Source: Candidatus Gastranaerophilales bacterium
GTDB lineage: Bacteria; Cyanobacteriota; Vampirovibrionia; Gastranaerophilales; Gastranaerophilaceae
Assembly (NCBI GenBank): GCA_947630045.1
Contig: CANRGC010000011.1
Span: forward strand, 1-64,000
Reading direction: 5' to 3'
DNA length: 64,000 nucleotides
Shown here: piece by piece, positions 1 to 64,000 of the stretch
How the letters are laid out: each line of letters opens with the position of its first letter
Numbering within the stretch: the first letter of the stretch is position 1
The notes under the pieces: model-generated
Told to the model about the DNA's origin: nothing
Databases searched by the model: none
The model's input: only the letters and a program-made list of their open reading frames with translations
Made by a program: the position numbers and the translations under genes

Positions 1-335
1 ACATCAAGCTTTCGCTTTCCATTCGCCTGCCCCATTTTCGAAAGTTATCAACTTTCTCAAACGGGCGACCCTGCTACATCCCGATATTATTCAGTTTTCA
101 ATTTTTTTGGAAATGCAGCTTGGGTATTCTTTGCGAAACGGCTCACATCAAGCTTTCGCTTTCCATTCGCCTGCCCCATTTTCGAAAGTTATCAACTTTC
201 TCAAACGGGCGACCCTGCTACATCCCGATATTATTCAGTTTTCAATTTTTTTGGAAATGCAGCTTGGGTATTCTTTGCGAAACGGCTCATATCAAGCTTT
301 CGCTTTCCATTCGCCTGCCCCATTTTGACATTTCT
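1..335. repeat. 144-bp tandem repeat, about 2.3 copies visible
   Basis: Copies begin at 1, 145 and 289, each with the phrase CATCAAGCTTTCGC or ATATCAAGC at its head, giving a period of exactly 144 bp. Copies 1 and 2 are almost identical. The third stops matching near 324, where the hairpin segment is lost, and briefly resumes as TTTCTCAAACG near 330-340. Each full copy has a perfect 7-bp stem GAAAGTT-ATC-AACTTTC (40-56 and 184-200). Because 144 is a multiple of three, short open frames run through the copies in more than one frame, but none has a ribosome site. The array is cut by the window start, so its full size is unknown. Confidence 0.9.
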
Positions 336-451
336 CAAACGTCTTAATAAACCGCAAGCACTATGCCTTAGGCTTTGCTTTGCATTCGACGCATATTCAA
401 ATGCGATAAGCGTTTCATAGAAATTTTATCAGATAATAACGATAAATCAAG
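336..451. other. Diverged flank of the tandem repeat
   Basis: There is no gene here. The stretch GGCTTTGCTTTGCATTCGACGC near 373-395 resembles the repeat-unit segment AGCTTTCGCTTTCCATTCGCC, so it may be a decayed further copy. A short inverted repeat CGCATATTCAAATGCG lies next to it. It sits just downstream of the end of the radical SAM gene (minus strand). Confidence 0.4.
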
Positions 452-1390
452 CTAAATTTTAAAACCTTGTTTTATCTTTGCTTTGACAATTTCAAAATTT
501 TTAACCGCATAATAAGGCAAAAACATTAAATTATAAAAACTTAAAAAGAGTGCATTTACAATTGAGCTTTTATTATAGTCAATAAGTCCGTTAATTATGG
601 GCTTTGGGCAAGTGCATTTTTTGTTAAGGCAAGGAAGAATTTTATCATACATTTTAAAATTTTTATCTTTTATGTTGCCAAGAAAATGAACTCTGTTAAA
701 CCTTGAAGAATAACACCTGTAAGCATCGCCATTTTCATAAACAAACATAAAATCTTTGCCCGCCGCACACATTTTGCCATAGGTTTCAGACATTTCTTTT
801 ATTTTTGTAACGGGAAACTTTTCAATAAAATTTTGCGCATTTTCATCATACTTTACAAAAGAATTTTTTATTCTCATATGCTGAAGTTCAAATTTTATCC
901 CGTTTTCTTTAAAAAATTCCGACACAGCTTTTAATTCTTCACAATTTTCATTGCTCAAAACAGAGCCGACTGTAAAATAAGTCTGCCCTTTACAGTTATT
1001 AAATTCTTTAGCCTTTAAAAGAAATTCATTTTTGTCTTTAACTTGGCTCAAATGAAGCGAAACAAAAAGTTCTTTTAAATTTTCGCCCGAAATATCTTTT
1101 AATTTTTTATATTCCTCAATCGGGAATGAAAAATTTGTGACGACTGAAAAGTTAAAATTCTTTTCTTTTAATTTTTTTATAAGCGGAAAAAACTCTTTTG
1201 CAAGCAAGGGTTCGCTCCCTGTGATTGTGATTTCAAAGTCGTTTGGAATTTTATCCAAAAAACTCAAAAAACTCTCTATGGTGTCTTTGTCTGCGTCTTT
1301 TAAATTTTGGGCAAAACCCTTTGACTGAGAGCAATACCGGCACCTGTAGTTACACCTTTGAGTAATTAAAAAATCAATCGACTTTTTCAT
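452..1390 (-). CDS. Radical SAM protein with SPASM-like C-terminus
   Basis: This 312-residue protein opens with the radical SAM cluster motif C13-x3-C17-x2-C20, which binds the 4Fe-4S cluster that cleaves S-adenosylmethionine. The sequence TGSEPLL near residue 58 replaces the usual GGEP. The C-terminal third carries further cysteines (CAAG, YRCYSS, CLNKKCTCPKP) in a pattern like a SPASM/twitch domain that would bind an auxiliary cluster. Such proteins modify peptides or act as sulfatase-maturase-like enzymes; no substrate peptide is evident nearby, so the reaction is unknown. Its start overlaps the stop of the glyoxalase gene by 4 bp (ATGA), so the two are likely translationally coupled in a gltX-glyoxalase-radical SAM operon. 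Confidence 0.8.
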   Translation of the reverse strand: MKKSIDFLITQRCNYRCRYCSQSKGFAQNLKDADKDTIESFLSFLDKIPNDFEITITGSEPLLAKEFFPLIKKLKEKNFNFSVVTNFSFPIEEYKKLKDISGENLKELFVSLHLSQVKDKNEFLLKAKEFNNCKGQTYFTVGSVLSNENCEELKAVSEFFKENGIKFELQHMRIKNSFVKYDENAQNFIEKFPVTKIKEMSETYGKMCAAGKDFMFVYENGDAYRCYSSRFNRVHFLGNIKDKNFKMYDKILPCLNKKCTCPKPIINGLIDYNKSSIVNALFLSFYNLMFLPYYAVKNFEIVKAKIKQGFKI

Positions 1391-1782
1391 TTTTTCTCAA
1401 TTACTTCGATTTCGTTTCCGTCAGGGTCATGCAAAAAGGCAACTTTCAGCTTATCTAAGCCGTCTTTTGTTTTAAGAACAATTTCAAACGGTTCAAAAAT
1501 ATACTCATAGCCAAGGCTTTTAAGCTTGTTTGAAAATTCACTTATATTTTCAACTTCAAAAGCAAAGTGCCCAAAGGCTTCCCCCTTAACATATTTATCT
1601 TCCGGCTTTTCAAAATTTGCGGTCAGTTCAATTTCAACACCCGTTATTTCATCTTTAAGATAATAAAGGGTGCAGTCTTCCAAATCTGCCTGACGTGAAA
1701 GTTTTAAGCCAAAAAGCTTGGTATAAAAATCAATGGATTTTTGAACATCATAAACCCTTATCATCGAGTGCAAAAATTTCAT
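1387..1782 (-). CDS. Glyoxalase I family protein (lactoylglutathione lyase-like)
   Basis: This 131-residue protein has the vicinal oxygen chelate fold pattern: two beta-alpha-beta-beta-beta halves, with likely metal ligands His5, Glu50 or Glu52, His72 and Glu126 (in HDPDGNEIEVIE). Length and motifs match lactoylglutathione lyase GloA, which converts the methylglyoxal hemithioacetal to a lactoylthiol. The family is broad and some members are dioxygenases or resistance proteins, so the substrate is inferred. The start lies 4 bp after the gltX stop and the end overlaps the radical SAM gene, so all three appear to be one transcript. Confidence 0.8.
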   Translation of the reverse strand: MKFLHSMIRVYDVQKSIDFYTKLFGLKLSRQADLEDCTLYYLKDEITGVEIELTANFEKPEDKYVKGEAFGHFAFEVENISEFSNKLKSLGYEYIFEPFEIVLKTKDGLDKLKVAFLHDPDGNEIEVIEKK

Positions 1783-1786
1783 AGAT

Positions 1787-3241
1787 TTATACCTTTATTG
1801 TTGAAAGTGCCTCTTTTGTTCTCAAAATGGTCTTTTCTTTGCCAATTACGGTTAAAATTCCCACCATATCGGCGCCTCTTGTTCTTCCCGTAATTGCGCC
1901 TCTTATTGCCCACATTGTTTCTTTAGGCTTATATCCGTATTTTTCTTTAAATTCCGTTCTTAAATCAGCAAGATCGTTATGAATTTTTTCTTCATCGGAA
2001 AAGTCCCAACCTTGGGCAAGGGTTAAAAATTTATTTAAAACATTTTTTGAAAGTTCAGTGTTTAAAAGTTCTTTAACCTCGTCAAGAGGAACATGTTCGC
2101 CAAAGAAATAAGGAACGGCGTCTTTAATTTCTTTTAAGGTTGTGAGCGGCTCTCTTGTAATTTCAACCATTTTTTCAAGCTTTTCTCTTGAAAGTTCGCT
2201 TAAGTCATAACCTTCCAAAAACGGAATAATCATATCGGTTAACTTTGAAATATCCATTTTCTTTATATATTGACCGTTCATCCAGTTTAATTTGTCATAT
2301 TCAAAAATGGAATTTGAACTTGAAATTTCATTAATTCTAAAATCTTGTGCAATTTCATCAACAGTTTTAATTTCAACCGAATCTGAAGGCGCCCAGCCCA
2401 AAAGCGCAACAAAGTTAATAAGAGCGTCTGTCAAATAGCCTTCTTTTACAAAATCTGAAACGGCGGTTGCGCCATGGCGCTTTGATAATTTGCTTCTGTC
2501 AGGTGCCAAAATCATTCCCAAATGTCCAAATTCAGGAACTTTTGCCCCGAGCGCTTCATAAATTAAAATTTGTTTCGGAGTGTTTGAAATATGGTCTTCG
2601 CCCCTTATAATATGGCTTATTTTCATAAGCATGTCGTCAATTACAACGGCAAAGTTATAAGTCGGCGCTCCGTTTGATTTCATAATTACAAAATCACCGA
2701 TAAGGCTTGTATCAAACTTGAGTTCGCCTTTTACCATATCATTAAAAACAAGTTCTTTGTGTTCAACTTTAAATCTTATGGAAGGTTTTCTTCCCTCTTT
2801 AATATACTGTTCCCTTTGTTCGGGTGTAATATCGAGACATTTTCTTGAATAAACGTAAGGTTTATGATTTTTAACCGCCTCTTCTTTTTCATGTTCTAAC
2901 TCTTCGTTAGTACAAAAACATTCATACGCATATCCTTTATCAAGAAGAATTTGGGCATATTTAGGATAAATATCAAACCTTTGAGATTGTGTATAAGGTC
3001 CGTATTCTCCGCCGACATCGGGTCCTTCATCCCAATTAAGCCCGAGCGCTTTAAGGGAATCAAAAATATTATCGACATAAGCCTGTTCGGTTCTTTCGGC
3101 GTCTGTATCTTCAATTCTTAAAACAAAAGTTCCGCCCGTTTTTTTTGCATATAAATAATTAAACAGTGCAGTTCTTGCAGTACCTATATGAAGATTGCCG
3201 CTTGGTGACGGGGCAATTCTAACCCTTACTTTATCTGACAT
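1787..3241 (-). CDS. gltX: Glutamyl-tRNA synthetase
   Basis: Class I aminoacyl-tRNA synthetase of 484 residues, normal length for bacterial GltX. The HIGH-type signature is HIGT at residues 18-21 after RIAPSPSGN, and the KMSKS-type loop is KLSKRHG near residue 250. It charges tRNA-Glu in the cytosol (and possibly tRNA-Gln if an amidotransferase route is used; that cannot be told from here). The ATG at 3241 has a good ribosome site (GGAGAA) about 8 bases upstream. It is the first gene of a three-gene minus-strand operon with the glyoxalase and the radical SAM protein. Confidence 0.97.
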   Translation of the reverse strand: MSDKVRVRIAPSPSGNLHIGTARTALFNYLYAKKTGGTFVLRIEDTDAERTEQAYVDNIFDSLKALGLNWDEGPDVGGEYGPYTQSQRFDIYPKYAQILLDKGYAYECFCTNEELEHEKEEAVKNHKPYVYSRKCLDITPEQREQYIKEGRKPSIRFKVEHKELVFNDMVKGELKFDTSLIGDFVIMKSNGAPTYNFAVVIDDMLMKISHIIRGEDHISNTPKQILIYEALGAKVPEFGHLGMILAPDRSKLSKRHGATAVSDFVKEGYLTDALINFVALLGWAPSDSVEIKTVDEIAQDFRINEISSSNSIFEYDKLNWMNGQYIKKMDISKLTDMIIPFLEGYDLSELSREKLEKMVEITREPLTTLKEIKDAVPYFFGEHVPLDEVKELLNTELSKNVLNKFLTLAQGWDFSDEEKIHNDLADLRTEFKEKYGYKPKETMWAIRGAITGRTRGADMVGILTVIGKEKTILRTKEALSTIKV

Positions 3242-3306
3242 TTTCTATATTCTCCAATACTTACAAAGTCTATAATACAACAAAAGTATATTTAGTGTAA
3301 TGAAAA

Positions 3307-3531
3307 TTATTTATTTTTTAATTCTTTGTCAGTTAATTTGAGAATTTTTTCTTTTATTTCTTTGCTTTCATCTATTAAATAGCCCAATTTTCTTGAAATT
3401 ATCCCGAGATATTCTTCCATAACTTCTTTTCCAATTCCGTCATATAGTCTGTCAATAAGGTCTTTCAAGACAAGTGTTTTCATATAAACTTCTTTAATTT
3501 CAAGAATAAACGTTTCCAACAAATAATTCAT
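3307..3531 (-). CDS. Small hypothetical protein, charged and helical
   Basis: A 74-residue protein rich in Lys, Glu, Ile and Leu with no recognised domain; it is predicted helical by composition. It is divergent from the XRE regulator at 3613, with 81 bp between the starts, and may be its regulatory partner. Two starts are possible: ATG 3531 (AAAGAAG upstream) and ATG 3483 (also AAAGAAG upstream); the shorter form has 58 residues. I keep the longer one without strong evidence. No function is proposed. Confidence 0.55.
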   Translation of the reverse strand: MNYLLETFILEIKEVYMKTLVLKDLIDRLYDGIGKEVMEEYLGIISRKLGYLIDESKEIKEKILKLTDKELKNK

Positions 3532-3585
3532 ATTTTCTTCTTTACAAAATTATCTTTTATTCCGTGCTATATACCTGTTAATTAA

Positions 3586-3600
3586 ATGCAAAATTAGCAT
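3586..3600. promoter_or_regulatory. Possible operator of the XRE regulator
   Basis: ATGCAAAATTAGCAT is an imperfect palindrome placed 13 bp before the regulator's start in the divergent intergenic region. A second perfect 8-bp inverted pair, CGTGCTAT at 3563-3570 and ATAGCACG at 3620-3627, brackets the same promoter. Assignment to the XRE protein rests on position only. Confidence 0.3.
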
Positions 3601-3612
3601 AAAAATATTTGT

Positions 3613-3828
3613 ATGACAAATAGCACGATTAAACTGTTAAGAGAAAACATCAAAAAGTTCAGAAACAAAAAGGGTTTAACACAAGAAGCCTTAAGCGAAC
3701 TTTGCGGGATTTCCTGCGATTATTTGTCTGAAATTGAAAGAGGAAAGAAAACCCCGAGTTTAAAAAGATTTTTAATTATTGCAAATAAGCTTGAAGTTCC
3801 TCCGCAAAAATTTTTTGAGAAAAACTAA
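3613..3828 (+). CDS. XRE-family helix-turn-helix regulator
   Basis: A 71-residue single-domain protein with a lambda-repressor type HTH. The recognition region QEALSELCGISCDYLSEIERG and the following KKTPSLKRFLIIANKLEVP are typical of HTH_3 proteins. It probably binds DNA as a dimer. Its targets are unknown; the divergent small gene and its own promoter are the nearest candidates. There is no clear Shine-Dalgarno sequence before the ATG, so it could be a further leaderless gene, but the -10 hexamer (TAAAAA at 3600-3605) is weak. Confidence 0.8.
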   Translation: MTNSTIKLLRENIKKFRNKKGLTQEALSELCGISCDYLSEIERGKKTPSLKRFLIIANKLEVPPQKFFEKN

Positions 3829-3893
3829 TTTTAAAATAACCCTTTTAGTTTTATTTTTTTAAAAATAATTAAGCAAAAAAAGCATGTTTATTG

Positions 3894-3899
3894 TATAAT
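3894..3899 (+). promoter_or_regulatory. -10 box of a probable leaderless promoter for hom
   Basis: TATAAT ends 8 bases before the A of the hom start codon, and no ribosome site lies between them, so transcription should begin at or next to the ATG. No good -35 box was seen. Confidence 0.6.
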
Positions 3900-3906
3900 C
3901 GCTTTT

Positions 3907-5166
3907 ATGGAAAAGAATATTTTAAAAATAGGAATAATAGGTCTTGGCGTTGTCGGAACGGGCGTTGTGAAAACGCTTTTCGGGTTTGACAACATTGAAA
4001 TTAAAAAAATAGCCGTCAGAAACATTAATAAAAAAAGGGGGGTTGATTTTAAAAACTTAACAACTGACCCGTTTGAAATTGCAAATGACCCCGAAATTGA
4101 TGTTGTTGTTGAAGTTGCCGGCGGAATTGACCCTTGTTTAGAGGTTTTTAAAACCGCAATCAAAAACAAAAAACATATAGTGACGGCAAACAAAGAGCTT
4201 CTTGCAAAACATGGCGATGAAATTTTTTCTCTTGCAAACGAAAACAATGTCACCGTCTTATATGAAGCTGCCGTTGCGGGCGGAATTCCGATTATAGGTC
4301 CGATTAAAACGACTTTAAGAGGGAATTCCTTTAACAAAGTTATGGGAATTTTAAACGGAACAACAAACTATATCTTAACCAAAATGGAAGAAGACGGGCT
4401 TTCCTATGAAGAATGTTTAAAACAGGCTCAGGCTTTGGGATATGCCGAAGCTGACCCAACCAACGATGTCGAAGGGTTTGACACAATGTTTAAAATTGCA
4501 ATTCTTGCAAACATTGTTTTTAGAAAGAAAATCGACTATACAAAAATTTACAGAGAAGGAATTTCAAAAATTACAAGCACCGATATAAGGTTTGCGGACG
4601 AACTCGGATATAAAATTAAGCTTCTCGGATTAGCTCAAAAAACAAATGAAGGCTCACTTGATATAAGAGTTCACCCCGTTTTGGTTAGCGCTTCAAGCAC
4701 GATATCAAAAATTAATAACGCAACAAACACCGTGCTTCTTGAAGGTTACCCTGTCGGAAGCGTTATGTTTACGGGCCCCGGTGCAGGTGAAGCGCCCACT
4801 GCAAGCTCTGTTGTCGGTGACATTCTTGCAATTGCTAGCGAAATTTCATATACAGACACAATTCTTCCTTCATCCCGTGTCAGAAACTATGAAAACGCAG
4901 TTCAAGAGGACATTTTAAGCACAAAAAATTCATATTACATTGCAATAAACGCACAGAATGCAATCGGCGTAATTGGCGCTATAGGTTCAATTTGCGCAAA
5001 AAATAATATTAATCTTCAAAGCATTATTCAAAAAGGAATTAAAGAAGATAACACCGCTTTTATTGTTGTAATCACTGAAAGCGCCTTTGAAGCCGATATT
5101 CAAAACACAATTAAAGAATTAAAGGCAAAAAACATTAATGTAACAAGTTTGATTAGAGTTATTTAA
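3907..5166 (+). CDS. hom: Homoserine dehydrogenase
   Basis: A 419-residue protein with an N-terminal NAD(P)-binding motif GLGVVG (residues 12-17), the central homoserine dehydrogenase domain (for example [14 protein letters not shown]), and a C-terminal ACT domain from about residue 345 that normally senses threonine. It reduces aspartate semialdehyde to homoserine in threonine and methionine synthesis. It is followed after 10 bp by thrC, so the two form a threonine operon. The start is set by the -10 box directly upstream and by the conserved N-terminus. Confidence 0.96.
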
Positions 5167-5176
5167 GGAAAAAATT

Positions 5177-6232
5177 ATGAGATATAGCGGTTTGATTAAT
5201 AAATACAGAGAATTTTTACCCGTGACGGATAACACTCCCGTTGTCACACTGTCAGAAGGAAACACACCCTTAATCAAGGCTGATAATCTGGTGAAATATT
5301 TAGGGCTTGAAGGATGTGAAATTTATTTAAAATATGAAGGCTCAAACCCCACGGGAAGCTTTAAAGACAGGGGAATGACAATGGCGGTCACAAAAGCAAA
5401 AGAGGAAGGTTCTAATGCCGTTATTTGTGCTTCTACGGGAAATACTTCGGCTTCCGCAGCCGCATATTCCGCTAAAGCCGGATTGAAATGTTACGTTTTA
5501 ATTCCTGACGGATATATAGCTCTCGGAAAACTTTCCCAAGCTATGATGTATGGGGCTGAAGTTATTGCAATTTCCGGAAACTTTGATGAGGCGCTTGAAG
5601 CGGTGCGTGAAATTTCCGCAAATTACCCGATTACTCTTGTAAATTCAATCAACCCTTACAGAATTGAAGGACAAAAAACAGGCGCCTTTGAATTGATTGA
5701 AGCGCTTGAAGACGCCCCCGATTACCACTTTATACCCGTTGGAAATGCGGGAAATATTACGGCATATTGGAAGGGCTATAAAGAATGGTTTGAGCTTAAA
5801 AAATGCTCAAAATTACCAAAAATGATGGGCATACAAGCGGAAGGCTCCGCCGCAATCGTTAAAGGGCACAGAATTCTTCACCCTGAAACAATTGCAACGG
5901 CAATCAGAATAGGAAACCCCGCAAGCTGGAAAAAGGCGGAAGCTGCAAGAGATGAATCAAAAGGAACTATTGATATGGTTTCTGATGAAAAAATTCTTGA
6001 GGCATACAATCTGCTTGCAAATTTAGAGGGTGTTTTCTGTGAACCCGCAAGTGCGGCAAGTGTTGCAGGATTAATTAAATTGAAAGATGAAATTAAGCCG
6101 AATTCAAAAATTGTCTGCATTTTGACGGGCAACGGGCTAAAAGACCCTGATTGCGCTATTAAAAATGCGAAATCAAAAGTACAAAAGACAAGTGCGGAAA
6201 TTAAAGACATTGTTAAATTAATGAAAATATAA
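5177..6232 (+). CDS. thrC: Threonine synthase
   Basis: A 351-residue fold-type II PLP enzyme. The PLP lysine is Lys63 in [12 protein letters not shown], and the glycine-rich phosphate loop appears as PVGNAGNI. It converts O-phosphohomoserine to threonine. The length fits the short bacterial type. It lies immediately downstream of hom with its own ribosome site (AAGGAAAAAATT). The homoserine kinase gene thrB is not in the window. Confidence 0.95.
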
Positions 6233-6332
6233 ATTATACATTAACAAAACTTAATGATTTGCACTGCCAAGAAAAGTTTTATTTTTATGGGTTTTATAAT
6301 TACATAAGAAATTTATATAAAAAGGAGAATAT

Positions 6333-6779
6333 ATGCAAATTAACTCTGTAAATTTAAATTGCTCGGGCGATTGTTCCGGCAGAAGAACAGGCTTGTATAG
6401 CTTTAAAGGAAAAAGTGAAGCCGATAAATCTTCAAGTAAGAAAAAAGTTGCGGTCATGGCAGGTGTTGCTGCGGCAGGAGCATTAGCTCTAGGTGCATAT
6501 GCATTTTCAAAAGGAAAGGCAAACTCCGCTGAAGGCACAAAAATAAGCGAGGTTTTAAAAAACGGTTTTACTTCAACAAAAAATAAAGTCACAGGATTTA
6601 TAAATAAATATAGAAAACCGCAAACAGCGCCTGAAATTAAAGAAGCTACGAATACTATTAATAATTTACGTCCGTTTGAAATTAGAGAAGCTATGAGCGC
6701 TATTGACAATTTCCATGCTCCTCAAAATATGGACGCTTTGAGAGAAAATTTCAAAAACGTCGTAGATAGCTTTATTTAA
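6333..6779 (+). CDS. Small single-pass membrane protein with N-terminal SFKG motif
   Basis: A 148-residue protein of unknown function. A Cys/Ser/Arg-rich N-terminus contains SFKG at residues 23-26, followed by a lysine patch and one hydrophobic Ala/Gly-rich segment (about 39-58). The rest is a polar helical tail. The MQI start and SF[TK]G motif recur in the unrelated protein at 54755-56398. The start has a strong ribosome site (AAAAGGAGAATAT). A terminator follows, so it is probably a single-gene unit. Confidence 0.7.
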   Translation: MQINSVNLNCSGDCSGRRTGLYSFKGKSEADKSSSKKKVAVMAGVAAAGALALGAYAFSKGKANSAEGTKISEVLKNGFTSTKNKVTGFINKYRKPQTAPEIKEATNTINNLRPFEIREAMSAIDNFHAPQNMDALRENFKNVVDSFI

Positions 6780-6798
6780 TAATTAAAAAATAATTTAA

Positions 6799-6825
6799 AA
6801 GAAGCCTTTCGGGGCTTCTTTTTTT
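6799..6825 (+). terminator. Rho-independent terminator
   Basis: The stem AAGAAGCC / GGCTTCTT closes a short loop and is followed by a run of T. It ends the gene at 6333-6779. Confidence 0.9.
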
Positions 6826-6840
6826 AGCGCCATTGTAATA

Positions 6841-6873
6841 AAAAACTCTGCCTTATAAAAGACAGAGTTTTTT
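6841..6873 (-). terminator. Terminator of gltD
   Basis: The stem AAACTCTG / CAGAGTTT is flanked by A- and T-runs on both sides. On the minus strand it lies directly after the gltD stop. Confidence 0.85.
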
Positions 6874-6892
6874 AATTTAATTATAAATAATT

Positions 6893-8263
6893 TTATCCTA
6901 AGGCTTCAATAATTGCTTTTGCAGCACGTTTTCCGGCGCCCATAGCATTAATTGCGGTTGATTCGCCCAAAGGTGCAACGTCTCCGCCTGCCCAAACTTC
7001 GTTAATTGAAGTTTCGCCTTTTTCGTTAATTATAATATAGCCTTTTTTGTCAGTTTCAAGGTCAAGTGAGTCATTTTTTGCCGAATTTTGGATAATCGGG
7101 TTCGGGCCTGTTCCGAGAGAAACAATAACGGCGTCAAAATCAAGCGTTACATATTCGCCCGTGCCAACGGGTCTTCTTCTTCCGGAAGCGTCAGGTTCGC
7201 CCAATTCCATAATTTCAAATTTCATTGCCTTAACATAGCCTTCTTCGCCTATAATCTCAACAGGCGCATGCAAAAATTTAAAGATAACGCCTTCTTCTTT
7301 AGCGTGTCTGATTTCTTCTTTTCTTGCGGGAAGCTCGTCTTCCGTTCTTCTGTATAAAATATAAACTTCTTTATAACCAACTCTGACAGCCGTTCTTGCA
7401 GCGTCCATTGCAACGTTGCCGCCGCCTATGATTGCTGCCTTTGTGCCGACTTTTAAAGGAGTAGGTGTTGTAAGTTCGTTTGCATGCATTAAATTAACTC
7501 TTGTTAAAAATTCGTTTGCACTGTAAACCCCGTTTAAATTTTCGCCTTTAATGCCCATCATTTTGGGAAGTCCGGCGCCGGAGCATATGAAAATTGCGCT
7601 ATAGCCTTCGTCTTTAAGCTGTTTTAAAGTAACAGATTTTCCGACAACGACATTTTTAATGATTTCAACCCCTTTTTTCTTTAAACCTTCAATTTCTCTG
7701 TCTAAAACGGTTCTTGGCAATCTGAAAGGCGGAATACCATATCTTAAAACACCGCCGACTTCATGGAGCGCTTCGAAAATTGTAACATCGAAGCCTGCGT
7801 TTTTAAGGTCATTTGCAGCGCTCATGCCTGCACAACCGGAACCTACAATGGCAACTTTTTTGCCGTTTGGTTTAATTTCAACATCAACAGGCTTTGAATT
7901 ATCGCCTACATATCTTTCAAGAGAGCCTATTGCAACGGCTTTTCCTTTAATACCAAGCACGCATTTTGATTCGCATTGTCTTTCCTGAGGGCAAACCCTT
8001 CCGCAAACAGACGGAAGCATGTTTGTTTCTCTGATAATTTCACCCGCTTTTTGGATGTTTCCCGCTTTAACCTGTTGAATAAATTCGGGAATGTTAACAC
8101 TGACGGGGCAGCCTTTTTTGCACATAGGATTTTTACAATTTAAACAGCGGCTGGCTTCGAGAGAAGCTTGTTCGCTTGTAAAGTTTTCTTCAACCGCATT
8201 GAAATTCGATCTTCTTTCAACTTTGTCTTGTTCTATAGGTTTTTGACGTTCAATAATAGCCAT
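6893..8263 (-). CDS. gltD: Glutamate synthase small subunit-type NADPH oxidoreductase
   Basis: A 456-residue protein with the GltD layout: an N-terminal cysteine-rich segment (CLNCKNPMCKKGCP) that binds Fe-S clusters, an FAD-binding motif GSGCAGMSAA near residue 142, and an NADPH-binding motif GGGNVAMDAA near residue 278. In glutamate synthase it passes electrons from NADPH to the large subunit. No gltB neighbour is present here, so it could instead serve another partner, as stand-alone GltD-like proteins do. It starts after AGGAGAAC and ends in its own terminator, so it appears monocistronic. Confidence 0.9.
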   Translation of the reverse strand: MAIIERQKPIEQDKVERRSNFNAVEENFTSEQASLEASRCLNCKNPMCKKGCPVSVNIPEFIQQVKAGNIQKAGEIIRETNMLPSVCGRVCPQERQCESKCVLGIKGKAVAIGSLERYVGDNSKPVDVEIKPNGKKVAIVGSGCAGMSAANDLKNAGFDVTIFEALHEVGGVLRYGIPPFRLPRTVLDREIEGLKKKGVEIIKNVVVGKSVTLKQLKDEGYSAIFICSGAGLPKMMGIKGENLNGVYSANEFLTRVNLMHANELTTPTPLKVGTKAAIIGGGNVAMDAARTAVRVGYKEVYILYRRTEDELPARKEEIRHAKEEGVIFKFLHAPVEIIGEEGYVKAMKFEIMELGEPDASGRRRPVGTGEYVTLDFDAVIVSLGTGPNPIIQNSAKNDSLDLETDKKGYIIINEKGETSINEVWAGGDVAPLGESTAINAMGAGKRAAKAIIEALG

Positions 8264-8329
8264 TTATAATGTTCTCCTAATAACTTCCATGATTTTATTG
8301 TATAATAAAAAAGAAAAATAGGCTAAAAA

Positions 8330-9133
8330 ATGAAAAAGACCGACATAAAACTTTTAATAACTGATATTGACGGAACGGTTGTAGATGAAAATTGCAAATT
8401 TACTCCAACCATAAAAGCTTATTTTAAAGAACTGACTTCTCGAGGAATTAAAGTTGTGCTTGCAACCGGAAGAATGTTTGACGGTGCGGACGGGGTCAGA
8501 AAAGAACTCGGGCTTGAAACACCCGTTGTTTGTTATCAGGGGGCAATGGTAAGAAAAGGAAATGAAATTTTACACAAATCTTTTGTATCGCCTGATATTG
8601 CAAGAGAAATAATCGAAATTTCAAGAAAAGAAAATTTCCATATAAATTTATATAATAACGATAAACTAATCGTCGAAGATGATAACAAAGAAATGATGTT
8701 TGATTACACAAACGGAAGGCACACGACTTATCTTGCAGCAGATTCTTTTGATAAAGTAAAATTGGAAAATATTCCAAAACTTCTTGCAATTGTTTATGAT
8801 GAAGAAAAACTTTTCGACTTGAGAGAGAGAATGCAAAAAAAATTTGCCGGTGTTTTAGCTGTTGTAAGAAGCCATAAACACTATCTTGAATTTACAAATA
8901 TAAATGCCACAAAGGGTTCTGCGCTGAATTTTTTAAAAAATTATTGGAATATTAAAAAAGAAGAAGTTATGGCTTCGGGCGATCAGGACAACGATTTTGA
9001 AATGCTTGAAAATGCGGGGCTTAAAATTGCAATGGGAAATGCAAGCCCGAAATTAAAGGAAATTGCTGATTTTATCTGCCCGACAATTCAAAACGACGGT
9101 TTATCAAAGGCAATAGAGAAGTTTATTTTATGA
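8330..9133 (+). CDS. Cof-type HAD-IIB phosphatase
   Basis: A 267-residue haloacid dehalogenase superfamily hydrolase. Motif I is DIDGTVV (nucleophile in the first Asp, residues 13-16), and motif IV is SGDQDNDFEML. The C2-type cap between them assigns it to subclass IIB (Cof/YidA-like), which dephosphorylates sugar phosphates or cofactors. The precise substrate is not predictable. A TATAAT box lies at 8301-8306. The stop overlaps the ispF start by 4 bp (ATGA), so the two are co-translated. Confidence 0.88.
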   Translation: MKKTDIKLLITDIDGTVVDENCKFTPTIKAYFKELTSRGIKVVLATGRMFDGADGVRKELGLETPVVCYQGAMVRKGNEILHKSFVSPDIAREIIEISRKENFHINLYNNDKLIVEDDNKEMMFDYTNGRHTTYLAADSFDKVKLENIPKLLAIVYDEEKLFDLRERMQKKFAGVLAVVRSHKHYLEFTNINATKGSALNFLKNYWNIKKEEVMASGDQDNDFEMLENAGLKIAMGNASPKLKEIADFICPTIQNDGLSKAIEKFIL

Positions 9134-9603
9134 GAATAGGACAAGGATACGACATTCATAAACTGGTTGAAAACAGACCCCTTATAATAGGCGGGGTCAA
9201 AATTCCTTACGAACTCGGGCTTTTAGGGCATTCTGACGCCGATGTATTGGTTCATGCCATAATTGATTCAATTTTTGGCGCAATGAACCTTGGCGACATC
9301 GGAGATTTCTTCCCCGATACCGATAAAGCTTACAAAAACGCAGACAGTATTGAGCTTTTGAAAAAAGCCGGAGAAGTTTTGGAAGAGAATAAATTTAAAA
9401 TTTTAAATATTGACTCAACCGTAATTTGTCAGAAGCCGAAACTTGCGCCTTATAAAAACGAAATGAAAGAAAAAATATCAAATGCACTTAAAATTTCAAA
9501 AGATTTAATTTCAATTAAGGGAAAAACCAAAGAAGGACAAGATTCTGCGGGTTTGGGAAAATCAATTGAGGCGTATGCCGTTATTTTAATTGATGATAAA
9601 TAA
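9130..9603 (+). CDS. ispF: 2-C-methyl-D-erythritol 2,4-cyclodiphosphate synthase
   Basis: A 157-residue enzyme of the MEP isoprenoid pathway. The zinc ligands lie in GYDIHKL and GHSDADVLVHA, and DIGDFFPDTD is the substrate loop. The C-terminal GKTKEGQDSAGLGKS departs from the common GFTGRGEGI form but keeps the same placement. It cyclises the CDP-methylerythritol phosphate intermediate with loss of CMP. It is translationally coupled to the upstream HAD phosphatase. Confidence 0.95.
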   Translation: MRIGQGYDIHKLVENRPLIIGGVKIPYELGLLGHSDADVLVHAIIDSIFGAMNLGDIGDFFPDTDKAYKNADSIELLKKAGEVLEENKFKILNIDSTVICQKPKLAPYKNEMKEKISNALKISKDLISIKGKTKEGQDSAGLGKSIEAYAVILIDDK

Positions 9604-9661
9604 TTTTGGTACAAACAACCTATTATTCGGATGTTTTGTTTGAAATTTTATAAAAAAACGT

Positions 9662-9667
9662 TATATT
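9662..9667 (+). promoter_or_regulatory. -10 box of a probable leaderless promoter
   Basis: TATATT ends 8 bases before the ATG at 9675 with no ribosome site between. TTTGAA at 9639-9644 lies 17 bp upstream as a plausible -35 box. Confidence 0.6.
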
Positions 9668-9674
9668 AATTCTT

Positions 9675-10286
9675 ATGAAGAAAATTCTTACGATTGCCAT
9701 TATTTTATTATCGACATCATCATGCTTTGCAGACATTGATGATAATCTTGATTATGAATTTATAAATAACGCATTTACTGATAAATCTTATTCAAATCAA
9801 GACTTTGAAAACGTTATGCAAAAGCTGGAACACCCGAAAGAAGGGGTGTTTACCAAAATGTTTAAATTTTTTGACAAAGATAAAGTCAAATATGACGAAG
9901 CTTTTAAAAAAAGATATGAAAACGAAAACAATCAACCGAAAAGAATAAAAGATGTTCCCGACGAAAAACCAACGGTTTTAATTTCCGCAAATTGCGTCGA
10001 TTCTGCGGGAAACAATGTTCCCGTAGGATATTATCAGGTTGAAATACAAAAAAAAGAAAACGGCGGATATTCTCTTGTTTTAATGCAAGGAGCCGATAAA
10101 AACATTGCAACCCTTGTTGCAAGAGAAATTGATGAAGATGAAAAAGCCCCTTCCATTATATACAGCAGAGCAGAAACCACACAAAACGGCTATATTAAAG
10201 TAATTTACGCAAATTTGGATGTGACCTTGCTCGGATATTTAAAAATTAAAGAAGAAACCAAACCCGATTTTCAGCCTGTCTATTAA
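9675..10286 (+). CDS. Secreted hypothetical protein
   Basis: A 203-residue protein with an N-terminal signal peptide: two lysines, then a hydrophobic core ILTIAIILLS, and a likely cleavage after CFA near residue 20. The cysteine just before the site does not sit in a good lipobox, so a lipoprotein is less likely. The mature part is hydrophilic and rich in Asp, Glu and Lys, with a beta-strand-like second half. No domain is recognised. It appears to be transcribed without a 5' leader. Confidence 0.7.
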   Translation: MKKILTIAIILLSTSSCFADIDDNLDYEFINNAFTDKSYSNQDFENVMQKLEHPKEGVFTKMFKFFDKDKVKYDEAFKKRYENENNQPKRIKDVPDEKPTVLISANCVDSAGNNVPVGYYQVEIQKKENGGYSLVLMQGADKNIATLVAREIDEDEKAPSIIYSRAETTQNGYIKVIYANLDVTLLGYLKIKEETKPDFQPVY

Positions 10287-10327
10287 TTAATTTTTTGATA
10301 TAATTTAATCAAAAATCGGGAGTTTTT

Positions 10328-11116
10328 ATGATAAACGGCAAGACGATAGTTGTTGTAATGCCCGCATATAATGCGGAAAAAACCCTTGAGGTTACATACA
10401 ACGAGATTTATAAAGACTTTGTTGATAAAGTTATTCTTGTTGATGACAATTCATCGGACAACACAAAAGAAATAGCAAAAAAGCTTGATATCACAACAAT
10501 TGTCCATAAAAAAAACACGGGATACGGCGGAAATCAGAAATCTTGCTATTTAGCCGCTATTAAAGCGGGGGCAGACATTGTAATTATGCTTCACCCCGAT
10601 TATCAATATACTCCGAAGCTGGTTCCCGCAATGGCTTCAATGCTTGCCTTCGGCGAATATGACGCTTGTCTGGGTTCAAGAATGCTTACAAATTCCGCCA
10701 TAAAAGGCAAAATGCCTTTATACAAATTTATAGCAAACAAATGTTTAAGCTGGTTTCAAAATCTTCTGTTGGGAGAAAAATTATCAGAGTATCATACGGG
10801 TTTTAGAGCTTTTACCAAAGAAATTTTAATGAATTTGCCCCTGAAAGATTGCAGCGACGATTTTATTTTTGATAATGAAATGCTTGCCCTTACTTATTAT
10901 TACGGCTATTCGATAGGGGAAATTTCATGCCCGACAAAATATTTTCCTGACGCAAGTTCAATCAATTTTAAGCGTTCCGTTAAATACGGCTTCGGAGTTT
11001 TAGGGGTAAGTTTGGCTTATTTTCTTGCCAGATTGTCAATTTATAAAACCAAAATTTTCAAAAAAGACGCAAAAAAACTTAATATCAATGATGAAATAGA
11101 ATATTACCACCCCTAA
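10328..11116 (+). CDS. Family 2 glycosyltransferase
   Basis: A 262-residue GT-A fold enzyme of the dolichol-phosphate-mannose synthase type. It shows VVMPAYNAEKTL at the start, the nucleotide-binding VDDNSSDNT, and HPDYQY in the DxD position. The C-terminus has a weakly hydrophobic segment but no clear transmembrane pair. It transfers a sugar from a nucleotide sugar to a lipid or polymer; the acceptor is unknown. A TGaTATAAT box at 10296-10304 and the ribosome site GGGAG precede it. Its stop shares CTAA with the stop of the convergent helicase gene. Confidence 0.85.
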   Translation: MINGKTIVVVMPAYNAEKTLEVTYNEIYKDFVDKVILVDDNSSDNTKEIAKKLDITTIVHKKNTGYGGNQKSCYLAAIKAGADIVIMLHPDYQYTPKLVPAMASMLAFGEYDACLGSRMLTNSAIKGKMPLYKFIANKCLSWFQNLLLGEKLSEYHTGFRAFTKEILMNLPLKDCSDDFIFDNEMLALTYYYGYSIGEISCPTKYFPDASSINFKRSVKYGFGVLGVSLAYFLARLSIYKTKIFKKDAKKLNINDEIEYYHP

Positions 11117-14100
11117 ACCGAGAAAATGTCTTTAATATCTTGGAATGTAAGCGTTTTTGCAATATTTCTGTCTATTGATATGACCGAATCGACAAGAGAG
11201 CGTTTCTTTGATTTTAAGCGCTGAATTTTTTCTTCCACTGTGCCTTTTGTAATGAGCCTGTATACAAAAACTTTTTTGGTCTGACCGATACGATAAGCCC
11301 TGTCCGTTGCCTGATCTTCCACGGCGGGGTTCCACCACGGGTCATAATGAATTACATAGTCAGCGCCTGTCAAATTAAGCCCTGTGCCGCCCGCTTTAAG
11401 CGAAACAAGGAAAATGGGAATAGTAGTGTCAGTGTTAAATCTTTCAACAACTTGTTGCCTGTCTTTGGTTGCTCCCGAAAGATATTCGTGTTTAATTCCT
11501 TTATTTTCAAGCCAATTTTTAATAATATCAAGCATTCCGACAAACTGGCTGAATAAAAGAATTCTGTGACCCTCTGAAATTATTTCTTCAAGCATAGACT
11601 GAAGATGTTCAAATTTGCCCGATTCACTTATTCCGAGTTTGCCTTCTTTATCATACAATCTCGGGTGACAGCAAATTTGTCTTAATCTTAAGAGAGCAGA
11701 GAATATTGACATTCTGGACTTTTCAAGACCCACGGTTTCAATAGATTTAAAGAGTTCCTCTTTGGTGGAATCCAATACTTGTAAGTATAAATCTTTTTGC
11801 TCCGGCGTAAGTTCGCAGTAAGCAACAGATTCAATCTTATCGGGCAAGTCTTTTGCAACGTCCCTTTTCATACGGCGTAATATGAACGGGAAAATTTGAG
11901 ATTTTAAGCGCTTTTCAACCGCTTTGTCTTCTTTTTCGACAATCGGGTAAACATATCTGTGGTTAAATTCGACTGCGTCAAAAAGAAAACCGGGCATAAG
12001 AAAATCAAACACGCTCCAGAGTTCTTCAAGCCTGTTTTCAATCGGGGTGCCTGACAGCGCAAGTTTATGTTTTGCATTTAGCAATTTTACCGCTTTTGAG
12101 GTTTGGCTTTGGAAATTTTTAATATTTTGGGACTCATCCAAAATAACATATCTGAAATCATATTTTTTCAAAAGGTCAATATCACGTCTTATAAGGGCAT
12201 AGCTTGTGACTATAATGTCATATTTGGGAATGTTTTTAAAGTTGTTTTTTCTGTCTGTTCCCGATAAAACAAGATATTTCAAATTGGGGGCAAATTTTTC
12301 AATTTCGTTTTCCCAGTTAAAAACGACTGAAGTCGGACAAACAACAAGGGAAGGCTCTTTTCCGTTTTTCTCTTTTGCCTTTTGCAAAAGCGTCAAAGTT
12401 TGAAGTGTCTTTCCAAGCCCCATATCATCCGCCAAAATACCGTTTAGACCGTATTTATACAAAAACCAGAGCCAAGAATATCCTTTTGTCTGATATTCCC
12501 TCAAATTTGCAATCGTTGCTTTTGGAAGCGGGGTATTTTCCATATTTGAAAATGTTGAGATTTCTTTCCAGAATTTTGAAAATTTTCTCGACATTTTCAA
12601 TTTAATATTCATATTTTCCATTTCGGAAACAACGCCCGCACGGTAAGTTTTAACAATATATTTATCTTCGTCGTTTTTATAAACGTCATACGTATTGAAC
12701 GATTTTAACAGGGTAAAAACATTGTCGACGGGAATGGCGCTTTGCCCTTTTCCCGCAGATTGATAATATCTTTGCCCTTCATAGACAAGGTCTTGAATTT
12801 TATCAAACTCAATTATCTCATCTTCAACTTCACCGTACATTTTAATTGCAAATTTATCGGTCTTATCTTCCGTAAAATCAATATCTGCACACAGTGTAAG
12901 CTCTTTTTTGGTTAATTTATAAACGGACATATCGTCTTTTTCAATAAATTCCCAATTCGGGCCTGCCTGATTTATGTAAAAGTTATAAAAATCAATCGCA
13001 TTTTCTTTTTCAAGCGCCAGATTATTTGTCTGCATAGGCGCAAAGCGGCATGCAAGAAGCATTTGATAGGCTTGCTGTTCAAAAGCCGAATCTCTTTTTA
13101 CCCAATAGAGCAAATCTTTTTCCGGATTTTTAACGGTAATGTAAGGATTTTTAGGCGTTTTTGTATATGGAACACGAATTCCGTCATATTCAAAATCAAG
13201 CGAAGCTTTTAAAGATTGGTCATAGTCCATTGAAAGTTCGACTATACACTTTGGCGGACGTTTTTCAAAAGAAAGTTTTTCCATTTCGTCGGTTAATTCA
13301 ACCGTCATAACTTCTCTCAGTGCGGGAAGTTCCTCATATATAAATTTTCCGCCTTCTGCGTCTTTTATATCCGTAAATGAGGCTTTTATAATATTTTGCG
13401 GAATAACGGAAACCAAAACGTCAGTTTGGAAAATTCTGTCTTTATATCTTCCCCATTTCAGCCCTCTTGAAAAATATCTGATTTCTTCAAACGGGTAAAT
13501 TTCCGCTTTATCGGGGCGTTTCCAATATAGTGACAAAAGAACGTTTCCTACATAAGAAACATTGACCGAAAGACATAAATTCCAAGTATCGTTTGAAAAA
13601 AGAATTTTCTTGTGCGATTTTGCGTCAATTACATCTTCCATTTTGGCAAGCATTTTGAAAAATTCGTCAAACTTGTTAATTTGAATATCATACCAGCCTG
13701 ATTTTTTATCCAGTCTTGATTGTTTTAAAAGCATTGAAAACATAAGCGCTTCAAGCTTTTGAGCCTCATTCAATTTAAAAGTGGGGTCTTGTTTTTGAGC
13801 TTCCAAAACTCCTTTGAAAATTCCTTCTAAATCTCTGATTACACGCTTTGTATTTCTGTCCATAACAAGAATTGAAAAGAAATTTTGCCTTCGCTTAGGG
13901 TTAAAATGGAAGATATATCCGCCTTTGGGGTCTTGTGTCATTGGAATGTCTTCATCGTCAAAAGACGGGGGGGAATTATATTTTTCATACATCAGTTCAT
14001 CAACCTGATGTTCTTTGATTGCGCTCAAACCAAGCGCCACAACGTGTTTGCACCACGGTTCATCCAAAGGGCAAGAACAGGAAGGCTTTACTCCGGTTTT

Positions 14101-14280
14101 ATTAAACTTTAAAGAAACATCGTAATGGTCTTTAAAGTTGCCTTTAATTTTGCCTTTTATCGTTGTATCTTTCGTTTCGACATCATAAACAAGCCCTTTT
14201 TGGTAACATTCGTATCCCCTTCTCCAGCTACCGGGCTTTGCCAAATCTTTAATATATTTGTTATTAAAAATGTACTTCAC
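11113..14280 (-). CDS. SWIM-domain SNF2 family helicase
   Basis: A 1055-residue protein. The N-terminus has a SWIM zinc finger with C68-x-C70-x6-C77-x-H79. A long middle region of about 480 residues is without known motifs. The SNF2 ATPase follows, with Walker A DDMGLGKT near residue 620, the DESQ box near 713 and the C-terminal helicase motifs (SLKAGGTGLNLT, DRAYRIGQ) up to about 1020. Bacterial SWIM-SNF2 proteins of this kind are widespread translocases of unclear role in DNA repair or transcription. The start is GTG at 14280, chosen by frame, with no clear ribosome site. It is a single-gene unit. Confidence 0.93.
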   Translation of the reverse strand: MKYIFNNKYIKDLAKPGSWRRGYECYQKGLVYDVETKDTTIKGKIKGNFKDHYDVSLKFNKTGVKPSCSCPLDEPWCKHVVALGLSAIKEHQVDELMYEKYNSPPSFDDEDIPMTQDPKGGYIFHFNPKRRQNFFSILVMDRNTKRVIRDLEGIFKGVLEAQKQDPTFKLNEAQKLEALMFSMLLKQSRLDKKSGWYDIQINKFDEFFKMLAKMEDVIDAKSHKKILFSNDTWNLCLSVNVSYVGNVLLSLYWKRPDKAEIYPFEEIRYFSRGLKWGRYKDRIFQTDVLVSVIPQNIIKASFTDIKDAEGGKFIYEELPALREVMTVELTDEMEKLSFEKRPPKCIVELSMDYDQSLKASLDFEYDGIRVPYTKTPKNPYITVKNPEKDLLYWVKRDSAFEQQAYQMLLACRFAPMQTNNLALEKENAIDFYNFYINQAGPNWEFIEKDDMSVYKLTKKELTLCADIDFTEDKTDKFAIKMYGEVEDEIIEFDKIQDLVYEGQRYYQSAGKGQSAIPVDNVFTLLKSFNTYDVYKNDEDKYIVKTYRAGVVSEMENMNIKLKMSRKFSKFWKEISTFSNMENTPLPKATIANLREYQTKGYSWLWFLYKYGLNGILADDMGLGKTLQTLTLLQKAKEKNGKEPSLVVCPTSVVFNWENEIEKFAPNLKYLVLSGTDRKNNFKNIPKYDIIVTSYALIRRDIDLLKKYDFRYVILDESQNIKNFQSQTSKAVKLLNAKHKLALSGTPIENRLEELWSVFDFLMPGFLFDAVEFNHRYVYPIVEKEDKAVEKRLKSQIFPFILRRMKRDVAKDLPDKIESVAYCELTPEQKDLYLQVLDSTKEELFKSIETVGLEKSRMSIFSALLRLRQICCHPRLYDKEGKLGISESGKFEHLQSMLEEIISEGHRILLFSQFVGMLDIIKNWLENKGIKHEYLSGATKDRQQVVERFNTDTTIPIFLVSLKAGGTGLNLTGADYVIHYDPWWNPAVEDQATDRAYRIGQTKKVFVYRLITKGTVEEKIQRLKSKKRSLVDSVISIDRNIAKTLTFQDIKDIFSV

Positions 14281-14511
14281 AGTGGAATTTACAAGCCTTT
14301 TATTACCTGAAAAGTTAAAATCTTAAATGTGAAACTGAATTTAATTACACTCGAAATTAACCTCTTTACATGCTTATTTTAACAAAAAACGGTATAAAAG
14401 CAAGAAAAAATTTAACCGCTTTTGCCATTTAAAGGTTGTAATATAATTGCGATATTTTAAAGATTGTTTTTAAAAATTAAAAATGTTTTATAAAAATTGT
14501 ATAAAGAACAC

Positions 14512-14539
14512 TTGAAAATTTAAATTTTTGTTATATTAT
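14512..14539 (+). promoter_or_regulatory. adhE promoter
   Basis: TTGAAA (14512-14517) and TATTAT (14534-14539) are spaced by 16 bp. The predicted start near 14546 falls inside the Rex operator. Confidence 0.55.
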
Positions 14540-14543
14540 GTAA

Positions 14544-14561
14544 TTGTGAAAATAATCACGA
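14544..14561 (+). promoter_or_regulatory. Rex operator of adhE
   Basis: TTGTGAAAATAATCACGA matches the known Rex consensus TTGTGA-N6-TCACAA with a single mismatch. It lies just after the -10 box, where bound Rex would block transcription until NADH rises. The rex gene is directly downstream of adhE, which supports the assignment. Confidence 0.85.
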
Positions 14562-14591
14562 ATTAATTTATAAAAAGGAGAATTTGAAACT

Positions 14592-17225
14592 ATGACAACT
14601 ACGGAAACAAAACCGGCTGAAATCGTTGAAACGGCGGAACAGCTGGATGCCCTTGTTGAAAGAGTTGCAAATGCACAAAAAGAGTTTGCAAAATTTTCTC
14701 AAGAACAAGTGGACAAAATTTTTAAAGCTGCCGCAACCGCCGCAGATAAAGCCCGTATTCCATTGGCTCAAATGGCAGCCAAAGAAACAGGCATGGGCGT
14801 TGTTGAAGACAAAATTATTAAAAATCACTATGCAAGTGAATATATTTACAACAAACACAAAAACACGAAAACCTGCGGTGTGATTGAAGAAGATAAAGCA
14901 AACGGAATTAAAATTGTTGCCGAACCTTTGGGAGTTTTGGCAGGAATTGTTCCGACAACAAACCCGACTTCAACCGCAATTTTCAAATCGTTAATTGCCT
15001 TAAAAACAAGAAACGGCATTATTTTCTCACCCCACCCGAGAGCAAAAGAATGCACCATTGAAGCCGCAAAAATCGTTTTGGAAGCCGCAGTTAAAGCCGG
15101 CGCACCAAAAGATATTATAGGCTGGATTGATGTTCCTTCAATTGAACTTTCCGGTCAATTGATGAAACACAAATCAATTTCTTGTATTTTGGCAACAGGC
15201 GGCCCCGGAATGGTAACTGCCGCTTATTCTTCAGGGAACCCCGCATTGGGTGTCGGCCCCGGAAACACTTCTGCGGTTATTGACGAAACGGCTGACATAA
15301 AAATGGCGGTTTCTTCCGTCTTAATGTCAAAAACCTTTGATAACGGTATGATTTGCGCTTCCGAACAGTCTGTAATTATTGTAGACAGTGTTTATGAAGA
15401 AGTTAAAAAAGAATTTGCATACAGAGGCGCTCATATTATGAACGACAACGAAATGAAAAAACTCGTTGATTTCGGTTTCATTGACCCTCAAAGAGGAACG
15501 GCTCATCCGAAAATTGTCGGACAGCCCGCTTATGAAATTGCAAAAATGGCAGGTTTTGAAGTCAACAAAAACACAAAAGTTTTAATTGGCGAAAGACCCT
15601 CTGTTGATTGGAATGACCCGTTTTCAAGAGAAAAATTATCTCCGATTTTAGCAATGTATAAAGCTTCCTCATTTGAAGAAGCTGCCGAAATGGCATACAC
15701 TCTTGTATCAAAGGGCGGTGCAGGTCACACTTCCGTTCTTTACACAGACGAACGCAAAAAAGACAGAATTGACGCTTATGCAAAGAAAATGCCTTCTTGC
15801 AGAGTTTTAATCAACCAACCTTCAAGCCAAGGCGGCATCGGCGACCTTTACAACTTCAGGGTTGAACCGTCTTTAACCTTGGGCTGCGGCTCATGGGGCA
15901 AAAACTCCGTATCGGGAAATGTCGGAGTTATGAACTTATTAAACTACAAGAGAGTTGCTGAAAGGAGAGAAAACATGCTTTGGTTTAAAGTTCCTCAAAA
16001 AGTATATTTCAAACGTGGTGCAACCGATTTGGCTTTAAGAGAATTACAAGGAAGAAAGAAAGCATTTATCGTAACAGACAGATTTCTCTTTAATTCAGGC
16101 GCTGCGGACCAAATAATTAAAACATTGGATGAAATCGGCATTGACCATGAAGTTTTCTTTGATGTTAAACCTGACCCGACTTTATCAACAATTGAAGAAG
16201 CTTTTGCAATTATGAAGCCGTTTGAACCTGATGTAATCATTGCATTAGGCGGCGGTTCACCTATGGACGCTGCAAAAATTCTCTGGTTGAAATATGAACA
16301 ACCTGATACGGTTTTTGAAGATATCGCAATGAGATTTATGGATATCAGAAAAAGAATTTGTCAATTGCCTGAACTTGGCAAAAAGGCACTTATGGTTGCA
16401 ATTCCGACAACTTCAGGAACAGGTTCCGAAGTTACGCCGTTTTCAATTATCACAGACGATAAATCAGGCGTTAAATATGCAATTGCTGACTATGCGCTGA
16501 CACCTTCCATGGCAATCGTTGACCCGAATTTTGTTGACGGAATGCCAAAAGGCTTAACTTCCGCTTCGGGTATTGACGCACTCGTTCATGCCATTGAAGC
16601 TTATGTTTCTTGTATGGCAACGAATTTCACCAATTCGAACGCTCTTGAAGCTTGCAAATTAGTGTTTAAATATTTAAGCCGTTCATATCACGAAGGTGCA
16701 AACGACCCTATCGCAAGAGAAAAAATGCACTATGCGGCAACAATCGCCGCTATGGCATTTGCTAACTCTTTCTTGGGTCTTTGCCACTCAATGGCTCACA
16801 AATTGGGCGCAATGTTCCATATTCCTCACGGCGTTGCAAATGCCTTGCTTATTAAACAGGTAATAAGATATAACGCAACGGATTGCCCGAAAAAACAGGC
16901 AACATTCCCGCAATATAAATATCCTTGCGCAGTTGAAAGATATGCTCAAATTGCGGACGAATTAAAGCTTGGCGGCAAAACAAACGAAGAAAAGACAGAG
17001 CTTCTTTTAAAAGCTATTGACGAATTGATGAAAGATGTTGAACTTCCCAATTCAATTAAAGAATGGCTTGAAAAGAACGGTCAAACCGAAGAAGACTTCT
17101 ATAGCAAGCTGGATAAAATGGTTGAACTTGCATTCGACGACCAGTGCACGGGCGCAAACCCCGTATATCCTTTAATGGAAGACATTAAAGAACTTTATAT
17201 TCAAGCCTTCAACGGTCAATACTAA
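14592..17225 (+). CDS. adhE: Bifunctional acetaldehyde-CoA/alcohol dehydrogenase
   Basis: An 877-residue fusion of normal AdhE length. The N-terminal half (to about 440) is an aldehyde dehydrogenase with catalytic Cys255 in NGMICASEQ. The C-terminal half (about 460-870) is an iron-dependent alcohol dehydrogenase with GGGSPMDAAK for NAD binding and metal ligands in GLCHSMAHKLG and HIPHG. It reduces acetyl-CoA to ethanol with two NADH, regenerating NAD+ in fermentation, and such proteins form spirosome filaments. Its promoter carries a Rex site and its gene is followed by rex. Confidence 0.97.
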   Translation: MTTTETKPAEIVETAEQLDALVERVANAQKEFAKFSQEQVDKIFKAAATAADKARIPLAQMAAKETGMGVVEDKIIKNHYASEYIYNKHKNTKTCGVIEEDKANGIKIVAEPLGVLAGIVPTTNPTSTAIFKSLIALKTRNGIIFSPHPRAKECTIEAAKIVLEAAVKAGAPKDIIGWIDVPSIELSGQLMKHKSISCILATGGPGMVTAAYSSGNPALGVGPGNTSAVIDETADIKMAVSSVLMSKTFDNGMICASEQSVIIVDSVYEEVKKEFAYRGAHIMNDNEMKKLVDFGFIDPQRGTAHPKIVGQPAYEIAKMAGFEVNKNTKVLIGERPSVDWNDPFSREKLSPILAMYKASSFEEAAEMAYTLVSKGGAGHTSVLYTDERKKDRIDAYAKKMPSCRVLINQPSSQGGIGDLYNFRVEPSLTLGCGSWGKNSVSGNVGVMNLLNYKRVAERRENMLWFKVPQKVYFKRGATDLALRELQGRKKAFIVTDRFLFNSGAADQIIKTLDEIGIDHEVFFDVKPDPTLSTIEEAFAIMKPFEPDVIIALGGGSPMDAAKILWLKYEQPDTVFEDIAMRFMDIRKRICQLPELGKKALMVAIPTTSGTGSEVTPFSIITDDKSGVKYAIADYALTPSMAIVDPNFVDGMPKGLTSASGIDALVHAIEAYVSCMATNFTNSNALEACKLVFKYLSRSYHEGANDPIAREKMHYAATIAAMAFANSFLGLCHSMAHKLGAMFHIPHGVANALLIKQVIRYNATDCPKKQATFPQYKYPCAVERYAQIADELKLGGKTNEEKTELLLKAIDELMKDVELPNSIKEWLEKNGQTEEDFYSKLDKMVELAFDDQCTGANPVYPLMEDIKELYIQAFNGQY

Positions 17226-17237
17226 TAAAAAACGATT

Positions 17238-17268
17238 AATGCCCCGAAACATTTCGGGGCATTTTTTA
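17238..17268 (+). terminator. Terminator of adhE
   Basis: The strong stem ATGCCCCGAAA / TTTCGGGGCAT is followed by T6. It lies between adhE and rex, so rex is expressed by read-through or from a promoter not clearly seen. Confidence 0.92.
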
Positions 17269-17276
17269 GGTTAAAT

Positions 17277-17894
17277 ATGGATAAAATTTCAGATAAAGTA
17301 ATAAACCGCCTCACCCAGTATCATTCGATTTTGGGCGATTGTATCAAAAAAGGAACAACAACCGTTACAAGTTCTTATATGGCGGCTCTTTTAAAAGTGG
17401 ACGATTCGCAAGTCAGAAAAGATGTTTCCATGTTGAATAACACAGGAAAGTCACGTGTCGGATATAACGCTTTTCAGCTGAAAGAAACAATTGAAAAAAC
17501 TCTCGGGTTTAAAAACCCCAAAAATGCCCTTATAATAGGCGCCGGAAACTTAGGTTCGGCGCTTGCGAAATATAACGACTTTGAAAGTTACGGGCTTAAT
17601 GTCAAAGCGCTTTTTGATGTGGATAAAAATAAAATCGGAAGCGAAATAAACACAAAACCCGTTTTAGATATTGAAAAATTGCCCGAATTTTTAAAAAAAA
17701 CAAATATAGAAATTGCAATTTTAACCGTGCCCGCAGATTTTGCACAAGATATTGCCGATTATGCCGTAGAGTGCAAAATAAAGTATATTTGGAATTTTTC
17801 CCCGACTGTTTTATCGGTTCCGATTGATGTTGAAGTTTGGAATGAAAACCTGATGGGAAACTTTCTTCAGTTTTCTTATAAAATTTCAAGATAA
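17277..17894 (+). CDS. rex: Redox-sensing transcriptional repressor Rex
   Basis: A 205-residue protein with an N-terminal winged helix (SSYMAALLKVDDSQVRKDVS) and a Rossmann domain with GAGNLGSALA that binds NADH. High NADH releases it from DNA and derepresses fermentation genes. The C-terminal swapped helix is present. It lies 51 bp downstream of adhE, whose promoter bears a Rex box. The ATG overlaps the tail of the adhE terminator region and a ribosome site is only weakly visible (TTTTAGGTTAAAT). Confidence 0.95.
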   Translation: MDKISDKVINRLTQYHSILGDCIKKGTTTVTSSYMAALLKVDDSQVRKDVSMLNNTGKSRVGYNAFQLKETIEKTLGFKNPKNALIIGAGNLGSALAKYNDFESYGLNVKALFDVDKNKIGSEINTKPVLDIEKLPEFLKKTNIEIAILTVPADFAQDIADYAVECKIKYIWNFSPTVLSVPIDVEVWNENLMGNFLQFSYKISR

Positions 17895-17915
17895 ATTATT
17901 GATAATAACAAGGGT

Positions 17916-19463
17916 TTAGCCTTTTTGGTTTTTGCGCATATTTTTATAGCAATACAGAAAATAAATAATAACACCGATTACAACCCAAAGAGGGAATAAA
18001 AAGGCGCTTGTACCCAAGTTGAAAAGCGAATATATCATAAGCCCGCCGCAAAAGAAAATTCCTAAAATCGGAAATAAAGGCACAAAAGGAACTTTAAAGG
18101 GTCTTTTTCTTTTTGGTTCTTTTTTTCTTAAAATTAAAACCGCAATACAAACAACGGTAAATGAAGCAAATGTGCCAAAGTCGCAAAGTTCGGCTGAAAT
18201 ATTCAGATCCATAAATAATGCGCCGATTATAACAATAATTCCCGCAACCCATGTAACAACATGAGGTGTTTTATATTTAGGGTGGATATTTTGAAGGCTT
18301 TTCGGCAAAAAACCGTCTCTGCTCATTGCGTATAAAATTCTTGTCGTTCCGAGCTGGTATACAAGCAAAACGGAAGTTAGCCCCGCAAGAGCTCCGACTG
18401 AAATAAGCCCTGCTATCCAATTGCTATTTGTCTTATTCATAGCGGAAGCTATCGGCGCAACGGTGTTTATCTCGTCTATCGAAACAATTCCCGTCAAAAC
18501 AAGAGATGTTAAAATATAAACAACCGTACAAATTACAAGAGTTCCAATCAAACCTATGGGAAGATTTTTTTGCGGATTTTTGGTTTCTTCCGCTGCGGTT
18601 GAAATTGCGTCAAAACCGACATATGCAAAAAAGATAATAAACGCACCCGATATAATTCCCGATATTCCGTTCGGGGCAAAAGTCTGCCACCAATTATCAA
18701 CGCTTCCGAACCAGTTTTCAGGTTCTATATAAAATGCGCCCGCTATAATAAAGAGGAAAATAACCGCAAGTTTAACAAAAACCATAAACGCCGCAGCCTT
18801 TGTAGACTCTTTAATTCCACGGGCAAGAAGCACTGTGATTATTATTACAAGAAGAATTCCCGGAATATTAACCGCAAAAGGTATCACACCAAATATTTTC
18901 GGAATTTCAACGGAAGGGTCAAGCCCCAAATTTTGATATGCCGTAACTGCCGTTCTATAATCATTTATCAGATATATTGGCGGGTTTGTAACCCATGCGG
19001 GCAAAATGTGAGAAAAACCTTTTAAAAATTCAAAGAAATATCCGGTCCACGCCGAAACAATCGTAATATTACCGATTGCGTATTCCAGCATTAAGACCCA
19101 GCCTATCATCCACGCCATAAATTCGCCCATTGTGGCATAAGTATAGGTGTATGAACTTCCCGCAACGGGAATCATTGAGGCAAATTCCGCATAACATAAG
19201 GCGCTAAAAAGACAAGCCAACATTGCAATTAACATTGAAATAACAAGCGCAGGCCCCGCCCCTAAAGATTCCGGTCCACCGGCTGCGGCAACACCAATAA
19301 TGGTAAAAATTCCCGTACCTATAACAGCCCCTATGCCAAGCACAATAAGGTCAAAGGCATTTAAGGTTTTTTTCAGGTCTGAATTTTCCGCAGTTTGCAA
19401 AATGTCATCAAATGTTTTTTTACTTAAAAGATTTCTTTTAAAAGCGGAAAGGTCAAATTTCAT
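17916..19463 (-). CDS. APC family amino-acid permease, copy 2
   Basis: A 515-residue integral membrane protein with about 12 to 13 hydrophobic segments. The unwound TM1 motif GIGAVIGTGIF and GFDAISTAAEETKNPQ in the middle mark the amino acid-polyamine-organocation superfamily, close to the cationic amino-acid/YfnA group. It is a clear paralog of the upstream gene at 19468-21090, only 4 bp away, with long shared stretches. The pair probably arose by tandem duplication and is co-transcribed. The transported amino acid is unknown. Confidence 0.92.
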   Translation of the reverse strand: MKFDLSAFKRNLLSKKTFDDILQTAENSDLKKTLNAFDLIVLGIGAVIGTGIFTIIGVAAAGGPESLGAGPALVISMLIAMLACLFSALCYAEFASMIPVAGSSYTYTYATMGEFMAWMIGWVLMLEYAIGNITIVSAWTGYFFEFLKGFSHILPAWVTNPPIYLINDYRTAVTAYQNLGLDPSVEIPKIFGVIPFAVNIPGILLVIIITVLLARGIKESTKAAAFMVFVKLAVIFLFIIAGAFYIEPENWFGSVDNWWQTFAPNGISGIISGAFIIFFAYVGFDAISTAAEETKNPQKNLPIGLIGTLVICTVVYILTSLVLTGIVSIDEINTVAPIASAMNKTNSNWIAGLISVGALAGLTSVLLVYQLGTTRILYAMSRDGFLPKSLQNIHPKYKTPHVVTWVAGIIVIIGALFMDLNISAELCDFGTFASFTVVCIAVLILRKKEPKRKRPFKVPFVPLFPILGIFFCGGLMIYSLFNLGTSAFLFPLWVVIGVIIYFLYCYKNMRKNQKG

Positions 19464-19467
19464 AATA

Positions 19468-21090
19468 TTACTCTCTTTCCGACTTTCTTATGTTTTTATA
19501 ACTGTAAGCAAAATAGAACACTATTCCAAGAACTATCCACAAAGGAAAAAGCACTCTTGACGTTGTTAAAAATTTCATTGAATAAAGCATAAGCCCCGTG
19601 CAGCATAAAATTCCCATTAGGGGAAACCAAGGCGAAAACGGCACTTTATAAGGACGTTTTCTGTTCGGGTCTTTATATCTTAAAATTATGACCGCAACAC
19701 AAACTATAATAAATGAAGAAAACGTTCCGAAGTTGCAAAGTTCGGCAGCTGTTGAAATGTTTAAAACGGCAGAGCCGACAACACAGATTATTGCAACCAA
19801 AACGGTTATTATATGCGGAGTTTTATATTTCGGATGAAGCTTTTTTAAAATGTTCGGGAAAAAGCTGTCTCTGCTCATCGCAAGAAGAATTCTCGTTGCT
19901 GCAAGCATCATTACCAAAAGCACGGAAGTTAAGCCCGTCAGAGCGCCGATTGAAATTAAACCCGAAACCATATCGGTAATCTTATTTCTTCCGACATCAC
20001 TTATTGCACCGGCAACGGGAGCGGCAATATCAATTTTGTCTATCGGGCAAATTCCCGTCAAAACAAGCGCAACAAGAACGTATACAACCGTGCATACCGT
20101 AAGAGAGCCTATTATTCCTATAGGAAGGCTTTTTTGCGGATTTTTGGTTTCTTCCGCTGCGGTTGCAATGGCGTCGAACCCAATGTATGCAAAGAAAATT
20201 ATGAAAGCCCCCATTAAAATTCCGGGTATTCCGTTCGGGGCAAAAGTCTGCCACCAATTTCCGCCTGTTCCTATCCAGTTTTCAGGTTCTATATAAAATG
20301 CGCCCGTTATTAAAAAGGCGGCAATAACGCCCAATTTTATAATAACCATTAACCCCGCCATTTTAGTGGACTCTTTAACCCCTTTAATCAAAAAACACAT
20401 GATTATAAGGGTCATGATTATTCCGGGAAAATTCATTGAAATCGGAATTCCAAAAAAATGAGGTATATTAACTAAGGGGTCAAGCCCCTTATCCGTCAAC
20501 ATTTTAGAAGCGGTTTGCCAGTCATACAAAAACCATACGGGCGGATTTGTAACGATATGAGGCAAATATTTTGCAAAACCTTGCAAAAGCTGCATAAAAT
20601 ATCCCGTCCATGCAGTTGCGACGGCAATATATCCGACAACATATTCAAGCATTAACACCCAGCCGATTAACCATGCAAAAAATTCACCCATTGTGGCATA
20701 GGTGTAAAGGTAAGCCGAACCCGCCACCGGAATCATTGAGGCAAATTCCGAATAACACATAGCTGAAAATATACATGCCAAAGATGCTAAAACCATTGAA
20801 ATAATTAAGGCAGGCCCCGCACCTAAAGAGTTTTCTCCGCTGCCTGCGGCTGCAATTCCGACGACAGTAAAAATTCCCGAACCTATAATACAGCCCACAC
20901 CTAAAATTATAAGGTCAAAGGCGGTAAGAGTTTTTTTAAGACTTTGCTTGCAAGCGTTATCAACCATTTCGTCAGGGTTTTTTGTTTTGAACAAATTGCG
21001 CCCGAACTTAAAAAGCCCGCCCAACTCAACCTGACTTACATTCATTTCGTCTGATAAGCCGTTCAGCTCCTGAAAGTCTTTATCATTCAT
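19468..21090 (-). CDS. APC family amino-acid permease, copy 1
   Basis: A 540-residue paralog of the neighbouring permease with the same motifs (GVGCIIGSGIF, GFDAIATAAEETKNPQ) and a longer N-terminal cytosolic segment of about 50 residues. It has about 12 to 13 transmembrane segments, so it is an inner membrane transporter for amino acids. It follows glyQ by 19 bp on the same strand, so glyQ and both permeases may form one operon. Two copies suggest different substrates. Confidence 0.92.
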   Translation of the reverse strand: MNDKDFQELNGLSDEMNVSQVELGGLFKFGRNLFKTKNPDEMVDNACKQSLKKTLTAFDLIILGVGCIIGSGIFTVVGIAAAGSGENSLGAGPALIISMVLASLACIFSAMCYSEFASMIPVAGSAYLYTYATMGEFFAWLIGWVLMLEYVVGYIAVATAWTGYFMQLLQGFAKYLPHIVTNPPVWFLYDWQTASKMLTDKGLDPLVNIPHFFGIPISMNFPGIIMTLIIMCFLIKGVKESTKMAGLMVIIKLGVIAAFLITGAFYIEPENWIGTGGNWWQTFAPNGIPGILMGAFIIFFAYIGFDAIATAAEETKNPQKSLPIGIIGSLTVCTVVYVLVALVLTGICPIDKIDIAAPVAGAISDVGRNKITDMVSGLISIGALTGLTSVLLVMMLAATRILLAMSRDSFFPNILKKLHPKYKTPHIITVLVAIICVVGSAVLNISTAAELCNFGTFSSFIIVCVAVIILRYKDPNRKRPYKVPFSPWFPLMGILCCTGLMLYSMKFLTTSRVLFPLWIVLGIVFYFAYSYKNIRKSERE

Positions 21091-21109
21091 TTTCTTGTTG
21101 TTCCTTCGG

Positions 21110-21985
21110 TTATTTGTTTAAAAGCGGATATCCCAGTTTTTCTCTCTGTTTAACATAGAGTTTTGCAACTTCCGCCGCCATTCTTCTCACTCTGTTTATG
21201 TAGTTAATTCTCTCATCTTTGCTTATTGCGCCTCTTGCGTCAAGCAAATTGAACGTATGAGAACACTTTAAAACCCAATCATAAGCGGGAAGTACAATTT
21301 CAGAGTCGATACATGAATAACTTTCGGCTTCCGCCAAATCAAAGAGTTTAAAAAGTCTTTCAGCGTTAGAATATTCAAAATTATATTTTGATTGCTCAAT
21401 TTCATTTTGAAGATAAATATCGCCGTATTTAAGCTTTTTGTTCCACATAACATCATAAACCGAATCGACGTTTTGAAGATACATAGCTATTCTTTCAAGC
21501 CCGTATGTAATTTCAAGCGCAACGGGTTTTACTTCAAGCCCGCCAACCTGTTGAAAATATGTAAATTGAGTTATTTCCATTCCGTCAAGCCAAACTTCCC
21601 AGCCGACTCCGGCTGCCCCTAAAGTCGGAGATTCCCAGTTATCTTCGACAAACCTGACGTCATGCTTTGATAAATCTATTCCCATAGCCTCAAGAGATTT
21701 TAGATAAATTCCCTGAGCATCATCGGGAGAAGGTTTTAAAATAACCTGATATTGAAAATAATGACCCAATCTGTTGGGGTTTTCGCCATATCTGGCATCT
21801 GTCGGACGTCTGCAAGGTTCAATCATTGCGGTTGAATAAGGCTCAGGCCCGAGCGCTCTTAAAAAAGTGGCGGGGTTCATTGTAGAAGCGCCTTTTTCAA
21901 TGTCATACGGTTGTTGAATGATACAGCCGTAATCAGACCAATATTTAGACAGATTTAATATTAATTCTTGAAAAGTGTATGCCAT
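21110..21985 (-). CDS. glyQ: Glycyl-tRNA synthetase alpha subunit
   Basis: A 291-residue class II synthetase subunit with the characteristic [14 protein letters not shown] near the start, the [15 protein letters not shown] motif and [17 protein letters not shown]. The alpha2-beta2 enzyme also needs GlyS (beta), which is not in the window; the split from glyS is unusual because the genes are often adjacent. No ribosome site or T-box leader is visible upstream. It is the first gene of a possible operon with the permeases. Confidence 0.96.
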
Positions 21986-22032
21986 AACTTTTGCATACTA
22001 CTACAGACATAATTTTTTTACAAGCAAAATAA

Positions 22033-22057
22033 AAAGCAAGCCTAAATTAAGCTTGCT
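22033..22057 (-). terminator. Terminator of dnaK
   Basis: AAGCAAGC / GCTTGCTT with a short loop has T-runs on both strands. On the minus strand it separates dnaK from glyQ. Confidence 0.85.
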
Positions 22058-22078
22058 TTTTTATTATGGTCAGTTTAA

Positions 22079-23953
<1,875 letters not shown>

Positions 23954-24082
23954 TTATATTTCTAATTTACCACCCATAATTTAATATCTTAAAAAAATAA
24001 ACAAAAAATTAATATTTCAAGCGCAGAATTTTTAAAGTATGCAAAAATAAAGAGTTTTGGGTGTATTTAAATTTTATTGTGG

Positions 24083-24088
24083 TACAAT
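24083..24088 (+). promoter_or_regulatory. Extended -10 of a probable leaderless promoter
   Basis: TGgTACAAT ends exactly 7 bases before the ATG at 24095. There is no ribosome site between them. Confidence 0.6.
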
Positions 24089-24094
24089 TTTTCT

Positions 24095-25075
24095 ATGGAA
24101 AAAATTATTATTATGACTTTTTTGTTTGTGTTTTTTGTCTCGGTTATTATTTTTGTTTTGACCGTAAAATTAATGAAAGCCGAGGTTGAAAACAGAAGTT
24201 TAAAAAACTATATTCGCCTTGCAATCAATGAAATTAACCGTGCAAGATATGGAATTTTTCAAACGAGGTTTGATTTAAAAAACGATAAATGCAATTTATA
24301 TAAAAGTTTAAACAACCTTTTTGAAAGTATAACCGACAGAGACCTTGTTATTAACGAATATCGTGAAAGAGAAAAGGAAAATTATAATTTAAAAGAAGAA
24401 TTTATTGCCGCCCTGACTCATGACCTTAAAGTGCCTATTATTGCGCAAGATAAGACATATGCTCTTTTTTTGGAAGATAAATTCGGAAAATTAAACGAAA
24501 TTCAAAAAGATGTAATTTCAAAATTAAAAGACTCAAATACAGACCTCAAAGAAATGGTTAATTCAATTCTTGAAACTTACAAAATTGAAAACACGGGGGT
24601 TCAATTAAAAATTGAAAAAGAGATTAATGTCAACGAATTTCTAAAAAACACGCTTGGCGGGCTTAAAAATGTTGTTGAGTCGGCGGGTAAAAAAATAAAT
24701 TATCACCCCTCAATTGAAAATATTGACGCCGATTTTGACATTTTCTTAATTAAAAGAGTTATTAACAACTTAATTATAAATGCGCTCAATCACAGCAAAA
24801 CAACCGATAAAATCGAGGTTTTCCTTAACAGAACGGGGGATACTTTTTCAATTGACGTCGTTGATTTTGGAGACGGGATTGACGAAAAAGAAATAGAAAA
24901 AATATTCAATAAATATTATTCCATAACCAACAAAAGCGCCAGAATTTCAAGCGGCTTGGGGCTTTACCTTTCAAATAAAATCGTAAAAAAACACAAAGGG
25001 GTTATTGAGGTTGAATCAAAGAAAAATGAAGGTTCAATTTTCAGAGTAATTCTTCCCCTTAAATATAAAGACTGA
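24095..25075 (+). CDS. Orphan membrane sensor histidine kinase
   Basis: From ATG 24095 the protein has 326 residues; a TTG 18 bases earlier would put the -10 box inside the gene, so I prefer the ATG. It has one N-terminal transmembrane segment (about 5-27), a short coil, a HisKA domain with His109 in ALTHDLKVP, and a HATPase domain with VINNLIINALNHS, DFGDGIDE and SSGLGLYLS. There is no large sensory domain and no response regulator next to it, so the partner lies elsewhere. It is likely anchored to the inner membrane with its catalytic part in the cytosol. Confidence 0.9.
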   Translation: MEKIIIMTFLFVFFVSVIIFVLTVKLMKAEVENRSLKNYIRLAINEINRARYGIFQTRFDLKNDKCNLYKSLNNLFESITDRDLVINEYREREKENYNLKEEFIAALTHDLKVPIIAQDKTYALFLEDKFGKLNEIQKDVISKLKDSNTDLKEMVNSILETYKIENTGVQLKIEKEINVNEFLKNTLGGLKNVVESAGKKINYHPSIENIDADFDIFLIKRVINNLIINALNHSKTTDKIEVFLNRTGDTFSIDVVDFGDGIDEKEIEKIFNKYYSITNKSARISSGLGLYLSNKIVKKHKGVIEVESKKNEGSIFRVILPLKYKD

Positions 25076-25077
25076 TT

Positions 25078-25887
25078 TTATTGGAATATCCAAGAATCAT
25101 ACCCTTGAGCTTTTAACTTTACGGCAAGGGATTTTGCAACGTTGTAATTTTCAAATACGCCGACTTGAACGGTATAATAGTTATTGATTTTTTTAATAAG
25201 CGCCTGTTCGGCTCCAAGGGAACTTTGGGTTTTTCTTGCGTCTTCAATCGAATAATATTTTCCGACTAAAACTTTTGATGTTATTTTTGGCGCCTGAAGC
25301 GCACTTTCGGGTTTTATTGTTACCTGTTTTTCATTTTTTTCGCTCACGGGCAATTTGCCTTTTAATGAAGCTTTTTGAGAGGCGGGCTGTGCCTTTGGTG
25401 TTTGTGTTTTTTCGGCGGAAGAAGGTTTTTTATCTTCCTCTTTCTTGTCTTCTTTCTTGTCTTCTTTTTTATCCAAATATTGACTGTTAGACGACTGAAT
25501 TTCGTTAAATTCTTCGTTTGAAATCACTTCCGATTGTTCGTTTGTTTTCTCAACGGTCTTGCTTTTGGAAGGTCCTTTTTCTTCCTGTTGAATTAAAAAC
25601 AAGCGCTTATCAACGGTGAATTTTTCTTTTCTCGTAACAATTTCGCCGTCATCTTCATCAACGACTTCCACTTCAACGGAAGGATTTTTGCCCAGCCTGC
25701 CATATTCAATATCAATTTTTCCCGTTTTTGACGCCACAATAATTATCACCGTGACAAACACGACAAAAAATGTTCCTATCCAAATAAGGCATGCCAGCCT
25801 TTTTTCTTCTTCGGTATATCTTCTTATTTTTGTGTTTTTATCTTTATTTTTTTTATAGGCAAGATAATCGAAAGGCTCCATATCCAT
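25078..25887 (-). CDS. Membrane-anchored SPOR domain protein
   Basis: A 269-residue bitopic protein: a cytosolic N-terminus of about 30 residues, one transmembrane helix (31-53), a long low-complexity linker rich in Lys, Glu and Ser (with repeated KKEDKKED), and a C-terminal SPOR domain (about 195-269) ending YDSWIFQ. SPOR domains bind denuded peptidoglycan glycans and place proteins at the division septum. It is the last gene of the HEAT-queC-DUF366-SPOR operon and starts directly at the DUF366 stop. Confidence 0.85.
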   Translation of the reverse strand: MDMEPFDYLAYKKNKDKNTKIRRYTEEEKRLACLIWIGTFFVVFVTVIIIVASKTGKIDIEYGRLGKNPSVEVEVVDEDDGEIVTRKEKFTVDKRLFLIQQEEKGPSKSKTVEKTNEQSEVISNEEFNEIQSSNSQYLDKKEDKKEDKKEEDKKPSSAEKTQTPKAQPASQKASLKGKLPVSEKNEKQVTIKPESALQAPKITSKVLVGKYYSIEDARKTQSSLGAEQALIKKINNYYTVQVGVFENYNVAKSLAVKLKAQGYDSWIFQ

Positions 25888-26439
25888 CTATACACCACGA
25901 ACTTTCACTTTTGCAAACTCAATGTCAGATATCTCATCACAAAATCTTGTCATAACTTCTTCAATAAAACAATATTCATCAACAATTCCCATATCTTTGA
26001 TTGAAGAAACTTCAATCGGTGCACCTGACGAAACAAGGTTAATTCCCGTGTGAATAAGGGTTGAAACAGTTGATTTTGTTGCAATTGAAACGCTTAATTT
26101 TTTGCCTTCGTAAAAAAGGTCATCTCCGTTTCTTTTTGTTTGAATGCCCATATCTTCGAGGGTTTCTTTGATAATTGAAATGAAAAGCCTCTGTCTGAAA
26201 ATTGCCTCTTGTAAGTTTGTGTTAAAAGTTTCAATTATAAAATTTGCCATTTTATCGCTTTTTATCGGCTCATTGTTTATAACATCTTCAATATCAACCA
26301 TCTCATTTAAATTAACTTCAACCGCCCCGATAAAGCATGCTATGCAATCTCCCGCAATTTTGAAATTTTTATATATCCAATGCGGACTTAATTCTTTTCC
26401 CGTATATTTAATTTCTTTTTGAATAAATAGTTTTTGCAT
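25888..26439 (-). CDS. DUF366 family protein
   Basis: A 183-residue protein resembling DUF366, a family often found beside queuosine genes. Its sequence pattern (KYTGKELSPHWIYKNF, and GDCIACFIG) supports that. It begins 15 bp after queC. The biochemical role is not established; a link to 7-deazaguanine modification is inferred from the location. No ribosome site is evident, so it may depend on coupling with queC. Confidence 0.75.
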   Translation of the reverse strand: MQKLFIQKEIKYTGKELSPHWIYKNFKIAGDCIACFIGAVEVNLNEMVDIEDVINNEPIKSDKMANFIIETFNTNLQEAIFRQRLFISIIKETLEDMGIQTKRNGDDLFYEGKKLSVSIATKSTVSTLIHTGINLVSSGAPIEVSSIKDMGIVDEYCFIEEVMTRFCDEISDIEFAKVKVRGV

Positions 26440-26454
26440 AACTATAAAGTTAAT

Positions 26455-27132
26455 TTAAAATATTAAATTAATCAAGTTTTTATTCCCGCTTTCAACAATG
26501 GCAAGATAAAGTCTTTTGCAAGATTCACACTTTCCGCAGTGTTTTTTGCCGGTTTTATCGGAAGAATTGTAACAACTTTTTAAAAGTGAAAAATCTAACC
26601 CCTCTTTTACCCCGAGAGAAACGATTTCCGCTTTGTTTAAGTTAGCGCAGGGCGCCATAATTTCAGGTTTTTTTAAAGTGGAATATTTGAAAAATTTGTT
26701 TGCTTCTTCGATAAATTCCGTCGAATTGTCGGGAAATGTCTGTGCTTCTTCTTTATTTGCGCCGAAAATAATAAAATCAGCGTTTAGGGTTTCGGAATAA
26801 ATGCCTGCAATATTTAAAAAAAGCCCGTTTCTGTTCGGCACCCAAACGGATTTTGCCGAATTTTCATCAAGTTTTTCAAACTCAAGACTGATATTGTCAT
26901 CCGAAAGTGCGTTTTTGGTTTCTTCCTTTAAAAAGGGAAGGTCAATAACTTTGTGTTTTATATTATATTTTTCTGAAATCAGTCTTGCGGCTTCAATTTC
27001 GTCTTTTGCGGCTTTTTGTCCGTAATTAAAGGTTAGCGCAAGAACAATATCAATCTGTTTTTGTGCAACATGAAGGCTCACCAAAGAGTCAAGCCCCGAA
27101 GATAAAAGAACTATTCCTTTTTTATTCCTCAT
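26455..27132 (-). CDS. queC: 7-cyano-7-deazaguanine synthase
   Basis: The PP-loop motif SSGLDSLVSL near the start and the C-terminal zinc site CYNS-x-HCGKCESCKR identify QueC, which converts carboxydeazaguanine to preQ0 with ATP and ammonia in queuosine synthesis. The upstream start at 27186 would add an unlikely 18-residue extension, so I prefer ATG 27132, which gives 225 residues and overlaps the HEAT gene by 11 bp. ATG 27141 is also possible. The usual SGGLDS is SSGLDS here. No other queuosine genes are in view. Confidence 0.93.
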   Translation of the reverse strand: MRNKKGIVLLSSGLDSLVSLHVAQKQIDIVLALTFNYGQKAAKDEIEAARLISEKYNIKHKVIDLPFLKEETKNALSDDNISLEFEKLDENSAKSVWVPNRNGLFLNIAGIYSETLNADFIIFGANKEEAQTFPDNSTEFIEEANKFFKYSTLKKPEIMAPCANLNKAEIVSLGVKEGLDFSLLKSCYNSSDKTGKKHCGKCESCKRLYLAIVESGNKNLINLIF

Positions 27133-28069
27133 ATTCGGCATAAAGCTCATCCGCCATTTCTTTTGCAAATTTTGAAGCGTTTTCATCTTTCAATATTTCA
27201 AAAAGCGCTTCTTTACCTTTAAGGTTATATAAAGCAATAACCGCATTTTTAACAACTTCTTCGTTTTCATCAAAAATTTTTGTTCTGATTAAATCGTAAG
27301 CGCCGTCGTAGTCACTGTTCATAAGACACTCAATTGCGTTAATTCTGACCTGAGGAGAATCGTCTTTAAGCGCATTTTTAAAAGCCAGAACAATTCTTTT
27401 TGAACTTGTGAAATTAATTTTTCCGAGCGCCTCAATTACTCTTTCTTTCAAAAAAGTGAACTTGTCGAGAATATTTTTCTTTGCTTCCAGAATTGATAAA
27501 AACGGGTCAACCGCCCTCATGTCACCAATCATGCCCAAAGCCGTAGCGGCAGATTCTCTGACATATAAAGATTTTTCTTCTTCGTCAGACACTATATTAA
27601 TTAAAGAGTCTACGGCTTTACTGTCCCCGATGTTGCCAAGCGCTTCTGCCGCCTTAAAGCGCATTTTATAGTTCGCCCTTTTATCATTCAGACAGTATAA
27701 AAGTGCGGGAATTGCTTTTGCGGTCTTAAAGCTTGCAATAACGCCGATACAAAGGGTTTTAAGGTTAATTAAATCTGACACCTTATTTTGATTTTCAATC
27801 ATAAGAAAATCAATTAAGTTGTCAATATTTTCAAAAGTTTTGTGTTTGCCGATTCTTATTATTGTTTCTTTTAAAAGGTTATAGTCGGAAGAATTACTTA
27901 AAAAGTAGCCAAAAAGGCTACTTAGTTTTTCATTATTATATTCTTTTTCAAAACAGTCAAAAAATTTCGCAGCGTCAACTTCCGCCTCAGATAAAAGCGA
28001 CTTTAAGTCAAAATCTTTTTCTTCTGCAAATTCTCCGTTTTCCATTACTGTTTTGTTTGTATATATCAC
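27122..28069 (-). CDS. HEAT-repeat protein
   Basis: A 315-residue all-helical protein with about five HEAT/PBS-lyase-type repeats, for example in RFKAAEALGNIGDSKAVDSL and ESAATALGMIGDMRAVDP. Such repeats form a solenoid for protein binding; in cyanobacteria related repeats occur in phycobilin lyases, but no bilin function is implied here. It starts with GTG 28069, placed 7 bases after TATAAT and with no ribosome site, so it is probably leaderless. An ATG at 28045 would give a slightly shorter form. It is the first gene of the queC operon. Confidence 0.82.
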   Translation of the reverse strand: MIYTNKTVMENGEFAEEKDFDLKSLLSEAEVDAAKFFDCFEKEYNNEKLSSLFGYFLSNSSDYNLLKETIIRIGKHKTFENIDNLIDFLMIENQNKVSDLINLKTLCIGVIASFKTAKAIPALLYCLNDKRANYKMRFKAAEALGNIGDSKAVDSLINIVSDEEEKSLYVRESAATALGMIGDMRAVDPFLSILEAKKNILDKFTFLKERVIEALGKINFTSSKRIVLAFKNALKDDSPQVRINAIECLMNSDYDGAYDLIRTKIFDENEEVVKNAVIALYNLKGKEALFEILKDENASKFAKEMADELYAEYEE

Positions 28070-28075
28070 ACTTAA

Positions 28076-28081
28076 ATTATA
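28076..28081 (-). promoter_or_regulatory. Extended -10 of a probable leaderless promoter
   Basis: On the minus strand TGaTATAAT ends 7 bases before GTG 28069. TTTGAA lies 17 bp upstream as a -35 candidate. Confidence 0.6.
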
Positions 28082-28194
28082 TCAAAAAAAGCGGCTTCTT
28101 CAAAACACGTTTTTAAATTGAGTTAAATTTTGTAAATATTTTACGGGTGTTTTTAGAAAATATGTACAAAAACATATTCGTTGGTGCTAAAACT

Positions 28195-28200
28195 TATAAT
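28195..28200 (+). promoter_or_regulatory. -10 box upstream of dnaG
   Basis: TATAAT lies 59 bases before the dnaG start. No well-spaced -35 was found. Confidence 0.4.
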
Positions 28201-28258
28201 GGTGCGAGATGATATTGTAATTTATACACGCATTTTATCTTTGAAGTAAGGGGTTAAT

Positions 28259-30139
28259 TTGAATACGGCAGAAAAGAGTTACATCAGTGTGGTTGAAGAA
28301 ATAAAAAACCGCCTTGATATTGTTGATGTTGTATCAAAATATGTAGTTTTGAAAAAATCAGGAAGAAATTTTTCAGGGCTTTGCCCGTTTCACAATGAAA
28401 AAACGCCTTCTTTTGTTGTTACCCCTTCAAGACAAATTTTTAAATGTTTCGGATGTAATGAAGGCGGAGACGTTATTGCATTTTTAATGAAAATTAACAA
28501 CCAGAGTTTTATTGATGTTGTTAAGGAACAGGCTTCATTACTCGGAATTGAGCTTCCTAATTCTTACGGGGAAAAAAGCAAAGAAACAAAAGAAGAAACT
28601 GAAAGGCTCAAAGATGCCGTCTATGAAGCCATGGTTTTTTATCATAACAACCTTCAAAATAACGAAAAAGCGCTTGAATATCTTGAAAAAAGAGGGGTGG
28701 GCGAGGTTGCAATCGGAAAGTTTTTCTTAGGTCTTTCATTAAATTCAAATTTTGAACTTAAAAAACATTTGAGAGAAAAGGGTTTCACAAACGATGAACT
28801 CTATAAAGCCGGTCTTTTATACGAAAAAGACGGAGAATATGTAGACAGATTTAAAAACAGAATTATTATTCCGATTTTTGATGTAAATTCAAGACCTGTT
28901 GCCTTTGGCGCAAGAGCAATAACGGAAGGTCAAAACCCGAAATATTTAAATTCGCCCGAAAGCATTATTTATAATAAAAGTTCCGTACTTTTCGGGCTGA
29001 ACAGTGCAAAAGACGCCATAAGAGATGAAGACGCCGTAATTATTATGGAAGGATATTTTGATGTAATATCCGCACAAATTTCCGGTGTTAAAAATGTCGT
29101 TGCTTCTTGCGGAACGGCTTTAACACCTCAACATATAAAGCTTTTATCAAGATATACCCTGTCAAGAAGAATTTTTCTTGCCTTCGACGCTGACGGTGCG
29201 GGCAGAAAAGCGACAAAATCAGGCGCAAATGTTATAAAAGAAATTTTTAAAGGGCTTGGCGACATAAAACAGGCGGATATTTCTTACGCAAAGACAGACG
29301 AGAGAAATGTTTGCGAAATAAGAGTAGTGGAACAGCTTGGCGGAAAAGACCCTGATGAATATATCAGAGAGTTTGGCGCAGAAAGCTATAAGGAACAAAT
29401 TAAAAAAGCTCCGCTCCTTCTCGATTATGAACTTGAACAGGCTGAAAAACAATATTCAAAAGAAATGAGCCCTCAGGAAAAAAGCATATTGGTACAACAA
29501 ATAGCCGATATTTTGAAAGAAATACAAAATCCTGTTATTTTGTCCGATTATGTTAGAAGAACATCTTATAAAATTGAGGTGGATGAAATTATCTTAAAAA
29601 AAGAAGTTTTAAAACTTCAGGAAAATCTTTATATCCCTCAAAACAACAGTATTGTTCCGTTTACAAGAAAAAACAGAGATAAACGCTCACTTCAAGACAG
29701 ACTTGATATGATTGAATTAAAATTAATCGAACTTGGCATGCAAGCGAATACGAATGAAAAAGTTAATTCTTTTCTTGATTTTACATCAGATTATAAGTCT
29801 GAAAACGAGAGAAACCAAACTATCATTGAAGAAATCAGGAAAATATTAACTTGTGAAAACAATTGTGAAAATTTGGCAAAAAATCTTTTGTTGAAGTTTT
29901 ATAATGACATCGAAATCCAAAAGCAAGTTTCTAATCTTGTTTTTGCTTCAGGGGAATATGAGAATATAAGCCCGAATGATTTCGCCTGTTCATTGGTTGA
30001 AGTTTTCAGCAGGCTAAAAACCATTAAAAATAAGCTGGAAATTGAAAAACTTAAAAACAGATATAAAGAGCCGAATATATCCGAAGAAGAAAAAATTAAG
30101 GTTTCTAAACAAATTATTGAACAGGTAAAACAATATTAA
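28259..30139 (+). CDS. dnaG: DNA primase
   Basis: A 626-residue primase. The N-terminal CHC2 zinc ribbon is C42, H45, C63, C66. The Toprim catalytic core includes EGYFDVI and [10 protein letters not shown]. The C-terminal third is less conserved and would bind DnaB helicase. It lays RNA primers for replication. The start is TTG, with AAGGGG 6 bases upstream. It is followed after 2 bp by rpoD, the classic primase-sigma pair of the macromolecular synthesis operon (rpsU absent). Confidence 0.96.
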
Positions 30140-30141
30140 GA

Positions 30142-31224
30142 ATGGAGAACACTTTTAAAATGACCAGAAAGAAAAATCAAAATTCGACAGTAAGTGTTAT
30201 AGATAAAGCTACTGAAGCTCTTGATGATACTTTTTTTGAATCAAACGCACTCGAAACGGACAACATCTCAAACATTATGAGAAATCACGGTGTTGTCGGA
30301 ATTGAATCTGCAATGGGTTCGTCTATTTATGAAAAGGCGGAAGACGAAGAAGGAGAAGACGATCTTCAAGCTCCTAAAGGAATTTCAATTGATGACCCTG
30401 TCAGAATGTATTTAAGAGAGATAGGCAGAATTAAACTTTTAACGGCGGATGAAGAAATTGATTTGGCAAGAAAAATTGTCGCAGGCGGAAATTCAGGCGT
30501 CGTTGCAAAAAAGAAACTTGTTCAAGCAAATTTGCGTTTGGTTGTTTCAATAGCCAAAAAATATGTAGGCAGAGGAATGCTTTTTCTTGACTTAATTCAG
30601 GAAGGAAACCTCGGGCTTATAAGAGCTGCAGAAAAGTTTGACCATGAAAGAGGATATAAGTTTTCAACTTATGCAACATGGTGGATAAGACAGGCAATCA
30701 CAAGAGCAATTGCAGACCAAGCCAGAACAATCAGAATTCCCGTTCATATGGTTGAAACAATAAATAAACTTAAAAAGGTTACAAGAAAACTTGCTCAAGA
30801 ACTTGCAAGAAAGCCTTCAGAAGAAGAATTATCAGCGGAAATGGGCATTTCAATCAACAAATTAAGAGAGATTATTAAAGTTGCTCAAGAGCCTTTAAGT
30901 TTAGAAACACCAATCGGAAAAGAGGAAGATTCACGTCTTGGCGATTTTATTGAAGACAAAGATGCTGACGCTCCCGTTAAGACGGTTGCACACGAACTTT
31001 TAAGAGAAGATTTGGCGGAAGTTTTATCCAGCCTTTCACCGAGAGAAAGAGATGTTCTTCGCTTAAGATTTGGCATGGATGACGGACGTCAAAGAACTTT
31101 GGAAGAAGTAGGGCAACTGTTCGGTGTCACACGTGAACGTATCAGACAAATTGAAGCTAAAGCTTTAAGAAAATTAAGACACCCGAACAGAAGCAAAAGA
31201 CTTAAAGAATATATTGAAGTTTAG
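30142..31224 (+). CDS. rpoD: Primary sigma-70 factor
   Basis: A 360-residue group 1 or 2 sigma factor without a long region 1.1. It has region 1.2 ([12 protein letters not shown]), region 2 ([13 protein letters not shown], then [14 protein letters not shown]), region 3, and region 4 with an HTH that contacts -35 ([21 protein letters not shown]). Position behind dnaG supports the housekeeping role. ATG 30160 with GGAGAA upstream is an alternative start that removes six residues and may be the true one. Confidence 0.95.
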
Positions 31225-31228
31225 ATTA

Positions 31229-31257
31229 AAAGCGCCCTTTAAAAGGCGCTTTTTTAA
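31229..31257 (+). terminator. Terminator of dnaG-rpoD
   Basis: The stem AAAGCGCC / GGCGCTTT is followed by T5 directly after the rpoD stop. Confidence 0.9.
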
Positions 31258-31379
31258 AATAAGGGTTATCCGAAAGGGTAATTATAAAGAATTTTTTCTT
31301 TAAAACTGTTTGGCTTTTTGCCCTTTTGTGATAAAATCGTGGTATAGAATTAGTAACCCACTTTTTTAAGGACATAAAA

Positions 31380-33821
31380 ATGTTTGAAAGATTTACCGAA
31401 AAAGCAATTAAGGTTATAATGCTCGCTCAGGAAGAAGCAAGACGATTGGGGCATAACTTTGTCGGCACGGAACAGGTTTTATTGGGCTTAATCGGCGAAG
31501 GAACGGGCGTTGCCGCTAAAACTTTAAAGTCTATGGGCGTTACAATTAAAGACGCCAGAGAACAGGTTGAAAAGATTATCGGCAGGGGCTCTGGGTTTGT
31601 TGCGGTTGAAATTCCCTTTACTCCACGTGCAAAAAAAGTTCTCGAATTGTCTTGGGATGAAGCAAGACAGCTCGGACACAACTATATCGGCACCGAACAC
31701 TTACTTCTGGGGTTGATAAGAGAAGGCGAAGGAATAGGCACAAAAGTTCTTGAAAATTTGGGTGTTGACCTTAACAAGTGCCGTTCAAACGTAATTAAAC
31801 TTTTAGGTGAAACAAAGTCAAACACTCCTCAGGCAGCTGCTGCGGGAAATATTCAATCAAAGGCAAAAACACCTTCTTTGGATGAATTTGGAACAGACTT
31901 AACTCTTGCCGCTCAAGAGCAAAGGCTTGACCCTGTTGTCGGCAGAGAAAAAGAAATTGAGCGTGTAATTCAAATTTTGGCAAGAAGAACGAAAAATAAC
32001 CCGATTTTAATCGGTGAACCGGGGGTTGGTAAAACCGCAATTGCTCAGGGTTTGGCTATGAAAATCGTCAATTCCGAAGTTCCCGATATTTTGGAAAATA
32101 AAAAAATTGTCCAGTTGGATATGGGTCTTTTGGTTGCCGGAACTAAATACAGAGGCGAATTTGAAGAACGTTTGAAAAAAATCATGGACGAAATCAGACA
32201 AGCCGGAAATATTATCCTTGTAATTGACGAAATGCATACTCTTATTGGCGCAGGCGCCGCAGAAGGCGCAATTGACGCAGCTAACATCTTAAAACCGGCT
32301 CTGTCACGTGGCGAAATTCAAGTTATCGGCGCAACCACACTTGATGAATACAGAAAACACATTGAAAAAGATTCTGCGCTTGAAAGACGTTTCCAAATGG
32401 TTCTCGTTGAACAACCTTCCGTTCAGGAAACAATCGAAATTATTATGGGCTTAAAATCAAAATATGAAGAACACCATAAATTGATTATTTCAGACGAAGC
32501 CATAATTGCCGCAACGGAACTTTCAAATAAATATATAACGGAAAGATTTTTACCCGATAAAGCTATTGATATCATTGACGAAGCCGCTTCAAGGGTTCGA
32601 TTGAATGTTTCAAATTTGCCGCCCGAGGGTAAAGAGCTTGAAAAAGAATTAAAAGCAACAATAAAACAAAAAGAAGACGCAATAAGGAGTCAGGAGTTTG
32701 AAACAGCATCTAATCTCAGAAACGTTGAAGTCCAAATCAAAGACAAAATCAGAGAAATCCAAGATTCCTGGAGAAGTTCACAAGAAAACAACAAACCCAC
32801 TGTTGGAGTTGAAGAAGTCGCTCAGGTTATTTCAACCATCACAGGAGTTCCCGTTACAAAAATTACCGAGGGTGAATCAGAAAGGTTATTAAAACTTGAA
32901 GAAACTCTCCATAACAGGGTAATAGGACAAAATGAAGCGGTTATTGCATTATCAAAGGCAATTCGCCGTGCAAGAGTCGGTTTAAAAAGCCCCAACAGAC
33001 CAATCGGAAGCTTTATCTTCTCCGGTCCTACGGGTGTCGGTAAAACTGAACTTGCAAAAGCGCTTGCAGAAGCGGTGTTTGGTTCTGAAGACAACATCGT
33101 AAGGGTTGATATGTCAGAATTTATGGAAAAACATTCAACCGCAAAATTAATAGGCTCGCCCCCCGGATATGTCGGATATGATGACGGCGGACATATGACG
33201 GAAATTATAAGAAAAAAACCATATTCCGTTGTATTGTTTGATGAAATTGAAAAGGCTCACCCTGATGTATTTAACATAATGCTTCAAATTTTGGATGACG
33301 GCAGACTGACAGATTCCAAAGGAAGAATGGTAAGCTTTAAAAACACAATTATAATTATGACCTCAAATGTCGGCGCAAGCATGATTACATCCACTCAGAA
33401 ACTCGGTTTTTCGGTTTCCATGGATGAGAAAAAAGATAAATATGAAAAACTTAAAGACACGGTTATGGAAGAATTGAAAAAAGCTTTCCGCCCCGAGTTT
33501 TTAAACAGAATTGATGATATCATCGTGTTTGCTCACCTTTCAAAAGAAGAAATAAGACAAATCGTAGACTTGATGTTGAAAGATTTGTTTAAGCGTCTTG
33601 ATGAAAGAGAATTAACAATTGAAGTTAATGACGACGTTAAAGACTATCTTGCAAAAGAGGGATATTCCGAAGCCTATGGCGCAAGACCGTTAAGACGTGT
33701 TATTCAAAAGAAAATCGAAGATGTTCTTGCCGAAGAAATTTTGACGGGAAATTATAAGCCCAAAGATGTTCTTGTTATGTCTATGGAAGATGACAAGATA
33801 AAAATTTCAAAAAAGGCGTAA
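31380..33821 (+). CDS. clpC: ATP-dependent Clp protease ATP-binding subunit ClpC
   Basis: An 813-residue Hsp100 AAA+ unfoldase with two N-terminal Clp-N repeats (1-145), a first AAA domain with GEPGVGKT, a UVR-like middle segment (about 420-455), and a second AAA domain with GPTGVGKT near residue 550. The length and the middle segment make it ClpC rather than ClpA or ClpB. It feeds proteins to ClpP, which is not in the window. The ClpC type is normal in Gram-positives and cyanobacteria. AAGGACA precedes the ATG. Confidence 0.95.
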
Positions 33822-33831
33822 GATAAAGTTT

Positions 33832-33858
33832 AAGGGGCTGAAATAAGCCCCTTTTTTG
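33832..33858 (+). terminator. Terminator of clpC
   Basis: The stem AAGGGGCT / AGCCCCTT is followed by T6. Confidence 0.92.
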
Positions 33859-33961
33859 TTTTTGTTTTATTTTAATTTTAATTTAACCCCGTTGGCTATC
33901 CCCTCTCTTTGTGATTTTTCAATTTAACTTTAGGTTGAAAATATCAAAACAAGGAGGTCAT

Positions 33962-34357
33962 ATGGCAGAAAAATTAAACTTATATAAATGCGAAATTTGC
34001 GGCAACATCGTGGAAGTTGTTATAGACGGTGCCGGCACGCTTATTTGTTGCGGTGAAGAAATGAAACTTTTAAAATCAAGATCAACGGATGGAATGCCGG
34101 AAAAACATGTTCCTTTTGTTGAACATATGGGCACAAGCCACGTTATAAAAGTCGGAAGTCAGCCTCACCCGATGACAAACGAACATTTTATTCAATTTAT
34201 TGAAGCAATTTCAGACGACAGAAGATATTTAAAAAGAAAATATTTAAACCCCGACGAAGAACCTGAAATGGTTATTAAATGTCTTGAAGAAGACGACTTT
34301 GAGGCAAGAGAATATTGTAACATTCACGGGTTGTATTCAAACAAGGAGAATGAATAA
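33962..34357 (+). CDS. dfx: Desulfoferrodoxin (two-iron superoxide reductase)
   Basis: A 131-residue protein from the ATG at 33962, which has AAGGAGGTC just upstream; an earlier in-frame codon at 33911 is rejected. The N-terminal desulforedoxin domain holds an Fe(Cys)4 site (C10, C13, C29, C30). The neelaredoxin domain follows with ligands His49, His55, His69 and His75 region and a C-terminal Cys-x2-His. It reduces superoxide to peroxide without making oxygen, as in anaerobes. It is coupled to ferritin (next start at the stop). Confidence 0.95.
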   Translation: MAEKLNLYKCEICGNIVEVVIDGAGTLICCGEEMKLLKSRSTDGMPEKHVPFVEHMGTSHVIKVGSQPHPMTNEHFIQFIEAISDDRRYLKRKYLNPDEEPEMVIKCLEEDDFEAREYCNIHGLYSNKENE

Positions 34358-34840
34358 ATGGACAACAACTTATTGGAAGGGCTTAACCGCCAAATAAATC
34401 AAGAACTTTACTCTGCTTACATTTATTTTACCATGAGCGCATATTTTTTTGAAATTAATATGGACGGCTTTGGCAAATTAATCAAAGAACAAGCCGCAGA
34501 AGAACTTGAACATGCCAAAAGAATTTACGGCTATCTTCTTGCAAGAGATGAAAAAATAAAGTTTTACCCCATAGAAGCGCCTGACAACAACTGGATAAAC
34601 CCGATAGACGCCATTAAAAGCGCGCTTCAGCATGAAAAAGTCGTCACTTCTTTAATTTCCAAATTATACGAAATTTCAAAAGAAGTTAAAGACTATGCGG
34701 GTGAAATTTTCCTTCAATGGTTTGTAACGGAACAGGTCGAAGAAGAAGAAAAATTCAGAAACATTCTTGCAAAGCTTGAAAATGTCCAAAATTACGACTG
34801 CGAAGTAGTGAATATGGACAGAGAACTTAAAAAAGATTAA
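34358..34840 (+). CDS. Ferritin (iron storage)
   Basis: A 160-residue four-helix protein of the non-haem bacterial ferritin group. The ferroxidase ligands are in NQELYSAYIYF, EQAAEELEHAKR and EQVEEEE. It stores iron taken up as Fe(II) in a 24-mer cage. It starts directly after the dfx stop, so iron storage and superoxide reduction are co-expressed. The stop shares TTAA with the nth stop on the other strand. Confidence 0.95.
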   Translation: MDNNLLEGLNRQINQELYSAYIYFTMSAYFFEINMDGFGKLIKEQAAEELEHAKRIYGYLLARDEKIKFYPIEAPDNNWINPIDAIKSALQHEKVVTSLISKLYEISKEVKDYAGEIFLQWFVTEQVEEEEKFRNILAKLENVQNYDCEVVNMDRELKKD

Positions 34841-35478
34841 AAAACTTTTTTGCACCATTTGTTAATTGAACAAATTTCGCACCTTGGTTTTATTGGCTTG
34901 CAGATGTTTTGACCGTGGGTGACAAGAAGGGTATTAAAATCTATCCAATATTTTACAGGCAAAATTTCCCGAAGCTTAAACTCTGTTTCTTCGGGAGTTT
35001 TTGTTTGAACATAGCCAAGACGGTTTGAAATTCTGTGCACATGAACATCCACACAAATTGCGGGCTTATTAAACCCTTTTGTTAAAACGAGATTGGCGGT
35101 TTTTCTTCCAACCCCTTTAAATTTCACGAGTTCTTCAATTTCATCGGGCACTTTTGAATTATATTTTTCAACAAGAATTTTAGAAAGTTCAATAATTTGT
35201 TCGGCTTTATTTTTATAAAATCCGACAGGATAAATTGCCTTTGAAAGGGTTTCAACATCAAGAGAAGCAATTTTCTCGGGCGTTTTTCCCAAAGAAAGCA
35301 TTCTCATAGAACAAGGATAAGTTGTTTTATCGTTTGTTCTTAAAGACAAAATGCAGCAAATAAGAACAATGTAAGGGTCATTAATTTTTTCCATAAATTT
35401 AACAAAGTCGGTTTGAATTACGCTATTTGTCTTATTATCATTTTTTAAACTTTTTATTATCTTATCAATAACATCCAT
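34837..35478 (-). CDS. nth: Endonuclease III (DNA glycosylase/AP lyase)
   Basis: A 213-residue HhH-GPD base-excision enzyme. The helix-hairpin-helix is LVKFKGVGRKTANLVL, followed by VDVHVHRISNRLGYV containing the catalytic Asp. The 4Fe-4S loop is C-x6-C-x2-C-x5-C at the C-terminus (HGQNICKPIKPRCEICSINKWC). It removes oxidised pyrimidines. It converges on ferritin within an oxidative-stress gene group. Confidence 0.95.
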   Translation of the reverse strand: MDVIDKIIKSLKNDNKTNSVIQTDFVKFMEKINDPYIVLICCILSLRTNDKTTYPCSMRMLSLGKTPEKIASLDVETLSKAIYPVGFYKNKAEQIIELSKILVEKYNSKVPDEIEELVKFKGVGRKTANLVLTKGFNKPAICVDVHVHRISNRLGYVQTKTPEETEFKLREILPVKYWIDFNTLLVTHGQNICKPIKPRCEICSINKWCKKVF

Positions 35479-35532
35479 TTTGACATTCCATTTAAGTTAA
35501 GATTATAATACAAAAAAATAAGGAGAATTTAT

Positions 35533-35856
35533 ATGTCCGGCGCAAAAGATATTGATGATTTAAGCTTTGAAAAAGAAGTTATTAACGAAAAGGGTGTCAC
35601 CGTTGTAGATTTTTGGGCGCCTTGGTGCGGGCCTTGCAGAAAAATGGGTCCTTTGCTTGATGAAATTGCCGAAGAATTTAAAGACAAAATTAAGGTTGTT
35701 AAAATCAACACGGATGACAATCTTAAAACTGCAACAGAATATCAAATTTCAAGCTTACCTTCCGTTTTTATTTTTAAAAACGGAGAAGCAAAAGAAACCC
35801 TTGTGGGTCTTATGCCAAAATCGGCAATAATTTCAAACATTCAAAAACATTTATAA
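35533..35856 (+). CDS. trxA: Thioredoxin
   Basis: A 107-residue thioredoxin with the active site W31-C32-G-P-C35 and the cis-proline segment ISSLPSVFIF. It reduces disulfides in the cytosol. AAGGAGAATTTAT precedes the ATG. It stands alone between nth and the sigma-like gene. Confidence 0.96.
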   Translation: MSGAKDIDDLSFEKEVINEKGVTVVDFWAPWCGPCRKMGPLLDEIAEEFKDKIKVVKINTDDNLKTATEYQISSLPSVFIFKNGEAKETLVGLMPKSAIISNIQKHL

Positions 35857-35860
35857 AAAT

Positions 35861-35897
35861 AAACTCCCGCTTTTTAAATAAGGCGGGTTTAGTTTTA
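35861..35897. terminator. Bidirectional terminator between trxA and the sigma-like gene
   Basis: AAACTCCCGC pairs with GGCGGGTTT, with T- and A-rich flanks, between converging genes. Confidence 0.8.
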
Positions 35898-36545
35898 TTG
35901 AATGTCATTTTCGACAAGATAAACTCTGACCTTATCAAGCCCTGATTTTATAATTCTTGAAATTCTTGACGCTGAAATTGAAAACTCATCGGCAAGCTCC
36001 ATGAGTTTCTTTTCTTTGAAAAACTTTGCCTCGATTAATTCTCTTTCACGCTTCGGAAGTTCTGAAATTGCTTTCCTTAAAAGCATAGACATTTGATTAA
36101 ACTCAAAATTTTCTTCGGGAGTTTTTCTTTCGTCTTTAACTTCAAAAGGCTTGTCGCTTTCATACATTTCATCGGTTGACAAAATTGTTTTATAAATCGC
36201 TTCTCTTAAATCGTTTTTGTCGGGCTCAACTTCTTCCGAATAAGTTTTAACCCCATGCCATCTGTATCTTCTTCTCAGTTCGTTTCTGATTGCCCATTTT
36301 ATTGCCGTTGTGAGATAAGATTCGTTATAGTCTTCTTTTTTTTCGTCTTTATTTAAAAACAAAACATCAACGGTTTGTATGCCGATATTAACAAGCTCAT
36401 CAAACTCAATTAAATGTTGAGCTGATATAGATTTATACTCGACTTTGGCAATTTTGTTAATCAACCCCAGATATTGCCTTAACTTGGCATTATGCTCTAT
36501 CTTTTCTCTTGTATTTTCCATTTTCATATCAAAACTGAGATACAA
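35895..36545 (-). CDS. Sigma-70 family RNA polymerase factor
   Basis: A 216-residue protein with a region 2-like part (LIEFDELVNIGIQTVDVLF, AIKWAIRNELRRRY) and a clear region 4 HTH at the end (LMELADEFSISASRISRIIKSG). This resembles the FliA/WhiG or SigB-like alternative group, but the regulon is unknown. The start is uncertain: TTG 36545 sits 6 bases after TATAGT with no ribosome site (possibly leaderless), while ATG 36527 and ATG 36521 also lack one. No anti-sigma gene is adjacent. Confidence 0.8.
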   Translation of the reverse strand: MYLSFDMKMENTREKIEHNAKLRQYLGLINKIAKVEYKSISAQHLIEFDELVNIGIQTVDVLFLNKDEKKEDYNESYLTTAIKWAIRNELRRRYRWHGVKTYSEEVEPDKNDLREAIYKTILSTDEMYESDKPFEVKDERKTPEENFEFNQMSMLLRKAISELPKRERELIEAKFFKEKKLMELADEFSISASRISRIIKSGLDKVRVYLVENDIQ

Positions 36546-36626
36546 AACAAACTATAACATGGAAAAAACCCTTTTTCCACTATTGTTAAGAAAATAATCT
36601 TTATTCTTTAACATTTAGAATTTTTC

Positions 36627-36655
36627 TTGACAATGAAATATGTTTAATTTAACTT
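36627..36655 (+). promoter_or_regulatory. rplJ-rplL promoter
   Basis: A perfect TTGACA (36627-36632) lies 17 bp before TAACTT (36650-36655), so transcription should begin near 36662 at the head of the L10 leader. Confidence 0.75.
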
Positions 36656-36661
36656 AAACAT

Positions 36662-36794
36662 ATGCCAAAGACGATAGGCGGCAGAAATGTCTTAATTTCC
36701 TATCCAGGTGAAAATTAAAACCTTTCATAGTTGTTTACCGTTTTTGGGCAGAAAACTTACTTTTTTGTAAACAATTCAATGGAAAGGTAAAAAT
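36662..36794 (+). ncRNA. Ribosomal protein L10 leader
   Basis: The segment from CCAAAGACGATAGG through the TTAATTTCCTATCCAGG element matches the layout of the known L10 leader, with GATAGG pairing to CCTATC (36673-36678 and 36699-36704). Further on, ACCTTTCATAGTTGTTTAC (from about 36719) can pair with GTAAACAATTCAATGGAAAGGT just before the start codon and would hide the ribosome site GGAAAGG. This fits translational feedback by the L10(L12)4 complex. The family match is from memory. Confidence 0.8.
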
Positions 36795-37313
36795 ATGACA
36801 ACAAAAGCTTTTAAAAACGAAAAACTTGAAAAATTCAAAAAAAGTTTTGAAAATGCTAAAGTTGCGATTGTGACCGATTACAGAGGATATACGGTTGAAG
36901 AAATTACAGAGTTAAGACGTGCATTGCAAAAACAAGAATGCGATTACACGGTTACAAAAAACACTCTTTGTAAACTCGCTTCAAAAGGCACAAACTTTGA
37001 AGCAATAGAAAGCCTTTTAAAAGGACCTTCCGCTATTGCATTCGGGTTTGGCGACGAAGTTGCAGCCGCAAAAGTTGTTTCCAAATTTATTAAAGAAAAC
37101 AAAAAAGGGGAAATAACAGGCGCAGTCTTAGACGGCAACTTGCTTTCAGCTGATGAAGCAAAAAAACTTGCAAATCTTCCCACAAAAGAAGAACTTTATG
37201 CAAAAATCCTCGGTTCTGTCAATTCGTCCGCTACAGGCATTGTATACTCTATCAATGGTGTCTTGAGTGCACTTACAAGAGCAATTGACGCCGTTAGCAA
37301 ACAAAAAGCATAA
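36795..37313 (+). CDS. rplJ: 50S ribosomal protein L10
   Basis: A 172-residue stalk base protein with the N-terminal VTDYRGYTVEEITELRRAL and the TVTKNTLCKLA segment. The C-terminal helix binds L7/L12 dimers. It is preceded by its own leader RNA, and GGAAAGGT provides the ribosome site. It is followed by rplL after 37 bp. Confidence 0.97.
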   Translation: MTTKAFKNEKLEKFKKSFENAKVAIVTDYRGYTVEEITELRRALQKQECDYTVTKNTLCKLASKGTNFEAIESLLKGPSAIAFGFGDEVAAAKVVSKFIKENKKGEITGAVLDGNLLSADEAKKLANLPTKEELYAKILGSVNSSATGIVYSINGVLSALTRAIDAVSKQKA

Positions 37314-37350
37314 CGAAATTACTTAAAAAGAATAAAAAGGAGAAATAAAA

Positions 37351-37728
37351 ATGAGCGTAGAATCAATTTTAGAATCAATCGAAAAATTAACATTACTCGA
37401 AGCAAGCGAACTTGTTAAAGCTATGGAAGAAAAATTTGGCGTTTCTGCTGCTGCTCCCGTTGCAGTTGCTGCTGCTCCCGCTGCAGGCGGTGCCGCTGAA
37501 GCTTCAGCTGACGCTCCTTCAGAAGTTACGGTTGTTTTAGCTTCCGCAGGCGCTAACAAAATCGCTGTTCTTAAAATCGTTAGAGAAATCACAGGTCTTG
37601 GCTTAAAAGAAGCTAAAGATTTAGTTGATGGTGCTCCTAAACCGATTAAAGAAAACGTTAAGAAAGAAGAAGCTGACGAACTCAAGAAAAAACTTGAAGA
37701 AGCCGGCGCTACTGTTGAAATCAAATAG
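37351..37728 (+). CDS. rplL: 50S ribosomal protein L7/L12
   Basis: A 125-residue stalk protein. It has an N-terminal dimer domain ([20 protein letters not shown]), an Ala-rich hinge, and the C-terminal domain with [20 protein letters not shown] that recruits GTPase factors. AAAAGGAGAAAT precedes the start. Confidence 0.97.
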
Positions 37729-37745
37729 TTTCTTAAACAACACTA

Positions 37746-37780
37746 AAAAACCCGCTTTTATTTTAAAGGCGGGTTTTTGT
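37746..37780. terminator. Terminator after rplL, active on both strands
   Basis: AAACCCGC pairs with GCGGGTTT, and T-runs lie on both sides; the gene on the other strand ends at 37784. Confidence 0.88.
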
Positions 37781-37783
37781 TTT

Positions 37784-39313
37784 TTAAAAATCTGAAAGCT
37801 TTTTGAATTTGACTAAAAACAAGGTGTCAAGAAAAGGGTCTTTTTTAATGTATATTATTTTGGCAGACTTGCTGTTTTCAAGAAAATTCAAAAACCTTAG
37901 TGCGTCATCTGTTTCTCTTTCGGTTTCAACGGAAATAGTATATGCAAAATAATAATCATTGTTGTTTTCAAGTTTGTTGAGCGCATTTTTTATATTTGTT
38001 TCATCATACGGAGAAAAATTTATAATATTGCCTTTTCCTTTTGATTCTTCTTTTTTTAAAACAAGCAAATAATAATAAAACTGACTTTGAAAAATATTTA
38101 AATTCCTTGAAAAATCGGGGTTTTCCGCCATTACCGTTTTAAAAAAGTTTCTTGTCGGGTTGTGGTTTATAATAAAATCTTGAGGACGTTTTTTTAAAGT
38201 GGAAAAAGTTGCGCATAAAATTAAAACAATAAGGATGATTGATGTAATTTTAGCCGGCTTTAAAAGGGTTAAAAATTGGCAAAAAATAAGAATTATGAAA
38301 GGGAGCAAAAATAACAAAAGTCTTCCCTGAAAAGGGTACATTTCCAAACAAGAGGCAAAAACCGTTATAATAAAGGGAAGAAAAATAAGAATGGCTTCTT
38401 TTATATTTTTATTTAAAATCATAATTAAACCGCCGCTTAAAATGAAGGGGAAATATGCCCGAGGGTTACTAAAAAGCGGACACAAAAAATTTATCCCCCC
38501 GCCGAAGGTTTGAAAAAAGTTTTTACTTAAAAAAGTGCCGCCATTATATTTTGACCAAAACATATACATATCGTCATAATTTGTGCCTATACAGGGACAG
38601 CAAAAATAAATGTAATAAGCCGAGAAGAAAATTTCGAGGGGAATAAAAAACGAAAAAAACTTTTTATAATTGAAATATTCTTCTTTTAAACTTTTATAAA
38701 TAAGATAAATAAACCCGCATGTTATAATTATGGGGGCTGTGATTGAGCATAACAAGAGCAAAGACAACAAAACGCTTTTTAAAAACAGTTTTAGGGCGGA
38801 ATTTTTTTTAAAGTCAGTATTTATAAAAATGTATAAGATAATAAGTGAGATAAGCATCTCAAAAGTATATTGTTTAAATTCCTGAGAAAAGCTTATGCTA
38901 AGCGGGTTAAAGGCAAGCAAGGCGGTGGCTGTAAGGGTTATATATCTGTTATTAAAAAGTTTTTTGGTTAAATATGCAAATAAAGGCAAAGTTAAAACCG
39001 ACGATATCATAGGAATAAATCTTAAAGCAAGGTCTGTATAATCTACGTTTCCCGTATTTCTTGCTATCTCAAACAAAAACTTACTTATAACAAGAAAAAC
39101 CGGCGGGGCAACCTGTAAGCTTAAAAGCGGGACAAAAAGTTCGGAAAAAGTTTTATCTATCATGTTCATTCCGAGAAGAATTTCATCTCCCCAGAAAGAT
39201 TGGTTATGCAAATATATTGAAATTCTATAAAAAATTCCGACACAAATTACAAGAAAAAGCACAAGATTAAAGCTTAAATCTTTTTTAGTTATATTTTTTA
39301 TCATTGTTTTCAT
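37784..39313 (-). CDS. Polytopic glycosyltransferase of the GT39/ArnT-like type
   Basis: A 509-residue membrane protein with about 10 to 11 hydrophobic segments and FWGDE in the first extracytoplasmic loop, the usual catalytic acid motif of PMT_2/RgtA-like enzymes that use polyprenyl-phosphate sugars. A C-terminal soluble domain of about 120 residues follows. It probably glycosylates a cell surface component; the acceptor is unknown. It stands alone between two terminators. ATG 39304 is a close alternative start. Confidence 0.8.
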   Translation of the reverse strand: MKTMIKNITKKDLSFNLVLFLVICVGIFYRISIYLHNQSFWGDEILLGMNMIDKTFSELFVPLLSLQVAPPVFLVISKFLFEIARNTGNVDYTDLALRFIPMISSVLTLPLFAYLTKKLFNNRYITLTATALLAFNPLSISFSQEFKQYTFEMLISLIILYIFINTDFKKNSALKLFLKSVLLSLLLLCSITAPIIITCGFIYLIYKSLKEEYFNYKKFFSFFIPLEIFFSAYYIYFCCPCIGTNYDDMYMFWSKYNGGTFLSKNFFQTFGGGINFLCPLFSNPRAYFPFILSGGLIMILNKNIKEAILIFLPFIITVFASCLEMYPFQGRLLLFLLPFIILIFCQFLTLLKPAKITSIILIVLILCATFSTLKKRPQDFIINHNPTRNFFKTVMAENPDFSRNLNIFQSQFYYYLLVLKKEESKGKGNIINFSPYDETNIKNALNKLENNNDYYFAYTISVETERETDDALRFLNFLENSKSAKIIYIKKDPFLDTLFLVKFKKLSDF

Positions 39314-39388
39314 ATATAGAGTAAAAGCATTTTTATTTAACAGTTTTATTATATTTGTTTTTTTAAAAACTGTCCAAATTTGTAATAA

Positions 39389-39425
39389 AAAAATCGAAAG
39401 CTTTAAAAACGCTTTCGATTTTTTG
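39389..39425 (-). terminator. Terminator of the alpha ribosomal operon
   Basis: AAATCGAAAGC pairs with GCTTTCGATTT, with T-runs on both strands, just after rpsI. Confidence 0.9.
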
Positions 39426-39429
39426 AAGA

Positions 39430-39834
39430 TTATCTTTTTGAGAACTGAAATCTCTTTCTTGCTCTTTTTCTTCCGTATTTCTTACGTTCTTTAACTCTTG
39501 CGTCTCTTGTAAGAAGCCCTTCCTGTTTCAAGATTGGCTTATATTCTTCATTCATCGCAAGAAGAGCTCTTGAGATTGCATGTTTAATTGCATCAGCTTG
39601 TGCGCTGACACCGCCGCCTAATGTCTTAACTCTGATGTCAAGCTTGTCTTGGTTATCTGTTAAAACAAGAGGTTTAAAAATTAACATCTCTAAAGAAGGA
39701 CGATTTCCGAAGTATCCTTTAAGAGTTTTGCCGTTAACGAAAATTCTGCCTTTGCCGGAAACAACTTTAGCAACGGCAATTGAGCATTTTCTTCTGCCTG
39801 TTTTTACAATTTCATTTTTATTGCTTGTTGCCAT
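39430..39834 (-). CDS. rpsI: 30S ribosomal protein S9
   Basis: A 134-residue protein with TGRRKCSIAVAKVVSGKG at the start and the basic tail KKYGRKRARKRFQFSKR that reaches the decoding site. It is the last gene of the operon and its ATG overlaps the rplM stop by one base. Confidence 0.97.
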   Translation of the reverse strand: MATSNKNEIVKTGRRKCSIAVAKVVSGKGRIFVNGKTLKGYFGNRPSLEMLIFKPLVLTDNQDKLDIRVKTLGGGVSAQADAIKHAISRALLAMNEEYKPILKQEGLLTRDARVKERKKYGRKRARKRFQFSKR

Positions 39835-40277
39835 TATTTGTTTTCTCCTTTAAATTCATATTTAACAGGTTTTTGAGCTTCGTGATTGTGTTTATCATCA
39901 ACATAAATTTTTAATTTTGTAAACTGTTGAGCGCCCAAAGTGTTATGAGGGAGCATGCCCTTTACAGCCTTTTCTAAAGGCAATCTTGCGTCTTTTTCCA
40001 TTAATTCTTTAAATGACGCACTTCTGAGCCCGCCCGGATACCCTGTATGGTGATAATAAATTTTATCAGTTTCTTTGTTGCCGCTTACTTTAATTTTGCC
40101 GGCATTTATAACGATAACAAAATCACCCGTATCAACGTTTGGCGTATATTGGGGTTTGTGTTTACCACGAAGAAGATTTGCAACAACAACTGCAACTCTG
40201 CCGAGGTTTTGACCGTCAGCGTCAATCAGGTGCCATTTTCTTTCTACTTCAAGCGGTTTTGCGCTATAAGTTTTCAT
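39834..40277 (-). CDS. rplM: 50S ribosomal protein L13
   Basis: The conserved N-terminus [19 protein letters not shown] fits a start at ATG 40277 (147 residues), with AAAGGC upstream. An ATG at 40295 would add only six residues. From 40277 the gene overlaps the truA end by 14 bp, indicating tight coupling. [19 protein letters not shown] and [13 protein letters not shown] are typical L13 segments. Confidence 0.96.
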
Positions 40278-41058
40278 TATATGTTTGCCTTTCATTTAGT
40301 TTATTTACATAGTCTATAGGATTATCGTATCCCGTTTTTATCAGTGTTAACCCGACGGAAGGAGCGTTTGCCCCCGCTTGTTTTCTTTCTTTTGAATTTA
40401 AAACTTCTTTCATATGAAAGGGGGTTAAATTTTTAGATTCAATAAAAAGAAGGGTTCCCACGATTGTTCTTACCATATTGTAGAGAAACCTGTTCCCGAC
40501 AATATCAATAAGAATATATTCCGATTTTCTTTCCGCAGAAGCCTTGTATATTGTGCAAACCTTTGCGGGGTTATCGGAATTTGATTTAAAAGCACTAAAG
40601 TCATGTTCGCCCAAAAGAAAATTTAAGGCTTCATTCATTCTTAAAACATCGAGTTTTATTCTTGTGTGAAATGCGTTCAAATCAAACGCAGAGCCTTGAA
40701 TTGAGTTGTTGATTTTATATCTGTAATGCCTGTAAGTTGCCGATTTTTGAGCATGAAACGAAGCAACAATGTTTTCAATTTCAAAAACCCTTAGCCCCTT
40801 TGGCAAGATAGAGTTTATTGATATCAAAAATTTATTTTTATCAATTATCTCAAACTCGCTGTCAAAGTGTGCAGCCTGTGAATAAGCGCTAACACCTCTG
40901 TCTGTTCTTCCGGACATTATAACTTTTGTGTTTTTATTTTTTGTCAAAGTGCAAATTGCTTTAATTAATTCTCCTTGAACGGTAGGTTCCTGTTTTTGAA
41001 TTTGTGAGCCAAAAAATTCGGAACCCAAATATTCAAAAGAAATTTTATACCTTTTCAA
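40264..41058 (-). CDS. truA: tRNA pseudouridine(38-40) synthase
   Basis: A 264-residue pseudouridine synthase. The catalytic aspartate lies in [17 protein letters not shown], and the C-terminal motif [14 protein letters not shown] is present. It modifies uridines 38-40 in the anticodon stem. Placement between rplQ and rplM is the arrangement seen in cyanobacteria and, with extra genes, in Bacillus. Confidence 0.96.
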
Positions 41059-41060
41059 TT

Positions 41061-41489
41061 TTATACCAATTGAATAAGTGCCATTTCGGCAGCGTCGCCA
41101 CGGCGTGGAGTTAATCTTAAAATTCTTGTATATCCGCCGTTTCTTGCTGCATATTTTTTGCCGATAACGACAAACAACTGTCTTAAAACAGACTGTTTCG
41201 GAAGCTTTTCGCCTTCGGCTAAAGTTTCTTTAACTTCGCCTGTTTCAGGGTTAATATAGTTGTTTGTTTCTTTATCGAAAATGAATTTAAGAGCTTGTCT
41301 TCTTGAAGCAAGATCGCCTTTTTTTGCGAATGAAATTATATTTTCGGCATAAGGCTTCAATGCTTTTGCTCTTGCCATTGTTGTTGTTATTTCACCGTTT
41401 AAGAAAAGCTCAGTTGCTAAAGAACGCAAAAGGGCGCTTCTTTGGTCACTTGCCTTTGATAAATGATGTTTTTTGCATTGGTGTCTCAT
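41061..41489 (-). CDS. rplQ: 50S ribosomal protein L17
   Basis: A 142-residue protein with RSALLRSLATELFLNGEITTT and the ending GDAAEMALIQLV. A lineage insert of about 25 residues (DKETNNYINPETGEVKET) makes it longer than the roughly 116-residue common form. It follows rpoA in the usual order. Confidence 0.96.
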   Translation of the reverse strand: MRHQCKKHHLSKASDQRSALLRSLATELFLNGEITTTMARAKALKPYAENIISFAKKGDLASRRQALKFIFDKETNNYINPETGEVKETLAEGEKLPKQSVLRQLFVVIGKKYAARNGGYTRILRLTPRRGDAAEMALIQLV

Positions 41490-41506
41490 TTTTATCTACC
41501 TTTTTC

Positions 41507-42487
41507 TTATATTAATTCTAAATCGTCTACACCTTCAGGGTTTGGTTGAAGGTCTAAACCAAGTTCGTGTAATTTTTCAATGACTTCATCCGATGATTTT
41601 TTACCGAAGTTTTTAATGTTCAATAAATCATGTTCCGATTTTTTCAATAATTCAGCCATTGAGTTTATGCTTGCTCTTTTTAAACAGTTGTAAGCTCTTA
41701 CTGAAAGTTCCAAATCTTCAATTGTATAATTTGAAGTTTGTTCTTCTGCCTGTTCTTCAACAACATCTTCGGTTATAACTTGTGAAGTAACAGGTTGACC
41801 CGTAATTGCGGCAATTTGTTTAAAGTGGTCAATTAAGAGGTTTGCTGCCTTTGCAAGAGCAACGTTAACATCAACTGAGCCGTTTGACCAAATTTCAAGA
41901 GTTAACTTGTCATAGTCAAGAACTTCGCCGACACGAGCCGGTTCAACAACATAGCTTACACGTTTGATAGGCATAAAAGCTGCGTCAATCGGAAGCATAT
42001 CAATTGCCATACCGTTCTTTTGTTCTTTAAGAGGGTCAATGTTTATGTATCCTTTTCCTGTGCTTACAACAATGTCAGCGTGGAATGAACCGCCTTGAGC
42101 AATTGTACAAATAAGGCAATCGGGGTTAACGATTTTAACGCCCGCAGGAAGCTGTATATCAGAAGCCAAAACCGGACCTTCTTTTGTAGCGTCAATTCTC
42201 AAGTGTTGGTCTTCGGGTGAATCGCATTTTAAAACAAGCGATTTTAAGTTCAACATAATGTCGATAACATCTTCAACAATTCCTGGAATTGAAGTGTATT
42301 CATGAGTAATGCCTTCAATTCTGACTGCCGTAACTGCGGCACCTTCAAGGCTTGATAATAAAACACGTCTTAAAGAGTTACCGATTGTTGCGCCATATCC
42401 TCTTTCCAAAGGCTCAATAAAGAATTTTCCGTATTGAGAACCGTCTGAGCTTGTTGTTGTATTTACATTTTTAATTTTAAGTTCCAT
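41507..42487 (-). CDS. rpoA: RNA polymerase alpha subunit
   Basis: A 326-residue alpha subunit. The N-terminal dimerisation domain includes GYGATIGNSLRRVLLSS. A linker of about 25 residues joins the C-terminal domain with SVRAYNCLKRASINSMAEL and KNFGKKSSDEV, which binds UP elements and activators. It sits between rpsD and rplQ. Confidence 0.97.
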   Translation of the reverse strand: MELKIKNVNTTTSSDGSQYGKFFIEPLERGYGATIGNSLRRVLLSSLEGAAVTAVRIEGITHEYTSIPGIVEDVIDIMLNLKSLVLKCDSPEDQHLRIDATKEGPVLASDIQLPAGVKIVNPDCLICTIAQGGSFHADIVVSTGKGYINIDPLKEQKNGMAIDMLPIDAAFMPIKRVSYVVEPARVGEVLDYDKLTLEIWSNGSVDVNVALAKAANLLIDHFKQIAAITGQPVTSQVITEDVVEEQAEEQTSNYTIEDLELSVRAYNCLKRASINSMAELLKKSEHDLLNIKNFGKKSSDEVIEKLHELGLDLQPNPEGVDDLELI

Positions 42488-42502
42488 TAATTTCTCTCCT
42501 AA

Positions 42503-43105
42503 TTATTTAGAATAATATTCAATAACGAGTTGTTCTTTGAACTCAGGATCCATTTCTTCTCTTTCAGGGACTCTGTCGAATGTTATTTGCATGTTGTCAT
42601 AATCAACAGTGAGCCAAGCAAAATTAAGAGCCATATCTATTGATTCTTTAACAGCCTTAACAAAGTTTTTGCTTGATTCTTTAAGGCTTATGACATCTCC
42701 CGCTTTTAAAATGTATGAAGGAACGTCAACTTTTTTGCCGTTAACCAAAACATGAGCGTGGTTAACAATTTGCCTTGCCTGTTTTCTTGTAATTGCAAAA
42801 CCGGCTCTGAATAAGACGTTATCAAGTCTGCTTTCAAGAGTTTGTAACATTATGGTGCCGGTAACGCCGGTCTTTCTTGAAGCCTTTTCATAATATTTTG
42901 CAAACTGTTTTTCAGAAACAAGATATGTTAATCTGATTTTTTGTTTTTCTTTTAATTGAAGCGCATAGTCTGAAGGTTTCTTTCTCATTGCGCCGTGTTG
43001 ACCTGAAGCGGTCGTTCTCATTGATGATGTTAATTTGCGATTTGATAAATCTTTAACACCGAAATTTCTAAATAATTTATTAGAAGGTCCTGTATATCTA
43101 GACAA
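42503..43105 (-). CDS. rpsD: 30S ribosomal protein S4
   Basis: A 200-residue protein beginning SRYTGPSNKLFRNFGV, with the S4 RNA-binding domain in ESRLDNVLFRAGFAITRKQA. It initiates 30S assembly and often represses its operon. Its presence in the alpha operon differs from typical cyanobacteria, where rpsD is elsewhere. Confidence 0.97.
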   Translation of the reverse strand: MSRYTGPSNKLFRNFGVKDLSNRKLTSSMRTTASGQHGAMRKKPSDYALQLKEKQKIRLTYLVSEKQFAKYYEKASRKTGVTGTIMLQTLESRLDNVLFRAGFAITRKQARQIVNHAHVLVNGKKVDVPSYILKAGDVISLKESSKNFVKAVKESIDMALNFAWLTVDYDNMQITFDRVPEREEMDPEFKEQLVIEYYSK

Positions 43106-43122
43106 TTTTATATCTCCTTACG

Positions 43123-43509
43123 TTATACTCTACGTTTTTTAGGAGGACGGCATCCGTTATGAGGGATAGGCGTAACATCCTTGATTAGTGTAATTTCAAG
43201 ACCGGCTGCCTGAATTGCTCTTATGGCAGTTTCTCTTCCTGAGCCCGGGCCTTTAACAAAAACTTCAACTTTTTTCATTCCTTGGTCAACCGATTTTTTA
43301 GCAACCAATTCAGCCGCTGATTGTGCAGCAAACGGAGTTCCTTTTCTTGCGCCTTTAAAGCCGCAAGCACCGGCTGAAGCCCAGGCAACAGCGTTGCCTT
43401 GAGTATCTGTTGAAGTTACAATGGTGTTATTAAATGTGCTTTGAATATGCACAACACCCTGTAAAATATTTTTTCTTTCTTTCTTTTTGGTTTTTATTGG
43501 TTTTGCCAT
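43123..43509 (-). CDS. rpsK: 30S ribosomal protein S11
   Basis: A 128-residue protein with [20 protein letters not shown] and the C-terminal [16 protein letters not shown]. It is part of the 30S platform. It lies between rpsM and rpsD. Confidence 0.97.
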
Positions 43510-43559
43510 TATATTATTCCTTTGTACCTTTACTTAACTGTTTCAAAGCTATTGTTTAA

Positions 43560-43931
43560 CTAAGCTTTTTTCTTAGCTGCAATAGGCCCTGTCTTTTTGC
43601 CTCTGCGTGTTCTTGCATTGGTTTTAGTTCTCTGACCTCTGACAGGAAGTTTCTTTTTGTGGCGGTATCCTCTGTAGGAACCGATTTCCTGTAATCTTTT
43701 AATGTTTAAAGATTCATTTCTTTTTAAGTCACCTTCGATTGTGTAGTGAGCGATTTCATTTCTGAGTTTTTTGATATCTTCATCGGTTAAATCGTCGGTT
43801 CTTAAGTCTTCAGATATGTTACATGCCGCCAAGATATTTTTGGAAGCGGTAGGTCCGATTCCGTAAATATAGGTAAGCGCTATAACCATTCTTTTGTTAC
43901 GGGGTAAATCAACCCCAACAAGTCTTGCCAT
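43560..43931 (-). CDS. rpsM: 30S ribosomal protein S13
   Basis: A 123-residue protein beginning [19 protein letters not shown] and then YIYGIG, very like cyanobacterial S13, with the basic tail after [14 protein letters not shown]. It contacts the 50S at the head bridge. Confidence 0.97.
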
Positions 43932-44012
43932 ATTATTTTATTCTCCTATGATTGTTTTCTTTTTACTTTGCGAAATAAATTCGCTTTAATATTTTTGCAA
44001 ATAGCGCAAAAA

Positions 44013-44129
44013 CTATCCTTGTCTTTGTTTATGTTTAGGATATTTTTTGCAAACGACAGTAACTCTGCCTCTTCTTTTTATCACTTTGCAATCTTTACAT
44101 ATTGGTTTTACTGATGCTCTGACTTTCAT
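44013..44129 (-). CDS. rpmJ: 50S ribosomal protein L36
   Basis: A 38-residue protein read directly from the sequence: it starts [20 protein letters not shown] and ends [11 protein letters not shown]. The zinc ligands C11, C14, C27 and H33 are all present, so it is the zinc-binding (C+) type. It lies between infA and rpsM, its usual position. It is short and easily missed by length cut-offs. Confidence 0.95.
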
Positions 44130-44144
44130 TTTTTGTTTTCCTTT

Positions 44145-44360
44145 TTATTTAAGTCTGTATGTAATTCTGCCTCTTGTTAAGTCGTATGGGGTCATTTCAA
44201 CTTTTACTTTATCTCCGGGAAGAATTCTTATGAAATTTTTTCTGATTTTTCCCGAGATGTGCGCAAGAATTTCATGCCCGTTTTCCAATTCAACTCGAAA
44301 CATTGCATTCGGCATTGCTTCTAAAATTGTGCCTTCAAATTCTATTACATCTTTTGACAT
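44145..44360 (-). CDS. infA: Translation initiation factor IF-1
   Basis: A 71-residue S1/OB-fold protein with [20 protein letters not shown] and the conserved [19 protein letters not shown]. It binds the 30S A site during initiation. AAAAAGGATAC precedes the ATG. It is the first gene of the operon visible here. Confidence 0.97.
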
Positions 44361-44713
44361 TTGTATCCTTTTTGTTCATTAATGCTTGTGCAAAAAGGGT
44401 TTTTGCCCTTATGCATAACTAATAATACATGTTGAATATTCAAAAGCAAGCAGAAATAACGAATTTATAGAAATTTTTATACTTTTTTTAACATTGTTTT
44501 TTTATATTTAAAACTTTTTAATTGTTTTTTATTATTTTATTTTTCAGTTATATATGGTCTTTAGAAAATTTCTTTAACTTTTGTAACAATTTTAATATGT
44601 TTTATCTATATTTAAACAATTTAATAAAAACTTATCAAAACCAACTTTCTTGCCGATTTTTATTCGGTTAGCCCGTGTTTATGTTATAATCATTCAAAAA
44701 AAGAGGATGTTTA
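44361..44713. other. Divergent intergenic region, infA and the UbiA gene
   Basis: A 353-bp, very AT-rich stretch with no gene. Close to infA it has GGGTTTTTGCCC (44398-44409), an inverted repeat that would form a small hairpin in the operon leader. On the right, TATAAT at 44685-44690 and AGAGGAT serve the UbiA gene. Long A/T tracts in the middle could act as UP elements for the ribosomal operon. No RNA family was recognised. Confidence 0.5.
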
Positions 44714-45790
44714 ATGAAAAAAATTAATTTTGAAAACTTTAAAAGTCTGACAAGAGCATATACGCTGCCTATGTCTGTTTTCCCGTTTTTGGTCGGATAT
44801 TTTCTTTATCTCGAACGTTTCACAAAAGAACCGTTTTATATTATATATCAACTCATAAGCGGCGGTCTTCTTGTTAAAACAATTTTTATGCTCATAGGGC
44901 TTGTTTGCGCCCATATGTTTGCAAACCTTTTTGACGACTATATTGACGTTAAAAAACAGTTAAATAAGGGTCTGTCTTTAAATGAAATCGACTTTAAAAG
45001 CAAAAGAAAAGCCGTTAAAATTCTTGACGGAACTTATTCAATGCAAGATGTTAAAACCGTTTTAAGAAATTTGGCAATTGTTGCCGTTATTTGTGCGCTT
45101 TATTTTATATGCCACAGCGGGCCTGTTTCAATTGTTTATATTCTGTTGGGCGCACTTTTAACCTTATTTTATCCCCGTTCTTCAAAATACGGGCTTTCAG
45201 AACTTACCATCGGCATTGTTTTCGGACCTCTTCTTGTAAACGGCGTGTGCCAATGTCTTTTGGGACAATTTGAAACTGAAGTCTTTCTTATTTCCGTTGC
45301 AGTCGGTGCTATAACTTCCATTCTTGCAATAACACAAGGCATTATGGACTATGAATTTGATAAGCCTTCGGGGAAAAAGAGTTTGTGTGTTGTTTTAAAC
45401 AATAAAGAGCATACTATTTATATCATTGCGCTTTTGATTGTTGTATCTTGTTTGGATATTTATATTAATTATTCAAACAGTCTTCTTTGCGGCAATCTTC
45501 TTTTCATTCCGATTGCGCTTGCGATTTTTATAGGCGGAAAGCTTGTTCTTTCGCTTTTTGATTATATTGAAATTAAAGATGTAAAATTCATTCCGAAGTG
45601 GTATTTCGGACCTATGGAAAATTTTGACAAAATCAAAGAAAAACATTTTGATTATTATATGTACAGATTTTATCTCGCAAGAAATCTTGCCGTATTTTTC
45701 AATCTCGGCATAATCATTGCGCTTATAATTTCTTATATATTTGAGGCGTGTATTTTGCCTTCGGGAACGATTTTGATTTTTGTTCACTAA
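44714..45790 (+). CDS. UbiA family prenyltransferase
   Basis: A 358-residue membrane protein with about 8 to 9 transmembrane helices. The two aspartate-rich motifs are NLFDDYIDVKK (near residue 75) and MDYEFDKPSGKKS (near 215). These bind the Mg-prenyl diphosphate. The family includes MenA (menaquinone synthesis), UbiA and others; the substrate cannot be fixed because no quinone genes are adjacent. TATAAT at 44685 and AGAGGAT precede it. Confidence 0.85.
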   Translation: MKKINFENFKSLTRAYTLPMSVFPFLVGYFLYLERFTKEPFYIIYQLISGGLLVKTIFMLIGLVCAHMFANLFDDYIDVKKQLNKGLSLNEIDFKSKRKAVKILDGTYSMQDVKTVLRNLAIVAVICALYFICHSGPVSIVYILLGALLTLFYPRSSKYGLSELTIGIVFGPLLVNGVCQCLLGQFETEVFLISVAVGAITSILAITQGIMDYEFDKPSGKKSLCVVLNNKEHTIYIIALLIVVSCLDIYINYSNSLLCGNLLFIPIALAIFIGGKLVLSLFDYIEIKDVKFIPKWYFGPMENFDKIKEKHFDYYMYRFYLARNLAVFFNLGIIIALIISYIFEACILPSGTILIFVH

Positions 45791-45803
45791 TTTGGAGAAA
45801 TTT

Positions 45804-46283
45804 ATGATAGATTTTACAATTTCAACAACTTCATTTGAAAATGGCGCAACACTTCCCATGGAACAGGTTTTAAATGCCCATGGCTGCACGGGAAGCAATA
45901 TCTCTCCCGATTTAAAATGGGAAAACCCGCCATACGGCACAAAAGAATATGCTTTAATTGTCCATGACCCTGATGCGCCGGTGTTAAACGGCTGGTATCA
46001 TTGGATAGTTTTAAATATTCCCTTGGAAAAAACGTCTTTTAAAAAAGGCGAAAAAATTATGCCCCCTATGGTTGAAACGGGAACGAGTTTCAGCGATATT
46101 AAAGGATACGGCGGGGCTTGCCCTCCCATAGGACACGGAATTCACCATTACAACTTTACAATTTATGCTCTTTCAAAGCCTCTGGATGATGGTGTAAAAA
46201 AGCTTTCTCCGGTTGAAATTGAAAGAAAAGTAAAAGAAAATTCAATAAAAAGCGCAACTTTGTATGCAATTTATCAAAGATAG
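45804..46283 (+). CDS. YbhB/YbcL family PEBP-like protein
   Basis: From ATG 45804 (GGAG upstream) the protein has 159 residues; a TTG at 45780 inside the UbiA gene is rejected. It shows the PEBP ligand site motifs LIVHDPDAP, YHWIVLNIP and GYGGACPPIGHGIHHYNF. Bacterial members are small cytosolic proteins of unclear function, one a kinase-inhibitor homologue. It lies 13 bp after the UbiA gene. Confidence 0.9.
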   Translation: MIDFTISTTSFENGATLPMEQVLNAHGCTGSNISPDLKWENPPYGTKEYALIVHDPDAPVLNGWYHWIVLNIPLEKTSFKKGEKIMPPMVETGTSFSDIKGYGGACPPIGHGIHHYNFTIYALSKPLDDGVKKLSPVEIERKVKENSIKSATLYAIYQR

Positions 46284-46350
46284 TCTGAATTATTGATTTG
46301 CCCACCTTCATTTAACATGTTATATTAAGAAAAAAACAGAAAGGTTGTTT

Positions 46351-46785
46351 ATGTTCGGGTTTGAATTATGGACAGTTTATGCAATTATTACCGCTATTTC
46401 AATTTTAATTGAAATCATGTTCCCTACAATGTTTTGCATTAATTTTGCTCTTGCGGGTTTAATAACTTCGGTTGTTTCGCTTTTCTGGGGCAGTTTCTAT
46501 CAAACTCTTGTTCTTTTCTTAGTTTTATCGGCATTATTTATTATTTTTGTAAAGCCGTTACTTATAAAACTTTTGAAAAAAGATACCCATACCGATTTTA
46601 ATTCTCAGTATTTGGGAAAAATCGTTCCTGCAATTGAACCAATTAACACAAAATCAGGCGCAGTATCAATTTATGAAGAAAGATGGGAAGCAAGAGTTAA
46701 AGAAGGTTGCGATGAAATTGCGCAGGGTTCTGATGTCAGAATTATCGGCAATGATAGCTTAGTGTTACTTGTGGAAAAAATATAA
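46351..46785 (+). CDS. NfeD family membrane protein
   Basis: A 144-residue short NfeD-type protein with four hydrophobic segments in the first 75 residues and a C-terminal OB-like domain (LGKIVPAIEPINTKSGAVSI, GSDVRIIGNDSLVLLV). There is no serine-protease domain. Such proteins partner with stomatin-like SPFH proteins, which is the next gene, 10 bp on. The start is ATG 46351 with AAAGG upstream; a TTG two codons earlier is rejected. Confidence 0.88.
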   Translation: MFGFELWTVYAIITAISILIEIMFPTMFCINFALAGLITSVVSLFWGSFYQTLVLFLVLSALFIIFVKPLLIKLLKKDTHTDFNSQYLGKIVPAIEPINTKSGAVSIYEERWEARVKEGCDEIAQGSDVRIIGNDSLVLLVEKI

Positions 46786-46795
46786 GGAGTTTAAA

Positions 46796-47770
46796 ATGGA
46801 ATTTACATTTTTAATCATTGTGCTTGTCGCTTTGATAGCTTTTGTTGCAAAAGGAATAATTATTGTTCAGCAACAAGAAGCCGTTGTTATTCAAAGGTTT
46901 GGTCAATATTTAAAAATTTTATCGGCGGGAATTCACTGGATAGTTCCGATTATTGACGCCCCGAGACCCATGTTAAAAATTGAAAAAAACAAAACATTGA
47001 GCGGAGAGGTTTATTCCGTTGTGAAATATTCCCCTCGTATAGATTTAAGGGAAACCGTTTATGATTTTCCCCGCCAAAACGTAATTACGAAAGATAACGT
47101 TACAATCAGTATTAATGCGCTTTTATATTTCCAGATAATTGACGCAAAAAGGGCAATTTATTCAATTGAAAACCTTCCTGAAGCTATTGAAAAATTAACT
47201 CAAACAAACTTAAGAAACCTTGTCGGTCAGCTTGCGCTTGATGAAACCCTTGTTTCACGTGACATAATTAACGACAAACTGAGAGAAATTTTGGATAAAG
47301 CTACCGACAAATGGGGCGTTAAAGTTAACAGGGTTGAACTTCAAGACATTGTTCCCCCCGCTTCAATTCAACAGGCAATGGAAAAAGAAAAGAAAGCCGA
47401 ACAAGACAGACGTGCTACAATTCTTGAAGCTGAAGGTATTAAAAAATCCGCAATTTTAACCGCAGAAGGTGAAAAAATGGCAGCCATTAACAAGGCGGAA
47501 GGTGAAAAACAAGCTGAAATTTTAAGAGCGGAAGGTGTTGCTCAGGCACGTATTATTGAAGCTGACGCCGAAAAAGAAGCAATCGCAAGAATAATAGGTG
47601 CGCTTGCCGATAAAGGCAAACCTGACCAATATTTAATTGCAATGAAATATTTGGAAACAATGACTGCAATTACAAACGGTGCAAACAATAAAGTGGTTTA
47701 TATGCCTTATGAAGCAACCGGCATTTTAAGTTCCGTTGACGGCATTAAACAAATGTTTGACAAAAACTAA
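46796..47770 (+). CDS. SPFH/stomatin-like protein (QmcA type)
   Basis: A 324-residue protein with an N-terminal transmembrane segment (residues 2-22), an SPFH domain (QQQEAVVIQRFGQY to about 200) and a coiled Ala/Glu-rich region (AEGEKMAAINKAEGEKQAEI). It forms oligomeric rings on the membrane, probably with NfeD. The start is ATG 46796 (AAGGAG upstream), not the earlier TTG. Confidence 0.93.
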   Translation: MEFTFLIIVLVALIAFVAKGIIIVQQQEAVVIQRFGQYLKILSAGIHWIVPIIDAPRPMLKIEKNKTLSGEVYSVVKYSPRIDLRETVYDFPRQNVITKDNVTISINALLYFQIIDAKRAIYSIENLPEAIEKLTQTNLRNLVGQLALDETLVSRDIINDKLREILDKATDKWGVKVNRVELQDIVPPASIQQAMEKEKKAEQDRRATILEAEGIKKSAILTAEGEKMAAINKAEGEKQAEILRAEGVAQARIIEADAEKEAIARIIGALADKGKPDQYLIAMKYLETMTAITNGANNKVVYMPYEATGILSSVDGIKQMFDKN

Positions 47771-47787
47771 AAAGTAAAAAATAAATT

Positions 47788-47819
47788 AAAACCCTTGGAC
47801 AATCTCCAAGGGTTTTTTA
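47788..47819. terminator. Terminator between the SPFH gene and the AbrB gene
   Basis: AAACCCTTGGA pairs with TCCAAGGGTTT, followed by T6 on the plus strand and A-rich on the other. It overlaps the AbrB gene's stop. Confidence 0.9.
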
Positions 47820-48146
47820 TACGGGGGATAAGCGCCACTTTAAGGGAGATTCGTCAAAGCTGACCGAAAGCTCTCTTTTTTGTAACTCATCCAAACCTAT
47901 ATTCCATATAATGCAAAGAGGTTTTGGAATTATTATCAAATAAGAATTTCCCTGTCTTTGAAATTTCTTTTCGTCAAGCGCCATAACCCCGTTTTGCAAA
48001 ATTATAATAAAAACAGAGCCCGTTTCGTCTTGAGAAAGCTTATACTTGTCTGTTGAAGGGTCTAAATCCAAAAAGTCGAAAACTTCGTTTGGAATTGCAA
48101 GTGCTAAGCTATTGCCTATTTTACGTACTTTTCTTTTTAATGCCAT
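47817..48146 (-). CDS. Tandem AbrB/MazE-like DNA-binding protein
   Basis: A protein of about 109 residues from ATG 48146 (TTG 48155 adds three). It contains two SpoVT/AbrB-type halves: KVRKIGNSLALAIPNEVFDF and, about 55 residues later, KKFQRQGNSYLIIIPKPLCI. Each has the GNS...IP swapped-hairpin signature. AbrB folds usually need two chains; here both are fused in one. No toxin of the MazF kind lies beside it. It faces two small genes over a cluster of inverted repeats that are its likely operators. Confidence 0.75.
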   Translation of the reverse strand: MALKRKVRKIGNSLALAIPNEVFDFLDLDPSTDKYKLSQDETGSVFIIILQNGVMALDEKKFQRQGNSYLIIIPKPLCIIWNIGLDELQKRELSVSFDESPLKWRLSPV

Positions 48147-48168
48147 AACACCCAATTGTGAAATAATG

Positions 48169-48220
48169 TAACAATTGTTAGTATATTTTCTACTAACATG
48201 TTGACGTATTAAATACTAAC
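48169..48220. promoter_or_regulatory. Cluster of inverted repeats, probable AbrB-like operators
   Basis: TAACAATTGTTA (48169-48180) is a perfect palindrome. GTTAGTA (48177-48183) and TACTAAC (48191-48197) form a perfect inverted repeat with a 7-bp gap. TACTAAC recurs at 48214-48220. They overlap the rightward promoter, so binding would affect both directions. Confidence 0.6.
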
Positions 48221-48229
48221 GTATATTAT
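48201..48229 (+). promoter_or_regulatory. Promoter of the small-gene pair
   Basis: TTGACG (48201-48206) and TATTAT (48224-48229) are 17 bp apart. A TACTAAC element sits inside the spacer. Confidence 0.75.
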
Positions 48230-48308
48230 AAAAATACACTTACGCACTATTCTCATATTATCAGGGTTGGGGCGGTATATCAAGCAGAAAGTCAAGAAAG
48301 GAATTTTT

Positions 48309-48539
48309 ATGCCTCTGTTCTTAAAAGGCGAAAGCCCGCTATCAGACGATGAAAGGGCTGCCGCCATCAACCTTGCTTTTCTTTTAGATATTACAAATTA
48401 TGACAAAAAAATTCTGAAAGAAATATCCGAAAAGTTAACGGAAAGTGAAAAAAGACATGTTCTGAGCTTTTGGGCGAGTTTAACACCTGTTACGGCAAAG
48501 GCATACTTATGTATGGCAGAATTTGAGGAGAGAATTTAA
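48309..48539 (+). CDS. Small hypothetical protein
   Basis: A 76-residue protein from ATG 48309 with AAAGGAA upstream; a TTG at 48267 is rejected because it lacks a ribosome site. It is acidic and helical (SPLSDDERAAAINLAFLLD, ISEKLTESEKRHVLSFWASL) without recognised domain. It is the first gene after the AbrB-flanked promoter and its stop abuts the next start. Confidence 0.65.
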   Translation: MPLFLKGESPLSDDERAAAINLAFLLDITNYDKKILKEISEKLTESEKRHVLSFWASLTPVTAKAYLCMAEFEERI

Positions 48540-48695
48540 TTGACGGAAGAAGAAAATTGCGAGCCTGAAATTTTAGAAAAAGAATCTAAATTTCATTCGG
48601 CTGATTTTAGCTGCACACACTGTAATCAGAAAGACTGTTGCTATTGGATACTTTACAACACCGATTTTGTTTTTGATAAAGAAGAAAAAAATTAA
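48540..48695 (+). CDS. Cysteine-rich 51-residue protein with TTG start
   Basis: It reads MTEEENCEPEILEKE, then CTHCNQKDCC, and ends FDKEEKN. The TTG at 48540 is supported by GAGGAGAG about 8 bases upstream and by zero-gap coupling with the preceding gene. The CxxCx4CC group suggests a zinc or iron site. It is acidic overall and not recognised; no function is proposed. Confidence 0.6.
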   Translation: MTEEENCEPEILEKESKFHSADFSCTHCNQKDCCYWILYNTDFVFDKEEKN

Positions 48696-48706
48696 AATCT
48701 TTTTGA

Positions 48707-48712
48707 TATAAT
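48707..48712 (+). promoter_or_regulatory. Extended -10 of a probable leaderless promoter for rimM
   Basis: TGaTATAAT ends exactly 7 bases before the rimM ATG. Only T residues lie between, so no ribosome site exists. Confidence 0.65.
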
Positions 48713-48718
48713 TTTTTT

Positions 48719-49225
48719 ATGGAATATATTTCAATCGGCAAAATTATAAACTTTCATGGAATTAAAGGGGAAGCCAAGGTGGGCTTTTCAAATAAAGCTT
48801 TAATTTCAGGCGCAAAAATTGTTTTTGTTGACAAAGACAACACAAAAGAAAGGCTTGATGTTTCGTCAATTCGTTTCCATAAAAATTTTGCGATTGTAAA
48901 ATTTAAACAAATTAATTCAATTAACGAACTCATTGAATTTAAAGGAAAAAACATCTGTCTTTCAAAAGAAAAAGTGTTAAACGAGCTTGAAGATAACGAG
49001 TTTTTAATCGACGATTTAATCGGGCTTAAGGCATTTGACAACGAAGAAAACTATATCGGAGATGTTGTTGAGATAAAAAAATCGGCAGCAAACGACATTT
49101 TGTGCATAAAATCTTTAGACGAAAAAAAGGAACTCATTTTAATTCCCTTTGTTTCAGAGCTTGTTCCCATTGTTGATATAAAAGGGGGGAAAGTTATAAT
49201 TAAACCTATAAAGGGGCTTTTATGA
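48719..49225 (+). CDS. rimM: 16S rRNA processing protein RimM
   Basis: A 168-residue protein with the N-terminal RimM fold (IGKIINFHGIKGEAKV) and a C-terminal PRC-barrel (LIGLKAFDNEENYIGDV, LIPFVSELVPIVD). It helps S19 assembly and 30S maturation. It overlaps trmD by 4 bp (ATGA), the usual pair. It seems to be transcribed without a leader. Confidence 0.94.
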   Translation: MEYISIGKIINFHGIKGEAKVGFSNKALISGAKIVFVDKDNTKERLDVSSIRFHKNFAIVKFKQINSINELIEFKGKNICLSKEKVLNELEDNEFLIDDLIGLKAFDNEENYIGDVVEIKKSAANDILCIKSLDEKKELILIPFVSELVPIVDIKGGKVIIKPIKGLL

Positions 49226-49899
49226 GGTTTGATGTTTTAACTTTATTTCCGGATATAATTGAAAACTATTGTTCTTATTCGATTTTAAAAAGGGCAAGAG
49301 AAAAAAAATTAATCGAGGTCAACACGGTTGATTTCAGAGAATTTACTCACGACAAGCACAGACACGTTGACGATACGCCATACGGCGGAACATCGGGAAT
49401 GGTTTTAATGGCTCCGCCGATTTTTGAAGCTTATGAGTCAATTGAAAAAACTGACGATTTTGAATTTATTATGCTGACCCCTCAGGGCGAAAAATTTTGC
49501 CAAAAAACAAGCGTAGAGCTTTCTAAAAAAAAGCAGTTAATTTTGCTCTGCGGAAGATATGAAGGATTTGACGAGAGAATAAGAATAGGTTTAAAACCAA
49601 GAGAAATTTCTATCGGCGATTACATTTTAACGGGCGGAGAACTTGGCGCTCTTTGCATAATTGACAGCGTTTCAAGGCAAATTGAAGGGGTTTTAAATAA
49701 AGTTGAGTCTTCTCTTAACGATTCATTTTCGGAAGGTTTGGACGGGCTTTTGGAACACCCGCAATATACAAAACCCAGAGAATATCGAGGAATGAAAGTT
49801 CCGGAAGTTCTTTTAAACGGAAACCATTCGGAAATTGAAAAGTTCAAACAGGAACAAAGAATTTTAAGAACAAAATTAAGACGCCCCGACTTGCTTTAA
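49222..49899 (+). CDS. trmD: tRNA (guanine-37-N1) methyltransferase
   Basis: A 225-residue SPOUT enzyme with the trefoil-knot motifs LLCGRYEGFDERI and SIGDYILTGGELGAL and the start FDVLTLFPDIIENY. It methylates G37 of tRNA to prevent frameshifting. It is coupled to rimM. The last 24 bp overlap the convergent gene. Confidence 0.97.
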   Translation: MRFDVLTLFPDIIENYCSYSILKRAREKKLIEVNTVDFREFTHDKHRHVDDTPYGGTSGMVLMAPPIFEAYESIEKTDDFEFIMLTPQGEKFCQKTSVELSKKKQLILLCGRYEGFDERIRIGLKPREISIGDYILTGGELGALCIIDSVSRQIEGVLNKVESSLNDSFSEGLDGLLEHPQYTKPREYRGMKVPEVLLNGNHSEIEKFKQEQRILRTKLRRPDLL

Positions 49900-50487
49900 T
49901 TTGGGCTTTTTTAAATATTCACAGATTATCAAAGAGTCTTTCGTCCAAAGGTCAAACCCCGTAAGCGGCGGTTCAAAGTATGCAACATTTTCGTAATTTT
50001 TAAAAATTTTAGTCAAAAAGTTATAAAACTGGGTAATAAATTGTTTTTTCTTGAGCGCAACATCAAGTTTAACCTCAAAATCGAGATATCTGTGTTTGAA
50101 TATTTCGCCTTTCTTTTCTTTTAAAAGCGCCATTTCATTATCCATTACAACAAATCTTATAAAATTTTTCGGTTTTGGCTCAAAATATAAAATCGTTTCC
50201 TGCCCTTTGTATAGAATGCTGTATAAAAGCGAGCTTTGGGCAAAGACACAACATTCAAGAAATTTCCAAAGGTTATTAAGCGGTTTTACCCCGCCGCAAA
50301 GAGGAATTATTGCGTCTTTACCGTTTGTCATTAAATAAATAACAATCTCTGCCAGATTGAAATTTGTATAAGGCTTTTTAAATTTTAATCTTGGCTCCAC
50401 CCGAGTTGAAGATTTTTCTATTACGGCGGAAAGCTCCTCGGACCACGGAAAGTCATTAAATAAAAATTCGTTTACTGTATCAATCAT
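49876..50487 (-). CDS. Hypothetical protein
   Basis: A 203-residue protein with no recognised domain; it is rich in aromatic and basic residues with patterns such as NNLWKFLECCVFAQ and ILYFEPKPKNFIRF. It has no signal peptide or membrane helix. It lies 11 bp after the acyl-CoA ligase on the same strand, so it may be its partner. Its end overlaps trmD by 24 bp. Confidence 0.65.
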   Translation of the reverse strand: MIDTVNEFLFNDFPWSEELSAVIEKSSTRVEPRLKFKKPYTNFNLAEIVIYLMTNGKDAIIPLCGGVKPLNNLWKFLECCVFAQSSLLYSILYKGQETILYFEPKPKNFIRFVVMDNEMALLKEKKGEIFKHRYLDFEVKLDVALKKKQFITQFYNFLTKIFKNYENVAYFEPPLTGFDLWTKDSLIICEYLKKPKLKQVGAS

Positions 50488-50498
50488 TTTAAAAAGGT

Positions 50499-52181
50499 TT
50501 ATTTGACACTGTCTGACATTACCATTGATTTAACTTCTTTTCTTTTAACCTTGTTTGTTGCCGTTCTTGGCAAAGGAGTTTCCGTAACGATAATTTTTAC
50601 CGGTCTTTTATAGTGAGCCAAACGTTTGGACATTGTCTTAACTTCGTTTGCAACTGCGCCTTCGAGAGCTTTTTTATCGGCAAAATTTTCCGCATATTCT
50701 TTCTTGGGCACTACAACAAGCACGATTTCTTCCGCACCGTCTTTTTCGCCGCCCGATTTTGAAGCCCCAGTCACACAAATTTCGGCAAAATTCGGATTTT
50801 TTTCAAGAACAGCTTCAACTTCTTCGGGGAAAACCTTTTTTCCGCCGGATAAAACTATCATGTTTTTAATTCTGCCCGTAATATAAACAAGACCACGCTT
50901 ATCAATTTGTGCAATATCGCCGGTATGAAGCCAGCCGTCTTCGGTTATGACATCCTGTGTCAAATCGGGTCTTTTGTAATAACCTTTCATGACGCTTGGA
51001 CCTTTTAAAATTAATTCGCCCGTAGACTCGTCTATTTTTGCTTCGAAAGAGTCAAGAAGGGTTCCGACCGATTTTAAATCTTGATATTTTCCTCTGTTCA
51101 TGGAAACAACAGGGCTTGCTTCAGATAAACCGTATCCTTGATATATTCTGATACCGATTGTTTCAAAAAATTTGCCCACTTTATAATCAAGCGGCGCTCC
51201 GCCTGAAATACAGCCAAAAAAGTCCAGTCCGAAATATTTTCTGACCCCTCTGAATAAAAATCTTCTGAAAAAGAAAGGTGAAAATTTTGCGATTTTATAT
51301 TTAATTTTGAAAACGAGTTTATCAAAGGCATTTCTCTTTGAAACCTCAGATTCAATCGTGGTTTTTAAAAGTTTTAAAAACGCAGGCACGGAAATCATAA
51401 ACGTTACGCCTTTTTCCTGCATAACTTCCGCAATATCTTTCGGCTTCAGGCTTTTTGCATAATATATAGAAAAGCCTTGATCCAAAAAGGTAAAGAAGCC
51501 CACCGTGAGTTCAAACAGGTGATTAATCGGGAGAATTGAAAGAATTCTCATCTGTTTTCCCTTCGGTATCATTTCATTTAAAACAAGCTGTAAATCTCTG
51601 ACTTGAGATAAAATGTTTTTATATGTAATTTCAACACCCTTGGGAGAGCCCGTTGTTCCTGAAGTGTAGATGATTAATGCCGTGGAATCAAGGCTTCTTC
51701 TTCTCCATTTGCCTTCATAGTTTTCGGGAATGGAATAAAGGTCTTGGAATTCTTTGGTGTTTGAAATTCTATCCATAAAAATAACTTGTTTTATGGAAGG
51801 AATTTTACTTTTAAGGGTAAGAGCTTTTTCATAATTTGCACCTGACGCCAATAAAACCGAAGGTTCGCAGTTTGATAAAATAGATTCAAGCTCATAAATT
51901 GTAAGCTTGTTATCAAGAGGAACCGAAGTTAAACCGGCTAACACGCCCGCAAAGAAGCATGCGCCGTATTCGGGTTTCGATTCGGATAGAATTGCAACCT
52001 TTTCGCCTTTTTCAAGTTTCATGTCATAAATAAAATAACAGGCAAGTCTTCTTGAAAGATAGCCAAGCCCTTTATATGTAAGTTCACTCCAACCGTAATT
52101 TGTTTTAATGCCGAGAGAAGTTTTTTCACTGTTTCTCTCTGTGGTTTCCTGCATTAAAGAAAAAACGTTTTTATATTTCAT
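50499..52181 (-). CDS. AMP-forming acyl-CoA ligase
   Basis: From ATG 52181 (GAAGGACTT upstream) the protein has 560 residues; a TTG at 52208 is rejected. It belongs to the ANL superfamily, with the P-loop YTSGTTGSPKG near residue 170, YGLSEASPV and the hinge motif TGDIAQIDKRGLVYITGR. It most likely activates a fatty acid to the CoA or ACP thioester; the exact substrate is not clear. It is followed by an unknown gene. Confidence 0.9.
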   Translation of the reverse strand: MKYKNVFSLMQETTERNSEKTSLGIKTNYGWSELTYKGLGYLSRRLACYFIYDMKLEKGEKVAILSESKPEYGACFFAGVLAGLTSVPLDNKLTIYELESILSNCEPSVLLASGANYEKALTLKSKIPSIKQVIFMDRISNTKEFQDLYSIPENYEGKWRRRSLDSTALIIYTSGTTGSPKGVEITYKNILSQVRDLQLVLNEMIPKGKQMRILSILPINHLFELTVGFFTFLDQGFSIYYAKSLKPKDIAEVMQEKGVTFMISVPAFLKLLKTTIESEVSKRNAFDKLVFKIKYKIAKFSPFFFRRFLFRGVRKYFGLDFFGCISGGAPLDYKVGKFFETIGIRIYQGYGLSEASPVVSMNRGKYQDLKSVGTLLDSFEAKIDESTGELILKGPSVMKGYYKRPDLTQDVITEDGWLHTGDIAQIDKRGLVYITGRIKNMIVLSGGKKVFPEEVEAVLEKNPNFAEICVTGASKSGGEKDGAEEIVLVVVPKKEYAENFADKKALEGAVANEVKTMSKRLAHYKRPVKIIVTETPLPRTATNKVKRKEVKSMVMSDSVK

Positions 52182-52314
52182 AAGTCCTTCTATCCTCAAA
52201 AAAGTCAAAACAATATTATCATAAATATTTTAAGGGCGCAAATAGGGGAATTTCTTCTTTACAATTAACAAAAAATTATATAGAGTGTAAATAGCAAAGT
52301 ATAAGGGGGTAAAA

Positions 52315-52797
52315 ATGGCTTCTCATAAGGAAAAAGCAAGAGAATTGTTTAAATCGGGATATAATTGTTCACAGGCGGTTTTTGGAGCTTTTTGCGAAGA
52401 ATTCGGACTTGATTTTGAAACGGCAATGAAAGTTTCCTCGGGTTTCGGGGGCGGAATGGGAAGAATGAGGGAAGTCTGCGGTGCGGTAACGGGAATGTTT
52501 ATGGCGGCGGGGCTTGCTTTAGGATATAGCGATAATAGCGACCCCAAGCAAAAAGGCGAAATTTATAAAAAAATTCAAGACCTCGCCAAAAAATTTAAAG
52601 AAGAAAACGGAAGTATAATATGCAGAGAACTTTTGGAAGGGATAGAATCTTCAACCTCGCCAGAGCCTTCCTTGAGAAACGAAAGCTATTATAAAAAACG
52701 CCCCTGTGTTGAGCTTGTTGAAAATGCGGCGGAAATTTTTGAAAAATATCTTTATGAAAATCTTGAAGTTACAAAAGAAAATTTAGGAGAACTTTAA
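52315..52797 (+). CDS. C_GCAxxG_C_C family redox protein
   Basis: A 160-residue protein with the family motifs GYNCSQAVFGAFCEEFG and GGMGRMREVCGAVTGM, where GCAxxG is CGAVTG. The spaced cysteines are thought to be redox active or metal binding. It is common in anaerobes. AAGGGGG precedes the ATG. The stop overlaps the next start by one base (TAATG). Confidence 0.88.
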   Translation: MASHKEKARELFKSGYNCSQAVFGAFCEEFGLDFETAMKVSSGFGGGMGRMREVCGAVTGMFMAAGLALGYSDNSDPKQKGEIYKKIQDLAKKFKEENGSIICRELLEGIESSTSPEPSLRNESYYKKRPCVELVENAAEIFEKYLYENLEVTKENLGEL

Positions 52798-53339
52798 TGG
52801 GCAAAAATGTTTTAATTATTTCATCTTCACCGAGAAAAGGCGGAAATTCCGATGTTTTATGCGATGAATTTTTAAAAGGCGCAAAAGAAAACGGGAATAC
52901 GGTTGAAAAAATTTTTTTGAAAGATAAAAAAATTAACTGTTGTACAGGCTGCGGATATTGCAACACAAACGATTACACGGCATGTTCTCAAAAAGACGAT
53001 ATGGCTGAAATTTTAGACAAAATGCAAAGTGCCGACGTTATTGTATTTTCAACCCCGATTTATTTTTATTCAATTTCGGGACAGATGAAAACCTTTATAG
53101 ACAGGCTTTGCGCAAGATATACACATATTGAAAATAAAGATTTTTATTATATTTTAACTGCCGCAGACTCCTCAAACCACGCAATACAGTTTGCTCTCGG
53201 CGAATTTAAAGGGCTTATGGCTTGTTTAAACAACCCGAAGGAAAAAGGATATCTCTTTGCAGGCGGGGTTTGGCAAAAAAATGAAGTGTTGAACACCGAT
53301 TATCCCGCCCTCGCATATAAACTGGGAAAAGAGTGTTAA
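52797..53339 (+). CDS. Flavodoxin-fold NAD(P)H oxidoreductase
   Basis: A 180-residue FMN protein with ISSSPRKGGNSDVL for the phosphate loop and STPIYFYSISGQMKTFIDR for the isoalloxazine site. A cysteine group, CCTGCGYC-x9-C near residues 44-60, resembles iron-sulfur flavoproteins of anaerobes. It would transfer electrons to an unknown acceptor. It is coupled to the C_GCAxxG_C_C gene. Confidence 0.88.
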   Translation: MGKNVLIISSSPRKGGNSDVLCDEFLKGAKENGNTVEKIFLKDKKINCCTGCGYCNTNDYTACSQKDDMAEILDKMQSADVIVFSTPIYFYSISGQMKTFIDRLCARYTHIENKDFYYILTAADSSNHAIQFALGEFKGLMACLNNPKEKGYLFAGGVWQKNEVLNTDYPALAYKLGKEC

Positions 53340-53345
53340 ACATTA

Positions 53346-53374
53346 ATAAAAGCGCCTTATAAGGCGCTTTTTAT
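53346..53374. terminator. Bidirectional terminator
   Basis: AAAGCGCCTTATAAGGCGCTTT is a perfect palindrome at 53349-53370, with T-runs on both strands, between the flavoprotein gene and tyrS. Confidence 0.9.
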
Positions 53375-54594
53375 TTTAATATGGCTTTATTATAATGTTT
53401 TTTGCCTTTTTTGATTTTAAGCCCGTTTTTTAAATCTTCTTTTGTATAAAATTTGTCAAAAACGCTGACATTTTCATCATTTACGGATATTCCGCCCTGT
53501 TGTATAAGGCGTTTTGCTTCACCCTTGCTTGCTGCAAATCCGCATTTTACAACGAGATTTACTATCTGAATTTTACCCTCGTCTAAATCGCTTTCGGAAA
53601 TTTCCGTTGTCGGCATATCGGCTATATCGCCCTTTCCGCCAAATAATGCACGTGCGGCTTCTTTTGCCTTTGCGGCTTCATCTTTGCCATGGACAAGACT
53701 TGTTAATTCATAGGCGAGAATTTCTTTTTTCTCATTAATTCTTGAGTCATCCCAGTTTTCCATTTCGTTAATTTCATCCAATGAAAGAAAAGTCAACATT
53801 TTCATACACTTCATAACATCGGCATCATCGACATTTCGCCAGTATTGATAAAATTCAAACGGAGAAGTTTTTTCTTTATCAAGCCAAACTGCGCCTTTTG
53901 CCGTCTTGCCCATTTTTTTGCCTTCGGAATTCATCAAAAGAGTTATTGTCATTGCATAAGCGTCTTTTGAGGTTTTCTTTCTTATAAGGTCACATCCGGC
54001 AAGCATGTTGCTCCATTGGTCATCGCCGCCAAATTGCATATTACATCCGTATTTTTCATTAAGATAATAAAAATCGTATGCCTGCATAATCATATAGTTA
54101 AACTCTAAAAAGCTTAAGCCTTTTTCCATTCTTTGTTTGTAACATTCAGCCCTAAGCATATTATTTACGGAAAAACAGGCTCCTACATCTCTTAAAAGCT
54201 CAATATAGTTTAAGTTTAAAAGCCATTCGGCATTATTTACCATTATTGCTTCATTTTCACCAAAAGTTATAAAACGCTCCATTTGTTTTTTAAAACATTC
54301 GCAGTTGTGCTGAATAGTATCGGGCGTAAGCATAGAGCGCATATCAGACCTTCCCGAAGGATCGCCTATATATCCCGTACCGCCGCCGATTAAAACAACG
54401 GGCTTATTCCCCGCCATTTGAAGCCTTTTCATAAGACAAAGCGCCATAAAATGACCTACATGCAATGAATCTGCCGTCGGGTCAAAACCTATATAAAACC
54501 TTGCGCCCCCGTTATTTATAAGTTCTTTTATCTCTTTTTCGTCGGTAACTTGAGCAATAAGCCCTCTTTCTTTAAGTTCTTCAAAAATGTTCAT
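53371..54594 (-). CDS. tyrS: Tyrosyl-tRNA synthetase
   Basis: A 407-residue class I synthetase from ATG 54594 (AAGGAACATCCG upstream); a TTG at 54621 is rejected. The HIGH motif is HVGH in PTADSLHVGHFMAL, and KMSKS is KMGKT, which together with length marks the TyrZ-like or TyrRS-2 branch. The C-terminal S4 domain (CGFAASKGEAKRLIQQGG) binds tRNA. No T-box leader is seen. Confidence 0.95.
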   Translation of the reverse strand: MNIFEELKERGLIAQVTDEKEIKELINNGGARFYIGFDPTADSLHVGHFMALCLMKRLQMAGNKPVVLIGGGTGYIGDPSGRSDMRSMLTPDTIQHNCECFKKQMERFITFGENEAIMVNNAEWLLNLNYIELLRDVGACFSVNNMLRAECYKQRMEKGLSFLEFNYMIMQAYDFYYLNEKYGCNMQFGGDDQWSNMLAGCDLIRKKTSKDAYAMTITLLMNSEGKKMGKTAKGAVWLDKEKTSPFEFYQYWRNVDDADVMKCMKMLTFLSLDEINEMENWDDSRINEKKEILAYELTSLVHGKDEAAKAKEAARALFGGKGDIADMPTTEISESDLDEGKIQIVNLVVKCGFAASKGEAKRLIQQGGISVNDENVSVFDKFYTKEDLKNGLKIKKGKKHYNKAILK

Positions 54595-54754
54595 CGGATG
54601 TTCCTTATTTGGGTTATACAAGTGATTTTACAACAAAAATATTTTAAATAAACTTTGCCCTAAATCACGCTTATAACATTTTTGAGCTCTTTTAAGACGA
54701 TATAAACGGGAAAATATCTTCAAAAACTTATCATACAAAAATTTAGTCAGATTT

Positions 54755-56398
54755 TTATTTTATATAATCAAGGTCATCATCAAATATTTTCAAGCCTTTA
54801 TATATGGTTTTGACATTGTTTACGGAGCAATACTTATAAGCTTCGTCATATCTTCTGGCTATATATTTAAAGCCTTCTATATGTTCACGGTGTTCCATAC
54901 AATCTACTAATATTCTGTCATACAATGAAAAATATTTTGTATCGATTTTGTGTTTTGCATATTCTTGATACTTTGAATACAAAAAGTTATATGTGTTTTT
55001 GAGTTCTGTTTTTCCCGCAAATATATCAGATTTCAAATCTTCCAGCCCGCATAAGACTGCAAGAACTCCGGCTCTGAATAAAACGGGTTTGTCATTTCTG
55101 TCAAGTATGATTTCGTTTGCTGTTCTAAAGGCTAAATTATTGTTTTTCTTACGAATATGTTCCGTGGAGTCATATGCATTAGGCATATAACCATCAGAGT
55201 CTTTTGAGAGTTTAAAAACGAAACATACTTCAGGGTTTTCAATTTTGCCCTCTAATTTTTGAACTACCTTTCTTCGAAGGGGCGAAGGGAGAATATTAAA
55301 GATATAGTCAGGTTCTTTTATCAATCCAAACTTTTGAAGTTCTTTTTGTTTTTTCCATGATTTTTTCATACATATTGAAAAACGTTCTTTTGCCCATTGA
55401 TTTGCTTCCCAATACTGTTTAAGCTTTTTGTTGTTCGGAGTAACAAGGAGCTTATCTATATCAACATTTTCACCGCATTTATTGCTCATATATCTTTTTA
55501 AAGATTTTTTTATGTTTTTTGCCTCAGGATAAGCCCACGCCCTGTATAATACTTGTGAAAAAATTTCTTTTTCAACGGGGTTGTCTTCGTAATATTTCAA
55601 TTGTCTTTCAGACATTTCATAGATTTTATCGGGGTTTTCCGTATAATATTTTTTTAGTCCTTCCGATATTTTCGCTTTGTGTTCTTCAGAAAGCGGACCT
55701 CTTGGGATATAAACTCCCTCTTGTCTTTCAATTCTTGCTATTTCGGCACTTTTTTTTCTTTCCGATAATTCTTTTGAAAAGCGCTCGTTATAATTTTTGT
55801 CGGAAAGTTTTAAATATTTGCCATAAATTTTATCAACTCTCGGAATGTTTAGTTTTTCAAGAACGCCATGAATGTTTTTCCCGAAATATTCGGTTAAATC
55901 GGTTATTGAAAAGCCTTCGCCCCAGTATAGCTGTAAAAGCTGAACGCTAAGGTCTTGTTCGGGGTCTATTTCTTTTATAAGTCCGTTTTTGGCTTCTTCC
56001 ATAAAAGAATTTTTTTGATAAGTTACTTTAGTGTCTGAAACAACATCTTTAAATTCGGGGTATGCTTCTTTTATCTGACTTAAAGTTTCAAGCTCTAAAA
56101 GCCCTTTATATTTTTCGTTGTGAATATCAATCAGAGTTTTATCTTCGGGGTTTCCATTATCAAGCGTTTTTTGAATTTCTTCCTTTATATCGGGCGGAAA
56201 TGAGCCAAATTTATCAATTTGTTTTTTTGTTGCAGACAAATCTAAACTCATGCCCCCCGTAAACGAAAGATATTGCGAGGTGGCGGGTATAATTCCTTCC
56301 TGTTCAAAACCCTTATCTTCAGGGCATTTGGATGTTTTTACATTATTATTTCTTAAAAGGGGATAAGAATTTGAATATTTTAAAGGGGAAATCTGCAT
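54755..56398 (-). CDS. SFTG-tagged protein with NUMOD3-like repeats
   Basis: A 547-residue protein. The N-terminus is MQISPLKY and then SFTGG at residues 45-49, the same kind of tag as in the 6333-6779 protein. A helical segment (QLYWGEGFSITDLTEYFG, near 155) looks like an HTH. GPLSEEHKAKISEGLKKYY resembles a NUMOD3 DNA-binding motif, and related YY-x-NP units follow in tandem to about residue 345. The last 150 residues are not recognised. No nuclease active site was found. It is cytosolic or exported by an unknown route. Confidence 0.65.
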   Translation of the reverse strand: MQISPLKYSNSYPLLRNNNVKTSKCPEDKGFEQEGIIPATSQYLSFTGGMSLDLSATKKQIDKFGSFPPDIKEEIQKTLDNGNPEDKTLIDIHNEKYKGLLELETLSQIKEAYPEFKDVVSDTKVTYQKNSFMEEAKNGLIKEIDPEQDLSVQLLQLYWGEGFSITDLTEYFGKNIHGVLEKLNIPRVDKIYGKYLKLSDKNYNERFSKELSERKKSAEIARIERQEGVYIPRGPLSEEHKAKISEGLKKYYTENPDKIYEMSERQLKYYEDNPVEKEIFSQVLYRAWAYPEAKNIKKSLKRYMSNKCGENVDIDKLLVTPNNKKLKQYWEANQWAKERFSICMKKSWKKQKELQKFGLIKEPDYIFNILPSPLRRKVVQKLEGKIENPEVCFVFKLSKDSDGYMPNAYDSTEHIRKKNNNLAFRTANEIILDRNDKPVLFRAGVLAVLCGLEDLKSDIFAGKTELKNTYNFLYSKYQEYAKHKIDTKYFSLYDRILVDCMEHREHIEGFKYIARRYDEAYKYCSVNNVKTIYKGLKIFDDDLDYIK

Positions 56399-56563
56399 TT
56401 TTCTAACCTAATACGACAAGTACAGTAATACAAAAAAAGAGAAGAATAATAATTGCCTAAAATTTAAAATTTTGTTGTTGTTTTGCAAAGAAATCGTAAT
56501 AATTACTTCAAATGAACAACTTAAAATGTTAGAATAAAAAGTCTGTAAAACTGGGGGAAAGTT

Positions 56564-57103
56564 ATGGAATTAAAAGGAAGTAAAACGGAAAAAAATTTAA
56601 AAGAAGCTTTTAGCGGAGAATCTCAGGCAAGAAATAAATATACTTATTATGCTTCTCAAGCTAAAAAAGACGGCTATGTACAAATAAGCAAGTTTTTTGA
56701 AGACACCGCAAACAACGAAAAAGAACATGCAAAGATTTGGTTTAAACTCTTAAACGGCGGCTCTGTTAAATCAACTGTCGAAAACCTTAAAGACGCTATG
56801 GAAGGGGAAAATTTCGAGTGGACGGAAATGTACGCTCAATTTGCAAAAGAAGCAAGAGAAGAAGGCTTTATGGACATTGCATTTCTGTTTGAAAAAGTTG
56901 CACTGATTGAAAAAGACCATGAAGAAAGATATAAAAAGCTTTTAGAAAACATAAAAACCGAAAAAGTTTTCAAAAAAGATGATGAAATTGTTTGGGAATG
57001 CGCTAATTGCGGATACTCTTACAAAGGAAAAGAAGCGCCTGATGTCTGCCCCGTTTGCGCTCATCCGAAGAGTTTCTTTTTTGAAAAAGCAAAAAATTAT
57101 TAA
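56564..57103 (+). CDS. rbr: Rubrerythrin
   Basis: A 179-residue protein. The N-terminal four-helix diiron domain has [12 protein letters not shown] and [10 protein letters not shown] in one half and [24 protein letters not shown] in the other. The C-terminal rubredoxin domain has CANCGY and [11 protein letters not shown] binding one iron. It reduces hydrogen peroxide in anaerobes, completing what superoxide reductase starts. CTGGGGGAAAG precedes the ATG. Confidence 0.96.
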
Positions 57104-57108
57104 TTTTT

Positions 57109-57137
57109 AAGAGGGGAGATTTTCCCCTCTATTTTTG
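57109..57137 (+). terminator. Terminator of rubrerythrin
   Basis: AGAGGGGA pairs with TCCCCTCT and is followed by ATTTTT. Confidence 0.85.
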
Positions 57138-57203
57138 AATTCTTCACCAAAAAATGATATAATTTAAAAAAAGGGATTGTTGATATTTTGAAGGAGAAAG
57201 ACT

Positions 57204-57581
57204 ATGAAAAAAGCTTTATTTACGATTTTTGCCGCACTTTTTCTTTTTACGTCGGCTTCGTTTGCTCATGAAACATTTGGCGGAAACAATCAGCATGGCG
57301 GTTATACAGGAGCTTCTCAGGCTCAAAATACTGCGGTTTCAAACATAAAAAATTTAAAAGACGGTCAGTTTGTAACCTTAAAGGGCAATATCGTTGCAAA
57401 AGTCGGACATGAAAAATATACGTTTAAAGATTCCACGGGAAGTATTCTTGTTGAAATTGACGATGATAACTGGGGCGGACTTCAGGTAAGCGGAAGCGAC
57501 ACGGTAATTATCTCGGGCGAAGTCGATAAAGATTGGAACTCTCTAAGCGTTGAAGTTGACACGATTAGCATTGCAAAATAA
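57204..57581 (+). CDS. Periplasmic BOF (YgiW/YdeI-like) protein
   Basis: A 125-residue protein with a signal peptide (MKKALFTIFAALFLFTSASFA, cleavage after residue 21) and an OB-fold of the bacterial BOF family: NLKDGQFVTLKGNIVAKVG, YTFKDSTGSILVEID and VIISGEVDKDWN. Relatives respond to stress and cations. AAGGAGAAAG precedes the ATG. It is followed by a terminator. Confidence 0.88.
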   Translation: MKKALFTIFAALFLFTSASFAHETFGGNNQHGGYTGASQAQNTAVSNIKNLKDGQFVTLKGNIVAKVGHEKYTFKDSTGSILVEIDDDNWGGLQVSGSDTVIISGEVDKDWNSLSVEVDTISIAK

Positions 57582-57606
57582 AAAAGGGCAAAATTTGCCC
57601 TTTTTT
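57582..57606 (+). terminator. Terminator of the BOF gene
   Basis: AAAAGGGCAAATTTGCCCTTTT forms a perfect stem with T-run after it. Confidence 0.88.
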
Positions 57607-57612
57607 AATATC

Positions 57613-57641
57613 TTGATTTCTTAAAAATTTAAAAGTATACT
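57613..57641 (+). promoter_or_regulatory. Complete promoter of a probable leaderless gene
   Basis: TTGATT (57613-57618) and TATACT (57636-57641) are 17 bp apart, and the -10 ends 7 bases before the ATG. No ribosome site is present. Confidence 0.7.
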
Positions 57642-57647
57642 TTTAGA

Positions 57648-58334
57648 ATGCTGGGAAATAATAAAAATCTGTTTTTATCACCTTTTTTTGCAACAATTTT
57701 TATTGTTGCCGCAATGGTTGTTTATTATGTCGTTTGTTACATTTTCAGGGCAAATTTCGGAGTTTTTGATATTGAAGAAATCGGTGCCACTGAAATTATA
57801 ACCTATCTTTTTTACGGTTTTGCAGGCGGTGTTTTATTATGCTGTGCCGGAGATTTCCTTAACTCTCCACGCTCAAAAACATACTTTGCGCTGGTTTTTC
57901 TCTGGTTTGTTGCGCTTCTTAGAGAAATGGGCATTCAGCATTGGCTTACAACCCATGACACCGTTGTTACAAAAAGCCGATTTTTCTTAAACCCCGACAA
58001 TCCGCTGCATGAAAAAATTATAGCGGGGCTTTTAATGTTGATTGTTTTAGCCGTTTGTTTATGGCTTTTTATAAAATATTTTAAACGGTTGGTGTGCGGT
58101 CTGCTTAAGCTGCAAGCACTCTGTTGGACCGTAGTTACAACGGGGGTTTTTGGTGTTTTAACCCAAATTATAGACCGCTTTCCCGCAAACTATGCCAAGA
58201 GTGTCGGCACTGCGCTTATGGAACCGACACTGTTTGCACTAAAGATTTTTGAAGAAGGCGGAGAGTCGCTTTTGCCTTTGCTTTTTGCGCTTGCCCTCAT
58301 TCAGTTCCATTTTTCTCTTAAAGATAAACAATAA
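57648..58334 (+). CDS. Polytopic membrane protein
   Basis: A 228-residue protein with six predicted transmembrane segments (about 10-35, 48-68, 75-93, 125-147, 158-180 and 205-222) and short loops. No family is recognised. It starts 7 bases after a -10 box, so its mRNA is likely leaderless. Because it follows the BOF gene's terminator it is independently expressed. Confidence 0.7.
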   Translation: MLGNNKNLFLSPFFATIFIVAAMVVYYVVCYIFRANFGVFDIEEIGATEIITYLFYGFAGGVLLCCAGDFLNSPRSKTYFALVFLWFVALLREMGIQHWLTTHDTVVTKSRFFLNPDNPLHEKIIAGLLMLIVLAVCLWLFIKYFKRLVCGLLKLQALCWTVVTTGVFGVLTQIIDRFPANYAKSVGTALMEPTLFALKIFEEGGESLLPLLFALALIQFHFSLKDKQ

Positions 58335-58446
58335 AATTTTTGTAAACGGAAATTAATAACAAATATCTTTTAATAAATATTTATGTTAAATTAGCTGATA
58401 TTAATGTCTTAATTGAGATTTTTATACGGGCAAAAAGGATAAGTTT

Positions 58447-59235
58447 ATGAAAGTAGTTATACTGGCGGGCGGTTTTGGCACAAGATTATCTGAAGAAACA
58501 AGATTAATACCGAAACCAATGGTTGAAATCGGCGGAAAACCAATATTATGGCATATTATGAAAATATACTCTTATTGGGGCTTCAATGATTTTATTATTT
58601 TAACCGGATATAAATCTCATGTGATTAAAGATTATTTTGTTAATTACTATCAACAATATTCGGATATAACGGTGGATATGTTGAGCAACACCGTTGAAAT
58701 TCATAAAACACAAACCGAACCGTGGAAAGTCACAATGTTATATACGGGGCAAAACACAATGACAGGCTCCAGAATAAAAAAAGCTCAAAATTACATTAAA
58801 AATGAGCCGTTTTTGCTCACTTACGGGGACGGTGTTTCCGATGTAAATATAAAAGAACTGATAAAATGTCATAAAGAAAGCAAAAAATATTTAACTTTAA
58901 CCGCAGTAAAACCGGGGGGCAAATTTGGGGCGCTTGATATATCAAGCGACGGAACAATTAACAGCTTTACCGAAAAACCTAAAGGCGACGGCAACTGGAT
59001 AAATGGCGGTTTTATGGTTTGCGAGCCTGAGGTTTTTGATTATTTTGACGCCACAAGAAATGATGTAATTCTTGAACGTGAACCTTTGGAAAAACTTGCA
59101 ATTGAAGGAAAGTTAAATTCATATAAACACAACGGATTTTGGTATCCTATGGACACGCTAAAAGGCAAGACGGATCTGACTAAAATGTGGGAAGAAGGCA
59201 CTGCGCCTTGGGCTGTTTGGCAAAAACAAAAATAA
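58447..59235 (+). CDS. rfbF: Glucose-1-phosphate cytidylyltransferase
   Basis: A 262-residue nucleotidyltransferase with LAGGFGTRLSEETRLIPKPM at the start, YGDGVSDVN for the metal site, and WINGGFMVCEPEVFDY. It makes CDP-glucose, the first step to dideoxyhexoses and other CDP sugars in surface polysaccharides. The usual partner rfbG (CDP-glucose dehydratase) is not next to it, which is unusual. AAAAGGATAAG precedes the ATG. Confidence 0.94.
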   Translation: MKVVILAGGFGTRLSEETRLIPKPMVEIGGKPILWHIMKIYSYWGFNDFIILTGYKSHVIKDYFVNYYQQYSDITVDMLSNTVEIHKTQTEPWKVTMLYTGQNTMTGSRIKKAQNYIKNEPFLLTYGDGVSDVNIKELIKCHKESKKYLTLTAVKPGGKFGALDISSDGTINSFTEKPKGDGNWINGGFMVCEPEVFDYFDATRNDVILEREPLEKLAIEGKLNSYKHNGFWYPMDTLKGKTDLTKMWEEGTAPWAVWQKQK

Positions 59236-59252
59236 AAAAGGAGAGATAGTCT

Positions 59253-59771
59253 TTGAATTGCCAAAATTGCGGATATGAGATTAAGAAAAAACAAAACTTT
59301 TGCCCTCATTGCGGGAAATTTTTATCTGCCGGAAATAATTTTGAAAAATTTAACCTTGCATTCCGCAAAATTGAAGATATTATAAAAAGCAAACCATTCA
59401 TTATTTTTTCGATTGTTTTTGCGGTTCTTTTATCAATATTTATAATAACTTTCGCCCGTTTGAATATAGTTTCGCAAACTTGGACATATAAAGGAAAAGA
59501 ATTAAAATATGACAAGGGGAAATTGCACAGGCTCTATAAAGAAGGGTCCTATTTATTTAAACTGCATCAATATGACAAAAACGAAGACGGGTATTATATT
59601 TATGGCGGCAGCGGTTCTGCCGAAGGCTTTATTGATGAATATATAATTAAAAAAGCGCCTGAATTTAAAGAAGTTATAGACACAATGTGGGACTATTGTT
59701 TTGATACAACCCCTGAAACGGAAGGTATGGCTGGCGTCAGAAATTGTTATTATGAAAAAATCAATAATTAA
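59253..59771 (+). CDS. Zinc-ribbon membrane protein
   Basis: A 172-residue protein that begins with a zinc ribbon (C3-x2-C6 and C18-x2-C21 in NCQNCGY and CPHCGKFL), followed by a transmembrane helix (about 48-70) and a C-terminal extracytoplasmic domain of about 100 residues with no family match. The start is TTG 59253, supported by AAGGAGAG upstream. It lies 17 bp after rfbF and could be co-transcribed. Function unknown. Confidence 0.7.
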   Translation: MNCQNCGYEIKKKQNFCPHCGKFLSAGNNFEKFNLAFRKIEDIIKSKPFIIFSIVFAVLLSIFIITFARLNIVSQTWTYKGKELKYDKGKLHRLYKEGSYLFKLHQYDKNEDGYYIYGGSGSAEGFIDEYIIKKAPEFKEVIDTMWDYCFDTTPETEGMAGVRNCYYEKINN

Positions 59772-59875
59772 TTAAGGCTTGATATCAAAATTGTTAAATA
59801 ACAAAGTCACGGTTTTTCATAAATTTTAAAAAGAGGCTGAAATGTTTCCCGTCCGAATTTGGCATACATATAAGA

Positions 59876-59881
59876 TATAAT
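59876..59881 (+). promoter_or_regulatory. -10 box of the WG-repeat gene
   Basis: TATAAT lies 22 bases before ATG 59904, leaving room for the ribosome site AAAGGGG; the ATG overlapping the box at 59880 is therefore not the start. Confidence 0.55.
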
Positions 59882-59903
59882 GTTTTTGAAAGGGGTTCAA
59901 ATT

Positions 59904-60743
59904 ATGTATGATGAGATTTTTTGTTACACTGACAGTGATTTTACGATTGCTTATAAAAACGGTAAGGCAGGGCTTGTTGACGTTAATACGGGTAAGCCCG
60001 TCACGGAATTTGTTTATGACATTATGGAAAACAATCTGCCACGATGCGCTGACGGATATAAAGACAGCAAAATGTTTGAAGATGAATTTGACTTCTTCTT
60101 TGCAATGCATGCCGGAATATGTCAAGATTATTGCACAATGAGCAAAAATTACAAGTGGGGCTTATTGAATAAAAACGGTCAGGTTGTCTTTGATTTTAAA
60201 TATAAATATCCGATACAACTATTAGATATTTTTCGATATATCTCGGGTTATTATATTGTGAAACAAGACGGATATGAAGGCGTAATAGATAAAAATTCAA
60301 ATATAATATTAGAGCCTGTTTTTGACCATATTATGGATGATAAATATTATTGGTCTTGCGAAAAAGATAATCTTTTCGGGCTGGCTGATATTAACGGAAA
60401 AATGGTTGTTGATATAAAATACAATTCGATTTGCGTTTCTTCAACAACAAGACCTTGTTTTATAGCGGAAAAAGAAGCTAAATTCGGGCTTATAACTTTA
60501 AATGATGAAATTATTTCAGATTTTATTTATGACAGCCTTATCAGCGAAAATGACGGCGAATTTTATTTGGCAGACTTAAACGGCAAATATGGGGTGATAA
60601 ATTACGAGGGAAAAATTGTTTTAGATTTTAAATATGATTATATTTCCGCCTGTACCAACAAAAATAATAAGGTTGCTTTTTTGGCAACATATAAAAACAA
60701 AAAGGAACTCTTGAATGAAAACGGAGAAAGGCTGTGGAGTTAA
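59904..60743 (+). CDS. WG-repeat protein, seven repeats
   Basis: A 279-residue protein from ATG 59904 with AAAGGGG upstream. It is nearly all WG (KWG) repeats of about 35-45 residues, each with a core such as KWGLLNKNGQVVFDFKY, YEGVIDKNSNIILEPVFD, LFGLADINGKMVVDIKY and KYGVINYEGKIVLDFKY. Such repeats form beta units for binding, often in secreted or surface proteins, but there is no signal peptide here. It lacks a recognised catalytic domain. Confidence 0.85.
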   Translation: MYDEIFCYTDSDFTIAYKNGKAGLVDVNTGKPVTEFVYDIMENNLPRCADGYKDSKMFEDEFDFFFAMHAGICQDYCTMSKNYKWGLLNKNGQVVFDFKYKYPIQLLDIFRYISGYYIVKQDGYEGVIDKNSNIILEPVFDHIMDDKYYWSCEKDNLFGLADINGKMVVDIKYNSICVSSTTRPCFIAEKEAKFGLITLNDEIISDFIYDSLISENDGEFYLADLNGKYGVINYEGKIVLDFKYDYISACTNKNNKVAFLATYKNKKELLNENGERLWS

Positions 60744-61016
60744 ATTTATAATTGATTTTTTTGACCAAACTTCAAGCGGTTTTAGAACGGTGAATTTTCA
60801 CCGATACAAAAATATTATTTGAACGATATTAATAGTTCATTGAAAAAATGAAGAATTTTTTAAAAACTTCATCGAACAAATGAGCAATAATAAAGTAATA
60901 TATGCCAAATTATTAAATACAATGCGAAAATATGCCATAAACAAACTAATGGCTTGGAAAGAAAGCTAAAGATGTTTAATAAATTTATTGACGAAAAATG
61001 ACTTTTAGCAACAGTA
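60744..61016. other. Intergenic stretch with hairpin and possible gene remnant
   Basis: There is no supported gene in 273 bp. A perfect hairpin CGGTGAA-TT-TTCACCG lies at 60788-60803, but without a T-run. At 60880-60969 a 29-codon frame begins MSNNKVIYAKLLNTM and ends LMAWKES; it resembles the N-terminus of DUF4143-type AAA ATPases before their P-loop, so it may be a remnant. This is speculative. Confidence 0.3.
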
Positions 61017-61283
61017 TTAATTTGTTTTTGGAATTTCCGGCAAGGCATTCATTTGGTTTAATCTGTTGCCGATAGCTTGATAAGTTTCTTCTGAAAAATT
61101 AGGATTTTTAACAAGTACATATTGCCCGTTTATAAATGCATATCTGTTAGAACAAGCATAATTGGTATATAAGGTTTGCAAAAGTTGAGTTTCGCCCTGA
61201 AATGCTTCGTTAGGTTGGGCGGTTTGCTGACAAACTTGTGGCTGGGTTGGAATATAGCTGTTACTTAAACAAACATTTTGCAT
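61017..61283 (-). CDS. Small Gln-rich hypothetical protein
   Basis: An 88-residue protein rich in Gln, Asn and Pro with no signal peptide. AAAGGGAAAT lies before the ATG. It starts with MQ and has NEAFQGE at residues 25-31, a weak echo of the SF[TK]G tag. It contains ACSNRYAFINGQYVLVKNP, resembling a short beta hairpin. Function unknown. Confidence 0.55.
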   Translation of the reverse strand: MQNVCLSNSYIPTQPQVCQQTAQPNEAFQGETQLLQTLYTNYACSNRYAFINGQYVLVKNPNFSEETYQAIGNRLNQMNALPEIPKTN

Positions 61284-61648
61284 ATTTTATTTCCCTTTCT
61301 GTATGTTCTATATTTTAAATCTCAAAGTCATTCTCATCTGATTTTGCATCATTTGAGCTTGAATTTCATTTGGTTTTTTATTGTTAAAATTTAAAAAGTT
61401 TAATTCATTAGAATATCACCTTTAAAATTTTCGCATATAAATAAAATAGATAAAGAACTAAAATTGCCAAATTTAGCAATATTATTAATAATTGTAAAAT
61501 TAAATAATAATTGATATTAAAAATTAATTTAAATCATTTAGTTTAAGAATTAAGTTTTGTATTGATAGTGATATAAAAATATTTCAATTCGTCAAAATTT
61601 GTCGCAATGGTTATTTATAATTTTTTATATAAATTAAAGGAGAAAATT
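61284..61648. other. Intergenic region with a WYL-type operator
   Basis: A 365-bp AT-rich stretch. On the minus strand an open frame of about 35 codons (61308-61415) lacks a start codon and may be a decayed gene end. The right part holds the promoter and palindromic site of the gene at 61649. No RNA gene was recognised. Confidence 0.5.
61589..61621 (+). promoter_or_regulatory. Shared operator and -10 box before the WG gene
   Basis: TCGTCAAAATTTGTCGC (61589-61605) then AAT, seven bases and TATAAT (61616-61621). It differs at two of 20 positions from the site before the WYL gene, and the spacing to TATAAT is identical. Confidence 0.7.
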
Positions 61649-62389
61649 ATGAATAAAACGCAAAGTGAGGCAAAAGATATTATCCAAAATGCTCAAATTG
61701 AAGCTCAAAATATTATAGATCTTGCCTTAAAAAAAGCAAGATTTATACTGAATGAAAGATCGCTTGTAAATAAAATTCGAAAAGAAACCGAATTGATAAA
61801 AGAACAAGCCTTAAAAGACTGTTTAAAAATAAGAGAAGAAAATTCTTTAACCCATTCAATTTACAGTTACCACGAAACTCATTACATTGGTTCAAATCGC
61901 TGGATTGTAAGAAATATAGAAAGTATGAAATACGGTCTTTTAAATGAAAAAGGTGATTTTGTTGTCCCTTGTCAATATGATGATATGAATACAAGCATTG
62001 AAGAATTTCTTGAAGGGGAACAGAAGTGTATTAATGTGATTGTTGATGAATACGGATATAGCGAGGGCGAGACTTGCCGTAATTGTTTAAGCGAAAAACG
62101 AGGGATTATGGATTTAGACGGGAACTTTATAATTGAACCTAAGTATTCGGATTATATTTATTTTAGCGAAGGGCTTGCCGCCGTTTGCATAATTGACGCA
62201 ACTCGGGCGTATGGAGTTAAATACGGCTTTATTGATGAAAATGATAATACAATTATTCCTTTTATATATGACTATGCGGAAAATTTTATTAAAGGCAAAG
62301 CCAGAGTGCTATTAAACAGCGAAGAATATTTTATTGACAAAAACGGCAACAGAATAAGTAAAAAACTCAAAAGAGAAATTATAAGATGA
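61649..62389 (+). CDS. Coiled-coil and WG-repeat protein
   Basis: From ATG 61649 (AAAGGAG upstream) the protein has 246 residues; a TTG-type start 42 bases earlier is rejected. The first 70 residues are an Ala/Glu/Lys-rich helix with a heptad-like pattern (EAKDIIQNAQIEAQNIID), likely a coiled coil. The rest is about four WG repeats (YGLLNEKGDFVVPCQYD, RGIMDLDGNFIIEPKYS, YGFIDENDNTIIPFIYD). Its promoter carries the operator also found at the WYL gene. Confidence 0.8.
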   Translation: MNKTQSEAKDIIQNAQIEAQNIIDLALKKARFILNERSLVNKIRKETELIKEQALKDCLKIREENSLTHSIYSYHETHYIGSNRWIVRNIESMKYGLLNEKGDFVVPCQYDDMNTSIEEFLEGEQKCINVIVDEYGYSEGETCRNCLSEKRGIMDLDGNFIIEPKYSDYIYFSEGLAAVCIIDATRAYGVKYGFIDENDNTIIPFIYDYAENFIKGKARVLLNSEEYFIDKNGNRISKKLKREIIR

Positions 62390-62487
62390 AAAATAATTTT
62401 GCCTAGATATTAATAATTTAATTATCAGATTTATGAACTTTCCTGTGAATACATGCGGGCAAATAAATCATATTGTCTGTTCTGTTG

Positions 62488-62961
62488 TCACCGTTTTCTG
62501 CCGATCAGAAACCCGTGAATAAGCGAATGTTCATATTGGGTTAGCAAAATTAAGTTATCGGTGCTGTTATCGTATCCGTCATTTGTTATATGGTGGATAT
62601 GATAACCGTCATTTTCATCTTTCCCTAAAAATGTAAAAGCAACAAGCTCGTAAATATAATATTTTAAAAGACTTTCATCAGCTAAAGTAAAATAATGCGG
62701 TTTTTCATCATCCTTTTGTTTTTGGATTTTACCCTCATATTTTACCCTGCCTTTATTTGAAATTAAATATTTTGGATTACGAGGATATTCTTTCCAGATT
62801 TCGCCTTTTAAATCATTTTCGCTATAATTCTTAGCGCCATAATTTTTTCTTAATTCTTCTTTTTCTTTTTCATCAAGTTTTTCATATTCTTTCAGTTTTT
62901 GCTGAAGCTCAAAAATATCTTTTAAATATTCTTCCCTGTCTTTATTTCTGTTTAATTCCAT
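62488..62961 (-). CDS. NUMOD4-HNH endonuclease-like protein
   Basis: A 157-residue protein. An N-terminal charged helix is followed by a NUMOD4 motif (EIWKEYPRNPKYLISNKGRV, near 57-76) and an HNH core (HIHHITNDGYDNSTDNLIL, then H), with the metal-binding His and Asn in place. HNH_3 proteins are homing or mobile-type endonucleases. It starts directly after the WYL stop with AAAGGAAAAC upstream, so both are co-transcribed. The 3' end has no clear terminator. Confidence 0.85.
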   Translation of the reverse strand: MELNRNKDREEYLKDIFELQQKLKEYEKLDEKEKEELRKNYGAKNYSENDLKGEIWKEYPRNPKYLISNKGRVKYEGKIQKQKDDEKPHYFTLADESLLKYYIYELVAFTFLGKDENDGYHIHHITNDGYDNSTDNLILLTQYEHSLIHGFLIGRKR

Positions 62962-63915
62962 TTAGTTTTCCTTTATATTTTTATACATTGCTTCAACCGT
63001 TTTTATATATTCATCTTTTAAGATGTTTGGGCTTATAACTTTTACGGTTTCCCGCCATTTTAAAAGTTCCGTTATAATTTCATAACTTCCGCTTGCCCTT
63101 AGTTTTACTTGAATATTCCCATTTCCAAGAGGAGTTATTTTTTGGCTTTTGTGAAAATTATACTTCATTATATCATCTCTGACGCTTTTATCAAATTCCA
63201 AAACTACATCCATTATATCGCCCTGAAAAACCCCGAAAGATTTGTCGCTAAACTCTTGGACATTAAAATTTTCGTCTTTTTCAAAATAGTTATCGGTTAA
63301 CTCAATTTCTTTTAATTTTGAAATTTGATATATCCAAATATCATCAGCAAAAGGATTATATGCCGCAAGATAAATTTTTTCGCCGTAAATCAGCCCGTAA
63401 GGGTTTATAAGATATTTATTATCAAGCTTAATTTGCTTTTGAGATAAAATCGCTTCATTAATTAAACTTATATTTTCAATTGATACATCTTCTCTAAACC
63501 CGATATGAGTGCAATAGGCTTGGTTTAAAAATAATTCTTCGACATCATTTTTTGAATATTTATCAGGATTTATTGCTTTTATTTTTTCTATAATTGCGCT
63601 AAATTCTTTATTTTTGGCGGGTGATTTTTCAAGATTTTTATAATGTTCAAGAAGCGCAAAATCATCTGAATTAAATTTAATTAAAGAATTTAAGCTCCCC
63701 TTTTTTAATCTTCTTCGTTTTTTATTATCGGTTTTATTTTGAACCGTTTCAATATAGTTACCGTATTTTTCAACAATAGCGCTCATCATGCGCTCTGCAG
63801 TTCTTTTGGAACATTCAAAATGCGAAGCAATATCGGATGTTGTAAGCCCCCTATAGCTGTTTTGAAGCATAATAATCAACTCTATAATTTCATCAATTTT
63901 TTTATTTGCGCTCAT
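62962..63915 (-). CDS. WYL-domain transcriptional regulator
   Basis: A 317-residue protein. The N-terminal winged helix (LTTSDIASHFECSKRTAERM, residues 24-43) binds DNA. A WYL domain (about 130-215, with LDNKYLINPYGLIYGEKIYLAAYNP) senses a ligand. A C-terminal WCX-like extension follows. WYL regulators often control phage defence or repair genes, but no defence gene is visible here. AAAGGA precedes ATG 63915. Its own upstream site matches the site at 61589. Confidence 0.88.
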   Translation of the reverse strand: MSANKKIDEIIELIIMLQNSYRGLTTSDIASHFECSKRTAERMMSAIVEKYGNYIETVQNKTDNKKRRRLKKGSLNSLIKFNSDDFALLEHYKNLEKSPAKNKEFSAIIEKIKAINPDKYSKNDVEELFLNQAYCTHIGFREDVSIENISLINEAILSQKQIKLDNKYLINPYGLIYGEKIYLAAYNPFADDIWIYQISKLKEIELTDNYFEKDENFNVQEFSDKSFGVFQGDIMDVVLEFDKSVRDDIMKYNFHKSQKITPLGNGNIQVKLRASGSYEIITELLKWRETVKVISPNILKDEYIKTVEAMYKNIKEN

Positions 63916-63955
63916 AACTTTTCCTTTAATCTGTATTTTATTTTATAACATAATA

Positions 63956-63988
63956 GCGACAAAATTTGTCGCAATATAATCATATAAT
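63956..63988. promoter_or_regulatory. WYL operator and outward-facing promoter
   Basis: GCGACAAAATTTGTCGC (63956-63972) is a perfect 17-bp palindrome. On the plus strand it is followed by AAT, seven bases and TATAAT (63983-63988), so a gene beyond the window end is predicted. The palindrome also lies 41 bp before the WYL start, so it may control both. Confidence 0.75.
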
Positions 63989-64000
63989 TTTTTTTGTCAG

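Follow-up and report, generated by a model that had tools for sequence, protein, structure and literature searches.

The right-hand end of the window, as the 64,000-nucleotide stretch of contig C11 analysed here is called, probably belongs to a self-contained, horizontally exchanged cassette that is placed under a DriD-like WYL activator and includes a putative FtsZ-capping division inhibitor. The contig is part of a Gastranaerophilales MAG of 1,697,426 bases (1.70 Mb) that is 99.8% complete. Judged from the sequence, the regulator itself appears to belong to the known DriD kind, and the novelty would lie in the FtsZ-derived cargo and in the mobile cassette.

Operators, promoters and genes of the locus

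An earlier note had pointed to a pair of sites at 61589-61608 and 63956-63975, matching at 18 of 20 bases and each followed by seven bases and TATAAT; the coordinates and the match proved correct, and the hexamers were found at 61616-61621 and 63983-63988. In general form, CGAC-N7-GTCG is followed at a spacing of exactly N11 by a TATAAT-like -10, with the site sitting where a -35 box belongs. The claim that a good -35 is missing at these promoters also holds, since the operator occupies its place, with N11 to the -10, at all three promoters of the locus. When AAAATTTGTCGCAAT-N7-TATAAT was searched with up to three mismatches, three matches were obtained in the window versus 0.03 expected in shuffles, the third being the minus-strand reading of the right-hand site, which leads to a second -10, that of the WYL gene. 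The right-hand site (candidate operator CGACAAAATTTGTCG, 63957..63971, assigned to no strand) forms, with its flanking G/C, a perfect 17-bp palindrome that is conserved in four related cassettes and lies between divergent promoters. Because it fits the pattern on both strands, one operator would serve two promoters, with TAAAAT at 63940..63945 on the minus strand (11 bases after GTCG in the minus-strand reading) for the WYL/HNH transcript and TATAAT at 63983..63988 on the plus strand for the FtsZ-C-like gene, which runs the other way from an ATG at 64019. A consensus scan offers an alternative view of the WYL promoter, as a plain TTGTCG-16-TAAAAT promoter. The left-hand site, a candidate WYL operator at 61590..61604 on the plus strand, reads CGTC-N7-GTCG, so that the distal half is degenerate (CGTC instead of CGAC) and the -10-proximal GTCG is intact; this proximal part, TCAAAATTTGTCGCA, and the -10 (TATAAT, 61616..61621, plus strand, 11 bases after GTCG) are conserved in three related genomes (G186, G090 and G083). 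The coiled-coil/WG gene would be the one controlled from the left-hand site.

In the whole 1,697,426-base genome, the 15-mer AAAATTTGTCGCAAT was found exactly at these two places only, and the proposal of a local regulatory module therefore survived a search for the motif at unrelated loci of the source genome. A match with one mismatch at C7:68039 was set aside as a coincidence inside coding sequence, and so was C2:20644, the sole extra genome match to the palindrome with up to two mismatches, which lies inside a large autotransporter-like open reading frame. A scan for a half-site with TATAAT gave 26 matches in the source genome versus nine for the reversed control; of six inspected outside the cassette, five fell in open reading frames and one was intergenic and had no partner half-site, for which reasons no further target is claimed in this genome. 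That the palindromes are coincidences, RNA hairpins or terminators rather than operators is hardly credible. The right-hand palindrome does score as a weak stem-loop in the consensus scan, and in two relatives (G119 and G043) CGACCTTTAAGGTCG with a T run behind it resembles a terminator. Nevertheless, this reading is opposed by the excess of matches (three versus 0.03 expected), by their uniqueness in the genome, by the location between divergent starts and by the conservation of a second copy with one half broken, and it is contradicted by the comparative data, in which the site recurs beside diverged WYL genes, as described below.

The left-hand promoter precedes a gene at 61649..62389 on the plus strand, which encodes a protein of 246 aa with a coiled coil (weakly DivIVA-like, Pfam E 0.003) followed by WG repeats (Pfam WG_beta_rep, E 6.9e-24). 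In several relatives, this gene is followed by one for a small, probably membrane-anchored protein, which is absent from the window. A second WG-repeat protein of 278 aa is encoded just left of the cassette (59907-60743), outside the DNA common to other genera and without a CGAC-N7-GTCG operator. Directly behind the WYL gene, on the minus strand at 62488..62961, a NUMOD4/HNH_3 endonuclease-like protein of 157 aa is encoded, with Pfam matches to HNH_3 (E 2e-5) and NUMOD4 (E 3e-4) just under the curated cut-offs. An HNH-type protein occupies this slot or its vicinity in most of the relatives inspected, but in varying variants; by eye, the window copy is closer to that of G138 than to those of the nearest cassettes, and blastn found no DNA of the HNH slot common to the window and the nearest cassettes. 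A PADLOC scan that covered the proteins encoded within the window returned generic WYL models and no effector model.

A DriD-like regulator and the recurrence of the paired sites

The regulator (317 aa, 62962..63915, minus strand) shows a wHTH-WYL-WCX architecture, with the Pfam WCX match above the cut-off and HTH_11 and WYL slightly below it. Searched with the window query, the genome contains a single WYL gene, the one at this locus. When the protein was compared with every PDB chain, DriD alone was reached at E <= 1 (best E 2.8e-27, residues 5-306), and no structure of BrxR, CapW or PafBC was reached at that threshold; in the region of the recognition helix, the window protein reads SKRTAERM and DriD reads GRRTAERM. 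DriD is a WYL activator of Caulobacter that responds to ssDNA and mediates an SOS-independent DNA damage response (PMC12340889, preprint). Its operator has the consensus ATACGAC(X)7GTCGTAT, DriD sites overlap the -35 region at a single distance from the -10, and driD itself has a bidirectional promoter (PMC12340889). The driD and didA promoters printed in the same preprint show a half-site, exactly 11 bases and then, by our own reading of its position, a hexamer that places the conserved G at -14. The division inhibitor DidA was found to be induced by DriD (PMC4211646). At the positions, counted by hand, of the residues with which DriD touches the alpha CTD of the polymerase (R121, R122, P125 and E128), the window protein has K, Y, N and E; with only E128 and the conservative R121K kept, this contact would differ in detail from that of DriD.

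The earlier note had allowed for either repression or class II activation. Of these, activation is favoured, as the operator and its spacing to the -10 match those of the activator DriD. The alternative would be a repressor of the BrxR/CapW type that sits on the palindrome and is released by a ligand to allow derepression. BrxR and CapW are characterised WYL regulators of defence islands (PMC9122589, PMC9122588 and PMC9122601), the operator covers the -35 region close to the -10, and defence genes adjoin the cassette in relatives, all of which a repressor would accommodate. We nevertheless regard a repressor as improbable, considering that the PDB search led to DriD and to neither BrxR nor CapW, that the N11 spacing persists in diverged loci although a repressor could act without a constant distance from the -10, and that the promoters lack a good -35 of their own, as expected of activated ones. 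A PafBC-like promoter, which was the first idea, was dropped in favour of DriD, which fits better and accounts for the palindrome.

The comparison across related genomes that the earlier note had called for revealed that the arrangement with paired sites recurs. WYL relatives were gathered across the family by protein similarity alone (318 kb, L020-L067), and in these loci CGAC-N7-GTCG was counted 31 times versus 0.42 expected, with ten permuted palindromes occurring 0-3 times, although the count of 31 is inflated because some loci overlap, having been drawn from the same genome. Among 36 oriented copies that had been made distinct, a TATAAT-like hexamer stood at N11 in 21, and every other spacing had at most six; a pooled spacing histogram was left out as circular, because it takes in loci fetched by the pattern itself. 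When 288 genomes were scanned with CGAC-N7-GTCG-N11-TANNAT, 41 places remained after the two strands of one palindrome had been merged, and 22 of these lay at most 5 kb from a listed WYL gene versus 0.14 expected, a significance that is indicative only, given the shared ancestry of the genomes and the hand-copied lists. Permuted palindromes and the distance to WYL genes were used as controls since the reversed pattern is an unfair one, seeking the commoner GCTG/CAGC and giving a total of the same order as the matches. The related motif CGAC-N7-GTCG-N11-TACAAT is conserved in six genomes, mostly of genus g14 (G221, G128, G146, G109, G176 and G084), away from listed WYL genes, and may be coding or a further target.

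In relatives whose WYL protein is 50-55% identical, the site precedes the WYL gene and, in most loci, the coiled-coil/WG gene as well. In three of these genomes (G216, G102 and G239), CGACTCTTTTTGTCG occurs twice per locus with the spacer TCTTTTT at both sites, the second being 1.6-2.6 kb from the WYL gene and upstream of a coiled-coil or WG gene, whereas the window genome (G000) and G186 carry the spacer AAATTTT twice per locus. In G158 and G123, the coiled-coil gene adjoins the WYL gene, and two sites are again present. Spacers that are alike within a locus and different between loci are as predicted for regulation by the local WYL protein, and this joint change represents the strongest evidence for its acting at both sites. 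The link that the earlier note had drawn from the WYL protein to the WG gene and to the gene on the right is thus supported in the form of a putative DriD-like local regulon.

The FtsZ-C-like gene and a probably mobile cassette

A plus-strand gene had been predicted beyond the right edge of the window. The contig runs to 65889, 1.9 kb past that edge, and an ATG with a good ribosome-binding site was indeed located at 64019, 30 bp past the -10, opening a plus-strand gene for a 136-aa protein (64019-64429, stop codon at the 64430 boundary). It is followed by a gene for a BioG-like esterase and by a repeat at the contig end; this 152-nt direct repeat (L004:7506-7657 and 7739-7890, 99% identical) probably broke the assembly there. 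The 136-aa copy of the window genome matches no Pfam or NCBIfam model by itself, and its link to FtsZ comes only via its family, diverged members of which match NCBIfam ftsZ with E 3.1e-6 and 5.2e-6 and Pfam FtsZ_C (PF12327) with E 2.2e-5 and 0.0022; these scores fall short of the curated cut-offs. The family profile picks up the source genome's own housekeeping FtsZ (E 2.3e-5) as well as FtsZ-sized frames from about a hundred other genomes, and in a PDB search FtsZ entries filled the top 13 rows, with a best E of 0.003. The alignment to FtsZ begins at the T7 loop and spans the C-terminal domain; the family has no GTPase domain, and the 136-aa protein can be aligned with FtsZ over the T7/C-terminal part alone. 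AlphaFold models of three close copies reached a pLDDT of 50, too poor a model for the fold search, which did not return FtsZ. The gene product looks like a lone C-terminal half of FtsZ. Since the T7 loop of an FtsZ subunit reaches into the nucleotide pocket of the subunit that follows it (PMC5624674), such a lone half, kept without the GTPase half, is a plausible capper or poison of FtsZ. Among the 11 genomes that carry the closest WYL clade, four lack the FtsZ-C-like gene, so that its product would not be the sole effector.

The part of the mobile cassette that lies in the window was delimited by blastn to 61546..64000 (no strand; 88-92% identity, the HNH slot excepted), and it continues to 64430. 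The DNA common to other genera starts at 61546 (G186) or 61592 (G090), that is, at the WG operator, and its right end, 64430, falls at the stop codon that closes the FtsZ-C-like gene. The WG protein is 94% identical in G090 and 93% in G186, which belong to two other genera and whose FtsZ proteins are 75% and 70% identical, and no close copy of the WYL protein was found in the eight other genomes of the window's own genus. Taken together, DNA common across genera, a WG identity far above that of FtsZ and genus-mates lacking a close WYL copy indicate that the cassette most likely moves horizontally. Scans of viral contigs revealed no relative of the WYL or FtsZ-C-like protein and one distant WG protein, hence no sign of a phage-borne cassette. 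In relatives, the cassette is surrounded by a type II restriction-modification pair, DarTG, an HEC-05 protein and a reverse transcriptase.

These surroundings bear on a different assignment of the effector, in which the regulation is DriD-like as well, but abortive infection is carried out by the HNH protein, the coiled-coil/WG protein or both, and the FtsZ-C-like protein, instead of inhibiting division, senses FtsZ-targeting phage proteins or serves them as a decoy. It would agree with the proximity of restriction-modification, DarTG and HEC-05 genes in relatives, with the wider distribution of the HNH slot and the coiled-coil/WG gene compared with the FtsZ-C-like gene, and with the existence of FtsZ-binding phage proteins, which a defence protein can sense together with FtsZ (PMC13423816). 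On the other hand, the HNH matches are weak and stay just under the curated cut-offs, no scanned cassette protein matches a PADLOC effector, as only WYL models were hit, and the best-known DriD target is a division inhibitor. This assignment is accordingly considered rather unlikely, and the FtsZ-C-like protein is retained as the candidate division inhibitor.

Proposed response and comparison with known systems

In the proposed mechanism, the WYL protein would be idle in the resting cell, and ssDNA arising from damage, stalled replication or phage would be bound by its WYL domain. The winged helices would then grip CGAC-N7-GTCG where the -35 box would be, and the protein would recruit RNA polymerase to the -10 exactly 11 bases past the GTCG half-site. 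One palindrome would thereby drive the regulator and HNH genes and, divergently, the FtsZ-C-like gene, and the second site would drive the coiled-coil/WG gene. Finally, the FtsZ-C-like protein may arrest division, the part that DidA plays under DriD, by capping or poisoning FtsZ filaments. No match to LexA was found in the 99.8% complete source genome by a search that was positive in nine of 14 control genomes. More tentatively, an FtsZ-derived T7/C-terminal half may be induced by stress through a DriD-type WYL switch and inhibit division by capping filaments, being carried between genera of LexA-less bacteria by a 2.9-kb cassette.

Other features were observed at WYL loci of the family. A reverse transcriptase beside a DnaB-like ATPase, a pair for which no name was found, recurs at DriD-type WYL loci (L063:11487-13132, L151:1681-3386 and L160:3591-5329). 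Extra FtsZ-like paralogues lie near WYL genes at L160:5419-6351 and L149:201-875, one with tubulin and FtsZ_C domains and one with a tubulin domain only. An AAA protein of 650-680 aa, IetA-like by PADLOC, recurs at L151:6591-8585 and in L148, L149, L154 and L160, its gene standing beside several WYL loci and sometimes directly behind the operator motif; L160, where it is of the 660-aa kind, also encodes a UvrD/PD-(D/E)XK helicase and an McrBC-like protein. By eye, an apparent repeat array and two Cas1/Cas2-like frames adjoin the WYL locus at L147:7900-11875 (G045).

If the proposal is true, the DriD operator code, CGAC-N7-GTCG with N11 to the -10, reaches from Caulobacter to gut Gastranaerophilales and provides a sequence rule for locating the targets of DriD-like WYL regulators in unannotated genomes. 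The organism would then possess an SOS-like division checkpoint with a piece of FtsZ as its brake and no LexA match, and the loci with the reverse transcriptase and DnaB-like ATPase, the full-length FtsZ-like paralogue or the UvrD/PD-(D/E)XK helicase would point to a large class of DriD-controlled response modules.

Among known systems, BrxR and CapW, of BREX and CBASS islands, are likewise WYL regulators in or near defence islands, but they act as repressors and gave no PDB match to the window protein at E <= 1. PafBC of mycobacteria, which adapts sigma at RecA-NDp promoters, is likewise a wHTH-WYL-WCX activator that replaces the -35 and is activated by ssDNA. It differs in being a heterodimer that uses a non-palindromic motif and needs polymerase for DNA binding, whereas the window has one WYL gene and a palindromic site. 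SulA, DidA, MciZ and other division inhibitors would be alike in the stress-induced block of division that is proposed here, and to our knowledge none of this type is derived from FtsZ itself. The closest counterpart is the DriD regulon of Caulobacter crescentus, with its targets didA, bapE, recJ and dnaG, which shares the regulator family, the CGAC-N7-GTCG operator, N11 to the -10, the poor -35 and the bidirectional regulator promoter, as well as one division-related target and one nuclease-like gene. The present locus departs from it in that most alpha-CTD contact residues appear not to be conserved, that the targets are local and encode other proteins (FtsZ-C-like, coiled-coil/WG and NUMOD4-HNH), and that the whole is carried on a mobile cassette.
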